DNA of 41,852 nt from a virus, in the IMG/VR virus record IMGVR_UViG_3300032245_001176, positions 1-41,852 of that record. One strand, 5' to 3'. Positions 1-41,852 of this stretch are shown one piece after another. Below the pieces are notes generated by a model. That model had not been told where the DNA came from. It searched no databases and saw nothing but the letters and a program-made list of their open reading frames with translations. Numbering within the stretch: the stretch's first letter is position 1; every line of letters starts with the position of its first letter. A program made the position numbers and the translations under genes.

Positions 1-123
1 ATGAAAAGTCAGAGGCACGGCGTCGGCCCCTCGGTAGCGACGAACCGCTCCAAGGGCGCAGCAACAGCCAGTTTCCTCGTCCTCCAGCGCCCCGGCTGAC
101 AGCTCAGGCCTGGGCAAAACGTC
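1..123. repeat. Terminal direct repeat, left copy (contig overlap)
   Basis: Bases 1-123 are identical to 41730-41852. A gene is continuous only when the two copies are merged (see 1-249 and 41544-41852). This fits an assembly overlap from a circular or circularly permuted molecule of 41,729 bp better than true terminal repeats. The arbitrary break lies inside a coding region. Confidence 0.95.
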
Positions 124-249
124 CAGTGCTGCGACAAGGTCTCGCAAGAAGCGTTGGCCACGATTGCCGCGAACGGCGGACAGCAGAGCGCCATGCTGTT
201 GCCCAATCATCCAGGATTCGTCGTAATCGCCATAATTAAGACGGCTCAT
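1..249 (-). CDS. Junction-spanning hypothetical protein, N-terminal part
   Basis: This is the N-terminal part of a 144-aa protein that starts at ATG 249-247 and continues across the contig ends to a stop at 41544. The protein begins MSRLNYGDYDESWM and runs through the 123-bp repeat without a stop. The start overlaps the stop of the upstream gene (TGA 248-246) as ATGA, so translation is probably coupled. The product is soluble-looking, with a short Cys-rich stretch (CCC) near the middle. I recognise no family. It belongs to the leftward operon starting at 2565. Confidence 0.85.
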   Translation of the reverse strand, partial: MSRLNYGDYDESWMIGQQHGALLSAVRGNRGQRFLRDLVAALDVLPRPELSAGALEDEETGCCCALGAVRRYRGADAVPLTFH

Positions 250-1100
250 TTTTTCACCTCCTCGCTTAGCTCGTTCAGGTTTGTCTCCAGCTCAGCAATC
301 TTGGCCGCTTGCTGCTGGAGCAGGGTGGCGTAGTGCAGTAAAACCGGACGAATCCTGCTGGTCCGAACCTTGCACCCAAAGTTTTGCTCAAACGCCAGTT
401 CTATGTTTTCCAGGTCTGCCATGGCTGGCCCCACCTCCGGCGCCACCGGTGCTGCAGCGGGGCGCCGGAAGTGGGCAAGGGCAGCAAGAACAATCCGCAT
501 AACATCGTGATGCTGATACCCAAAAGCCCCAGGATCAGGATCTTCTTTGCAGATCCATTCAGAGACTTCTTTTAGGGTTGACCCTTCGCCAAGCTCCGGC
601 GCTGGTAGTGATGCGGCGCGGCGGTTGCGGTCAACAGCAACAGCGCGAGTCTGGGCGAAGGCCAGTTGCTCAGAGGTGTCCAGCGAGTCCCACTGGTTGA
701 CGTCTGCCTGGGCGTTCCATGCGTCGGCCAGCCATTCCTCAGGAAGCGCTAGCTCAATGTGATTAAAGTCTCCTCCCGCCTGAGCCAGGGCGGCGCGGGC
801 ATTGTCAACCACAATCTGCAAAGAATCGCACCCCATGATCGGGTGCCACCATTCACCGTCAATCAGTTGGGCGCCACTGGGCTGCGGGCAGGGCCGCTTT
901 AGGCCATCTGCGCTGCCGTCGCTTGGCTCATAAGCCGGATGCAACAGTGCGCCTGCGCCTTCCTTTCTGGGCTGGGCCTCCAGGGCGACGCGGGCGGCGC
1001 GGTAGGAGTCCGCCCATGCCGGTATGGGGTCGGTGGGGTCGGTTGTTTGATCAAGCCTGGAAAGCAGGTTTTCCAGGGCGGCGCGAATGTCGGTGCTCAT
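246..1100 (-). CDS. Hypothetical protein with C-terminal coiled coil
   Basis: A 284-aa protein of unknown function. The N-terminal half is polar and Pro-rich (residues about 20-90). The middle contains an aromatic stretch (GEWWHPIMGCDSL) and helical segments. The last 40 residues are heptad-like (LLQQQAAKIAELETNLNELSEEV), suggesting a coiled coil. The start overlaps the ThyX stop by ATGA at 1100-1097, and its own stop overlaps the start of the junction-spanning gene. It looks like a mosaic early protein expressed with ThyX; no catalytic motif was seen. Confidence 0.8.
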   Translation of the reverse strand: MSTDIRAALENLLSRLDQTTDPTDPIPAWADSYRAARVALEAQPRKEGAGALLHPAYEPSDGSADGLKRPCPQPSGAQLIDGEWWHPIMGCDSLQIVVDNARAALAQAGGDFNHIELALPEEWLADAWNAQADVNQWDSLDTSEQLAFAQTRAVAVDRNRRAASLPAPELGEGSTLKEVSEWICKEDPDPGAFGYQHHDVMRIVLAALAHFRRPAAAPVAPEVGPAMADLENIELAFEQNFGCKVRTSRIRPVLLHYATLLQQQAAKIAELETNLNELSEEVKK

Positions 1101-1852
1101 GGTGCCAACCTCGCTTTACCGTACCTAGTAGCCTTGTACCACTCGGCAATCTGTGGCGCCCATGCCTCCAGATGCGGAAACATCAGCTCACACAACTGCC
1201 AAATCTCATGCTGCGCATCCATTTTGGCACGCAGGTCAAGGAAGTGGAGAAAGGCCCGCAGGGTAAAGCTTACAACAAAATGCTGGCGATAATCAAAAGG
1301 TAGGATGCCGCGGGCTTGTTCTTCGGCCATGCCTGCTTCAATGTGCCTGGCGTACAAATTGGCAGCGTCATAGCAATGATCAAGGTCCCAAGTGCGCTGA
1401 GCTTTAGTGTATTCATACTTTTTGCCTTGCCGGTTGTCATAAACGCCTAGGGGGCGCAAATAAAAAACCTTTTCCAGGTCAATTTCACCAGTGGCGGCTC
1501 TAAGAATGTTCTCCGAAGTGTATCTAAAACTCTGGCAATCAAACGACACCCCGATACGATGGGTGCGAGCTTGTTGCATCACCGAATGAGGAAACCAGCC
1601 AGCATTGAGCGTGATCTGAGGGTGCTCTAAGGGGCCGTAGTGACCTCGCTCGCCGGATAGAAGGCGTTTGATACAGATTTCGCCGGCTTGTTGTTCGTCA
1701 GGATAGCCAAGCTCCCAATCAACTGAATAAGCTACAAACTTATGGCTGTAATCCTGGTGCATTGCTGCATAAATAACACCTTGAGGCTTGGGAGTCTGAG
1801 CAATCAAATTCACTCGGAAACGGGGATCCATGGGGGATGTGGGGTGGGTCAC
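1097..1852 (-). CDS. thyX: Flavin-dependent thymidylate synthase ThyX
   Basis: A 251-aa ThyX, which methylates dUMP to dTMP using methylenetetrahydrofolate and FAD/NADPH. The signature region is a variant of the classical RHR-X7-S motif: R96-T-H-R99 followed by S108-x-R110-Y111. The C-terminal block (RAFLHFLDLR about 199-208, then AQHEI) matches the family's dUMP/folate-binding helix. Length is normal. The gene is coupled to both neighbours by ATGA overlaps. Together with the phage Dcd (39737-40333) it would supply dTMP. The leader-type element CTCAGACTCCCAAG lies inside the 5' part of the gene (1787-1800, same strand). Confidence 0.93.
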   Translation of the reverse strand: MTHPTSPMDPRFRVNLIAQTPKPQGVIYAAMHQDYSHKFVAYSVDWELGYPDEQQAGEICIKRLLSGERGHYGPLEHPQITLNAGWFPHSVMQQARTHRIGVSFDCQSFRYTSENILRAATGEIDLEKVFYLRPLGVYDNRQGKKYEYTKAQRTWDLDHCYDAANLYARHIEAGMAEEQARGILPFDYRQHFVVSFTLRAFLHFLDLRAKMDAQHEIWQLCELMFPHLEAWAPQIAEWYKATRYGKARLAP

Positions 1853-2310
1853 GCGGTCATCAGCTCCATAAATTGTTGGTCCATGATTTCGTCAACAGAC
1901 GGAGCCACCGGATCACTCGGTTCGGCCGGCGGCTTGCAGGGGATGGTTTGTAAGCGAGCCTCTAGGGCCTGGCGTTCGGCAGCGGTCAGCAGGTGCCGGA
2001 TCGGGCACAGCGGCACCGAATCGGGGCCAGCTTCCCATGATGGCCAGCGGTCGCAGCCGTAAGACCAGTGGAGGCCCTGGGGAGCGTCGGCGGTTCTCAG
2101 GTGGTCAATATTGCAACCGTGCCAGATGATTTCCAACGTCCATCCATTGACTAGAACAGGTTGCGTTGCCCAGTAATCAGGGGAAATCCAATACATACAA
2201 CCATCAACATTGATCGGCACCTCAGGGTTGAGAGCCTGACGCAGGATCGCCACTAGGTCGGCGCGGGTCGGGCGTTGTCGGTTGTCCAGGTCGGCTAGAG
2301 GGGCGGGCAT
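1849..2310 (-). CDS. Hypothetical protein, Trp/Cys-rich
   Basis: A 153-aa protein without a recognised family. It is rich in Trp and has several Cys (WISPDYW, IIWHGCN, WSYGCDRW), followed by a helical C-terminus (LTAAERQALEARL) and an acidic tail. The stop overlaps the thyX start as ATGA. A small membrane ORF (2222-2380) reads into its first 89 nt in another frame, so the true start could lie further in. It is part of the leftward early operon. Confidence 0.7.
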   Translation of the reverse strand: MPAPLADLDNRQRPTRADLVAILRQALNPEVPINVDGCMYWISPDYWATQPVLVNGWTLEIIWHGCNIDHLRTADAPQGLHWSYGCDRWPSWEAGPDSVPLCPIRHLLTAAERQALEARLQTIPCKPPAEPSDPVAPSVDEIMDQQFMELMTA

Positions 2311-2380
2311 GAGCGAGGTAAACGATGGGGCAGATGATTAGGAAGAGAATCAGTAGCCAGATGGAAAGGACCGTGATCAT
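2222..2380 (-). CDS. Possible small membrane protein (52 aa)
   Basis: A short ORF starting at ATG 2380-2378, overlapping the wHTH stop (TGA 2379-2377) as ATGA, the same coupling used throughout this operon. It begins MITVLSIWLLILFLIICPIV, a clear single transmembrane helix, followed by a Pro/Arg-rich polar tail. It overlaps the next gene by 89 nt in a different frame, which is the main argument against it. It fills the 66-bp gap between two otherwise coupled genes. Confidence 0.45.
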   Translation of the reverse strand: MITVLSIWLLILFLIICPIVYLAHARPSSRPGQPTTPDPRRPSGDPASGSQP

Positions 2381-2565
2381 GGGGTCACAGGCCCCAGGCG
2401 GCGGACCAAATACTCACCCCGGCCGGTGCGGTACTCGATCAGGTTGTGGTTCCATAGGCTCGTCATGCGACGGCTCACGGTGGATTGATTGCAGTTCCAG
2501 GCCTTCTGAAGGATCGTGCCGTCTGGGACGGTGGGGCGGAGGGCTAGGAGGGGGGTGGGGGGCAT
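2377..2565 (-). CDS. Small winged-helix DNA-binding regulator
   Basis: A 62-aa protein with a winged helix-turn-helix pattern: a helix around ILQKAW, a recognition helix NQSTVSRRMTSLWNHNLIEY, and a wing GRGEYLVRRL. It is the first gene of the leftward operon and faces the RHH gene at 2729 across a 163-bp divergent control region, so it is probably an early transcriptional regulator. There is no strong Shine-Dalgarno site upstream of the ATG. The family level (wHTH) is inferred from pattern only. Confidence 0.65.
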   Translation of the reverse strand: MPPTPLLALRPTVPDGTILQKAWNCNQSTVSRRMTSLWNHNLIEYRTGRGEYLVRRLGPVTP

Positions 2566-2728
2566 GGGGTTAGGGGCGGTACGACTGGGCCCTTCGTGGC
2601 CGTGGGGTTAGAGCATGGTTGGCACCTTGCTGGGTTGGTGGTCGCCGCTTGCATCGGTCGCTGACTTCCTCAGAGTAACAGATCTGACCCCGATCCGGGT
2701 ACAATGCCTCAGGACTCCGACCAAAGCC
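2566..2728. promoter_or_regulatory. Divergent early control region
   Basis: Non-coding gap between the leftward wHTH gene and the rightward RHH gene. On the + strand TACAAT at 2700-2705 is a good -10 box, 23 nt before the ATG at 2729, without a convincing -35. On the - strand TTGTAC (2704-2699) and TGTTAC (2680-2675), 18 bp apart, could form the opposing promoter. The overlapping boxes would allow mutually exclusive firing. Confidence 0.4.
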
Positions 2729-2899
2729 ATGACCAAACCGACCGTCACCTTCCGCCCCACCATTGCCCAGAGGCAGTGGTTGGATCGCCAACGACAGGAA
2801 AGGGGAATCCCAGTTACCACCCTCATTCAGTTGGCGCTGGAGCAGGCGATGAAAACGGATTTTCAACGGTACGCCCATGGATCTGATGAGCAGCACTGA
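2729..2899 (+). CDS. Small ribbon-helix-helix-like DNA-binding protein
   Basis: A 56-aa protein starting at ATG 2729 (MTKPTVTFRPTIAQRQWL). The pattern, a short beta strand (TVTFRPT) followed by two helices (AQRQWLDRQRQERG and VTTLIQLALEQAMK), is typical of Arc/MetJ-type RHH regulators. It is the first rightward gene from the divergent control region and probably pairs with the wHTH protein as an early switch. Longer in-frame upstream starts exist, but the RHH strand and the promoter box at 2700-2705 favour this start. Confidence 0.6.
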   Translation: MTKPTVTFRPTIAQRQWLDRQRQERGIPVTTLIQLALEQAMKTDFQRYAHGSDEQH

Positions 2900-3191
2900 G
2901 CCCACCATCCTCACCAAATGGGGCCGGCTAACCGGGGCTCAGTGGCTAGAGGCCAGACACCAGGAGGCCATGGACGCATGGTGGACCCCCGCAGTGGAGC
3001 GGTACGTCAACGACCATTGGCCGACCCCTCAGCAGATTGAGGCCCACATCCGCAACCTGGCGCAGGAAAAGCGGGCACAGCTGAACCGCATTCTCAAGGC
3101 CAGGGCGATTGCTGATATTACACGCTCAGACTTTCAACCCAGACCAAAACCCAAACCCGTCACACAACCACAACAGCTAGCCATTCTGTGA
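2877..3191 (+). CDS. Hypothetical protein preceding the primase
   Basis: A 104-aa helical, charged protein (MDLMSSTEPTILTKWG). It has Trp-rich segments (AWWTPAVERYVNDHWP) and a basic Pro/Lys C-terminus (PRPKPKPVT). It overlaps the RHH gene by 23 nt, and its TGA overlaps the GTG start of the primase, so the three genes are coupled. A second ATG lies at 2886. No family was recognised; position suggests a replication accessory or loader role, which is inference only. Confidence 0.65.
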   Translation: MDLMSSTEPTILTKWGRLTGAQWLEARHQEAMDAWWTPAVERYVNDHWPTPQQIEAHIRNLAQEKRAQLNRILKARAIADITRSDFQPRPKPKPVTQPQQLAIL

Positions 3192-5839
3192 ATATCCCCC
3201 CGATTCACCGGGGTCAGGCCGACAAGTTTTTGCAGTTGCTCGGGAAAGATCCCGTGACGGCTCGGCTGCGCGCCTTCCCCCATCGGCTTAACCCTGATCG
3301 GTTTGACGCCAAGGCCAACCCAAACGGTATCAAGGCCCGTGCCGGTGCCTACGACCTCTCCATGGCCAGCCTCTGGCAGCGTGAAGGCCGCGGGCTGTAC
3401 TTGGTCGTCAACGGTGGCGGCGACCGCGACGATGCCATCACCGACTGCGTGGCGTTCTGGGTTGAATGGGACAACAAGCCCGTTGAATGGCAGCTGCAGG
3501 GGTGGCGGGAATTCGGCCTAGGAGAGCCGTCGATCACCGTCACTACCGGCGGCAAGTCGGCTCACCTTTACTGGGTGCTGGACAAACCGATCAGCCCTGA
3601 ACGCTGGCGACCAATTCAGCAGGCCCTGATCTCGGTGACCGCAGCTGATCCGAGCAACAAAAACCCCAGCCGGGTAATGCGCCTCCCTGGGGCCTACTAC
3701 CTGGGGCCCGATGGCAAGGCCTCAGGGCAATCAAAAATCCATGCCAGCAACGATCGCCGCTACACCGTCGAGGAGGTCGAGGGCTGGTTGACGGCTCAAC
3801 CTGCAGCAGCCCCGGCCCGGCCGATCCCCGCGGGTTCACTCTCACCCGTCGAACTGCCCCCGCGGCCGGCTGATGCCCTGAAAAAGGCTCTACTCAAGCT
3901 GCCGAAGTTTGAGCACGGGGCCGGCCAGTACCAGAAGCTGGTCGATCTGGCGATGCGCCTCCATGTCGAGATCGGTGCCGCGGCAGCAGAGCAGTTACTG
4001 GCTGAAACTTGCGCCCCATCAATCACTGATCTGGCGGCCTACTTCAAGGGGACACCTAACAAGATTCACCGCGGCAGCATCTGGGCCCATCTGCGCGACG
4101 AATGGGGAATTGACATTCGCAGGCATGACCTGAAAAAGGACCATATTCCTGACGCCACGAAAAAGGTCAAACCTGGCCCCAAGGAGCCCCAGGGAGGGCC
4201 GGGGCATGAATGGTGGGACGAAGAGGCGGCAGAGGCCAACAACCAGCCCCAGGGGCCCACGGCGCCGCCGCTGCTGAGCCTTGGCGAGGTGCGCGACCAG
4301 CTGCAATACGCGGTGCAAGGCGGCGCCTCGCGTCAGGACTTGGAGGCGGAACGGATCCGCTTGTCAGAGGCCAGCGGCATCCCTGCAGCAACCTTGCGCG
4401 ATCTGCTGCAGGCAATCCAGCGGGAGGACGAATCAGGCCTCCAGGTGGAGCAGGAAACCCAACGGATCATCCGCGCCGCAGAACGATCAGGCGGGAATGC
4501 CCGAATCAAGCTGGCCGAAATACTGCCTCCCCGGCTTGCTGAAGCCCTCAGGGTGCGGACACAGTTTCTCCCTGCTGATGACATGGCCACCGTCATGGCC
4601 TTTTTGGTTTGCGTGTCGGGGGTGGTGAAACTTGGCACCGAACTGGTCGCCAGTTATGCCGCCAGCTACCGGGTGCCGCTCAACCTGTACGGGGCCTTGG
4701 TGGCTCGATCAGGGGCCAAGAAATCGCCTCTCAGCCGCTTGTTGGTAGCCGAACCAACCCAGGCCCTAGCTCTTGACCTGGCACGGCAGCAGAGCAGGGC
4801 GATGAGCGATTGGATGGAGCAGAACAAAGGCCTCAAGCCGTCAGAGCGAACCGAAGAGCCGCGAGCTGCCTACATCTCCGTCAGCGATGCCACGGCCGAG
4901 GCGTTGACCCAACAGCTGCAGGTTCACGAAGACCGCGGCATGGGCCTCCTGTTGCATCGGGATGAATTGGCAGGCCTGTTTGGCAATCTCAATCAGTACC
5001 GATCGGGTCGGGGTTCCGACTCTGAGCAGCTTCTTGAGGCGTACGACGGGTCCGGTTTTAGGTCGTTACGGGTTGCTGCCAGCAACGGCGGTCGCTCGTA
5101 CAACCGCTGCCATTTGTCGATCTGGGGGACGATTCAGCCCGCGGTTTTGCAGGCGCTAGTAACCGATGGGGACGCCTCTGGCCTCTGGGCCCGCTACATG
5201 TTTATTCCTCTTCCTGAGGTGGTCGTCAGGATTGCTGATGACGAATCACCAGAGCAGATAGCCGCCTGTGACGCCGCCGCGGCATTTATGGCAGCCGCTT
5301 GCGATCACGTTTACCGCCTACCGCGAACTGCCTTGACCCTGGACAGCGACGCTCGGCGGGCGTTCATGGGCTACGAAGAGGCGGCCCAAGGCCTGGCGCT
5401 AAAGGCCACCCTGCCGGCCCATGGCGCCTTAATGGGAAAGGCGCCAGGCAAGGTACTGCGGGTGGCTGGCTTGTTGCATCTGCTCTGGTGTTGGGAATTA
5501 GGCGGCAGCCATCAAACCCCGGTCGGGAAGGGCGTGGTTGAGCGGGCGATTTTGCTGGTTGATCAGGTCAACAGTTGGACGCTGGGGATCCATGAAGCCG
5601 CTGCGGAGGCTGGTGAAGCGTCCGACCTGATGCGCATGATTCATCGGCTGGCAGAGGCCACAGGCAAGGCCGTTGCCTGGCGAGACGTGGCCCAGAAGCT
5701 CAGCAAGGCCCAGCGAAAGGAGATTGATAGCGGAGCCGCCGCCGCCGCCGTTGAAGCCCTTGCAGGCATGGGCCTTGGCGAGGTCGAACGCACTTCCCGT
5801 GGTGCCTGGACGTACCAGGCGACTAACGCCCTGCCATGA
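3188..5839 (+). CDS. Primase-helicase (AEP/RepB-like primase + DUF3987-like ATPase)
   Basis: An 883-aa GTG-initiated replication protein. Residues about 1-200 carry archaeo-eukaryotic-primase-like motifs: FWVEWDNK (E93, D95, metal site), GGKSAHLYW (S124, H126) and NPSRVMRLPG (R162, R165). A middle helical region and linker (about 200-440) follow. The C-terminal region (about 480-800) resembles DUF3987 ATPase domains, with a degenerate P-loop ARSGAKKSPLSR (about 500-511) and a Walker-B-like LLLHRDELAGLF. It probably primes and unwinds the phage origin, and the repeat-rich gap directly downstream would be its natural target. The GTG overlaps the previous stop. Fold assignments rest on motif recognition. 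Confidence 0.82.
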   Translation: MNIPPIHRGQADKFLQLLGKDPVTARLRAFPHRLNPDRFDAKANPNGIKARAGAYDLSMASLWQREGRGLYLVVNGGGDRDDAITDCVAFWVEWDNKPVEWQLQGWREFGLGEPSITVTTGGKSAHLYWVLDKPISPERWRPIQQALISVTAADPSNKNPSRVMRLPGAYYLGPDGKASGQSKIHASNDRRYTVEEVEGWLTAQPAAAPARPIPAGSLSPVELPPRPADALKKALLKLPKFEHGAGQYQKLVDLAMRLHVEIGAAAAEQLLAETCAPSITDLAAYFKGTPNKIHRGSIWAHLRDEWGIDIRRHDLKKDHIPDATKKVKPGPKEPQGGPGHEWWDEEAAEANNQPQGPTAPPLLSLGEVRDQLQYAVQGGASRQDLEAERIRLSEASGIPAATLRDLLQAIQREDESGLQVEQETQRIIRAAERSGGNARIKLAEILPPRLAEALRVRTQFLPADDMATVMAFLVCVSGVVKLGTELVASYAASYRVPLNLYGALVARSGAKKSPLSRLLVAEPTQALALDLARQQSRAMSDWMEQNKGLKPSERTEEPRAAYISVSDATAEALTQQLQVHEDRGMGLLLHRDELAGLFGNLNQYRSGRGSDSEQLLEAYDGSGFRSLRVAASNGGRSYNRCHLSIWGTIQPAVLQALVTDGDASGLWARYMFIPLPEVVVRIADDESPEQIAACDAAAAFMAAACDHVYRLPRTALTLDSDARRAFMGYEEAAQGLALKATLPAHGALMGKAPGKVLRVAGLLHLLWCWELGGSHQTPVGKGVVERAILLVDQVNSWTLGIHEAAAEAGEASDLMRMIHRLAEATGKAVAWRDVAQKLSKAQRKEIDSGAAAAAVEALAGMGLGEVERTSRGAWTYQATNALP

Positions 5840-6371
5840 CCCCTGCCAGTGTTGGTTTGTTGGCTGGTTGTTGGCTGGCGACCAACATCCAAAAACGTAG
5901 TCCCTATAAGGGATATAGGTATATATATGTATGTATGTTGGTTTGTTGGTCTTTTTCTCTCTCTCTTTTTTTCTTACTGTTTTTTTACTTAAGGGCCCAT
6001 GGACCCCAGCCAACAAACCAACAAACCAACATTGGGCCAAAATTCGCTGAGATCCACACCAGCGCAGCCATTCTCAATGTTGGCTGCACCCGCCAACAGT
6101 CACCAGAGCGACCAACATTCAGCACAAAGCGGCCCCATCACAACCCACCCAACCACCTGCTGTAACCTTGAACCGCTGGGTCGTGACCCCTACCGCAAGG
6201 CGGGGCGCGGGGGGCTGGGTAGAGTGGGCCCACCCTGGAACCGCATCGGAGGCCCAGCCGGGTCAGGGGGTCACGGGTTCGCTCGCGGCCCTCTCCTGAC
6301 CTGCGCAGGATTGCTGCTAGGGTTCGTCAATCGGGCAGCGATGCCCGTAATCTCTAAAGAAGAATCAAATC
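5840..6371. other. Candidate replication origin / repeat-rich non-coding region
   Basis: A 532-bp gap with no convincing gene, directly after the primase-helicase. It holds an AT-rich stretch (about 5885-5995), a near-palindrome TCCCTATAAGGGA (5901-5913), a pyrimidine tract (5951-5988) and several copies of CCAACAT/CCAACA in both orientations. The right part (6170-6330) is GC-rich without recognised structure. A CGGGCA-GCGA-TGCCCG hairpin with a GNRA loop (6332-6347) sits 25 bp before the next start. Position and composition fit an origin with iteron-like sites. Confidence 0.5.
5850..6032. repeat. Interlocking inverted repeats around AT-rich core
   Basis: The segment 5850-5867 (TGTTGGTTTGTTGGCTGG) is a perfect inverted repeat of 6006-6023. 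The segment 5935-5950 (ATGTTGGTTTGTTGGT) is a perfect inverted repeat of 6017-6032. Two left arms can thus pair with two overlapping right arms, giving alternative hairpins that enclose the AT-rich core. Further CCAACAT copies lie at 5882 and near 6112, and an inverted copy near 6077. Confidence 0.85.
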
Positions 6372-6659
6372 ATGAACGCTTCAGTTTCAGCTGATCCCGG
6401 CGCAGAGCAGCGGCCATCCGCTGGCGCCCTCCTGCGCGACCACGCTCAGCACCTGCTCAATGAGATCCCGGAGGATCTGGACGAAATCGCAGACCGGCTC
6501 ACAGCACTGGTCAATGGCCACGAACAGCACGACCTACCCGCTGAGCAGTGGTTGAGCCAGGGTCATTGGGAAATCCTGCGGGCCATATCGGCCCAGGCTG
6601 AATCGATCGCCAGCGACGCACGCCTAGTCCTTAGCCAGATCATTGCTGCTGCCCCCTAG
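6372..6659 (+). CDS. Small acidic hypothetical protein
   Basis: A 95-aa, acidic, fully helical protein (EIPEDLDEIADRLTALV and ILRAISAQAESIASDARLVL). AAAGAAG lies about 10 bp before the ATG and could act as a weak ribosome-binding site. It is the first gene after the candidate origin region and starts the small early cluster. No family was recognised. Confidence 0.7.
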   Translation: MNASVSADPGAEQRPSAGALLRDHAQHLLNEIPEDLDEIADRLTALVNGHEQHDLPAEQWLSQGHWEILRAISAQAESIASDARLVLSQIIAAAP

Positions 6660-6744
6660 CAGCCCCTACAGGGGCCAGAGGGCCCCTGTGCCTTGCCAAC
6701 ACCCGACCAAGCCCCCTAACGTGGCCTCAGGGTTGCGAGCCACG

Positions 6745-7119
6745 ATGGACAACCACAACCCACGCCCAAGCCCCTGGCGATGGGGCCCACTGGTGCAAAA
6801 CACGCCGATTACCTGGATGGACACCCCAGACCTTGACGCCGTAACAGTCGCGACCAATCACCTGCTGAGCGGCCGGGACCTAGGCGGTGGGGTGCAATCG
6901 TTTGCAAACTCCACTTTGCTTGGCCGGTTGGCCGAGACCACACTGGAGCAATTGGCCATGTGCGGCGTCAATGATCACTGGCCGACGCTGGTTGCAGGAA
7001 ACAGCGTCGCGCACGTGATCGCAGAACTGGAGGTCTTTGCCATGAACGCCGCAGCGCCGTTGTCGTTTGACGATGCGATTAGCTTTCTGCGGACGCGGTT
7101 GAAGGGGGTGGAAGAGTGA
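6745..7119 (+). CDS. Hypothetical early protein
   Basis: A 124-aa protein starting at ATG 6745 (MDNHNPRPSPWRWGP). The frame is open further upstream to 6643, but that extension overlaps the preceding gene and is Pro-rich, so the later start is preferred. The N-terminal part is Trp/Pro-rich. The rest is mixed alpha/beta with a C-terminal helix (FDDAISFLRTRLKGVEE). The stop overlaps the GTG start of the next gene. Function unknown. Confidence 0.65.
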   Translation: MDNHNPRPSPWRWGPLVQNTPITWMDTPDLDAVTVATNHLLSGRDLGGGVQSFANSTLLGRLAETTLEQLAMCGVNDHWPTLVAGNSVAHVIAELEVFAMNAAAPLSFDDAISFLRTRLKGVEE

Positions 7120-7403
7120 GCGAGCAGGCCGCTGATCTTGACGTCACATTGCTCGACCGTGGCAGCCGTTATGGCCCGTTTAAGGGTCATGCCGAAGTGA
7201 CCATGGCGCTTAAAGAAGTGTTGGCTAATGAGTTGGCCGCTCGCCTTAAAAAGTTGCCACCAATCCAACAAGAAGCTTTGGATATGATCTTTCACAAAAT
7301 TGGCAGGATCGTAAATGGTGACAATTATTACGATGATTCTTGGCATGATATTGCTGGATATGCCGGACTGGTTGTTAAGGATCTACAGGGTGACGGCCTG
7401 TGA
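7116..7403 (+). CDS. DUF6378-like phage protein
   Basis: A 95-aa protein starting with GTG, which overlaps the previous stop. The pattern LLDRGSRYGPFKGHAEVT followed by ALDMIFHKIGRIVNG and DSWHDIAGYAGLV matches a small conserved phage family (DUF6378, from memory). It is often found near nucleotide-metabolism or early genes and has no proven function. Its last third is noticeably lower in GC than its neighbours. The stop overlaps the GTG of the next gene. Confidence 0.7.
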   Translation: MSEQAADLDVTLLDRGSRYGPFKGHAEVTMALKEVLANELAARLKKLPPIQQEALDMIFHKIGRIVNGDNYYDDSWHDIAGYAGLVVKDLQGDGL

Positions 7404-8188
7404 CCGGCTCTATCCCTGAGGCCATCATCCGCAAGATCCTGGAAACGCCGTTAGAGGTCAACAGTTCCGAACTGCAGGCAATTTACGGCCTCAACCGAAA
7501 TGTGATCCACGGCATCAGGTCTGGCCGAAATTACGCATCAGTCGCCCCCGAGATTCCCAGGCATTCGGCCGCAGCACTTAAAGCCGCCTGGCTTGAGCGC
7601 AATGGAGTCAATGAGGCCACGGTACGGGCGATCCTGGCCCATGGTGCCGAGGTGCCCAGTGGCGACATTGCGGCAGATCTGGGCTTGCCACCCGCAACGG
7701 TCACCGCGATCAGAATCGGCCGTCGTCGCGCCAGCATTGCGCCAGAGGTGCCCAGGATCTCCCATGGTGCCCTCCGGCAGGCATTACGCGACAACCGGGG
7801 CACGCCAGAGCCAATCGTGCGGGCGATCCTTTCGGCGTCGTTAGACGTGAGCTGCAGCGAGCTGGCACGTAGGTACAAGATTGCCAATCATTCAACCGTG
7901 ACCGACATCAGGACCGGGCGGACCCGTCGGTCCATTTGCCCCGATCTGCCCCGTACACCTGCTGCCATGCTGCTGCGGACGTGTGCTGATTGCGTGCTGT
8001 TCGAGGCCAGTCCGCGGCGGTTTGATGATGACGATGGGGTAGACACCAGGCGGCCGGGTTACTGCACTATCGGGATTCCTGAATGCCTAGAGAGCCCTAC
8101 GTTTGCTCGCAGCTGCTCAGCGTTCCAACTCCGAACCCGGTTAGCCTCCAACCATGGCCAGCATCTCATTCGACGTACGGGGGATTAG
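7400..8188 (+). CDS. Triple HTH-repeat protein with C-terminal Cys cluster
   Basis: A 262-aa GTG-initiated protein built from three tandem repeats of about 65 residues (roughly 6-70, 71-135, 136-195). Each has the form (E/P)xxxRxIL..., then an HTH-like segment ending in I(R)xGR, then a (V/I)xPE(I/V)PR-like motif (VAPEIPR, IAPEVPR, ICPDLPR). The C-terminus has CADCVLFE plus further Cys (GYCTIGIPEC, SCSAF), suggesting a small zinc-binding module. It could bind DNA at three adjacent sites. No named family was recognised. It overlaps the RusA gene by 35 nt. Confidence 0.75.
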   Translation: MTGSIPEAIIRKILETPLEVNSSELQAIYGLNRNVIHGIRSGRNYASVAPEIPRHSAAALKAAWLERNGVNEATVRAILAHGAEVPSGDIAADLGLPPATVTAIRIGRRRASIAPEVPRISHGALRQALRDNRGTPEPIVRAILSASLDVSCSELARRYKIANHSTVTDIRTGRTRRSICPDLPRTPAAMLLRTCADCVLFEASPRRFDDDDGVDTRRPGYCTIGIPECLESPTFARSCSAFQLRTRLASNHGQHLIRRTGD

Positions 8189-8585
8189 GCCCGCCCCTCA
8201 GGGGTCCAAGCGGCACGTTGGCGGTGGGCGCATGGTGGAGCAAAGCGCCAACCTGAAGCCATGGCGGGAAGCGGTTAGGCAAGAGGCGTTGCGGACTGGG
8301 GAGGCGATGCTGCTGGGCCCCGTGACACTGGAGCTGGCGTTTCGGTTTGCCAGGCCTAAGGGGCATTTCAACAGCAAAGGAGAATTGAAAGCCAGCGCAC
8401 CAATGCGCGTGATTACCAAGCCAGACCTCGACAAGTTGCAGCGTTCAACTCTTGACGCCCTAACAGGGGTTTTGTTTAAGGATGATTCGCAGGTTTGCAG
8501 GATCTTGGCGATGAAGTGTTATTGCCTTGAAAGTGAGCTGGAAGGGTGTGAGATTGTGGTAGATGGTGTGCAGGTGGGGGAGTAA
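8154..8585 (+). CDS. rusA: RusA-family Holliday junction resolvase
   Basis: A 143-aa protein. The signature KPDLDKLQRSTLDALTG (K89-P90-D91-L-D93) followed by FKDDSQV (D110, D111) is characteristic of RusA endonucleases, which cleave four-way junctions as dimers using aspartates. The position of the catalytic lysine of E. coli RusA appears to be R97 here, a conservative change to check. It probably resolves recombination intermediates before packaging, alongside the YqaJ exonuclease at 32973-33650. The start lies inside the previous gene; the stop overlaps the next start. Confidence 0.88.
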   Translation: MASISFDVRGIRPAPQGSKRHVGGGRMVEQSANLKPWREAVRQEALRTGEAMLLGPVTLELAFRFARPKGHFNSKGELKASAPMRVITKPDLDKLQRSTLDALTGVLFKDDSQVCRILAMKCYCLESELEGCEIVVDGVQVGE

Positions 8586-9238
8586 TGGCTGGGATTCATC
8601 TCAACATTGACAGCAGCGGCCTTAACAAGGCACAGCTATGGCTGGCGCAGATACAGAACCAAATGCCGTTTGCCGCATCCAAGGCGCTCAATGAAACGGC
8701 CAAGCAGGCGGCTAAGGATCTGAATCAATCGACGAATCAAATTTTTAACGAACCTACCAAGTTCACTCAGAACGCTTATCGGGTCAGCAAGTTCAGCAAC
8801 AAACGCGACCTGATCGCTGAGCTGTCACCTAAACCAATTCAGGAGCGTTACCTGCTCCCGTCAATCCGTGGTGGCATCAGGCCTCAACGACCCTCAGAGC
8901 GCAGGCTGGCACTTGCACCAGCCTGGCGGCCTGGTAGAGGGGCAAAGCTAAACGCATCGGGCAACATGTCCAAGGCTGCGGTCGTCCAGGCCTTGAAGGG
9001 TGGCCCTGACTTCTTCTCCCTTGACCAGCGCAAGGGCCAGCTCCGGCCTGGTGTCTACCGTCGCATGGGATCAGGAACCAAACGTCGCTATCGACTGCAG
9101 TCGGTTCTGTTGTTCAACAGCCTGCCCATCATTCCCCAGCGATGGCCGATCAATCGCATCACTCAAGAAAGCGTTGGCAGGAGCTGGGGGCCTGGACTGC
9201 AGCGATATGTGCCCGAGGCGCTCAAGACCGCGCGATGA
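8585..9238 (+). CDS. Basic hypothetical protein, possible tail-completion type
   Basis: A 217-aa basic protein coupled to rusA (TAATG). The N-terminus is a helical, Ala-rich segment (FAASKALNETAKQAAKDLN) like that of minor tail protein Z or tail-completion proteins. A long Arg/Pro-rich stretch follows (GIRPQRPSERRLALAPAWRPGRG). The resemblance to gpZ is weak and the position, before the terminase, is unusual for a tail protein. Treat the function as unknown. Confidence 0.6.
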   Translation: MAGIHLNIDSSGLNKAQLWLAQIQNQMPFAASKALNETAKQAAKDLNQSTNQIFNEPTKFTQNAYRVSKFSNKRDLIAELSPKPIQERYLLPSIRGGIRPQRPSERRLALAPAWRPGRGAKLNASGNMSKAAVVQALKGGPDFFSLDQRKGQLRPGVYRRMGSGTKRRYRLQSVLLFNSLPIIPQRWPINRITQESVGRSWGPGLQRYVPEALKTAR

Positions 9239-9440
9239 CACCCCCCCCACCCCTCGCGGGTCCTCCCGCACCAGTCCAAGCCGTGGGTTTCTCGCGCTCG
9301 ATCTTTTTCTAGCGAGTGGCCAAAAATTAGCCTTATTCCATATACCACCAAGACACACCAACCCCTACCCCGCAACGACCAGCCCTAAGCGTAAGGCTAA
9401 CCGTTAGACTAAGGATAAGGCTAACGGTCGAGCTGGAACC
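9239..9440. other. Intergenic region before terminase; candidate cos/terminase-binding site
   Basis: A 202-bp non-coding gap with a C-rich start (CCCCCCCCACCCC at 9241-9253), a moderately AT-rich middle and a duplicated 24-bp unit immediately before the small terminase gene. In lambda the cos site and terminase-binding R sites lie just upstream of nu1. The equivalent position and repeat make this the best packaging-site candidate; no nicking site can be identified by eye. Confidence 0.4.
9386..9433 (+). repeat. Two tandem 24-bp imperfect repeats before terS
   Basis: Unit 1 (9386-9409) and unit 2 (9410-9433) share the core TAAG-NN-TAAGGCTAAC-N-GT. The first unit contains the short palindrome CTAACCGTTAG. 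The second ends seven bases before the terminase small subunit start. They could be binding sites for the Nu1-like HTH protein. Confidence 0.8.
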
Positions 9441-10001
9441 ATGCCATTGATGACGCAAGCGCAGTACGCCAGGCATAGGGGCTGCACTCCCCCAACGGTT
9501 GCCGATGCCAAGAAGGTCAGAATCAAGCCTGCTCTTGTCGAAAAGAATGGATCGTTCCTGATCGATTCTGAGATTGCCGATCGGTTGTGGGATGCCGGCA
9601 AGGTTCGCAACAGCCACAAGAGCAAGGGGCCTCAGATCCCAGCTGCTGCTGCAACCCATTCTCTCGTGGGTCAGCTTCCCAGCGACAGCGAACTCAAGGC
9701 ACTAATACTGGGCCTCCCGGAAGATGAGATTGGGGAACTTGACGTAAGCATCAAACGAAAGGAGCACTACAACGCCGAGCGGGCCAAAGTTGGAGCCCTG
9801 AGGGACCGCGAGGAATCGCTTAGTCGGGTGCAGGTTGAAACCAGAGCAGCCAAGATGGGCCGCCAGGTGCGTGATCTGCTGCTGATCATCCCCAGTCGCA
9901 ACGCTGCCCGCCTGGCTGCGATGAGCGACACCGAGGCCGTGCGAGCCCTGCTGGAAGAAGAGATTGAGGGAGCACTGAAGGGGCTGAAGTCGAATGCTTG
10001 A
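9441..10001 (+). CDS. Terminase small subunit, Nu1-like
   Basis: A 186-aa DNA-packaging protein. The N-terminus (MTQAQYARHRGCTPPTVADAKK) is a MerR/Nu1-type winged HTH. The middle is linker plus a charged helix. The C-terminus (DLLLIIPSRNAARLAAMSDTEAVRALLEEEI) resembles the Nu1-family segment that contacts the large subunit. It recognises the packaging site. Starts at 9441 or 9450 are both possible. The 3' end overlaps the large-subunit gene by 8 nt. Confidence 0.85.
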   Translation: MPLMTQAQYARHRGCTPPTVADAKKVRIKPALVEKNGSFLIDSEIADRLWDAGKVRNSHKSKGPQIPAAAATHSLVGQLPSDSELKALILGLPEDEIGELDVSIKRKEHYNAERAKVGALRDREESLSRVQVETRAAKMGRQVRDLLLIIPSRNAARLAAMSDTEAVRALLEEEIEGALKGLKSNA

Positions 10002-11871
10002 CGGCGGCCAGATTTATGAGGATGCCTTCATTGAGGCAATCCAACCGCCAGCAAACCTGACGGTCAGCGAATGGGCTGACGCCGAACGGCAGCTCACCAG
10101 GCGCAGCAGCTCAGAGCCTGGTCAATGGCGGACCGATCGGGTCCCGTTCTTGAGGGAACCGATGGATCTGCTGAGCCCACGGGAGAAAGTGATCAGGCGC
10201 GTGATCTTGATTTTCGGCAGCCAGTCTGGAGCTAAGACGGAATGTGGCCTGAACTGGTTGGGGCGAACGATCGCTATGGACCCGGCGCCATTCCTGATCA
10301 TGTTCCCAACCGAGGCCTTTGCCAAGCGGCAGGTTCGCCAGCGGCTCGATCCGTTGTTTAAGGACACCCCCGCGGTAGCGGCAAAGGCGCTCAGTAGCAA
10401 GTCCAGGGACGCGGCGAACGCCATGTTCCTGAAGGAGTTTCAAGGGGACATGCTGCTGAGCATCATCGGCGGCAACAGCGGCAGCGCTGCCCAGGGGATG
10501 CCGGCCCAGAACCTATGGGTTGATGAGGCGTCAAGCCTGACTATGGAGATTGACGACAAGGGCGACCCGATTGAGAACGCTGAGGCGCGGCAGACCAACT
10601 TCCCCGACAGGAAGACCCTGATCACCAGCACCCCTGGCACCAGGGGGGCGTGTCGGATCACATGGGAGTTTGAGAACCGCAGCGACCAGCGCCGCTATGC
10701 CGCACACATGCCCTGCTGCGGGGCCCATGAGGTGTTGCGCTGGCGTGAGCACATGGTCTGGGATAAGCCCGACGGGGAGGTGAAGTGCCAGTGCCCGGCG
10801 TGCGGCGAGCGATTGCAGCAGCATCACAAGGTGGCGATGCTGGCCGGGGGGATATGGCTACCTGGTGCCAAGGGCGATGGGGAGACGGCGGGCTTTCACC
10901 TGCCCGGCTGGTACGCCCCTTATGGCTGGTTGAGCTGGGAGAAGATCCGAGACGAATTCCTGCGGGCCAAGGATGACACCCTGTTGCTGAAAGGTTGGGT
11001 CAACAAGCGAGCAGCCGAGGCCTGGGAGGACAAGGCCACTGCCAAGGTCAGCGCTGATGGACTGATGGAACGGGCGGCAAAGAATCCATATCCGACGGGC
11101 TTCTGCCCTGACGGCGTGCTGCTGCTGCTGGCAGCGGTGGACGTACAAGATTCGTGGCTGGAAATCAAGATCAAAGGTTATGGAGTGGGCGAGCAAAGCT
11201 GGTTAATTTGGCGTGAAAAAATATATGGCAGCCCGGCACAAGATGAAACCTGGAAGCAAATCGACGTGATCAGAAAGACTGAATTCAACCGCGAAGGTGG
11301 CGGAGTAATGACCGTTCGCCAAACTGCTGTGGACACTGGCGGCCACTTCACGCATGAAGCCTATGACTATTGTAGGTTAAGGGTCAGGGAAGGAGTTGTA
11401 GCAATCAAAGGCGGATCAGACAAGAAGGCTCAGGCGCTGGGTAAAGGCACAAAGCAAGACGTGAACGTAAGGGGTAAAACAATAAAGAATGGCGTTACTC
11501 TCTACACGGTCAATAGTCACATACTGAAACGAACCGTTTACGAAAGGCTAAATATTGAACAGCCAGGGCCAGGGTTTATGCACTTTGGCCAGAACGCTAC
11601 AGACGAATACCTTAAGGGCTTGACGTGCGAGAAGTTGATCACCAAAATCAACGCCAGAGGATTCGAAGAGTCCGAATGGAGAAACCCACCAGGGGCCCGC
11701 AATGAACCATTGGATTGCGAGGTCTACATCCTGGCCATGCTGGAGCTGGTCAAGCGCCGCTACGCCGTGGGCACCATGTGGCAGCAGCTAGAGCGGGCGC
11801 TGGGTGGTCCGGTGGCAGGGGCTGTTAGTGCGAGCGCAACCAGGTTTGGCAATGGCGGCAGATTTGGGTGA
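9994..11871 (+). CDS. Terminase large subunit, GpA family
   Basis: A 625-aa packaging ATPase/nuclease of the lambda GpA type. The Walker A region is FGSQSGAKTE (residues 74-83, K81-T82) and Walker B is NLWVDEAS (D177, E178). Two Cys pairs (MPCCG and CQCPACG, about 235-270) could bind zinc. The nuclease domain begins around AAVDVQDSWLEI. Length is normal for GpA. It would translocate DNA into proheads and cut at cos. The segment from about 11200 to 11560 is visibly lower in GC than the rest, which may mark a mosaic exchange. Confidence 0.95.
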   Translation: MLDGGQIYEDAFIEAIQPPANLTVSEWADAERQLTRRSSSEPGQWRTDRVPFLREPMDLLSPREKVIRRVILIFGSQSGAKTECGLNWLGRTIAMDPAPFLIMFPTEAFAKRQVRQRLDPLFKDTPAVAAKALSSKSRDAANAMFLKEFQGDMLLSIIGGNSGSAAQGMPAQNLWVDEASSLTMEIDDKGDPIENAEARQTNFPDRKTLITSTPGTRGACRITWEFENRSDQRRYAAHMPCCGAHEVLRWREHMVWDKPDGEVKCQCPACGERLQQHHKVAMLAGGIWLPGAKGDGETAGFHLPGWYAPYGWLSWEKIRDEFLRAKDDTLLLKGWVNKRAAEAWEDKATAKVSADGLMERAAKNPYPTGFCPDGVLLLLAAVDVQDSWLEIKIKGYGVGEQSWLIWREKIYGSPAQDETWKQIDVIRKTEFNREGGGVMTVRQTAVDTGGHFTHEAYDYCRLRVREGVVAIKGGSDKKAQALGKGTKQDVNVRGKTIKNGVTLYTVNSHILKRTVYERLNIEQPGPGFMHFGQNATDEYLKGLTCEKLITKINARGFEESEWRNPPGARNEPLDCEVYILAMLELVKRRYAVGTMWQQLERALGGPVAGAVSASATRFGNGGRFG

Positions 11872-11884
11872 GTACAATGGTTCC

Positions 11885-12112
11885 ATGGCAGGAATTACAC
11901 TGGCTATCGCTACCGAGCGGCTCAACGACTACCTCGATGCGGAGCTGAAGATTCTGAGCGGTCAGGAAAAAACGATCGGAACCCGCACGCTCAAGCGCGC
12001 TGACCTCGGCGAAGTCCGGGCCGGCATTGAGATGTGGAACCGCAGGGTTCAAGATCTCAATAACAGGATCAGCGGCCGGGGGCGGGGCGTCACCCTGCGA
12101 CCGAATTTCTGA
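11885..12112 (+). CDS. gpW/DUF6148-like head-tail joining protein
   Basis: A 75-aa protein starting at ATG 11885 (MAGITLAIATERLNDYLDAE). The pattern ...AELKILSGQEKTIGTRTLKRADLGEVRAGIEMW matches a small family between terminase and portal in lambda-like phages (gpW-like; DUF6148 from memory). gpW closes the portal vertex before tail joining. The stop overlaps the portal start (TGATG). Longer in-frame upstream starts lie inside terL and are unlikely. Confidence 0.75.
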   Translation: MAGITLAIATERLNDYLDAELKILSGQEKTIGTRTLKRADLGEVRAGIEMWNRRVQDLNNRISGRGRGVTLRPNF

Positions 12113-13689
12113 TGGCAAAGCGACGCCGCGCCAAGCACCCAGCCGCTGCACTGCCTTTGGCTGGAAATGACAGGCTGAGCCATGCCGGAATGATGGCATT
12201 CGGCGGCATGACCGGCACCAGTCGAATGGCCCGATCGCCTCGATTCTCCAACTGGCGCCCGCAGCTGCTTGACGCTGACGGAGAGGCCGAGTACGAACTC
12301 GCCGATCTACGGGCATTTTCACGGGACCTGGAGCGTACCGCACCGGTGGCCACCGGGGCCATTGAAACTAGGGTTTCGCACATTGTCGGCACCGGGCTGA
12401 GCCTGCAAAGCCGGATTGACGCACAGGAGCTGGGGCTGTCCGAGGAGCAGGCCAGCGACTGGCAGAGCTTTACTGAACGCCGGTTTGAAATGTGGGCAGA
12501 GTCGCAATATGTGGACCGCCATGCTGAGCTTTGTTTCTACGAACAACAACAGCTGGCGCTGCGGTCGCACGATTCAAGCGGCGACGTGTTTGTGTTGCTG
12601 GGGGATAAGGCCCGCGACGACTGGCCGTTTCGGTTGACGATGCAGATCGTTGAGGCCGACCGGGTTAGCAACCCAGACGGCCGGATGAATACGGCCAGAA
12701 TGGTCGACGGTGTGGAGCGCGATGTCGATGGTGAGCCTGTAGCTATCCACGTTGCCCGCTACCACCCTGGGCGGATCATTGCGGGAACCGCCAACAGTTG
12801 GGAGAGAATCCTCTACAGGGGCACATCTGGTCGCCGTAATGTCCTGCACCTAAAGGAGACGAAGCGGCCGGGCCAGACCCGTGGAATGCCGATCCTGGCG
12901 CCGATTATTGCGACGATCAAACAGCTCACCCGCTACACCGACGCCGAGGTGGATGCTGCGGTGAACAGTGCGGCGCTGGCATTGTTCCTGACGATGGACG
13001 GCGAAACGTTCGGTGATGCCAGCATTTTTACCGATGAAGAACGGGAGAAGATGTTGGCCGCTGCCAACTGGGATGGCACGGTTGAGAGCGGCCGCGCCGT
13101 CAATCTGATGCCCGGCGAGAGCGTCACCAGCCCGACGCCAGGGCGCCCAAACCCCAATTTTGACCCGTTCTTTGGGGCGATGCTCAACATCTGCAGCATG
13201 GGTATAGGGATCCCGAAGGAGGTATTAGCTAAGGCCTTCAATGCCAGCTATTCCGCCAGCCGTGCCGCCCTGATGGATGCTTGGCGCACCTGGAAAATTA
13301 AGCGTGATTGGTTGGCCCGCCGGTTATGCCAGCCGGTGTACGAGGAGTGGCTGGCTGATGCCGTGGCGCTGGGGATCATCCAGGCCCCAGGGTTTTTCGC
13401 TGACCCATTCATTCGGTACGCCTGGAGCCGATCGAGCTGGTGTGGCGATGGCCCTGGCGCCCTCGATCCACTGAAGGAGGCCACGGCGGCAGAGAAGAGA
13501 ATTGAGGTGGGGATCACCAACCTCCCTGAAGAGGTTGTGGCGTATGACGGCGGCGACTGGGAGACCAAGCACAAGCAGAGCTCCAGGGTGATGGCCGCCC
13601 GTGTGCGCGATGGCCTACAGGTGCCCCCCAGCGGCCCTCCTGCTGGCGTTGTGGTGCCGCCCCCTGACCCCAACAGCACCACCGATTAA
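12112..13689 (+). CDS. Portal protein, lambda GpB family
   Basis: A 525-aa portal. The region SRDLERTAPVATGAIETRVSHIVGTGLSLQS is the typical N-terminal lambda-portal signature. RHAELCFYEQQQLALRSHDSSGDVFVLLG and the IPKEVLAKAFNASYSASRAALMDAWRTWKIKR block in the C-terminal half are also characteristic. It forms the dodecameric DNA channel and binds terminase and scaffold. The start overlaps the gpW-like gene, and a 9-bp gap leads to the protease. Confidence 0.93.
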   Translation: MAKRRRAKHPAAALPLAGNDRLSHAGMMAFGGMTGTSRMARSPRFSNWRPQLLDADGEAEYELADLRAFSRDLERTAPVATGAIETRVSHIVGTGLSLQSRIDAQELGLSEEQASDWQSFTERRFEMWAESQYVDRHAELCFYEQQQLALRSHDSSGDVFVLLGDKARDDWPFRLTMQIVEADRVSNPDGRMNTARMVDGVERDVDGEPVAIHVARYHPGRIIAGTANSWERILYRGTSGRRNVLHLKETKRPGQTRGMPILAPIIATIKQLTRYTDAEVDAAVNSAALALFLTMDGETFGDASIFTDEEREKMLAAANWDGTVESGRAVNLMPGESVTSPTPGRPNPNFDPFFGAMLNICSMGIGIPKEVLAKAFNASYSASRAALMDAWRTWKIKRDWLARRLCQPVYEEWLADAVALGIIQAPGFFADPFIRYAWSRSSWCGDGPGALDPLKEATAAEKRIEVGITNLPEEVVAYDGGDWETKHKQSSRVMAARVRDGLQVPPSGPPAGVVVPPPDPNSTTD

Positions 13690-13698
13690 CCCAAAGCC

Positions 13699-15069
13699 AT
13701 GACGGTTCTTGATGTTCTAAATGCGCCATGGGCAATCTTGCCCAACCGGCTCGAAGAAATCCAGGCGATCTATGCCGCCCGCAGTAGGGGGGAAGATCTG
13801 GACATCGCTGCAATTGAGGCCAGGATCGGCAGGCCGCTGGGTGCCGACAAGCAGCATGGTTATGAGGTGCGCAACGGCGCGGCATTGATCCCGCTGCATG
13901 GCGTGCTGGCACAGCGAATGAACCTGATGACCAACATGTCGGGTGGCACCAGTACCGAGCTATTCGCCCGTGATGTTCAGACTGCGGCGGCGGATCCCAC
14001 CGTCAAGGCGATCATCCTGCTGGCTGATACCCCAGGGGGGACGGTAGCTGGCACACAAGCCGCAGCCGCTGCAGTGATGGCCCTGCGCGGGGTGAAGCCA
14101 TCGGCGACCATGGTCCAAGGCCTGATGGCTAGCGCCGGAGTCTGGATTGGCTCTGCTACCGACATGGTGGTTTTGGATTCTGGAACCGCTCAGGTTGGAT
14201 CAATTGGTGTCGTCGCGACCCATGTTGATGTGAGCCAACGAGAGCAGGCGATGGGCGTAAAGACCACCGAGATCGTGGCCGGCAAATTCAAGCGAGCTGC
14301 ATCGCAATATGGCCCACTGACCGAAACGGGCCAAAAGGTAATTCAAGAACAGGTAGACTACTTGTATTCGCTGTTCGTGAGTGATGTCGCCAGCAATCGC
14401 GGGGTGTCGGTTGAGCAAGTTCTGAGCAACATGGCTGATGGGCGAATGTTCATTGGCCAACAGGCGATTGATGCGGGCCTTGCGGACCAAATCAGTAGCC
14501 TGGACATGCTGATAGCTCAACTCACCGCAGCCCCCAGCGCCTCCCCCGGCAGGTGCTCTGCCCCTGTTCTCCGATCCCCTACCCAATCTGCCATGGATGA
14601 AAATCAGCCCACCGTTCAAGTCACTGCACCAACTACGGCCGAATGGCTGGCCGCTAATCCTGAAGTTGTGGCGTCATTACAGGCTCAGGGTGCCGAGTCT
14701 GAGCGCCAGCGGATTGCCGACGTGCGAGCCCGTTCCATGCCAGGCCATGAGGCCCTGATTGATTGCCTCGCCGCTGACGGTAAAACCACTGGCGTTGAGG
14801 CCGGCGATCTGGTCCTGACTGCCGAGAAACTGGCCCTGAGTAAAAAGGCTCAGGCTCGCCAGTCTGACGGAGCGCCGAACGTGCCCTATGCGCCCGCGCC
14901 CGATGGCGGCCGTGAGGCAAAGCCTGAGAGTCCTTTTGAATTCTCAGGAGTCCTTGGCCCTGGCGCTAACGAGGATGCAATCCACGCCAAAGCCTTGGCC
15001 TATCAATCTGAGCATCCTGAGGCCAGCTATCAGGACGCAATTCGTGCCATCACCACAGGAGGTAACTGA
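13699..15069 (+). CDS. S49-family prohead protease with C-terminal scaffold region (GpC-like)
   Basis: A 456-aa capsid maturation protease. A SppA/GpC-type serine protease domain covers residues about 50-275. GLMASAGVWIGSA holds the nucleophile S145, and the EIVAGKFKRAASQYGPLT segment holds the candidate catalytic Lys (K196 or K198). A Pro/Ser-rich linker leads to a helical C-terminal part starting at an in-frame Met (14593, MDENQPTVQV), as in lambda, where Nu3 scaffold is made from an internal start of gene C. The domain order is the same here. Confidence 0.92.
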   Translation: MTVLDVLNAPWAILPNRLEEIQAIYAARSRGEDLDIAAIEARIGRPLGADKQHGYEVRNGAALIPLHGVLAQRMNLMTNMSGGTSTELFARDVQTAAADPTVKAIILLADTPGGTVAGTQAAAAAVMALRGVKPSATMVQGLMASAGVWIGSATDMVVLDSGTAQVGSIGVVATHVDVSQREQAMGVKTTEIVAGKFKRAASQYGPLTETGQKVIQEQVDYLYSLFVSDVASNRGVSVEQVLSNMADGRMFIGQQAIDAGLADQISSLDMLIAQLTAAPSASPGRCSAPVLRSPTQSAMDENQPTVQVTAPTTAEWLAANPEVVASLQAQGAESERQRIADVRARSMPGHEALIDCLAADGKTTGVEAGDLVLTAEKLALSKKAQARQSDGAPNVPYAPAPDGGREAKPESPFEFSGVLGPGANEDAIHAKALAYQSEHPEASYQDAIRAITTGGN

Positions 15070-15071
15070 TC

Positions 15072-15407
15072 ATGGCCGTTGGCAATTGTTCTGAAATCAG
15101 CCTGCCGATCAAGGCAACGGCTACCATCACCCAAAACCGTGGCATTACGTTGGCTGGTGCTGTTCCGGCCGCCGGCGCCAATGGTGCTGCCGCCGTGTTT
15201 GGTGGTGTCAGTGGCGACCTGATTACAGCAAGCGTCCTGGGAACGGCCACGGTCGAAGCCGGTGCTGCATTTGCTGCGGGCGTTGCGCTGGAATTTGATT
15301 CCGTTGGTCGCTTTGTGACCAAGGCGAGCGGCGCAACCGTAGCCCGATCTATCACCGCCGCCGCCGCCGCTGGTGACATTGCTGAAGCTCTTCTTATCCC
15401 CAACTGA
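15072..15407 (+). CDS. DUF2190-like capsid-associated protein
   Basis: A 111-aa Ala/Gly-rich beta protein (ISLPIKATATITQNRGITLAG ... DLITASVLGTATVEAGAAFAAG). The pattern resembles DUF2190 proteins, which sit between protease/scaffold and major capsid genes and are thought to be decoration or head-fibre-base proteins, the positional equivalent of lambda gpD. It lies 2 bp after the protease stop and 2 bp before the capsid start. Confidence 0.75.
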   Translation: MAVGNCSEISLPIKATATITQNRGITLAGAVPAAGANGAAAVFGGVSGDLITASVLGTATVEAGAAFAAGVALEFDSVGRFVTKASGATVARSITAAAAAGDIAEALLIPN

Positions 15408-15409
15408 TC

Positions 15410-16366
15410 ATGCCTGCACAAAACTTTAGCCAGGCTCGTGCTGGCATCAGCCCGGTCAACACTACGATTGCTCAAGGGTATGAGAACTCTGAGTTTATCG
15501 GTATGAACTTTTTTCCTCGCGTAGCGACTGGCTCTCGCGCTGGAAAGATCATTTCTTTTAATAGGGAATCCTTCAAGAAGTATTCCAACATGGCACGTAG
15601 CCCTGGTGCCAGAACTCCTCGCGTGTCGTTTGGCTATTCCGGGAATGACTATGGCCTTCAGGATTACTCCATTGAAGGCACGTTGCCTAAGGAAATCAGG
15701 GAAGAACAACTTGATCCCGCCAAGGGTTTCACTATTGACGGCGCAACCCTGGCCATCAATGGTGCCATGGACATCATTGGTTTGCGGCTTGAAATCGAAC
15801 AGGCTGCACTGGCGACTAACCCCGCCAACTATGACACCTCCAACAAGATCACCCTTTCGGGAACTAGCCAGTTTTCTGATTTCAGCGGCACAAGTAACCC
15901 TGTCAAAATTGTTGCCGATGCCAAGGAAGCTATCCGACGGCAAACCGGAAAGCGCCCTACTGACCTCGGTATGGGGGCTTCGGTGTTCGAGGTGCTGAAA
16001 CAGCATCCCGTGATCCTTGACCGGATCAAATTCACCGGCCGCGATGTCGCTACGCCTGAACTTTTGGCGTCACTTTTTGGCATTCCCAACGTTTGGGTTG
16101 GTGATGCTGTGGTCTCGGATGACGCCGATGTTTTCTCGGATGTCTGGGGCAAGCACATTGTCTTGGCGTACACGCCAAACGCTTCCCTGGCACAGAGGGG
16201 CCTGCCTAGCTATGGGTACACCTACAACCTGAACGGATACCCTCAGAGTGAGGCCGCTTACTACGAAAACAACGAGAAGACATGGTGTTTCCCGGTGTCC
16301 AGCTGTGAAGCGCCCGCGATTGCCTGCAAGGCAGCCGGCTTCCTGATCACCAACGCAGTGCTCTGA
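15410..16366 (+). CDS. Major capsid protein
   Basis: A 318-aa protein in the lambda E position. It has the usual features of a phage coat protein: an N-terminal region (GYENSEFIGMNFFPRVATGSRAGKIISF), a long central helix-rich region (TIDGATLAINGAMDIIGLRLEIEQAAL), a VFEVLKQHPVILDRIKF segment and a C-terminal beta domain (VWGKHIVLAYTPNAS). Weak-initiation features are absent. Identification rests on synteny plus general pattern. Confidence 0.88.
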   Translation: MPAQNFSQARAGISPVNTTIAQGYENSEFIGMNFFPRVATGSRAGKIISFNRESFKKYSNMARSPGARTPRVSFGYSGNDYGLQDYSIEGTLPKEIREEQLDPAKGFTIDGATLAINGAMDIIGLRLEIEQAALATNPANYDTSNKITLSGTSQFSDFSGTSNPVKIVADAKEAIRRQTGKRPTDLGMGASVFEVLKQHPVILDRIKFTGRDVATPELLASLFGIPNVWVGDAVVSDDADVFSDVWGKHIVLAYTPNASLAQRGLPSYGYTYNLNGYPQSEAAYYENNEKTWCFPVSSCEAPAIACKAAGFLITNAVL

Positions 16367-16368
16367 TC

Positions 16369-16545
16369 ATGCCCACCGTCACCGTTCTAAATGGCCCTGT
16401 TGACCACGACGGGGCCCGCTACGAAAACGGCGCGGAGATCCCCCGGCTTTCAGCCGATGGGGCCGACGCACTGGTGGCCGCTGGGGTTGCTGAGGCCGCC
16501 CCTGTAACGGCCAAAGGCGGGAAGGCTGTGGAGCCGCGCGACTGA
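16369..16545 (+). CDS. Small structural-region protein (58 aa)
   Basis: A short gene starting at ATG 16369 (MPTVTVLNGPVDHDGARYEN) and ending at TGA 16543-16545, which overlaps the next ATG. The pattern V-x-NGPVDHDGARYENGAEIPRLSADGADALVAAGVAEAA resembles small proteins found after capsid genes in many siphoviruses. The C-terminus is basic. Function unknown; perhaps a head accessory or connector. Confidence 0.75.
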   Translation: MPTVTVLNGPVDHDGARYENGAEIPRLSADGADALVAAGVAEAAPVTAKGGKAVEPRD

Positions 16546-16871
16546 TGGCAATCGATGATCTGGATGAATTCCTAGATCTAGACGATGCCGTCCCTGTGAT
16601 AGCTGGGGTCGCTACTGGCCTCGGCTATCTTGACTTGAACAGCGAAACAATAATAAATGGCGAGATATCAGTATTCAATCACGTACTTACAACCAAAACC
16701 GATAAGTTCGGCGATCTGCTTGTTGGTGCGGCAATCAGCGTAGATGGTCAAAACTTCAAAGTTGACATGCCGCCTCAGCCGTTTGATGATGGCGCATTCT
16801 GCAGAATTCCCCTCAAGAAAATCACCAGCAGCCAGGTGCGTGTGCAAATCTTGGATGGTGACTTCCTGTGA
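16545..16871 (+). CDS. Head-tail joining/connector-like protein
   Basis: A 108-aa protein, acidic at the N-terminus (IDDLDEFLDLDDAV) and then beta-rich (AISVDGQNFKVDMPPQPFDDGAFCRIPL). Size, position after the capsid gene and fold pattern suggest a gpFII-type head-tail joining protein, but no definite motif is seen. Its stop overlaps the GTG of the next gene. Base composition is lower in GC than its neighbours. Confidence 0.6.
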   Translation: MAIDDLDEFLDLDDAVPVIAGVATGLGYLDLNSETIINGEISVFNHVLTTKTDKFGDLLVGAAISVDGQNFKVDMPPQPFDDGAFCRIPLKKITSSQVRVQILDGDFL

Positions 16872-17311
16872 CAGTTTACGAATCCACATCCTACAGAGTC
16901 CGCCAGCTATTCAGCACACTGGCCCTGGCAACAGCCAGTAATCCGGTATTGCTGGAGGGCGAAAAATGGAACGAAAAAGACCCGGTCACTGGACGGGCCA
17001 CGGGCCGCAGCAAAACCGGCGACGGGGTTCTCTCGGTCGACAGGACCACGATCACTGGCACGGCGTTCAATGACCTGCCGTTTGACCCTGGGGGCGAGGG
17101 TGGTGGTGGCGCCACAGCCTCATACCAGCGACGAAACGACAGCAGCAACCCTGCCGTCGTCTATACAGCCAAAGCCGCTGCCGGCACGGCTGACAGCGGC
17201 TCGTCGTGGCTGATCACCCGCCACACCTACTCGGCCGCCGGCGTCCCCCTGGCTCCCGAGGCCAGGGCTACTGGTGCTTGGTCAAACCGTACTCAACTGG
17301 CTTATTCCTAA
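16868..17311 (+). CDS. Hypothetical head-tail region protein
   Basis: A 147-aa GTG-initiated protein. The N-terminus is helical (YRVRQLFSTLALATASN), and the middle is Gly-rich (DPGGEGGGGATASYQRR). It is coupled to both neighbours (GTGA, TAATG). Its place among connector genes suggests a structural role; no family was recognised. Confidence 0.6.
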   Translation: MTVYESTSYRVRQLFSTLALATASNPVLLEGEKWNEKDPVTGRATGRSKTGDGVLSVDRTTITGTAFNDLPFDPGGEGGGGATASYQRRNDSSNPAVVYTAKAAAGTADSGSSWLITRHTYSAAGVPLAPEARATGAWSNRTQLAYS

Positions 17312-17640
17312 TGGCGATCGTCAATCCTGCCCCAGTGGTTGTCAATGGGGTCAGCTACCCATTTTTGAGCTTCAGCCTCTCTATTAGCACTTACTCTACC
17401 CCTGAGGGGATGAAGGTGAACCTGTTTGCCGAACTTAGGCCATATCGTGATACGGAACAGGGCCCCGAAATCCTCAGGCTGCCCGCTGAATTGGAAGCCA
17501 GCCTGGGGATCCCCGTGCGGTTCCTATTTCCCGATGCCCAAGGCGCCGCAATGGGGGGTGATTTGAAGGTAGCCAGGGTTCTTAGTGGGTTTGAGAAAGC
17601 CGCTCAGGAATACGTCAACGCTGTCGCGGGGGCTGAATAA
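17311..17640 (+). CDS. Hypothetical beta-rich connector-region protein
   Basis: A 109-aa protein starting at ATG 17311 in a TAATG overlap (MAIVNPAPVVVNGVSYPFLS). The first half is predicted beta (FSLSISTYSTPEGMKVNLFAEL) and the end is helical (GFEKAAQEYVNAVAG). The stop overlaps the start of the adhesin-like gene. Possibly a tail-completion or fibre-attachment protein; this is inferred from position only. Confidence 0.65.
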   Translation: MAIVNPAPVVVNGVSYPFLSFSLSISTYSTPEGMKVNLFAELRPYRDTEQGPEILRLPAELEASLGIPVRFLFPDAQGAAMGGDLKVARVLSGFEKAAQEYVNAVAGAE

Positions 17641-19052
17641 TGGCCGACATTCGAGCAGCCGTGGCCGGTGACGTTGCCGTAGCGTCAAACTGGGTCGGAG
17701 GCGTTGTCCCTGGGACAGGCGATATCGCGTACGCAAATGGACAGACTATGACGGTGGCCGGCGTTTTCAACGTCGGGGCGCTATCTAACGCGAGCGGTAC
17801 AAGCATCACGGTGGGGGGGACATTTTCCCTGCTGAACAATGCAAATGTGACTTGCATCAATGCTGCTGGTATTCTCCAGGGGGCCACAGTAACGCCGTGT
17901 GTAACTACCCCTACTCTGGGGCTAGGGCAAGGCGCGACGATTGCGGCCAATTACACAAACACCGGAACCTTGCTCATGACCGCTGGTGCCTGCCAGCATG
18001 GCGGGGCTGGCACGCTAACCCACACCGGGTCAGTAGTAGCGGGAAGCGTAAACTCCTGCTATGGGATCCAAAATAGCGGGACAGGGACCCTAAATCTGAA
18101 CGGAAGCTGGACCGCTGGGAGCAATTCATCCTGCTATGCCGTAGCGAATACTGGCGCCGGGACAATCAATTCTACGGGAGTCGCCACGGGCAGCACTGGC
18201 ACGACAACTGCCGGACTGTGGAACTCGGGAACCGGAACAATCAATCACGTTGGGCCATATTCTGGTGGCAGCAACGTCAGTAGCTATGGCGCCTTGAACG
18301 CCAGCAGCGGGACAATGACCCTCATCGGGACTGGCACGTCCGGGACGTTCGGCGCGGCCATTGGCCCTGGGTCGGCGATTCAGGTGACGCGGGCCAGCGG
18401 GCCATTTTTACTGGGCCCGGCGAACAATATCAACCCAGTCCAGGCGCAATCTTGGCGCCGCGATTCTGCACTGACACCTAGCTACTACGAGGTGCCAAAT
18501 AGCACAGTGACGGGGAAGGCGCCTTTCTACTCGGCAAACAACTACCCGTCGAATGGCTATCCGGCCCAGGGCAATGTACGCAGCCAAACGGTCTACGGAC
18601 CAAACAACGAGTTCACAGGGACGTGTGCCGTCCCTGCCGCGTCGTCCGTTGCAGCTGGTACGCCGGTGGACGGGGGCGTCGGCACGGCGATCCTGACCGG
18701 TGCCAGCGTGAGGGGCGCGGTGGGCCTCGCGTCGGCCAATCTGGACACGCAGCTAGCACCGCTGACCAGCTACTCACCCGCGCCCAGCGCCAGCGATATT
18801 GCCACGGCAGTGTGGACCCGGACTTCCCGGCCAATCACAAACATCGCCGATATTGTTTCAGCCGTCTGGGCGGCCACAGTCAAAACCATCACAGGCGGCA
18901 CCGTGGACAGCCTCACCAATGCCCCGGCGGTGCCATCGGCCGCCGAGAACGCCGATGCGGTTCGCGTCGAACTGGAGGTCGAACTGGAACGGCTGCGAAA
19001 TTGCGCGACCGTTCAGACGACCGCCAACGCGATTATGGACTCTGTTTCGTAG
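17640..19052 (+). CDS. Repetitive beta-structured adhesin/appendage-like protein
   Basis: A 470-aa protein. Residues about 40-250 consist of Gly/Thr/Ser/Asn-rich repeats of the form N-x-G-T-G-T-(L/I)-N-x-x-G (NSGTGTLNLNG, NTGAGTINSTG, NSGTGTINHVG), typical of beta-helix or beta-solenoid fibres. The C-terminal part has two DIA/VxAVW motifs (ASDIATAVWTRTSR and IADIVSAVWAAT) common in phage fibre tails, then a charged helix. It lies among head-tail connector genes rather than after the tail tip, so a neck or head appendage is possible. Confidence 0.7.
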   Translation: MADIRAAVAGDVAVASNWVGGVVPGTGDIAYANGQTMTVAGVFNVGALSNASGTSITVGGTFSLLNNANVTCINAAGILQGATVTPCVTTPTLGLGQGATIAANYTNTGTLLMTAGACQHGGAGTLTHTGSVVAGSVNSCYGIQNSGTGTLNLNGSWTAGSNSSCYAVANTGAGTINSTGVATGSTGTTTAGLWNSGTGTINHVGPYSGGSNVSSYGALNASSGTMTLIGTGTSGTFGAAIGPGSAIQVTRASGPFLLGPANNINPVQAQSWRRDSALTPSYYEVPNSTVTGKAPFYSANNYPSNGYPAQGNVRSQTVYGPNNEFTGTCAVPAASSVAAGTPVDGGVGTAILTGASVRGAVGLASANLDTQLAPLTSYSPAPSASDIATAVWTRTSRPITNIADIVSAVWAATVKTITGGTVDSLTNAPAVPSAAENADAVRVELEVELERLRNCATVQTTANAIMDSVS

Positions 19053-19083
19053 CCCCAAAAACTCCCAATCCGCATCGGTTAGC

Positions 19084-19380
19084 ATGGTCCTATCAATCCC
19101 TGGTTACAGGCCGATGGAAGACGACAAGTTCGAGGAAGAGGGTAAGGGAGGTTTCCTGAAAAATTCCCTTTCGCAGCTTGTTGCTGCTGCAGCATTTGCT
19201 GTGATTGCTGCATCAATCCGCCTGTGGGCTGGGGTGGAGTTAATCCAAAAAGATGTTTCGACGCTTGCGAAATCTGACGCTGTGCAATCGGAGCAGATTT
19301 CAACCATTAAATCAAACATCAATGATCTTCAGGTAAAGTTTGGGGTCTTAAAAGTGGTCGTTGACATGATACGAAAATGA
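19084..19380 (+). CDS. Single-TM protein with C-terminal coiled coil
   Basis: A 98-aa protein if started at ATG 19084; a second Met at 19114 (MEDDKFEEEGKGG) would give 88 aa. An acidic N-terminus is followed by one membrane helix (LVAAAAFAVIAASIRLWAGV), then a heptad-like region (STLAKSDAVQSEQISTIKSNINDLQVKFGVLKVVVDM). This resembles holin-associated or spanin-like accessory proteins, but lysis function is inferred. Its stop overlaps the next small membrane gene as ATGA. Confidence 0.65.
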   Translation: MVLSIPGYRPMEDDKFEEEGKGGFLKNSLSQLVAAAAFAVIAASIRLWAGVELIQKDVSTLAKSDAVQSEQISTIKSNINDLQVKFGVLKVVVDMIRK

Positions 19381-19586
19381 ACAAGTTTCTTGGTCCATGT
19401 TTACTGTTTGCTGGCGTCTGCCTGCTGGCCGGCGCGGCGGTGGGTGTCGTTGATTGGGCAGCGTGCCTGGGCGGGAGTGGTGGCCAGGCCTGCCGTGCTC
19501 CGCGATCTGAGGCCATGGCTGCGCTATCAGGAGCGGCGAACGTCGCCCTAGGGGTGGCGCTGCAGGAGTGGAGGGAGGGCCCATGA
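19377..19586 (+). CDS. Small membrane protein, possible holin or lysis accessory
   Basis: A 69-aa protein with a hydrophobic N-terminus (CLLFAGVCLLAGAAVGVVDW) and a second weakly hydrophobic segment (ALSGAANVALGVALQEW). It is Cys-rich at the start and could have one or two membrane helices. It is coupled by ATGA to the TM/coiled-coil gene before it and to the tail-completion-like gene after it. The pair may be the holin system, since no other holin candidate is obvious. Confidence 0.55.
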   Translation: MNKFLGPCLLFAGVCLLAGAAVGVVDWAACLGGSGGQACRAPRSEAMAALSGAANVALGVALQEWREGP

Positions 19587-20017
19587 CGGCGAGCCGCAAC
19601 GAGGTCATCCTGGCCGCATTCGAGGATGTTGCCCGCACCGTCACCGGGATGGCGTCCAGGGTTTGCAGGGAACGGGCCCAGCCCCTTGGTCAGCAAGAGC
19701 TACCCATAATTGCGGTGGACACCGGCCCGGAGACCGATGAGACGGTGGGGGTGCCCAACTGCCTGACAATTACCACCCTGGTTGTTGAGATGACGATCTG
19801 CGCGGAGGGGACGGCAATCACCACGGCGACTGATGCACTGCGTAGTGAGCTGCACCAGAAGATCATGGCAAGCGCCGTGATCAACGGTTTGGTTATTGAC
19901 GTGGTACCACTGGGTCGCGAGTGGATCCCATCGGCACAGGATTATGGGGCTGTTATCGCTCGCTACGCTGTCAAGTATCAGACCTCACGCAACGATCTGA
20001 CGATCGACCACCCATGA
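19583..20017 (+). CDS. Tail terminator/completion-like protein
   Basis: A 144-aa protein, ATG 19583 in an ATGA overlap. The layout (helix, strands CLTITTLVVEMTIC, helix ATDALRSELHQKIM, then a final strand YGAVIARYAVKYQT) matches gpU-type tail terminator proteins. Its position just before the tail tube gene supports this. It would cap the tail and join it to the head. A GTG/ATG at 19568 could extend it by five residues, but the overlap favours 19583. Confidence 0.7.
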   Translation: MTASRNEVILAAFEDVARTVTGMASRVCRERAQPLGQQELPIIAVDTGPETDETVGVPNCLTITTLVVEMTICAEGTAITTATDALRSELHQKIMASAVINGLVIDVVPLGREWIPSAQDYGAVIARYAVKYQTSRNDLTIDHP

Positions 20018-20292
20018 AGGCTCGGCCTCCTGAGTCTGAACCTGCGCCAGTCCCGCCCCTGCCTACTGGCCCTGGCTCTTACGTTCTCACCGATGGCAAG
20101 TGGGCCCTCCAATCCGTAACCCAACCCCCCGACGACAGTGCCTTCCGCCTACAACAAACGCCAGTGGTTAATGGCCAAACTGGAGACGACCTACGGGACC
20201 TCATCCAGCCCAACGGGGACGGAGGCGATCCGGGTGCGGGATCCAAAGCTGACGACTCTGGACACCAAGGCGATCTCGCGCCCCAGCCTTGA
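20014..20292 (+). CDS. Small Pro-rich protein overlapping the tail tube gene
   Basis: A 92-aa ORF starting at ATG 20014 in an ATGA overlap with the tail terminator gene. The N-terminal part (MKARPPESEPAPVPPLPTGP then GSYVLTDGKWALQSV) looks like the very small proteins that often precede tail tube genes. The remaining 50 residues run 155 nt into the tail tube gene in another frame and look non-conserved, so the functional protein may be only the first part. Moderate confidence that it is translated. Confidence 0.5.
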   Translation: MKARPPESEPAPVPPLPTGPGSYVLTDGKWALQSVTQPPDDSAFRLQQTPVVNGQTGDDLRDLIQPNGDGGDPGAGSKADDSGHQGDLAPQP

Positions 20293-21082
20293 CGGTCAAT
20301 TCGGCGAAGCTCTGTTCGACATCATGTCGGAACTTAAGATGGGTGTTGCCTTTGATGTCGAAGCCGTTGGGTCTGGCGTTGCTGGCACCGCCCCCGCCTA
20401 TGGGATTTTCCTGCAAGCTGCAGGGATGAACCTGGCCACCGTTGCCGCCACCTCCAATACCTACAGCTTTGCCACAACAGCCGCCGATTCCCTCAGCCTC
20501 TACCACGACTGGGACGGCAACAAGCACGCTGGTGTCGGTGGTCGAACCAAGAGCTGGGAACTGAAGATGACAGCCGGCGAGGTGCCGCTGTTCTCGTTTG
20601 ATGTGCCCGCGATCTACGTGCCCCCGGTAGATGCGACATCACCGACTGCGACTTACAGCAATATGGCTAGCCCTATTGCTTGTAATTCGGTTAACACCCC
20701 TGCGTTTTTGATCTTTGGGTATAGCGCCTGCGTTGTTGACTTCTCTTTGAAGTGTGATAATGACCAGCAATTGTTTGACTTTATGGGCTGCTCGGCCAAG
20801 TTTGATATTATGGACCGCACCATTACCGGCAGCCTCAAAATTCAGCGGCCAAAAGGGTTGAGCGAAAAGGACTTCTATGCTGCTGCAGTTGCCAGCACCA
20901 GTGGAGCAATTAGCTTTACCCATGGAACTGCGGCTGGCAATAGGATTGCGGTGAGCCTGCCAAAAATCCAGCTGGGTGCCCCCTCCCAGGATGATGCCAG
21001 CGGCCTGGCTGCCTTGACTCTGCCATTTACGGTTCGCCGGACCCCTGGCAGCAGCGACGCCGGCACGATTGCCTTCACCTGA
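20138..21082 (+). CDS. Major tail (tube) protein
   Basis: A 314-aa protein, GTG start at 20138 (MPSAYNKRQWLMAKLETTYG). The N-terminal KLETTYGTSSSPTGTEAIRV and SLDGQFGEALFDIMSELKMGVAFDVE segments are typical of siphovirus tail tube subunits. The C-terminal half is beta-rich with immunoglobulin-like character. It polymerises around the tape measure. An alternative ATG at 20171 exists, but the upstream residues fit the family. Confidence 0.85.
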   Translation: MPSAYNKRQWLMAKLETTYGTSSSPTGTEAIRVRDPKLTTLDTKAISRPSLDGQFGEALFDIMSELKMGVAFDVEAVGSGVAGTAPAYGIFLQAAGMNLATVAATSNTYSFATTAADSLSLYHDWDGNKHAGVGGRTKSWELKMTAGEVPLFSFDVPAIYVPPVDATSPTATYSNMASPIACNSVNTPAFLIFGYSACVVDFSLKCDNDQQLFDFMGCSAKFDIMDRTITGSLKIQRPKGLSEKDFYAAAVASTSGAISFTHGTAAGNRIAVSLPKIQLGAPSQDDASGLAALTLPFTVRRTPGSSDAGTIAFT

Positions 21083-21124
21083 TCCCCTCAGGCTCACAAC
21101 TCCAACCATTCTTCCCCCTGACCC

Positions 21125-21571
21125 ATGTTTGATCTTCTCAGCGCAGGCGACACGTTTCCCGGTCAGGTGGAGCTAAACATCATCAAGCGGGATGGTGCGC
21201 GTGAAACAGTGACATTTACAGCATACTTTAATGATTTGGAACAAACTGAGATTAATGAAATGGTCGATGCGATCAGGCATCGTGCTGCGGTATTGAAGGC
21301 CATCGAAGATGGGCGCACTCCACCTGATGCCGCCATGGGAGTTGCTGTCCTGGATGATGTTCATATTGCCGACCGTGTTTTAGCTGGCTGGGGCGATGAC
21401 TTAATGAAGGGCGGTGAACCTGTTGAATTTGACGATGACTCGAAACGGGAGGTCATTCAAAAGCGCGGCATGGCCACCGCCATTGCGACGGCATGGATGA
21501 AGCTTGCATTTGAGGGCGAGGGAAAAAAGCCAACCTCGTCGAAATCGCGAGGGAATGGCATCGGCAAATGA
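21125..21571 (+). CDS. Tail assembly chaperone, upstream part (lambda G-like)
   Basis: A 148-aa protein in the G position between tail tube and tape measure. It is beta at the N-terminus (TFPGQVELNIIKRDGARETVTFTAYF) and helical afterwards. A slippery heptamer at 21520-21526 lies in the right phase for a -1 shift that continues into the 21568-21912 frame and gives a fused product of about 262 aa. The G-like protein and the fusion would coat the tape measure during tail assembly and are not part of the virion. Confidence 0.85.
   Translation: MFDLLSAGDTFPGQVELNIIKRDGARETVTFTAYFNDLEQTEINEMVDAIRHRAAVLKAIEDGRTPPDAAMGVAVLDDVHIADRVLAGWGDDLMKGGEPVEFDDDSKREVIQKRGMATAIATAWMKLAFEGEGKKPTSSKSRGNGIGK
21520..21526 (+). 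promoter_or_regulatory. Programmed -1 ribosomal frameshift site
   Basis: Heptamer G GGA AAA, in phase X-XXY-YYZ with the upstream gene (codons GGA 21521-21523 and AAA 21524-21526). After a -1 slip the frame reads on without a stop as ...KKANLVEIAREWHRQMTT into the downstream gene. Lambda uses the closely related GGGAAAG at the same gene pair. Confidence 0.85.
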
Positions 21572-21912
21572 CAACCAGCGGCCCGGTCGAAACCCAAGCG
21601 GAGGAGGATGCCCGGCTGATGGCGGAGGCGCGCGCCCTAGGGTTCGAGTACACCCCCCAGGAGCGGCCGGAGGAAGTCGAGCCCGTCTGCTGGATCTGGC
21701 CTGAGAACCTACCGGCGTTCGAGTTGTGGGCGCGGGTGTTTACGCAATGGCGGACCGATCCTGAGGGCCGGCGCAGTGGCCTTGATTATGCCGCTGTCGT
21801 CGCCCTAGGAAGCCTCCACTGGGGCCGTAAGCAGTTGGCTGAGGTGATGGATGACCTACGGGTGATTGAGCTGGAATTCCTGCGATTGATGCGCGTCTCG
21901 GAGGTGAGCTAG
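21568..21912 (+). CDS. Tail assembly chaperone, downstream part (T-like, DUF1799-like)
   Basis: A 114-aa reading frame, probably expressed mainly as the C-terminal part of the frameshift fusion. The segment CWIWPENLPAFELWARVFTQWR followed by GLDYAAVVALGSLHW and LRVIELEFLRLM matches the DUF1799-type phage family found just before tape measure genes. Its ATG overlaps the upstream stop (ATGA), so some independent translation is possible. Confidence 0.8.
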   Translation: MTTSGPVETQAEEDARLMAEARALGFEYTPQERPEEVEPVCWIWPENLPAFELWARVFTQWRTDPEGRRSGLDYAAVVALGSLHWGRKQLAEVMDDLRVIELEFLRLMRVSEVS

Positions 21913-23577
21913 ATGGCGGTGAATCTGGATGCGATTCTCAGGATCGCCGCACAGGTTACGGGGTCGGAGGGTGTTTCCAAGCTGACCGGCACCATCAATC
22001 AAGCCAGCACAGCAGCGGCTGGTTTGCTGAAATCTGCCGGCCCCCTTGGTGGTGCGCTGGGTGCATTGGCCCCTGCGGTGACGATTGGGGGGATCACGGC
22101 GTTGGCGATGAAGTCACTAGAGGCTGCTGACGCAATGAACGATCTGAGCCAGCGTACAGGCGTATCAGTTGAGGCGCTGTCAAGGTTCAAAAAAGCGGCA
22201 GGAATGAGCGGAACTGATATTGATTCAGTGGCTAAGAGCTTAGCTAAATTTTCGAAAACTATTTACGAAGGCAAGGCAGATAAAGGGTTAGCAAGTCTTG
22301 GATTATCCGCTAATGATGCAACTGGCAAATTAAAAACCGCTGATGCTGTAATGCTGGAGGTTGCCAATAAATTTAAGGCCATGCCTGACGGCATAGAGAA
22401 AACGGCTCTATCCATGCAGTTGTTTGGCAAGTCTGGCGCCGATATGATCCCCATGCTTAATATGGGTGGCGATGCAATTGAAAAAATGGGCGGCAAAATG
22501 ACAACCGCTTTTGCCCAAAAAGCTGATGAGTATAACGATAAACTAGCCATGATTCAAGGCAAAATTGGAGGCATGGCAACAAGCCTGATGATTGCCTTAA
22601 TCCCTGCACTTGATGCCGTTGCATCTGCGGTCCTAGCTTTTACAGATGCCATTACAAAAATGCCAGGCTGGTTGCAAGCTGTTATTGGCCTTACCATTGC
22701 ATTTAACATTGCATTAACTGCGCTGGCCCCTGCCATTATTGTTGTATCTGGGTTACTTACCAGCATGGCGGGAATTGGCCTTGGCGCCACCCTTGCTGGC
22801 TGGGCTGGGGCTATTGCGCCAGTTGTTGCCGGACTGGCCACCCTTGTCGCCGGCTTTGTCACCGCCCCAGTCCTGATCGGCGTGGCCCTTGTCGCTGCCG
22901 GCGTCGCAATCTTTACGTTCCGCGATCAAATTGGCAAGACCTTCCAGAACATCTGGGCCACAATTGCGGACCCCAAGACGGGGTTTATTGCCATCATCGG
23001 ACTGGCATGGAACACCATGGTCGATGGTATGAAGGCATACCTAGCGGACCTGGTAAAACCCGTCACCGATACCTGGAATGCAATCGTCAACAGCATCAGG
23101 GGCGCGATCAATGGAGCAATCCGCCTGGCGGGTCAGGGGATCAATGCCCTGATCGATCAGGCAAACCGGCTACTGTCGGCCTACAACGCAGTCGCCAATG
23201 TGACCCACCTTCCGCAGGTGGGATTGATTCAATATGTCCAGGTCCCCCAGTTTGCTGAAGGTGGCCGGGTTGATCGCCCCACGCTGGCCATGATCGGCGA
23301 GGGCGGACAACCTGAGTACGTGGTCCCTCAATCCAAGGTCCCCCAGTTCGTTGGCGCCCACATGGGAGACGCCGGCCTAGGGCTGCAGGGTGGCGCCAGA
23401 GGCGGCCAAGCCGCCCCAGTCGTCAACATCTCCACGGGCCCCGTCATGCAGCAGCCAGACGGCAGCCAGTGGGTGTCAATGGCCGATGCCCAGGCCATGG
23501 TTGGTGATGCTGCCGATCAGATCTGGCGCGGCATCACCTCCTACGACGGCCGCCGTGCCCTGGGACTGGTCCAATGA
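21913..23577 (+). CDS. Tape measure protein
   Basis: A 554-aa protein, short for a tape measure. The N-terminal half is amphipathic helix (ILRIAAQVTGSEGVSKLTGT, MNDLSQRTGVSVEALSRFKKAAG). It is followed by a long hydrophobic zone (about 240-330, with several possible membrane helices). The C-terminal part has the motif AEGGRVDRPTLAMIGEGGQPEYVVPQ, very common in tape measure proteins. At about 0.15 nm per residue this predicts a tail near 80 nm. Its stop overlaps the next gene (ATGA). Confidence 0.92.
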   Translation: MAVNLDAILRIAAQVTGSEGVSKLTGTINQASTAAAGLLKSAGPLGGALGALAPAVTIGGITALAMKSLEAADAMNDLSQRTGVSVEALSRFKKAAGMSGTDIDSVAKSLAKFSKTIYEGKADKGLASLGLSANDATGKLKTADAVMLEVANKFKAMPDGIEKTALSMQLFGKSGADMIPMLNMGGDAIEKMGGKMTTAFAQKADEYNDKLAMIQGKIGGMATSLMIALIPALDAVASAVLAFTDAITKMPGWLQAVIGLTIAFNIALTALAPAIIVVSGLLTSMAGIGLGATLAGWAGAIAPVVAGLATLVAGFVTAPVLIGVALVAAGVAIFTFRDQIGKTFQNIWATIADPKTGFIAIIGLAWNTMVDGMKAYLADLVKPVTDTWNAIVNSIRGAINGAIRLAGQGINALIDQANRLLSAYNAVANVTHLPQVGLIQYVQVPQFAEGGRVDRPTLAMIGEGGQPEYVVPQSKVPQFVGAHMGDAGLGLQGGARGGQAAPVVNISTGPVMQQPDGSQWVSMADAQAMVGDAADQIWRGITSYDGRRALGLVQ

Positions 23578-24044
23578 GCAACACTGGCCCCCATCGCTGG
23601 ACCCAGACCCTTAAGTGGATGGACGCCTCAGGCAACGCACGGGCGAGGATGCAACACATGCTGCCCGACGAGCCATTTGCATCCTGGGATGCCTCCGATG
23701 GTGACGGTGCCCAAATGTGGTTTTACCAGGAGTTTGAGTGCCCCAATATCGTCGAAGGCCTGGTATCGGGGCAGGTGACACTAGAGTTTCCTAACGTCCC
23801 TACCGTGCGGAACCTGGTGCTCCAGGCCCTTGCGGGACAGTGGCTGATTGATATCCGGCACTACAAACTGACCAACTCAATGCGCCTGTATCGGTCATTC
23901 CTGGGTGCCGTGCGCGGTGGATCGGCCACTCTCTCTACGCTATCGATCACGGCTGAATGCTCACCACCCCCGGTGGTTGCCACGATCCCGCCGAGGATGG
24001 CGACGACTGAACTAATCGGGACACCTTGTCGCCTGGAGTTCTGA
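23574..24044 (+). CDS. Minor tail protein (distal tail region)
   Basis: A 156-aa protein directly after the tape measure. It has a long beta-rich core (MWFYQEFECPNIVEGLVSGQVTLEFPNVPTV) and a helical patch (LVLQALAGQWLIDIRHYKL). Position and size correspond to lambda M/L-type distal tail proteins. The stop overlaps the start of the tip protein (TGATG). Confidence 0.65.
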   Translation: MSNTGPHRWTQTLKWMDASGNARARMQHMLPDEPFASWDASDGDGAQMWFYQEFECPNIVEGLVSGQVTLEFPNVPTVRNLVLQALAGQWLIDIRHYKLTNSMRLYRSFLGAVRGGSATLSTLSITAECSPPPVVATIPPRMATTELIGTPCRLEF

Positions 24045-26365
24045 TGGGAATTGCCTTTTCGTCTACCCCCATGTTGTCGAATCGGTCCAGCCGCGGGGGC
24101 GGTTCGGTCTCGATCAGCCTCAACAGGGCCATCCCCCCAGCGGCCCTGGGCGGTTCCCGTGGCGGTGGCGTCACGAATGGCCTGGAGGTGTCCTCTGAGT
24201 GGAACGCCAATCAGGTGGCGATGCTGCCATTCGAGCGGGTGCCGATCGTCTGGGCCCGTCGCGTCAATGGCATCGGTGGTGTCCTGGTGAGCCCTAGGGC
24301 CACTGAATGCCGGTTTTCGAATGGTTCGATCTCCGGCACATCCATCGGCAACGCTGTGGCAGTCGCCTATCACCTCGTCCTCTCCGACGGCCGGATCGGC
24401 GGCATTCAAGTCAGGGACGTATTCCACGGGCGCTGCAGGGTCGGGCAGTTCAGTTGGGCCTATGGCAAACGGGCTGGACAATGGACCCCAGGAAACTTCC
24501 TGACCAGCGTCTACGAAGGCAGCCGGCTACTGGCAAATGCGGTGGTGGCACCCACCTTTTGTGGCACTACCGGCACCTACCGCGATCTGTCTACATTTAG
24601 TTTTAGGGCGACATACTTTAACGGCTTTGATTCAGGTAACCATGGATTACCTGATCAAGGTTTTTGGAAGCGTCAGGTCCACATTTTCGTCCGCAATGGC
24701 GCCGAATCCACCCGCCTACTGGACAACACCTACGGCAGCTCCAATAACCTGGCCGATCTTTACCTCTGGCTGCTGACCCGTGATGGGCGGACCCCGGCGC
24801 AACAGGTCGACCGTGATTCGCTGCTCGCCGCTGCCCGGTTCATGGACGCCAACGGGCTGTTCTGGAATGGGGTGCTCCGCGAGCCGGCAAGTATCAGCGA
24901 CTGGGTCAACAGCATCGGCCGATTCCTGTTGGTTCGGGAGACGAAGCGAGGCGGGCGCTATGGCCTCCGGCCGCTGCTGCCGACCACTGCGACCGGGGCC
25001 ATCGATACCGCCCCATTAACGCCCGACTGGGTGTTCGATGGCAATGCCATCGAGCCCGGCAGCTACCAAATCACATTTCGTGATGCCGAAAGCCGCCGAC
25101 CATTCAAGGCCCAGATGGCGTGGCGGCAGCAGGGGGACGATGGCCTGTCTGGCATCCCCCGCACGACCCCGGTTTATTACGTCGACACCCCTGAATACGC
25201 ACCGAACGAAACGTTCGATCTCACTCAATTCGGCACCTCAGAGATTCACGCCGTCAGGGCCGGCATGTTTGAGCAGGCAAAGCGCCGCTATTGCACCCAT
25301 TCGGCGCGGGTGACCGTGGTTCCGGGTTCTTACGATGCCCGTCTAGGGGAGGGCGATCTGGTCGCGATTCAGATCGACCGCGAGGATCTGGACGGCGTTG
25401 ACGACCCGATCGTTGAGTGGTATTCGATCACGTCGATGGAGGCCGGCCGCGAGGGGCGATTGATCCTCGCCCTGGAGCATTTTCCGGTCGATATTCAGGG
25501 CCGCTCGCTGGTTGCCATGGACGTGGCCAATGCCACAGCAGCTGGGGATCAGTTCATAACGGGCGATTCTGGCCCCTCCTGCGACGAGAACCCCGGCCGC
25601 GCCACTGATACGTCAATCGTTGAGGAAGATGGGGTTAGCCGGACCAGTGAGGAGGTCTATTTCTATAACCAGTACGGGAGGTTTCCTGATAACAATGAAT
25701 ACGTGTATGCCCCTGGTGGGCAGCCGCCATCCCCTATGGGTGCTGGCGGTGGTGGCGGTGGTGGCGGCAATGGCGGTGGTGGCGGCGGCGCAACGCCCCC
25801 CCCTCAGCCACCAACCAAACCCAGTGAGCCCCTGGGCCCCCAGACATGGCCAACCCCGCCCCCAGGGTGCCGGATCGAGTGCGTAGCCGAACAGTGGTCG
25901 GGGTTGACCCAGGGCACGATCCCCGAGTATCGCGTCGTGTGCCGCCTGGTTTGTGACCCCCCTCCCCCTGCTGATGGCCCCCCAGTACCGGGCCCGCCAT
26001 TGGGTGGTGTTCCGCTGCCCACTGGTCCCCGGACGTGGACCGTTGAGGTCTACTGGGAATCGGATCCCAACGCCCCCACCGAGCACCCCGGTCCCGGTGT
26101 TTTCTGGGTGGCCCCTGGCAGCGAACGAACGCAGGTGGTTACCCTGGGGACAACATCAGGGGATGGTTATTTTTATTCAGCTGGTGTGAACGCTGCCAGG
26201 ACTCAAGTGTTCGGCTATTCCGCTACCGGAACCGAATGGTCAACATCTTCTAGCGTTGATTTTTGGGGCTTTGAAATTAAAGGATGGGCGGTTAAAAGTG
26301 TGAGGACCGATCCTAGTGATCCCGATCCAATCACCCACGAAGCTAATAACGCTGCAAACTATTAA
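24044..26365 (+). CDS. Tail tip protein (gpJ-like central tip / attachment protein)
   Basis: A 773-aa protein, ATG 24044. The N-terminal half contains baseplate-hub-like segments (VPIVWARRVNGIGGVLVSP, LADLYLWLLTRDGRTPAQQVDRDSLLAAARFMDANG). The GDLVAIQIDREDLDG / VEWYSITSMEAGREGRLIL stretch resembles the gpJ tip fold. A Gly-rich linker (about residues 565-585) and a Pro-rich segment lead to a C-terminal beta domain, possibly involved in receptor contact. It is the largest tail protein. Confidence 0.8.
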   Translation: MGIAFSSTPMLSNRSSRGGGSVSISLNRAIPPAALGGSRGGGVTNGLEVSSEWNANQVAMLPFERVPIVWARRVNGIGGVLVSPRATECRFSNGSISGTSIGNAVAVAYHLVLSDGRIGGIQVRDVFHGRCRVGQFSWAYGKRAGQWTPGNFLTSVYEGSRLLANAVVAPTFCGTTGTYRDLSTFSFRATYFNGFDSGNHGLPDQGFWKRQVHIFVRNGAESTRLLDNTYGSSNNLADLYLWLLTRDGRTPAQQVDRDSLLAAARFMDANGLFWNGVLREPASISDWVNSIGRFLLVRETKRGGRYGLRPLLPTTATGAIDTAPLTPDWVFDGNAIEPGSYQITFRDAESRRPFKAQMAWRQQGDDGLSGIPRTTPVYYVDTPEYAPNETFDLTQFGTSEIHAVRAGMFEQAKRRYCTHSARVTVVPGSYDARLGEGDLVAIQIDREDLDGVDDPIVEWYSITSMEAGREGRLILALEHFPVDIQGRSLVAMDVANATAAGDQFITGDSGPSCDENPGRATDTSIVEEDGVSRTSEEVYFYNQYGRFPDNNEYVYAPGGQPPSPMGAGGGGGGGGNGGGGGGATPPPQPPTKPSEPLGPQTWPTPPPGCRIECVAEQWSGLTQGTIPEYRVVCRLVCDPPPPADGPPVPGPPLGGVPLPTGPRTWTVEVYWESDPNAPTEHPGPGVFWVAPGSERTQVVTLGTTSGDGYFYSAGVNAARTQVFGYSATGTEWSTSSSVDFWGFEIKGWAVKSVRTDPSDPDPITHEANNAANY

Positions 26366-27633
26366 TGACCACCTTCCCAGCCCTGCCCCCCAGCAGCTAT
26401 GAGCTGACCCCTGGTGCCGCTGCCCCGGAGCTGATCGCCACCCTGACCGGTGGCACGGTCTCCAGCCTGGCGGACCTGGTGGCGGTGGGTGGAACCCTGG
26501 CGATCACATTCGAGGGGGTAACAGAGGCCCAGGCCAACAGCGTCCGGGATCATTGCCGCAACCAGGGTGGGCGTGCGTTTCAGTTTTCAGCCACCACAGT
26601 CCCCACTGGCGATACCCCGGTAGGGTTCGGCTGGATTCACGCTGTCCCACCCCAGGTGGACGATATCCGTGCAGTGGCCGGCAGTGAGTTCTATTCCGTC
26701 GCGTGCGCATTCCGCGCTATCAGACTGCGGCAGGCGATCCCCCCATCATTCACCGCACGTTTGGATATCGTCACCGTGCCGGCCCTGGCGCTGCAGCCGA
26801 CCCCATCATTCACTGCGCGGCTAGATATCACCACGACCCCGGCGGTCCTGGCGCCACTATGGGACCCGGCTGCCGATCTGCGTTTTGAATATCCAACCAG
26901 CGGAGCGTCGTGGACAGACCAGGCCAACGGCCGTGTGTTGTCTCAGGCCGCCACCAACGAGCGGCCAGTGGTAACTGCGTCGGCGCTTAATGGGTTTGCG
27001 GCGCTGACGTTTGACGGTTCAAACGACATCATGACGTGCGCCAATGCTGGCGCCACTGGTGTTTCAAATTGCTCGATATTCCTTGTCATGCGTTACAACG
27101 CGTCTAAGGAAGATATTGCAGCTGGCCTGGGGTTGAACTTCGCCCATAGCAATCAAGTACGGGCGCTTTATAGGAGGCCCGCTGACTATGGCGGCACTGG
27201 AGACTCCCAGGGATTCACCACCTGGGGCAATGACATACGCGACACATCGGCGGCGGCGGACAGTGGCGGCGGCTTCCACGTCTGGGCGTTTGTCCAAAAT
27301 GGCGCCACTGTCACAATTTCCCGCGACGGCATCGCCTCGACATATTCGCTGCCAGGTGGAGACCCATCGACCCTGCCAGGACTGTTTGGCCCTCTGATCA
27401 ATGACGGGTTTTTCCTGGGGGGCATTCAGTCGGGATCGGGGTATACCTACCCCAGCGGCGGCTATTTCTCCCCCGTTTCGGTTGTTGCGTGCCTGGTCCA
27501 ATATCAGGCTGTCTCCGCGACGGTGCGCCAAAAATATGAGGGGTTGTTGGCCCATGACTACTGGGGTCGGGCGGGGGTCGCCGTGCCACTCAGCAGCAGT
27601 CACCCCTACTACGCGGCGCCACCTGCGGGGTGA
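26365..27633 (+). CDS. Tail protein with lectin-like C-terminal domain
   Basis: A 422-aa protein starting in a TAATG overlap. Residues about 10-120 form a domain (GGTLAITFEGVTEAQANSVRDH ... VACAFRAIR) that recurs in the minus-strand gene 27648-27989. Two copies of PSFTARLDI(V/T)T-x-PA follow (about 127-165). The C-terminal 230 residues resemble a concanavalin/LamG-like lectin fold (LTFDGSNDIMTCANAG ... HVWAFVQNGATVTISRDG). It is probably a receptor-binding fibre or tip component. Confidence 0.75.
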   Translation: MTTFPALPPSSYELTPGAAAPELIATLTGGTVSSLADLVAVGGTLAITFEGVTEAQANSVRDHCRNQGGRAFQFSATTVPTGDTPVGFGWIHAVPPQVDDIRAVAGSEFYSVACAFRAIRLRQAIPPSFTARLDIVTVPALALQPTPSFTARLDITTTPAVLAPLWDPAADLRFEYPTSGASWTDQANGRVLSQAATNERPVVTASALNGFAALTFDGSNDIMTCANAGATGVSNCSIFLVMRYNASKEDIAAGLGLNFAHSNQVRALYRRPADYGGTGDSQGFTTWGNDIRDTSAAADSGGGFHVWAFVQNGATVTISRDGIASTYSLPGGDPSTLPGLFGPLINDGFFLGGIQSGSGYTYPSGGYFSPVSVVACLVQYQAVSATVRQKYEGLLAHDYWGRAGVAVPLSSSHPYYAAPPAG

Positions 27634-27647
27634 TCTGCTGCCAACAG

Positions 27648-27989
27648 TTAGGCCGCCATCAGATCCAACCCAGTCACCTCATACCGCCCCCCTGGCATCC
27701 GCCGAAACGTCGGCGGCCGGGTGTATCGCCACATCACCGGTGGCGGCGACGATCGACCGAGCCATACGGTGGCGGCCGGCAGGGAGAACGCCCCCTCCAG
27801 TTGGTCAGTTTCCCAGTGCGCCCTCAGGTCGCTGACCTGGGCCGGGGTCAGCGGCGGCAGCGATAGGCTCACGGTTTGCCCCGCCAGGCTGGCGCCGGTG
27901 CGGAATCTATGGGTCATGCTCTCATCAATGATCGGCGCACCAATCCCATGAGGCCTGGCGGTTGGAACGATTGACGCGGGGAACAACAT
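27648..27989 (-). CDS. Minor tail protein, paralogue of the N-domain of the lectin-like protein
   Basis: A 113-aa protein on the minus strand, 14 bp from the convergent lectin-like gene. Its core (AGQTVSLSLPPLTPAQVSDLRAHWETDQLEG-AFSLPAATVW ... GGRYEVTGLDL) aligns in pattern with residues 40-120 of the 26365-27633 product (GGTLAITFEGVTEAQANSVRDHCRNQGG-RAFQFSATTV ... FYSVACAFRAI). It is a stand-alone version of that domain. Its start overlaps the stop of 27989-28843. Confidence 0.65.
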   Translation of the reverse strand: MLFPASIVPTARPHGIGAPIIDESMTHRFRTGASLAGQTVSLSLPPLTPAQVSDLRAHWETDQLEGAFSLPAATVWLGRSSPPPVMWRYTRPPTFRRMPGGRYEVTGLDLMAA

Positions 27990-28843
27990 CAGCCCACCAC
28001 CGCAGATCGGGCCCAGGCATTCGAGCCGATGGGGAATACCGCAGCGCTACTGGAATACGTTCCGCCCCAGTCCACCACGGCTAGTACGGGGTCCGCGCTA
28101 GCTGCTCCCCCCAGTCGTTTGTAGTAGGCGACGTATCGGCCACTGATTGTGCAGGGCGGCAAGATAACCCCACCGAATTGCGTGAGGGTGGCGTTGGCCG
28201 CGTCATCACGGTTCACGGTCACCGATACCTGCCCCCCACCGGCCACGTATCCGGCGCCAGTAACCTCGTAGCCGATTAGATCGGAGCGCCGGGAGTGCGC
28301 GGTGCTTCGGACGTAGGAGGGGGCCAACACCATGGCGTAAATGGTGTCGGTGTCTGGGTTGATCTGGCCCCGCAGTATCGCATCGACAGCAGCATCGGGG
28401 ATCGTGATGCTGCTGCTCCCCGTTTTGGTGCAGGTGAACGCCGCACCAGCAACCCTGAATTTCCCGGCAACGCTGGCCTGGTCGGCGCCAAAATCATTCC
28501 AACCGATTACCAGCTGGGTCGCCGGTGTACTGCCCGGGGGGCGAGCGTAGATGATCATGCCCCGCACGCCGCTCAATGCAGCAGTCCAGACCACCGGATC
28601 GAATGCCACTGTTGAAACGTGGCTGGCGGCATTCTGGGTGATGGTGACGGGGATCGACTGCCCCCCCGCGAAATAGCCGCTGACGGGTGAGACCTCGCCC
28701 GTGATGGCGGCCATGGTGTTATGTGATCGCCGGTCGAACGTGTATCCGGGGGTCATCAACTGCCCACAGACAATGTTGGTCAGGTCAACGGCGCCAGAAT
28801 CAAGCGCCGCCAGAAACGCATTCGTTGGGGTGAAACTGGGCAA
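27989..28843 (-). CDS. Tail/fibre structural protein with duplicated domain
   Basis: A 284-aa beta-rich protein with an internal duplication. Unit 1 (about 38-120) and unit 2 (about 176-270) share (G/T)-E/Y-V-x-x-x-GY-F/V-AGGQ-x-x-V-T-(I/V), then a long variable part and LVIGWNDFG / LAVVDWGG. Such repeats occur in phage tail-associated proteins. It forms a two-gene leftward cassette with 27648-27989, inverted relative to the other tail genes. Confidence 0.65.
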   Translation of the reverse strand: MPSFTPTNAFLAALDSGAVDLTNIVCGQLMTPGYTFDRRSHNTMAAITGEVSPVSGYFAGGQSIPVTITQNAASHVSTVAFDPVVWTAALSGVRGMIIYARPPGSTPATQLVIGWNDFGADQASVAGKFRVAGAAFTCTKTGSSSITIPDAAVDAILRGQINPDTDTIYAMVLAPSYVRSTAHSRRSDLIGYEVTGAGYVAGGGQVSVTVNRDDAANATLTQFGGVILPPCTISGRYVAYYKRLGGAASADPVLAVVDWGGTYSSSAAVFPIGSNAWARSAVVG

Positions 28844-28853
28844 TTTTGAATCC

Positions 28854-28877
28854 CTAGCCTGTAGAAGATCAGGCTAG
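28854..28877. repeat. Perfect 8-bp inverted repeat between divergent genes
   Basis: CTAGCCTG (28854-28861) and CAGGCTAG (28870-28877) with an 8-nt loop lie in the 42-bp gap between the minus-strand tail gene and the plus-strand peptidase. The second arm is 8 bp before the peptidase start. It may be an operator or an mRNA hairpin; no T-run is present, so a terminator is unlikely. Confidence 0.75.
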
Positions 28878-28885
28878 AGATTCCG

Positions 28886-29470
28886 ATGCCGTCGCCCTCA
28901 GTCCTCCTGGACGTTCCATATTTCAGCCAGCTAGACCCGAATGACGGGCCGGAGGGCTGGCGGCAGTGCCAATCTTCAAGCGTGGCCATGTGCTTGGCGT
29001 ACCTGCGTCGCACCGGCAAATGGGTCCCACGGATTCCAGGTGTCCTGCCGATCAACGACGACACCGACTACCTGCGGGTCGTCAAATCCTGCGGCGACAC
29101 TACCTCTCAAGCAACTCATAATTGCGCCCTGGGCAAGCTGGGGGCCCCCGGCAAATTCAGCCGGCGGCTGAGTGTTGATGATCTGAAAGCGACCCTTCTG
29201 CGCGGGTTTCCAGCTGCGATCGGTGTCCTGCACCACGGCACGCCATCAAACCCATCCGGGGGAGGGCACTACGTCGTGGTTTGCGGGTTCGATGCCACGG
29301 GCTGGCATGTTCACGACCCCTATGGCGAGCTTGATTTGCTTACGGGTCGCTGGGTTCGGTCTGGATCTGGCACCGGCCGCAGCCTGCATTATTCTTACAG
29401 TAACACAAACCCTCGATGGACTCCAGAGGGGCCCAACGCGCGGACGGGTTGGGGGTGGGTTTTTGGCTGA
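28886..29470 (+). CDS. C39-like cysteine peptidase, candidate endolysin
   Basis: A 194-aa papain-fold peptidase of the C39 type. Likely residues are Q15 (oxyanion), C28 in WRQCQSSSVAMCLAYL, H128 in GGGHYVVVCGF and D144 in HVHDPYG. No signal peptide is seen, so a holin or other export route would be needed. It follows the tail genes and no muramidase or amidase is present elsewhere, so a role in peptidoglycan cleavage at lysis or entry is likely but inferred. The start is 42 bp from the divergent tail gene. Confidence 0.8.
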   Translation: MPSPSVLLDVPYFSQLDPNDGPEGWRQCQSSSVAMCLAYLRRTGKWVPRIPGVLPINDDTDYLRVVKSCGDTTSQATHNCALGKLGAPGKFSRRLSVDDLKATLLRGFPAAIGVLHHGTPSNPSGGGHYVVVCGFDATGWHVHDPYGELDLLTGRWVRSGSGTGRSLHYSYSNTNPRWTPEGPNARTGWGWVFG

Positions 29471-29606
29471 GGTGCGCTGCCATCAGGCGCCGAATGTTTT
29501 TCATCGACCGGTCCTGGTACAGCACCCCATCAATTACCACCTCCCAGCACGTCCCACCATCGGCGTCCCTACCCGCTGTAGGCTCAGACTCACAACCTCT
29601 CGCCAT
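29340..29606 (-). CDS. Possible antisense small ORF
   Basis: An 88-aa ORF in the gap between two rightward genes, reading leftward from ATG 29606-29604 and overlapping the peptidase 3' end by 131 nt. One segment (TCWEVVIDGVLYQDRSMKNI then RRLMAAHL) looks like a genuine small phage protein. The rest is Cys-rich and less convincing. It would explain the otherwise empty 134-bp gap at 29471-29604. Confidence 0.28.
   Translation of the reverse strand: MARGCESEPTAGRDADGGTCWEVVIDGVLYQDRSMKNIRRLMAAHLSQKPTPNPSARWAPLESIEGLCYCKNNAGCGRCQIQTEPSDP
29583..29596 (+). promoter_or_regulatory. Leader element CTCAGACTCACAAC
   Basis: A copy of the recurrent CTCAGACTC element, ending 8 bp before the ATG of 29605-29892 and oriented with it. 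Other copies lie at 34443-34456 (-), 36330-36338 (+) and 39711-39724 (+), with one inside thyX. Confidence 0.5.
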
Positions 29607-29892
29607 GACTGAAACTCCTCCCGGCTCCTGGCGCCTCGATCTCACCCTCACGCTATCAACCCAACTGGAGCTCGAACGGGGTCGCCGGGCGATCCCCAGG
29701 ATGCACAGGCACCGGCTGAATGCCATGGCTGATTCGCTGCTGGTGGCTCATGCCCATCAACAGCAGATCATCCGCCAGGCCATGGGCCGGGTCGCGGAGC
29801 TGGAGGCCAGGGAGGCCATCAATGACCCGGCGCCGCGCCATCATCAATGGGCGCGGGAGATGCTGGGGTGGCTGCGGGGGGTGAGGGCATGA
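29605..29892 (+). CDS. Small helical hypothetical protein
   Basis: A 95-aa protein starting at ATG 29605 (MTETPPGSWRLDLTLTLSTQ). The product is mostly helical and His/Arg-rich (IPRMHRHRLNAMADSLLVAHAHQQQIIRQAMGRVAELE), perhaps a coiled coil. The frame is open further upstream, but the leader element and the Met favour this start. It is the last rightward gene before the convergent sigma-factor operon. It may be a lysis accessory next to the peptidase; this is a guess from position. Confidence 0.6.
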   Translation: MTETPPGSWRLDLTLTLSTQLELERGRRAIPRMHRHRLNAMADSLLVAHAHQQQIIRQAMGRVAELEAREAINDPAPRHHQWAREMLGWLRGVRA

Positions 29893-29922
29893 AAAAGCCC
29901 AGGCATGTAAGGGTGCCTGGGC
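29892..29922 (-). terminator. Rho-independent terminator of the leftward sigma/recombination operon
   Basis: A 9-bp perfect stem, GCCCAGGCA (29897-29905) with TGCCTGGGC (29914-29922), with an 8-nt loop and a run of five A at 29892-29896, which is a T-run on the minus strand. It lies 31 bp beyond the sigma factor stop. Confidence 0.85.
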
Positions 29923-29952
29923 CGGTTGGTCTCTTCCCGCGGAGATCCTGCA

Positions 29953-30801
29953 TCAGGTCAGGGTTGAGAGGCTGAGCTGCTCCACCCCCCGCAACTCGGC
30001 ACGGGCCGCCAACAGCTCGCGCCGAACCCTGGTGCCGGTCATGCCGGGAATCCAGGTCAACGCCTTCAGCGAAACCGGAGCTGTCCCCCTGAGCCCGTAC
30101 GACTCCGTGATCAGTGTTCTATGCAGCGGGGATAATGTATCCACTAAACTATAAAGATCAGCGTAATCATTGCCCTCAGCTGGTGCCGCTTGAAGGCCGC
30201 CAAAATCTATCTCATCTTCCGAATTTTCGACCATATAATCAAGGCTTAGGCATGGTTGACCCATGCGCAGCCTCGCGTCCACCAACTCAGCGGCAATCCC
30301 GCATTCATCAACAATCTCTTGCCTTGTTGGGGGTCTCCCATGCAGATCATGGAGGCGACCAATTGCCTTGAAAATCTTGGACAGTTGCTCAGCATGGCCC
30401 ACCGGCAGCCGGATGGTTCGGCAGTCAGTGGCCACCCATCTCGTCGTTGCCTGCCAGATCCACCAGGTAGCGAAGGTCGAAAACTTGTAACCCCTCTCAG
30501 GGTCAAACTTCTCCGCCCCCCGCATCAATCCAATTGCACCAGCCTGCAGCATGTCGACATGATCACTGGTGCCAACCAGGCGGGGGTATTTCCTGATCTC
30601 GCGACGCACGACGGACGCAACGAGGCGGAGATTTCCGTTTACCATCCGGTCCCTAGCCCGGCGGCCCCGGCGAATTGTGCGGGGGCACGGGTCCGGGTGA
30701 TCGAGCCACCCTCGCACCTGTCGCCCCAGTTCGATTTCCTCTGATGCCGCCAACAACGGGTGGCGGCCGGCTTCATTCAGCCAGAATTGGACGGTGGTCA
30801 T
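29953..30801 (-). CDS. Phage-encoded sigma-70 family RNA polymerase sigma factor
   Basis: A 282-aa sigma factor, ATG 30801, 4 bp after the SSB stop. Region 1.2 is FWLNEAGRHPLLAASEEIEL (6-25). Region 2 is nearly canonical: LRLVASVVRREIRKYP, DMLQAGAIGLMRGAEKFDPE (83-102), RGYKFSTFATWWIWQATTR (103-121). Region 3 covers about 135-185. Region 4 (about 220-270, LSPLHRTLITESYGLRG ... GTRVRRELLAARAEL) is more divergent. The pattern is closest to cyanobacterial group 1/2 sigma factors. It may redirect host RNA polymerase to phage promoters. The open frame extends upstream, but this start gives the normal N-terminus. Confidence 0.9.
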   Translation of the reverse strand: MTTVQFWLNEAGRHPLLAASEEIELGRQVRGWLDHPDPCPRTIRRGRRARDRMVNGNLRLVASVVRREIRKYPRLVGTSDHVDMLQAGAIGLMRGAEKFDPERGYKFSTFATWWIWQATTRWVATDCRTIRLPVGHAEQLSKIFKAIGRLHDLHGRPPTRQEIVDECGIAAELVDARLRMGQPCLSLDYMVENSEDEIDFGGLQAAPAEGNDYADLYSLVDTLSPLHRTLITESYGLRGTAPVSLKALTWIPGMTGTRVRRELLAARAELRGVEQLSLSTLT

Positions 30802-30805
30802 GGCG

Positions 30806-31498
30806 TCAGAACGGGATCTCGTCGTCACCCGGGGCGGCGGTCGCCGAGGCCGCGCCAGTTCGGTGGGGCGCTGATGCAAAACCACCCTCAGCGTCCTTCC
30901 TGCTGCCCAACAACTCAAGCCGATCCACCCGGATCACCACTTTCGACCGCTCTTCACCATTGGTGCGGTCGGTCCAGCGGTCGAGTTTGAAGGAGCCGAT
31001 GATGCCGAGCAAGGAGCCCTTGCGGACATAGTCGGCTGCAACCTGGGCCTGTTTGCCCCAGATTTCGAGATTGAACCAGTCGGGCTCGTCGTCACCGCTG
31101 GCGCGGTTCACTGCCAGGGTGAGATTTGCGACCATGTTGCCGGACTCGAAGTAACGGACTTCAGGATCGCGGCCGGCCCGGCCAACGAGGATGGCATTGT
31201 TGACACCGGGACTGTCTACCGGCGCGCTGACGCGGTGAAACTGGGTGGCCTGAAACTTTGGCGGCTTGTTTTTTTCAATGCGGAACCGGCCGGCCAGGAT
31301 CAGGTAGGAGTCCACCTGGACGCATTGCATGGCCTCGTTGGCTAACTGCCCCCAGATTGAGGCCTGTAGCGACATCGGGGGATCCTCCTGTTTATAGGCG
31401 GCGATCTCCACGGGGAAACTGGCGACCTGTTTATCGCCCCCAACCGCCTGGAGCTGCGGTGGGGCTTTGACGTGGGCCAGCACGGTGAGGCTGTTCAT
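30806..31498 (-). CDS. ssb: Double OB-fold SSB (Ycf41-like domain fused to canonical SSB)
   Basis: A 230-aa single-stranded DNA-binding protein with two OB folds. Residues 1-90 (MNSLTVLAHVKAPPQLQAV ... ASIWGQLANEAM ... YLILAGRFRI) resemble the cyanobacterial/plastid Ycf41 SSB-like family. Residues about 97-198 (NNAILVGRAGRDPEVRYFES ... WFNLEIWGKQAQVAADYVRKG) are a bacterial SSB domain. The C-terminus ends DDEIPF, the conserved tip that recruits repair and replication enzymes. The start at 31498 is chosen for the typical MNS opening; upstream extension is possible. Confidence 0.9.
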   Translation of the reverse strand: MNSLTVLAHVKAPPQLQAVGGDKQVASFPVEIAAYKQEDPPMSLQASIWGQLANEAMQCVQVDSYLILAGRFRIEKNKPPKFQATQFHRVSAPVDSPGVNNAILVGRAGRDPEVRYFESGNMVANLTLAVNRASGDDEPDWFNLEIWGKQAQVAADYVRKGSLLGIIGSFKLDRWTDRTNGEERSKVVIRVDRLELLGSRKDAEGGFASAPHRTGAASATAAPGDDEIPF

Positions 31499-31524
31499 GG
31501 GGGGGTCAATGGGATGAAATGAAA

Positions 31525-32103
31525 TCAGGTGGTGGGCTCTAAAACAGACCGCAACCATTCAGCGGCCTCTGCGTTTTCGTCGTAAAAATGGCGGTGAGCG
31601 TCAGGCCCTAAAAGCATCAGGCCCGCAACCTCAGCTCCAACGGCAACCTCCAACAGCCGCCCTAGCTCTCCGGCCTGATGGATCGCCCAACCTGATACGC
31701 AATGCGCAGAGTCGCACGTATGCCAGCAGCCCATCTCTAGCCCGCCCGCCAACGCGGCTGCAGCAACTGCCTGCAGGCGTTCGGGGGCGTCGTTAGCAAT
31801 GACCAGGCCCAGCGCCCCGGCCAGGTTCGCCCCGGCCAGGTCCGCCCCGGCCAGGATCGCCCCGGCCAGGTTCGCCCCGGCCAGGTCCGCCCCGGCCAGG
31901 TCCGCCCTGGCCAGGTCCGCCTCGGCCAGGTTCGCCCCGGTCAGGTCCGCCCCGGCCAGGATCGCCCCGGCCAGGTCCGCCCCGGCCAGGTTCGCCCCGG
32001 TCAGGTCCGCCCCGGCCAGGATCGCCCTGGTCCCCTTTGGATCATTAACAAGCCACAACGCATGACCGAACAAAATTTCGGGCAGATTGACAGAAGGATT
32101 CAT
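31525..32103 (-). CDS. Pentapeptide-repeat protein with C-terminal HCxxGW domain
   Basis: A 192-aa protein. Residues 29-98 contain about 14 near-identical A(D/N)LxG pentapeptides ([15 protein letters not shown]) forming a predicted right-handed beta-helix. The C-terminal 85 residues hold [20 protein letters not shown] followed by a helical [12 protein letters not shown] end. I have seen this module type attached to pentapeptide proteins in phages, but its function is unknown. DNA mimicry or gyrase protection is known for some pentapeptide proteins; here it is unproven. Confidence 0.85.
31810..32022. repeat. 15-bp tandem repeat array encoding pentapeptides
   Basis: About 14 units of a 15-bp sequence (consensus on + strand GCCCCGGCCAGGTCC, with TTC/ATC variants) form most of the pentapeptide coding region. 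High nucleotide identity between units suggests recent expansion by slippage or recombination. Confidence 0.9.
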
Positions 32104-32133
32104 GGGGTGGGGTTCAATTGAATGGGGAATGGA

Positions 32134-32973
32134 TCAATCAACCAGGCCAGGGATCACCTCAGCCGGCTCCACTGGTGTGCCCCTCTTAGCGATCACCCGG
32201 CGGGCATCCGCAGGGGTGGGCGCCGGCGCTGGCTTGGTGTTGGGGGTGGTTCCGGGCCGCTGGGGGTGGCCGGGGGGGTCGATTGATCTCCTGCTGGGCA
32301 ATGGCGCGGCGCCGGTCTTCCTGCTGGCGGCTGGCAGGTCGTCAGCACCATCAGCAGGCACTGCATTACAGCGCTTCACCGTCTGCGCCGAAATACCCTG
32401 TTTGGCGATGTTGGCTAGCACCTCAGGCGGTGCATCGCTCAGGTCACTGGTGCTGCCCTGGCTGAACTCACGCACAAACGCAGCGATCCCGGCATTGGTC
32501 AGACCGGAGCGGCGGCAGGCGGCATCGGCCTGGGCCAGCAAATCCTCAGATGAGGCAGCAGGGGGTGCCGGTGCCGCAGGTGTGGCAGCAGGCAACGGCG
32601 TCACCTTGTACGGCGACCGCTTTTGCCTGGTCACGGTCAGCGCAATTGACAGCGGGCCATCCAGGTGCGAAAGATGAGAGACCCTGATCCCGCCTACTGC
32701 AATGCCGCCGTAGATCACGCTGGGATCACGAAACAGCGTCACCCGCCGGCCCACGTACTGCAAGGCATCAGCGCCCCAGGCAGCGACCAGCACCCTCCTC
32801 ATGGACTTGCACGGATACCATGGCTTCCCGCCGTCACCCTCAAACGAAACGGCAACAGGTTGCTCAGCGTTGCCGGCCGTGACCTTCGTGATCGTGATCG
32901 TGATCGCGCCGGCGATCAGGTCGTCTGTGTTGAGCTGTGAGGATTTCGCCTCCAGAGTGGATGTGATGTCCAT
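32134..32973 (-). CDS. Conserved phage protein partnered with YqaJ exonuclease
   Basis: A 279-aa protein. The N-terminal 130 residues form a recognisable conserved block (DDLIAGAITITITKV, FEGDGGKPWYPCKSMRRVL, WGADALQYVGRRVTLFRDP, GGIAVGGIRVSHLSH) that often sits next to phage exonucleases. The C-terminal half is a Pro/Ala-rich linker with a helical patch. It could be a recombination or replication accessory such as an annealing protein, but that is inferred from its place directly after the exonuclease in a TAATG overlap. Confidence 0.7.
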   Translation of the reverse strand: MDITSTLEAKSSQLNTDDLIAGAITITITKVTAGNAEQPVAVSFEGDGGKPWYPCKSMRRVLVAAWGADALQYVGRRVTLFRDPSVIYGGIAVGGIRVSHLSHLDGPLSIALTVTRQKRSPYKVTPLPAATPAAPAPPAASSEDLLAQADAACRRSGLTNAGIAAFVREFSQGSTSDLSDAPPEVLANIAKQGISAQTVKRCNAVPADGADDLPAASRKTGAAPLPSRRSIDPPGHPQRPGTTPNTKPAPAPTPADARRVIAKRGTPVEPAEVIPGLVD

Positions 32974-33650
32974 TAAAAAATGATCTCCTGCTCAGGTTGG
33001 ATAGGTTCGGTGGCCGGGAATTTGGCGGCGATCGTGGTGTAAAGCTTCATCAACCGCTGCAGCTCAACCTCAGCGGCCTGTGCCGCGACGATCAGTTTTG
33101 CAATCAAAAGCTTGTCACGCTGGCAGCGGTGGACGAACAGCGGCAGGCCGGGGGCGTAACTGATGTAGTCACACCAGGCGCGGCCAGTGACAGCCAGACC
33201 GGTCTGCACCTGCGGCACGTACTCAGATGGCACCTCACCACTGAACAGCGATCGGAGGTGGTTCTTCTGCCGGGGGCTCTTGATCTCAATCAGGCCGTCA
33301 TCACCCACTAGCCCGTCGGGGCTGTAGCCGATCACGGTGCCGTCGAAATCAGTGGTGACGAATCCGCACTCCTGCACCGGCGCTCGGTACTCGGCATAGA
33401 TGTCACGGGCAAACGGTTCCAGCAGGTGACCGCGGGCCATGTCGTCGCCGTAGAAACTGGGCTCGCTCTCACCGGTAATCCGCTCGGCCAGCAGCTGCAG
33501 CAACTGGGCGCGGCTGGTGTCGTTGTTGGCAGGTTTGCCGCTGCCGGTGAGCAGTTTGCTGATCGTGCTGGCCGTGACCACGCCACGCCTGAGAGCGTGC
33601 CAGTCGTCGCTCCCCTGCTCGATGTCGTGGTAATAGGTCGGGTTCGCCAT
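32973..33650 (-). CDS. YqaJ-type (lambda exonuclease-like) recombinase nuclease
   Basis: A 225-aa PD-(D/E)XK nuclease. The signature is GHLLEPFAR (E78), GYSPDGLVGD (D112) and LIEIKSP (E122, K124). The N-terminal QGSDDWHALRRGVVTASTIS is the typical YqaJ start. Such enzymes digest one strand of dsDNA ends 5' to 3' to make ssDNA for annealing-based recombination. It works naturally with the SSB and the 32134-32973 partner, and with RusA for resolution. Confidence 0.92.
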   Translation of the reverse strand: MANPTYYHDIEQGSDDWHALRRGVVTASTISKLLTGSGKPANNDTSRAQLLQLLAERITGESEPSFYGDDMARGHLLEPFARDIYAEYRAPVQECGFVTTDFDGTVIGYSPDGLVGDDGLIEIKSPRQKNHLRSLFSGEVPSEYVPQVQTGLAVTGRAWCDYISYAPGLPLFVHRCQRDKLLIAKLIVAAQAAEVELQRLMKLYTTIAAKFPATEPIQPEQEIIF

Positions 33651-33721
33651 GGTTTAAGTGAAAGTGCATTTAAGAGCCGTCGGGCCCCAGGCTGGGTGCC
33701 TGTGGTATTTGGCAGGGTTCA

Positions 33722-33916
33722 TCAGTTCAACGCCTCCAACCCACAGGCAGATCGAACCAGATGATGCACCGCCCCTGAGGCGCTGAGCCCGTGGGCCCGC
33801 ATGGTTGCCTGCACAGCGGTCCAGGCGTCCAGGTGCAGGCTCACGGCAACGATCTGCCGGGGGCCGCAGTAACGCCGGTAGGGGTGGGGTTTTGAGTCGG
33901 GAGGCTGTCTATTCAT
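33722..33916 (-). CDS. Small RHH-like protein
   Basis: A 64-aa protein. RQIVAVSLHLDAWTAVQATM followed by GLSASGAVHHLVRSACGL fits a ribbon-helix-helix DNA-binding pattern, with a basic N-terminus (SKPHPYRRYCGPR). The start ATG 33916 overlaps the stop of the Gly-X repeat gene as ATGA. It may regulate the recombination operon. A 71-bp gap without features separates it from the exonuclease. Confidence 0.6.
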   Translation of the reverse strand: MNRQPPDSKPHPYRRYCGPRQIVAVSLHLDAWTAVQATMRAHGLSASGAVHHLVRSACGLEALN

Positions 33917-34062
33917 TGACTATTCGCCCCGGACCCGTCCCCGTCCCCGGACCCGGACCCGGACCCGGACCCGTCCCCGTACCCGGACCCGTACCCGTAC
34001 CCGGACCCGGACCCGGACCCGTACCCGTACCCGTACCCGGACGCAGATCTTGCAGTAGTCAT
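33913..34062 (-). CDS. Gly-X dipeptide repeat protein (49 aa)
   Basis: An ORF of 49 codons between two coupled genes. The ATG (34062-34060) overlaps the upstream TGA as ATGA, and its own TGA overlaps the downstream ATG as ATGA. After MTTARSAS the protein is 18 Gly-X dipeptides, with X = Tyr, Ser or Asp, and ends ANSQ. This resembles low-complexity Gly/Tyr/Ser sequences that phase-separate or stick to surfaces. The perfect coupling on both sides argues that it is translated. Confidence 0.65.
   Translation of the reverse strand: MTTARSASGYGYGYGSGSGSGYGYGSGYGDGSGSGSGSGDGDGSGANSQ
33925..34041. repeat. Hexanucleotide microsatellite (GGACCC/GTACCC/GTCCCC)
   Basis: About 19 tandem 6-bp units, variants of G-(G/T)-(A/C)-CCC on the + strand, forming the body of the Gly-X gene. 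Because the unit is two codons, changes in copy number keep the reading frame and the coupling to both neighbours. Confidence 0.95.
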
Positions 34063-34424
34063 TGCCACACCTTTTCCAAGCCTGGTGCCGGAATAATCTC
34101 GCACCAATTGCGCAAAACAATTTGATCAACTACAGAATCAATCTTGTTTTCTTTTGCTGTTTCCAGGCCGTGAACGGCCAAGCCAGATAGAGCAACGCCT
34201 GCTTTTGCGTGCCAGCGCCACAATCTGCGGCTTCTGGAAAGTGTAACCATGTCGCCGTCTACTCTTTCCAGAGTTCCACAATGAACGCCGGCTGCTTCGC
34301 AGCGGATGATGACAAACTTGCCAATATTTACATTGGCTTGAAGTGGAGCGTTGTCATTTGTCTGCATTGGGGCTTGCAAAAATTCCCGCAAAATTGAAAC
34401 AATGTCTTTGAGTGTGATTTCCAT
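34059..34424 (-). CDS. DUF6948-like phage protein
   Basis: A 121-aa protein, ATG 34424 (MEITLKDIVSILREFLQAPM). The segment GKFVIIRCEAAGVHCGTLE followed by SRRLWRWHAKAGVALSGLAVHG and CEIIPA matches a small conserved phage family (DUF6948, from memory) of unknown function. It is preceded by a CTCAGACTCCCAAC leader copy 19 bp upstream and lower-GC sequence. The stop overlaps the Gly-X gene start. Confidence 0.75.
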   Translation of the reverse strand: MEITLKDIVSILREFLQAPMQTNDNAPLQANVNIGKFVIIRCEAAGVHCGTLERVDGDMVTLSRSRRLWRWHAKAGVALSGLAVHGLETAKENKIDSVVDQIVLRNWCEIIPAPGLEKVWQ

Positions 34425-34442
34425 GTGGTAACAAAAGATGGA

Positions 34443-34456
34443 GTTGGGAGTCTGAG
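34443..34456 (-). promoter_or_regulatory. Leader element CTCAGACTCCCAAC
   Basis: On the minus strand, 18 bp before the ATG of the DUF6948-like gene and just after the stop of the upstream gene. Same orientation relative to the gene as the other copies. Confidence 0.5.
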
Positions 34457-34465
34457 CCTGACCTA

Positions 34466-34720
34466 TCAAGTCACCAGCTCCCGATGGGCGGCCCGGATTG
34501 CCAGGCCAAACTCGATGTCATGGCTGCATGTGCCGGCTGGGGGCGGCACGGAGGATGGCCGGTAGGAGTCCGGCTGACGCTGACCCAGGCGGGCCTTCAT
34601 ATCGGCCAGGATCGCCTCCAGTTCCTCCCAGCAGGAGGATTCGGGGTTGGCGTCAGCACGACAGCGGGCGTCGGCCATGGATTCAGACAACCACCTACAG
34701 CGGCGTTCAAGCAGGGTCAT
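34466..34720 (-). CDS. Small hypothetical protein
   Basis: An 84-aa protein starting at ATG 34720 (MTLLERRCRWLSESMADARC), in an ATGA overlap with the upstream membrane protein gene. The N-terminal half is helical and charged (CWEELEAILADMKARLGQR); the C-terminus is a short helix (FGLAIRAAHREL). No family was recognised. Confidence 0.6.
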   Translation of the reverse strand: MTLLERRCRWLSESMADARCRADANPESSCWEELEAILADMKARLGQRQPDSYRPSSVPPPAGTCSHDIEFGLAIRAAHRELVT

Positions 34721-34956
34721 GGCCCTACCCTCGCCACATTGGGGGCTGGGCACTGGGAGCGCCCGTGGTGGATACCAATATTGATCAGCGCCAGAGCCAA
34801 GAGCAGGTTGCAGATCAGCGAGCCGGCGAGCATGGTGCGGCGCTCCTGGCTAGTGGCTTCTGGTTGGTCAGCCTGGGACTCGTCCAGCATGTCTCGCAGG
34901 TCGTCGAGTCGGTCTAGGGCCAAATCAAGAACTCGCAACTTTCTGGCTTGGCTCAT
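34717..34956 (-). CDS. Small membrane protein with N-terminal coiled coil
   Basis: A 79-aa protein. The N-terminus is a heptad-like helix (KLRVLDLALDRLDDLRDMLD), then a polar linker, then one membrane helix (MLAGSLICNLLLALALINIG) near residues 43-62. It overlaps both neighbours by ATGA. Function unknown; membrane-linked superinfection exclusion is a possibility for an early phage gene of this type, with no direct evidence. Confidence 0.65.
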   Translation of the reverse strand: MSQARKLRVLDLALDRLDDLRDMLDESQADQPEATSQERRTMLAGSLICNLLLALALINIGIHHGRSQCPAPNVARVGP

Positions 34957-35285
34957 GCTGCCTCAAAGTCGAGAGGCTGACCACCGGCGCTTGCCTCAAT
35001 ACCTAGGAAGCCCAAGAGCAGTTGGCTCACATTGGGGCCGCAGGAGTCCAGTTCCGCGCCGCCGACATGGCGGAGCGTGACAGTGTAGGCAGAGCCGGGG
35101 TATGCGGGCCGAATGATCACGGCAAACTGTTCATCGTTTAGCAGATGCAGGACTTTGCCGAGGTCATTGGAGAACCCTTTGGAGATGACTCGTTGCTGCA
35201 CATTGACCAAAGCCTCTGTCAGAGCCTGATCAGAGGCGAAAACCAGTTCTGCCTGGTCTGATCGGACCAGCGGGGTCGTTGCCAT
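34953..35285 (-). CDS. Hypothetical early protein
   Basis: A 110-aa alpha/beta protein, first gene of the leftward recombination operon. A helical N-terminus (DQALTEALVNVQQRVI) is followed by strands (FAVIIRPAYPGSAYTVTLRH) and a helix (VSQLLLGFLGIEA). The 67-bp gap upstream contains a CTTAC-CACTTA-GTAAG inverted repeat (about 35311-35326), which could be an operator. No family was recognised. Confidence 0.6.
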   Translation of the reverse strand: MATTPLVRSDQAELVFASDQALTEALVNVQQRVISKGFSNDLGKVLHLLNDEQFAVIIRPAYPGSAYTVTLRHVGGAELDSCGPNVSQLLLGFLGIEASAGGQPLDFEAA

Positions 35286-35352
35286 GGGGGTGAATGACGG
35301 GACCCCGCAAACTTACCACTTAGTAAGCCTGAACCGCAAGGGGGCCAGCGCC

Positions 35353-35964
35353 TCAGGCTTCCAACCAACTGTCAACCCATGCCTGAACCCACCACCCGCC
35401 CTTGATCGGATCCCACAGCGGCAGCAAATCGGCAGTTGTGAAATCCATCAGCAACCCCGACTCCACGGCCTCGCGATGCTGCGCCGGCACACCCCGTAGA
35501 AAATCCTGGCAGGCCTTCATGGGGCTCAATTTTCTGGCCCTGCCGGCGCCGTAGATGGCCTGGCGCCAGGAGTCGCTCAGCTCGCTGGCGTGGTCGTCGG
35601 TCAGGTCTGGTGCCGGGGTTGTGGGGACCGGGGCCAGGTGCGCCGGAACACCCAGCAGCCCTGAATGGCACTCCCAGAACTGAGCCGGTCCCCACGGTTT
35701 CCCCTGCTCGTCAACGATTGACCGGGATCCCTGCAGCTCATCTTTGATCTTCCGGCTTCGGACGCCATGAAAATCAGCATGATGGACCCGATGGTTTACC
35801 TCTGCAAGTCTGATGAATGTTCCCGACCTTGGGTTTTTGACGTGGCCATTTTCTAATTCACTTAGGCCAGAATGGGGGGCAGATTCAAAGTCGCCGGCCT
35901 CTTGGGCCCATTGCGCTGCAGTGTATTGGGTCCATCCGTTGAGTGTGCGCCAGCGCCGGAGCAT
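35353..35964 (-). CDS. XRE-like HTH protein, candidate lysogeny repressor
   Basis: A 203-aa protein with an N-terminal helix-turn-helix of XRE type: LRRWRTLNGWTQYTAAQWAQ, then HSGLSELENGHVKNPRSGTFI RLAEVN (about residues 30-57). The C-terminal part has no S24 peptidase motif and is Trp-rich (PIKGGWWVQAWVDSWL). The first ATG (35964) leaves almost nothing before helix 1. The same frame is open 20 codons further up (…TKEQQEAAAIEFGA), with no AUG/GUG/UUG before a stop, so initiation may be unusual. It faces the promoter region before the integrase. Confidence 0.7.
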   Translation of the reverse strand: MLRRWRTLNGWTQYTAAQWAQEAGDFESAPHSGLSELENGHVKNPRSGTFIRLAEVNHRVHHADFHGVRSRKIKDELQGSRSIVDEQGKPWGPAQFWECHSGLLGVPAHLAPVPTTPAPDLTDDHASELSDSWRQAIYGAGRARKLSPMKACQDFLRGVPAQHREAVESGLLMDFTTADLLPLWDPIKGGWWVQAWVDSWLEA

Positions 35965-36033
35965 CGCGCCAAATTCAATGGCGGCAGCTTCTTGCTGTTC
36001 TTTCGTTATTTTGTAAATGCTGGTCAGGACTTA

Positions 36034-36045
36034 GGGGGGGGGGGG
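36034..36045. repeat. Homopolymer G12 tract upstream of the repressor
   Basis: Twelve consecutive G (C on the repressor strand) lie between an ATG at 36060-36058 and the open frame leading into the repressor. In the current length the ATG frame reads MTNQPPPP and stops at TAA. A tract of this length is prone to slippage in replication and in sequencing. Confidence 0.85.
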
Positions 36046-36073
36046 CTGGTTGGTCATGCGCACAGCTTAGGGC

Positions 36074-36102
36074 TTGACATGCTGAGCCACTAATAGTAAA
36101 AC
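36074..36102 (+). promoter_or_regulatory. Sigma-70-type promoter in the lysogeny control region
   Basis: TTGACA (36074-36079), 17-bp spacer, TAAAAC (36097-36102), reading rightward. Overlapping on the other strand is a weaker candidate, TCTGAA (36121-36116), 17 bp, TACTAT (36098-36093), toward the repressor. An inverted repeat TCAGA-CT-TCTGA (36117-36128) sits in the overlap and could be an operator. Confidence 0.55.
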
Positions 36103-36108
36103 GAAAAC

Positions 36109-36311
36109 CGAATTGTTCAGACTTCTGACTAATTAAACAGTAACGCTTGGCCTACGACGGTGGGGTTGTTCCCGTACCTGCTCATGCCCGCCTCTACCGG
36201 GGGCTGGCAGACGATCTGGGGTCACACGCCCCGGCGCTGGCCGGCGCTGCTACTGAGGCAGAGCTGGCCGCCGGCCCGTGCAATCTCCACCCCCTCCCCT
36301 GGGGGTTTTTT
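36109..36311 (+). ncRNA. Candidate small RNA (about 200 nt)
   Basis: The interval from the promoter at 36074-36102 to the terminator at 36290-36311 contains no AUG-started gene with good coding pattern, and is GC-rich and highly foldable (for example CCGGCGCTGGCCGGCGC). A TTG-started frame from 36147 (AYDGGVVPVPAHARLYRGLA) is open but runs through the terminator, so a protein-coding alternative cannot be excluded. An RNA controlling the lysogeny genes is an inference. Confidence 0.3.
36290..36311 (+). terminator. Rho-independent terminator
   Basis: CCCCC (36290-36294), loop TCCCCT, GGGGG (36301-36305), followed by six T. It resembles the 39674-39697 terminator: both are followed by ATGCCAAC and then a CTCAGACTC element. 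Confidence 0.7.
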
Positions 36312-36329
36312 CATGCCAACTACTTGTGG

Positions 36330-36338
36330 CTCAGACTC
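36330..36338 (+). promoter_or_regulatory. Leader element CTCAGACTC without obvious gene
   Basis: A copy of the recurrent element 18 bp after a terminator T-run. The following ATG (36349) opens a frame antisense to the integrase 3' end that is not convincing. This copy may be a relic of a lost gene or part of a repeated regulatory module. Confidence 0.45.
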
Positions 36339-36378
36339 CTGACCCGCTATGGTCCGGCGCATGGACGCACGCACAGCC

Positions 36379-37665
36379 CTACGTCGGATCGTCGCCCGGG
36401 CAATCTCTCAGCCGGATTTCGACCCGGTTGGGATTGCCGGTATAGGTGATCTCCGCCACCAGCTCCAGGACGACTGCGCGCAGCTCCGCAACGGTGGCAC
36501 CCTCCAGGGTTCCAGGTCTGAGCAGCACATCCCGGAAACCTGCCCAGTCCGCTGATTGCGGCGCTGGCGGTGGCGCTAGGAGATCCATCCTGAGGGCCTC
36601 GATCGATCCCTCCAGGCCAGGGACGCCCTGCTGCTGCAACTGCTCCAATTGGTCAAGCTGCGCCCGTTTGGCGATGCGCTCCGGTGGCTCGGTAGTCTGA
36701 ACCGTGGCCGCTGCGATCTGGCCCATCCGGCAGGCAGCGGTTCGCAGGGCATCGATTACCTGCTCCTGAATTTTCCATTCGGCCAGGCCCCGGCCCCAAA
36801 ACTGGCACTGGGCGCCGGTGCATTTAATCCGGGCTTTGCCGTAGGCCATCGTGTAGTGCATTCGCCTTCCGCACCCCACGCATTGAATCAGGCTGGAAAA
36901 AACCCGCATTTTCGACGGTGCCCTGGTCTGGTAAACCCGGCGGGATTCCTGCTGCTGGCGCGCCCGTTGCCACTCCTCCCAGCTGATCAAGGCCTCAACC
37001 TTGCCGGGCTCCCCTCGAACCACGCCCCGCAAGATCGGATTGTCCAGCCAACGATTCAGGCCTCTCTGAGACCAGTCCAGCCTATGGAGCCGCCTGGCGC
37101 CTGAGCAGTTGAACTCCATCGCCGCCAGCGTGTCCCACAATTGCCGCGCCAGGGGGAATGTCTCGGGGTCAGGCTGGACCTGCGAGCCGTCGTATCTATA
37201 GCCGTATGGCACTCGGCCGCAGGCGTAATGGCCCTGGGCCCTGCGACCGGCTAGGCCAGCCTTGGTGCGACGGCTTTTGATGTCTGAGTCGATCTCATTG
37301 CAGAGGCTCACGACCCCGGTAATCAATTTCGACGATGGGTCCTCCATGTCAACCGGCGTGCCATCCAGCAGGACCACATCCACCCTCAGGCGGGCGCACA
37401 TCCTGAACAGCTGCACATCTTCGCCGCGGCGGCTCAGCCGAGACTGAGACGCGACGTAAAGCCGCCGGACCTGGCCGCTGGCAACGAGCCCCAACAGTCG
37501 CTCCCATTCCGGCCGGGGCTGTCCTTTGTAAGCGCTGGCACGCTCAACAATGATTACGTCGCAGCCAAGGGCCTTGAGGTCGATCACCTGCTGATCGATC
37601 GACGTGTCCTGATCGGCCCCTTTCGTGCTGACCCGTGCGTGACCAACCACCAAACTCCCGGCCAT
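36379..37665 (-). CDS. int: Large serine recombinase (integrase)
   Basis: A 428-aa integrase. The resolvase domain has HARVSTKGADQDTSIDQQ with the catalytic S13 (usually YxRVS), plus LYVASQSRLSRRGEDVQLF and the IDSDIKSRRTKAGLAGRRAQG hinge. A recombinase DNA-binding domain follows (about 160-260). The zinc ribbon has CVGCGRRMHY ... CTGAQC. The end has a coiled-coil-like stretch (AQLDQLEQLQQQG). It is shorter than many large serine integrases. The related pattern is seen in cyanobacterial element-excision recombinases (XisF type). It would integrate at attP, most likely just upstream of its start. Confidence 0.92.
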   Translation of the reverse strand: MAGSLVVGHARVSTKGADQDTSIDQQVIDLKALGCDVIIVERASAYKGQPRPEWERLLGLVASGQVRRLYVASQSRLSRRGEDVQLFRMCARLRVDVVLLDGTPVDMEDPSSKLITGVVSLCNEIDSDIKSRRTKAGLAGRRAQGHYACGRVPYGYRYDGSQVQPDPETFPLARQLWDTLAAMEFNCSGARRLHRLDWSQRGLNRWLDNPILRGVVRGEPGKVEALISWEEWQRARQQQESRRVYQTRAPSKMRVFSSLIQCVGCGRRMHYTMAYGKARIKCTGAQCQFWGRGLAEWKIQEQVIDALRTAACRMGQIAAATVQTTEPPERIAKRAQLDQLEQLQQQGVPGLEGSIEALRMDLLAPPPAPQSADWAGFRDVLLRPGTLEGATVAELRAVVLELVAEITYTGNPNRVEIRLRDCPGDDPT

Positions 37666-37692
37666 GGGTCCGTTTCTGATTGCAACAGACCC

Positions 37693-37738
37693 TAGCGTTT
37701 AAGGCGACTACTCGAAGGAGAGGGGTTGCTAAACGCTA
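37693..37738. other. Candidate phage attachment site (attP)
   Basis: TAGCGTTTA (37693-37701) and TAAACGCTA (37730-37738) form a perfect 9-bp inverted repeat over a 46-bp interval, 28 bp upstream of the integrase start. Serine integrase attP sites are imperfectly symmetrical, about 50 bp long and usually next to the gene. The central dinucleotide would be at 37715-37716. A promoter/operator role is the alternative; TATGAT at 37737-37742 is a good -10 box. Confidence 0.5.
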
Positions 37739-37943
37739 TGATTTCGGGGTCGGAGCGATCCGGCCCTCGGCCCTGAGATGCGAGCAGAGGCCATCCCCCA
37801 GGAGATGCAATGCCTGGCTCTCTCCGCCCTGGGACAAGTTCAGCGGCCGTGACAGTGGGGGACCGTTACACCCCCACACCCATTCCCAGCCGACCGGAGA
37901 GGCCCTGAGAGGCCCCGGTTGGCACCAACACCAACAACGAAAC
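37739..37943. other. Leader region between attP candidate and membrane protein gene
   Basis: About 205 bp without a gene. It contains a GTGGGGG-ACCGTTACA-CCCCCAC hairpin (37855-37877) and a short direct repeat GAGAGGCCC (about 37889 and 37900), and ends in an A/C-rich leader (CACCAACACCAACAACGAAAC) before the ATG. No Shine-Dalgarno site is seen. Confidence 0.6.
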
Positions 37944-38321
37944 ATGAACGCCATCATCAAAGGGGCCCTCCAATCCGACTGGAGCCCCATCATTGAAGCC
38001 ACCGTCCGCGCCCTGGTCCACCTGATCGCCGTAGTGATTGTCCTGGCCCAGTGGGCACAATTCACCTGGCGCCGGCCATGGGCGGGCCTCCTAGCGGTGA
38101 TCAGCTCCCCTCGATCCGCTGGGAACTCCCCTCGATCCGCTGTCAGCTCCCCTCGATCCGCTGGGAACTCCCCTCGATCCAAGCCCATGGCGCCCCTGCT
38201 GCTGATGCCTGCAGCCCCGGTCCTGCTGCTGGCCGCCGCTCCTGAGCCAGTCCCCTCCTCAGCGCCACCGACCCGCAAGCGAGGGCGAAGAGCAACTCGT
38301 CAACCAAAAGCGGTGGCTTGA
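37944..38321 (+). CDS. Membrane protein with tandem SPRSAxN repeats
   Basis: A 125-aa protein, ATG 37944 (MNAIIKGALQSDWSPIIEAT). One membrane helix (LVHLIAVVIVLAQWAQFTW, about 29-47) is followed by 3.6 copies of a heptapeptide SPRSAGN/SPRSAVS, a Pro/Leu/Ala-rich stretch that may be a second hydrophobic segment, and a very basic C-terminus (RKRGRRATRQPK). Other frames across the repeat are also open, so coding strand choice relies on the TM segment and basic tail. Function unknown. Confidence 0.5.
   Translation: MNAIIKGALQSDWSPIIEATVRALVHLIAVVIVLAQWAQFTWRRPWAGLLAVISSPRSAGNSPRSAVSSPRSAGNSPRSKPMAPLLLMPAAPVLLLAAAPEPVPSSAPPTRKRGRRATRQPKAVA
38105..38180 (+). repeat. 21-bp tandem repeat (3.6 copies)
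   Basis: Units at 38105, 38126, 38147 and a partial at 38168 share CTCCCCTCGATCCGCTG; the last four bases alternate GGAA / TCAG. The 21-bp unit is seven codons, so copy-number change keeps frame. Confidence 0.9.
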
Positions 38322-38423
38322 TTGCGACAATTTGTGTACTGTCCCGCACTGACCCCACTGACCGTAACGTTAAGCGCTACTATATGGAGACAGGGGACAA
38401 GAGCCCCGCCACCACCGCCAGCC

Positions 38424-38936
38424 ATGCCTGCCACTATTCCCGCCATCACTGGCCAGCCGACCCATGAGTTTAACTTTGATCACTGCGTCTACCGAGAGTT
38501 CTGGGCTGGAGAGTACCCTTACTCTAGTCATTGCCGCGCTCAGTTATTGGGACTAGACGGAACAGTTGTAAGAGAGTTTTGTTTCTCAACGACCTTCAAT
38601 CGGCACCAATCGACCGATGCCGATTGGTGCCGATGTTGGGCCAGGGATTACATACCAGCCGATGCCACCATTGATACTGTCGTGGACATGTGGACGCGCC
38701 GAGGAAAGACCGCTGAAGAACTGATGGCGACTTTAGGTAAAGCCGTAGAAGCAAAAAGAGCAGCAATATCCAGAGACAAAAGACCGCTGTTTTTGTACAA
38801 AGGCAATGCTTTACGCAATGAATGGCGTAAGATTTACGAAGAAAAAAAAGAATGCAAAAGGTTTTTGGCGCATCAGGGCCATTTGCTACAGCAGTTTTTG
38901 ACAGGTGGCAAGAATTATTTGCCTGGGAGCTTTTGA
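38424..38936 (+). CDS. Hypothetical accessory protein
   Basis: A 170-aa protein, ATG 38424 (MPATIPAITGQPTHEFNFDH). It is aromatic and Cys-containing in the first half (CVYREFWAGEYPYSSHC, DWCRCWARDYIP), and highly basic and helical in the second (KAVEAKRAAISRDKRPLFLY then NEWRKIYEEKKECKRF). The second half is clearly lower in GC than surrounding genes, suggesting separate origin. It contains a 14-bp perfect intragenic hairpin (38599-38634). No family recognised; it may be a nucleic-acid-binding moron protein. Confidence 0.65.
   Translation: MPATIPAITGQPTHEFNFDHCVYREFWAGEYPYSSHCRAQLLGLDGTVVREFCFSTTFNRHQSTDADWCRCWARDYIPADATIDTVVDMWTRRGKTAEELMATLGKAVEAKRAAISRDKRPLFLYKGNALRNEWRKIYEEKKECKRFLAHQGHLLQQFLTGGKNYLPGSF
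38599..38634. repeat. 14-bp perfect inverted repeat inside a CDS
   Basis: ATCGGCACCAATCG (38599-38612) pairs perfectly with CGATTGGTGCCGAT (38621-38634) over an 8-nt loop. It is too long to be expected by chance in coding sequence and encodes no visible protein repeat. Confidence 0.9.
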
Positions 38937-39002
38937 CCCCAACCCCCGGCTAACCCCAACCCGCCGGGGCCTATCCGGCAATCACAATCACCATCACCAG
39001 AT

Positions 39003-39203
39003 ATGAGCACCTACGTCGTCTCAGTTGAAACCGAACCCGGTAAGGATCCCGCGTGGATCCGCTGGAATCCAAACACCCACCTGCCATCCATGACGTTAAG
39101 GTGTCCCCCCGGCATTAGCCTTGCCGATGCTCGACGCCTCAAGGCTAGGGCAGGAATTTGCACTGGAGGAACCCTGCACATTGTCCCGCTCGTTGATGCC
39201 TGA
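39003..39203 (+). CDS. Small hypothetical protein
   Basis: A 66-aa protein, ATG 39003 (MSTYVVSVETEPGKDPAWIR), with beta strands at the N-terminus and a helix (LADARRLKARAG) before a final strand (TLHIVPLV). The leader is A/C-rich (CAATCACAATCACCATCACC) without a Shine-Dalgarno site. It overlaps the zinc-finger-like gene by 8 nt. A 7-bp GC hairpin (38944-38969) lies in the upstream gap. Confidence 0.6.
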   Translation: MSTYVVSVETEPGKDPAWIRWNPNTHLPSMTLRCPPGISLADARRLKARAGICTGGTLHIVPLVDA

Positions 39204-39432
39204 CCCCACCGCCGCCGAACGCCAGCGCCGCTGGCGGGAACGGCAGCAGGCTGGAGGCTCCTGGAAGCCGCCTGTCTGCGCAGCCTGCGGCGGCAACACC
39301 AGTGGCGGCAACACCAGTCAGCCGATCTACGGCAAGCTTTGCCGGCGGTGTTGGGAGCGGCTCACCCCTGAGGGCAGGGCCGCCAAGGCTGAGCGAGTGC
39401 GGCAGTCAAGGGCGCGGAAAAAAGCAGTGTGA
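39196..39432 (+). CDS. Small basic zinc-ribbon-like protein
   Basis: A 78-aa protein, ATG 39196 (MPDPTAAERQRRWRERQQAG). The pattern CAACGGNTSGGNTSQPIYGK followed by LCRRCWERL gives two CxxC pairs for a zinc site, flanked by Arg-rich helices. The AAERQRRWRERQQAG opening is common in small phage proteins. It ends ARKKAV then TGA, and the same frame continues open for 75 more codons after the TGA. Confidence 0.65.
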   Translation: MPDPTAAERQRRWRERQQAGGSWKPPVCAACGGNTSGGNTSQPIYGKLCRRCWERLTPEGRAAKAERVRQSRARKKAV

Positions 39433-39660
39433 CGGATTGTTGTCATCCAAGAAAACGGCAATCGGACCGAGGCTAGGGGCCTTCTACACATCTGCAACAG
39501 TTGGTATATCAACGGCCCAGTACGTAATCAATTCACAATCTCAAGCCTGACTTTGGGCCCGATCCTGGCCACGGCTGGCACCAAGATTGAATTTCAAAAG
39601 CATGCCGGCGCTAAGGCTTTTCGCAAAATCGCCAACGGTTTCAAGAAAATTTGGGGCTGA
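39433..39660 (+). CDS. Conserved-looking ORF without canonical start, after an in-frame UGA
   Basis: Seventy-five sense codons follow directly, in frame, after the TGA of the zinc-ribbon gene: CGG ATT GTT GTC ATC ... The product (RIVVIQENGNRTEARGLLHI ... FTISSLTLGPILATAGTKIE, ending KAFRKIANGFKKIWG) has strong beta/alpha pattern and a basic C-terminus, and looks like real protein. There is no ATG or GTG, and the only TTG is deep inside. Options are UGA readthrough (context UGA-C), ATT initiation at 39436, or a point change/assembly error. It ends 13 bp before a terminator, as expected for a last gene. Confidence 0.55.
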   Translation, partial: RIVVIQENGNRTEARGLLHICNSWYINGPVRNQFTISSLTLGPILATAGTKIEFQKHAGAKAFRKIANGFKKIWG

Positions 39661-39673
39661 CCCACATCACCTT

Positions 39674-39697
39674 GCTCCTCACCTGAGGGGCTTTTTT
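39674..39697 (+). terminator. Rho-independent terminator
   Basis: GCTCCTC (39674-39680), loop ACCT, GAGGGGC (39685-39691), followed by six T. It is a seven-pair stem with one G-T wobble. It closes the rightward accessory group before dcd, which has its own leader. Confidence 0.85.
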
Positions 39698-39710
39698 ATG
39701 CCAACCTAAA

Positions 39711-39724
39711 CTCAGACTCCCAAC
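39711..39724 (+). promoter_or_regulatory. Leader element CTCAGACTCCCAAC before dcd
   Basis: The best-defined copy: terminator T-run, ATGCCAAC, five bases, then the element, an A/C-rich leader (CCCAAACCAACC) and the dcd ATG at 39737. Confidence 0.55.
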
Positions 39725-39736
39725 CCCAAACCAACC

Positions 39737-40333
39737 ATGCTCAAAAACGACCGCTGGATCAAGGAGCAGGCCCAGGCCGGGATGATTGAGCCATTTTGTG
39801 CCAGGCTGGTTCGGAGTTGGCAGTGCCCTGGGCTACCCTCCGTGCCCGTGCTGAGCTATGGCACCAGCAGCTACGGCTATGACATCCGCCTCTCGCCCAA
39901 GGAGTTCCTGACCTTCCGCCACGTCCCCGGCACGGTGATGGACCCCAAGCGGGCCAATCCCGCCAACCTGGAGCCCGCCACCCTGCACCATGATGAGAGC
40001 GGCTCCTACTTCATCCTGCCGGCCCATACCTACGGCCTGGGGGTAGCTCTGGAGCGGTTGCGTGTGCCGCCCAATATCACCGTGATCTGCCTGGGGAAGA
40101 GCACCTACGCCAGGCTGGGAATCATCGCCAACATGACCCCAGCTGAGGCCAGCTGGGAAGGGCACCTCACCTTGGAGTTCAGCAATTCCTCCGGCGCCGA
40201 TTGCCGAATCTATGCCAACGAAGGCATCTGCCAGCTGCTGTTCCTGGAAGGTGACCCCTGCGAAACGACCTACGCCGATCGGCAGGGGAAATACCAGGGG
40301 CAGCCGGAGGGGGTGGTGTTGGCTCGGGTTTAG
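39737..40333 (+). CDS. dcd: dCTP deaminase
   Basis: A 198-aa Dcd that converts dCTP to dUTP. Signatures are SYGTSSYGYDIRLSP (40-54), RHVPGTVMDP (61-70), GKSTYARLGII (120-130) and ASWEGHLTLEFSN (138-150), where E141 probably matches the catalytic Glu. The MLKNDRWIKEQAQAGMIEPF opening is like cyanobacterial Dcd proteins. Its dUTP would feed ThyX (after hydrolysis to dUMP). It is the last rightward gene and converges with the leftward operon 18 bp further on. Confidence 0.93.
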   Translation: MLKNDRWIKEQAQAGMIEPFCARLVRSWQCPGLPSVPVLSYGTSSYGYDIRLSPKEFLTFRHVPGTVMDPKRANPANLEPATLHHDESGSYFILPAHTYGLGVALERLRVPPNITVICLGKSTYARLGIIANMTPAEASWEGHLTLEFSNSSGADCRIYANEGICQLLFLEGDPCETTYADRQGKYQGQPEGVVLARV

Positions 40334-40351
40334 TTTGAGGTGAGCACGAGA

Positions 40352-40681
40352 TCAAATGCCCGTCCACAGGTCAACCGGATCAATAGTGCTGCCATCTGGT
40401 ACGTCCTGAGGGCACCATAAGGCAGCACCTGTCGGCAGCCGTCCATCTAGCTGCTGCCAGCGGCGAACCAACCAATGGGTAAAGTCTTCTGCCAGGTAGG
40501 GTGGTGAACTGCCGGGATCGGATTGCATGGCCAACACTCTGGCCTTGCCTCTGGTCTTTGCAAACACATAGCCAAAGTACTCAGCCCCAATGGGGCAAAC
40601 CCGGTAACAAAGGGCGGAAGTGATCATGGCTGCGTTTACTTGGCGGGCAGCGTTAGTCAAGGTGCAATCCTCAATTCGCAT
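40352..40681 (-). CDS. Hypothetical protein at the end of the leftward operon
   Basis: A 109-aa protein (MRIEDCTLTNAARQVNAAMI). Recognisable pieces are ALCYRVCPIGAEYFGYVFAK, TRGKARVLAMQSD and YLAEDFTHWLVRRWQQL, suggesting a small alpha/beta fold. It overlaps the preceding gene by 25 nt. No family was recognised. Confidence 0.65.
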   Translation of the reverse strand: MRIEDCTLTNAARQVNAAMITSALCYRVCPIGAEYFGYVFAKTRGKARVLAMQSDPGSSPPYLAEDFTHWLVRRWQQLDGRLPTGAALWCPQDVPDGSTIDPVDLWTGI

Positions 40682-41052
40682 TCAAAAACAACAATCAGGG
40701 GCGGCTCAACCGTCCCAGCGCCAGGGTCTGGGTTGGTGCGGCGCAGGCAGTCCTCGCAGCCCTCGCGCCAATCCCATTGGCCGTCCTCCAGATAGCCCTC
40801 GCCGGGGCAGCCAAGCACCTCCCAGCCGTGGCTACGGACATAAGCGGGCCGGTTAGGGTTGGCCCCGCGTGGTCCGCGATAAAAACGGATTCGGCCCGCC
40901 TTCCTCATGGCTTGGATTCTGGAATCGATGCGGCGCCATTTTCCTCCCGCAGCGGCCACTAGATCGTCGTTGTTAGTCGCCTGCCCGTCCTGATCGCGAA
41001 GAAAATGCCAGATCAGGCTGTCAAGTTCATCGTTACCTGCGGGGTCAGCCAT
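40657..41052 (-). CDS. Hypothetical protein, possible wHTH
   Basis: A 131-aa protein, ATG 41052 (MADPAGNDELDSLIWHFLRD). The segment NNDDLVAAAGGKWRRIDSRI followed by QAMRKAGRIRFYRGPRG is compatible with a winged helix. The C-terminal part has two Cys (GCEDCLRR) and ends in a strand (PPLIVVFECELRI). It overlaps the preceding gene by 8 nt. The longer upstream frame is open, but Met 41052 fits the coupling. Confidence 0.6.
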   Translation of the reverse strand: MADPAGNDELDSLIWHFLRDQDGQATNNDDLVAAAGGKWRRIDSRIQAMRKAGRIRFYRGPRGANPNRPAYVRSHGWEVLGCPGEGYLEDGQWDWREGCEDCLRRTNPDPGAGTVEPPLIVVFECELRIAP

Positions 41053-41275
41053 TGCCCACCCCATCGAGCCAGTCGGCGACCTCGGAGCTTCCCCCGTGGC
41101 GTTCGCGCAAGATCTGGGCCAGCTCGCGGGCAACGGCGGTGGAGCGACGACTGCATTCTTCGCATGGGCCAATGAGACAGCCGGCTGCGCCGTTTATGGA
41201 GACACATAACGCCAGCGCCAGTCGGTCTGCGTCGGTGAGGACTTTTTTCTTGGCGTCAGGAAATTGGTCAGCCAT
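41045..41275 (-). CDS. Small Cys-containing hypothetical protein
   Basis: A 76-aa protein, ATG 41275 (MADQFPDAKKKVLTDADRLA). It has a Cys cluster (CVSINGAAGCLIGPCEECSRR) that could bind zinc or iron, followed by a helix (STAVARELAQILRERHG). It is coupled to both neighbours by 8-nt overlaps. The pattern recalls small phage proteins of unknown role. Confidence 0.6.
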   Translation of the reverse strand: MADQFPDAKKKVLTDADRLALALCVSINGAAGCLIGPCEECSRRSTAVARELAQILRERHGGSSEVADWLDGVGNG

Positions 41276-41501
41276 TGACTTGCCCCTCCAGCTCGGCGGC
41301 AATATCCAGCAAGTTGTCTCCGCTCAGAATGGTGTTGCCGCCCTTGGTCGTGACACCATGCAGCGTCACAAGATGGCGAATCAGGGCGGCGGCAATCAAC
41401 TCAGGATCCTTGGGTTGATCGCTTGCGAGGTCCCAAAAAGCCTCTTCAGCAGCGGCTTTCACCGCTTGCCCGGCGGAGGAGAGGGGGCTGGTCCGGCTCA
41501 T
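41268..41501 (-). CDS. Small helical phage protein
   Basis: A 77-aa protein, ATG 41501 (MSRTSPLSSAGQAVKAAAEE). The (A/Q)AV-x-AFxDL ... IAAALIRHLVTLHG pattern is common among tiny phage proteins of unknown function. The leader (CAAACCAAACCGCT) is A/C-rich. A 42-bp gap separates it from the junction-spanning gene. No function is assigned. Confidence 0.6.
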   Translation of the reverse strand: MSRTSPLSSAGQAVKAAAEEAFWDLASDQPKDPELIAAALIRHLVTLHGVTTKGGNTILSGDNLLDIAAELEGQVNG

Positions 41502-41543
41502 AGCGGTTTGGTTTGTTTTTTGATGGCTTAGGAAAAGAGGCAT

Positions 41544-41852
41544 TTAGGTATTGCAGGACTTCAAGTTCCGAACCGCCCAGGCGCGAACGGTTTTCCAGCG
41601 TTGATGGCGAGCGGCCTCAGAATTGCTGGCTGACCAACCCTCATTCGCCTCGACAGTTTCCCAGGCAAGAGCCGGGGCTATGTCAAAAGGCGCTGCGAAT
41701 TTGTCAGGCTCCATGTCTTCCTCTGCTGGATGAAAAGTCAGAGGCACGGCGTCGGCCCCTCGGTAGCGACGAACCGCTCCAAGGGCGCAGCAACAGCCAG
41801 TTTCCTCGTCCTCCAGCGCCCCGGCTGACAGCTCAGGCCTGGGCAAAACGTC
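41544..41852 (-). CDS. Junction-spanning hypothetical protein, C-terminal part
   Basis: This is the C-terminal part of the 144-aa protein that begins at 249 in this window; coordinates 41730-41852 duplicate 1-123. The C-terminus contains FDIAPALAWETVEANEGWSA followed by AARHQRWKTVRAWAVRNLKS, a basic helical end. It reads without interruption through the merged ends, which supports the circular reading. Confidence 0.85.
   Translation of the reverse strand, partial: DVLPRPELSAGALEDEETGCCCALGAVRRYRGADAVPLTFHPAEEDMEPDKFAAPFDIAPALAWETVEANEGWSASNSEAARHQRWKTVRAWAVRNLKSCNT
41730..41852. repeat. Terminal direct repeat, right copy
   Basis: Identical to 1-123 (see left copy). Confidence 0.95.

Follow-up and report, generated by a model that had tools for sequence, protein, structure and literature searches.

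A recurrent phage gene pair: DUF6948, with a predicted Sm-like fold, and an overlapping, hypervariable Gly-X repeat gene

Introduction

Among the described systems closest to the locus reported here are the Sm ribonucleoproteins of Borgs, in which the Sm protein has an N-terminal repeat extension with units of 4 to 17 amino acids (PMC9879509). The likeness is that an Sm-fold protein of an extrachromosomal element is joined to a fast-evolving disordered tandem repeat (PMC9879509). In Borgs, however, the repeat lies in cis, whereas in the tailed phages considered here it forms a separate coupled gene with units of 2 amino acids. Hfq provides a second parallel, as it combines an Sm ring with a Gly-rich or acidic disordered tail: the C-terminal repeats of Acinetobacter Hfq have the sequence GGFGGQ, and their redundancy matters for function (PMC11617691), while the C-terminal domain of Escherichia coli Hfq is acidic (PMC5606850). 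Hfq differs in being a cellular gene with its tail in cis, and the phage protein DUF6948 has no detectable sequence similarity to it. A third parallel is mycobacteriophage Adephagia gp39, a small protein described as Hfq-like on the basis of structure prediction; it is a single gene and is not known to have a Gly-X partner (PMC11373665).

Results and Discussion

The Gly-X gene and the phage that carries it

The window, by which we mean the whole stretch of DNA that was analyzed, comprises the 41,852 bases of a virus record in IMG/VR. Its genes include those for a terminase, portal, head protease, SSB, exonuclease, and serine recombinase, and mark it as a tailed and probably temperate phage. 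The serine recombinase (36379-37665, minus strand) is a likely integrase, and a sigma-70-like factor (29953-30918, minus strand) and a C39-like peptidase (28886-29470, plus strand) are also present. A second coding tandem repeat was found in the early region within an open reading frame at 31525-32103 (minus strand), where about 14 units of 15 bp (31813-32020) encode pentapeptide repeats (PF00805), and a 21/42-bp tandem repeat (CTCCCCTCGATCCGCTGGGAA) occupies 38101-38180.

The original prediction described a hexanucleotide array in this genome as itself a coupled gene, encoding 18 Gly-X dipeptides with Tyr, Ser, or Asp at X and overlapping both neighbors by ATGA. Translation and Tandem Repeats Finder agree with this description, and both overlaps are present (Table 1). 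The minus strand of 33913-34062 translates as MTTARSASGYGYGYGSGSGSGYGYGSGYGDGSGSGSGSGDGDGSGANSQ followed by a stop codon, and the X positions of its (Gly-X)18 tract are occupied by Tyr (6), Ser (9), and Asp (3). Tandem Repeats Finder reported 33928-34039 with a period of 6 and 18.7 copies, and a period of 18, reaching 34042, scored too. The longest Gly-(Y/S/D) run was 18 units, whereas 30 first-order Markov shuffles of the window produced none longer than 3. Matches of the array to Pfam TrAA12 and keratin-associated families had low scores and were set aside as compositional. On both strands, several frames run through the stop-free 6-bp array without interruption, and so its openness alone is no proof of coding; the case for coding is made by the comparative evidence that follows. 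On that evidence we have hardly any doubt that the repeat is a real small phage gene for a disordered Gly-Tyr/Ser/Asp protein, and the earlier suggestion of a low-complexity phage protein is borne out.

Table 1. Features of the Gly-X locus in the window and Gly-X arrays in other phage sequences
Feature	Coordinates	Strand	Remarks
YqaJ/RecE-like exonuclease	32973..33650	-	PF09588 E 4.5e-22; phrog_149 E 2.2e-36; early recombination region
Downstream gene	33722..33916	-	64 aa, no family; resident phage gene outside the cassette; present without the cassette in L002, L007, and L008
(Gly-X)n gene	33913..34062	-	49 aa, MTTARSAS-(GX)18-GANSQ; basis: translation, Tandem Repeats Finder, homologous position and peptide in 80/80 DUF6948-sampled loci
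ATGA overlap, Gly-X stop/next gene's start	33913..33916	-	Gly-X TGA 33915-33913 overlaps ATG 33916-33914
Hexanucleotide array GGG-(TAC/TCC/GAC)	33928..34042	-	18 perfect units; higher-order 18-bp periodicity
ATGA overlap, DUF6948 stop/Gly-X start	34059..34062	-	Gly-X ATG 34062-34060 overlaps TGA 34061-34059 of the upstream open reading frame
DUF6948 protein	34059..34424	-	121 aa from ATG 34424, the likeliest start, which aligns with N termini of other members; frame open to TTG 34469 (136 aa); predicted Sm/LSm fold
Upstream gene	34466..34753	-	95 aa, no family; resident phage gene; directly abuts the 64-aa gene in relatives
Gly-X arrays misannotated or not annotated in GenBank	L472 1786-2031; L475 1294-1866; L473 about 1189-1400		L472, QOE32032.1; L475, UOF77468.1

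A recurrent two-gene cassette

The gene that overlaps the start of the Gly-X gene encodes a member of Pfam family PF22253, DUF6948 (E 6.5e-23; 81.1 bits versus a cutoff of 27; residues 51-128). Pfam lists this family with unknown function, and other phage proteins bear the name; a literature search, mostly of papers outside subscription, found none that names it. Used as a single query against viral contigs, the window protein gave no matches. A divergent family with the motif DRGFVYVG lies upstream of most of the inspected arrays that have no Pfam match there. It matched DUF6948 when profiles were compared (hhalign P 3.7e-6), and 4 of 11 of its members matched the Pfam DUF6948 model.

An exact DNA pattern of five GGG-KMC units detected at least 119 stretches in viral contigs. 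Arrays reached 67 units among the matches listed and were mixtures of TAC, TCC, and GAC; the pattern admits only these codons and GCC, so that the rarity of GCC is informative and the absence of other codons is not. The GGG arrays usually had a start and a stop nearby in the Gly-X frame, as did those with GGC-based units. When genomes were scanned with the GGG pattern, the matches were mostly of six units and in GC-rich bacteria.

DUF6948 was present in 40 of 50 array-bearing contigs versus 0 of 50 control contigs, the latter being exonuclease relatives. At the DUF6948 loci that were fetched, the array nearly always begins about 250 nt or less downstream, on the same strand. With a combined profile of 13 sequences, some of them taken from the same loci that were tested, a DUF6948-like open reading frame was recognized within 900 nt upstream of 133 of the 146 arrays sampled by DNA pattern and was not recognized for the other 13; its stop fell within 50 nt of the array in 97 cases. 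A reverse scan with one DUF6948 protein, in which the array was not used, gave 80 loci at 60 to 100% identity, and a run of at least five Gly-X dipeptides starts within 400 nt of the DUF6948 stop in all 80, although the contig that supplied the query itself bears an array and the 80 loci represent one clade. In L494, L505, L522, L525, and L549 the first run is short or consists of other residues or another frame. The window has the same arrangement, with a same-strand Gly-X gene directly downstream that overlaps the end of DUF6948. These observations indicate that DUF6948 followed by (Gly-X)n is almost certainly a conserved two-gene cassette. The window gene, for which no described equivalent had been known, is therefore not a lone case but one instance of a widespread cassette.

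Some Gly-X proteins extend beyond the array. Those of L088, L094, L108, L110, L112, L121, L148, and L352 have a conserved C-terminal domain (W.....FW.S...G.P.NGG ... LHAT..P.KW.GER.W.VAL.GEV ... E.LGE) without a Pfam match. In L323, L372, and L476 the array is followed by a different conserved C-terminal domain, AHGxTxxxAxxxLQxKL, also without a Pfam match. The array of L391 follows a DUF7666 domain (PF24703), and a short GACxDGV-type N-terminal domain with no Pfam match precedes the arrays of L129, L327, L345, L359, L368, L395, and L398.

Sampled loci with a recognizable neighbor are mostly near recombination or replication genes, such as those for Sak4-like annealing proteins, RecE-like exonucleases, and DnaB. 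This setting bears on the possibility that the Gly-X polymer is a structural or adhesive protein that decorates virions or makes a silk-like matrix. The composition of the polymer is indeed silk-like, and in phages that infect Pectobacterium the pair adjoins tail fiber and tail genes. However, besides the prevailing neighborhood, the window pair lies beside the YqaJ exonuclease and SSB, and neither a signal peptide nor a virion domain was seen in the translations, which makes a structural role improbable.

The overlap and translation of the second gene

In 63 of the 80 loci sampled through DUF6948, the Gly-X ATG lies at exactly -10; the window has the ATGA overlap instead. The Gly-X frame is -1 relative to DUF6948 in 68 of the 80. 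With an ATG at -10, the A is supplied by the third position of the codon that precedes the C-terminal Trp of DUF6948. Of 69 distinct tails, 61 have A there, compared with 30% for all third positions of these genes. The Shine-Dalgarno match upstream of the start was 4.39 bases versus 2.85 at control positions. Together, the third-base A excess and the longer Shine-Dalgarno match indicate that the overlap is maintained for translating the second gene. Programmed -1 frameshifting into the Gly-X frame was considered and rejected; only 5 of 70 distinct junctions contain a slippery heptamer, and coupling or reinitiation is therefore likelier. In L338, DUF6948 and (GX)n are fused in one frame.

Selection on the peptide and in-frame hypervariability

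Phages differ in the Gly codon of their arrays, with GGC, GGG, GGT, and GGA all in use, and the third base of the X codons is C or T. Seven classes of hexamer unit were seen; they encode one peptide alphabet, while the other frames give peptides that differ from class to class. In classes with GGC, GGG, or GGT as the Gly codon, Ser makes up 35 to 45% of X, Tyr 25 to 32%, and Asp 21 to 30%; the single GGA array has Asn, Asp, or Tyr. Counts of X across the family were 609 S, 520 Y, 399 D, and 125 N of 1777. The recurrence of the same Y/S/D alphabet in seven unit classes shows selection at the level of the peptide.

The alternative that the array is a nucleic-acid-level element (a G-quadruplex, an RNA structure, or a translational spacer between early genes) and its open reading frame fortuitous would fit the potential of the GGGNNC unit to form quadruplexes and the openness of the array in several frames. 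However, GGC, GGT, and GGA arrays occur at the same place without GGG runs, the RNA folding of the window array is unremarkable given its composition (z -0.16), and the downstream gene is not constant. The codon diversity, as read from the sequences, largely refutes this alternative, which we find barely credible. The spacer version, which the original prediction had also offered, is not supported, because the peptide is kept across seven nucleotide unit classes and the constant neighbor is DUF6948 upstream, not the gene downstream, which varies.

Variation of the array could be followed in eight cultured phages infecting Pectobacterium, whose DUF6948 genes are 88 to 100% identical. In all eight the Gly-X gene starts 14 nt ahead of the DUF6948 stop and stays in frame, but the Gly-X proteins are 53, 67, 73, 73, 73, 83, 85, and 89 amino acids long, as read from assemblies, which can mis-size repeats. 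Phages Amona and Ymer have identical DUF6948 genes with arrays of 67 and 73 amino acids in a different order. The differences are all of whole dipeptides, with repeat assembly error possible in single cases. That gain or loss of units would leave frame and coupling intact had been predicted, and the eight phages, with the same start and overlap throughout, support it.

Such very fast turnover is also what would be expected if the tail were neutral, with slippage expanding any Gly-Tyr/Ser/Asp seed after DUF6948 and only the end of DUF6948 under selection. Against this, the start codon and Shine-Dalgarno match are under selection, the same three or four X residues recur across the seven unit classes, the frame is kept in 8 of 8 Pectobacterium phages, and extra domains have been appended in frame in several subfamilies. 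We regard a neutral tail as highly improbable.

Existing annotation obscures these genes. GenBank labels the Gly-X proteins of the Pectobacterium phages hypothetical, and the Gly-X open reading frame of Iodobacter phage PhiPLPE is unannotated. In Chlorobiaceae phage CV-1-33 and in ctRVW222 the array is annotated in the wrong frame as MAMAMALAMA; proteins of this kind come from misreading the frame of (GGCTAT/TCT)n arrays.

Presence of the cassette among close relatives

The closest relatives that show the region, found through the exonuclease (82 to 87% identical), are L002, L005, L006, L007, and L008. DUF6948 and the array are absent from all five, where the short gene that precedes the exonuclease comes immediately after the 95-aa gene; L002, L007, and L008 keep the same neighbors as the window. 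A search of relatives for arrays that break frame or have lost the overlaps, as the original prediction had called for, did not refute the coupled-gene claim. The close relatives of the window phage are without the whole cassette. Either the window phage gained the cassette or its relatives lost it. Gain is favored because the composition of the DUF6948 gene deviates: it has 47% GC, versus 65 to 66% in the flanking genes, and ranks among the lowest 1.3% of equally long segments. The window phage has therefore probably acquired the cassette.

Accessory presence, low GC content in DUF6948, and a hypervariable array beside an invariant partner would also suit a coupled pair that acts in counter-defense or host takeover. 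The acidic, disordered polymer would then be a decoy or sponge that occupies host proteins binding nucleic acids or sensing polymers, DUF6948 would be its anchor, and array change would reflect an arms race. However, 13 DUF6948 members had no match among the PADLOC anti-phage defense families, the acidity of the window protein is slight (net -2), and slippage alone can account for the variability of the array. We consider this explanation unlikely.

A predicted Sm-like fold for DUF6948

Structures of the window DUF6948 and of the divergent subfamily were modeled with AlphaFold2 from non-overlapping alignments, with pLDDT values of 87 and 88, respectively. The window model has a short N-terminal helix (H26-32) and five strands and fits the Sm fold, with a predicted strongly bent five-stranded barrel. 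In a Foldseek search with this model, the best 50 matches were all Sm/LSm or snRNP/spliceosome chains (best E 2.4e-3). In VIA its Z score reached 8.8 (rmsd 2.1 over 71 residues, 1jri_B), and the divergent-subfamily model also had a best Z of 8.8; small beta-barrels resemble one another, and a Z of about 8 to 9 is not far above common folds. The best Foldseek match of the divergent-subfamily model was PDB 3by7 (E 8.2e-3), followed mostly by Sm/LSm chains. This entry is an environmental sequence, titled as structurally similar to Sm/LSm-like RNA-binding proteins, and has no sequence match with DUF6948. A cyanophage origin has been proposed for it, and we know of no Gly-X partner for it.

Sequence comparison was less telling. 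Against an Sm profile of six sequences, four of which may not be exact, hhalign gave DUF6948 a weak match (P 0.002 to 0.003, probability 10 to 13%) that was in register over the Sm1 strands only. Searches of PDB sequences with both DUF6948 profiles gave no Sm-family match, and the Sm2 Arg-Gly at the penultimate strand is not conserved in the DUF6948 alignment (A1). For the latter reason, we term DUF6948 Sm-like in predicted fold rather than a member of the LSm family. Judged from the models, an Sm-like fold is quite probable.

A possible mechanism and its significance

We tentatively propose, at slightly less than an even chance, that the window phage acquired a cassette in which an Sm-like protein is accompanied in trans by a translationally coupled, hypervariable Gly-X tail that tunes or clusters a nucleic-acid-bound ring. 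The first gene, DUF6948, would supply a small Sm/LSm-like beta-barrel protein and the second an almost purely disordered (Gly-Tyr/Ser/Asp)n polymer. As the second start lies in the last codons of the first gene, both may be made together through translational coupling. The length and order of the polymer shift rapidly by whole 6-bp units with its alphabet and reading frame kept, and this pattern suggests a function set by composition and valence rather than by the precise order of residues. The polymer could then act as a flexible multivalent Tyr/Gly tail for the Sm-like protein, comparable to the Gly-rich tails of Hfq and LSm proteins, and may tune or cluster the predicted ring on nucleic acid in the early (replication/recombination) phase. 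We infer physical interaction, nucleic-acid binding, and clustering by the pair; ribonucleoprotein clustering or tuning as the function itself is somewhat less likely than not. The Gly/Tyr/Ser/Asp composition is compatible with phase separation or clustering in cells, and the condensate-like protein suggested by the original prediction is a possibility. In an unlikely further extension of the proposal, ring and polymer would form a split LSm/low-complexity system that builds RNA or replication granules, with valence retuned by 6-bp slippage.

Literature searches, mostly of papers outside subscription, found no relevant paper with Gly-X peptide strings and no description of a coupled Gly-X gene beside DUF6948. 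Databases already contain single DUF6948 proteins; what seems to be new is the hypervariable partner coupled to them, along with the prediction of an Sm-like fold. DUF6948 thereby gains a predicted fold and a partner, and annotation pipelines are seen to skip or misframe the Gly-X gene, a conserved partner of this recurrent phage family. Cultured phages of Pectobacterium, Iodobacter, and Vibrio allow direct tests of a natural hypervariable, sequence-degenerate disordered protein. Among phage systems, the cassette may be the first to encode an Sm-like protein and the disordered tail that goes with it by separate genes. If the split LSm/low-complexity proposal is true, it would be a viral analogue of eukaryotic ribonucleoprotein granules carried on a mobile two-gene cassette.
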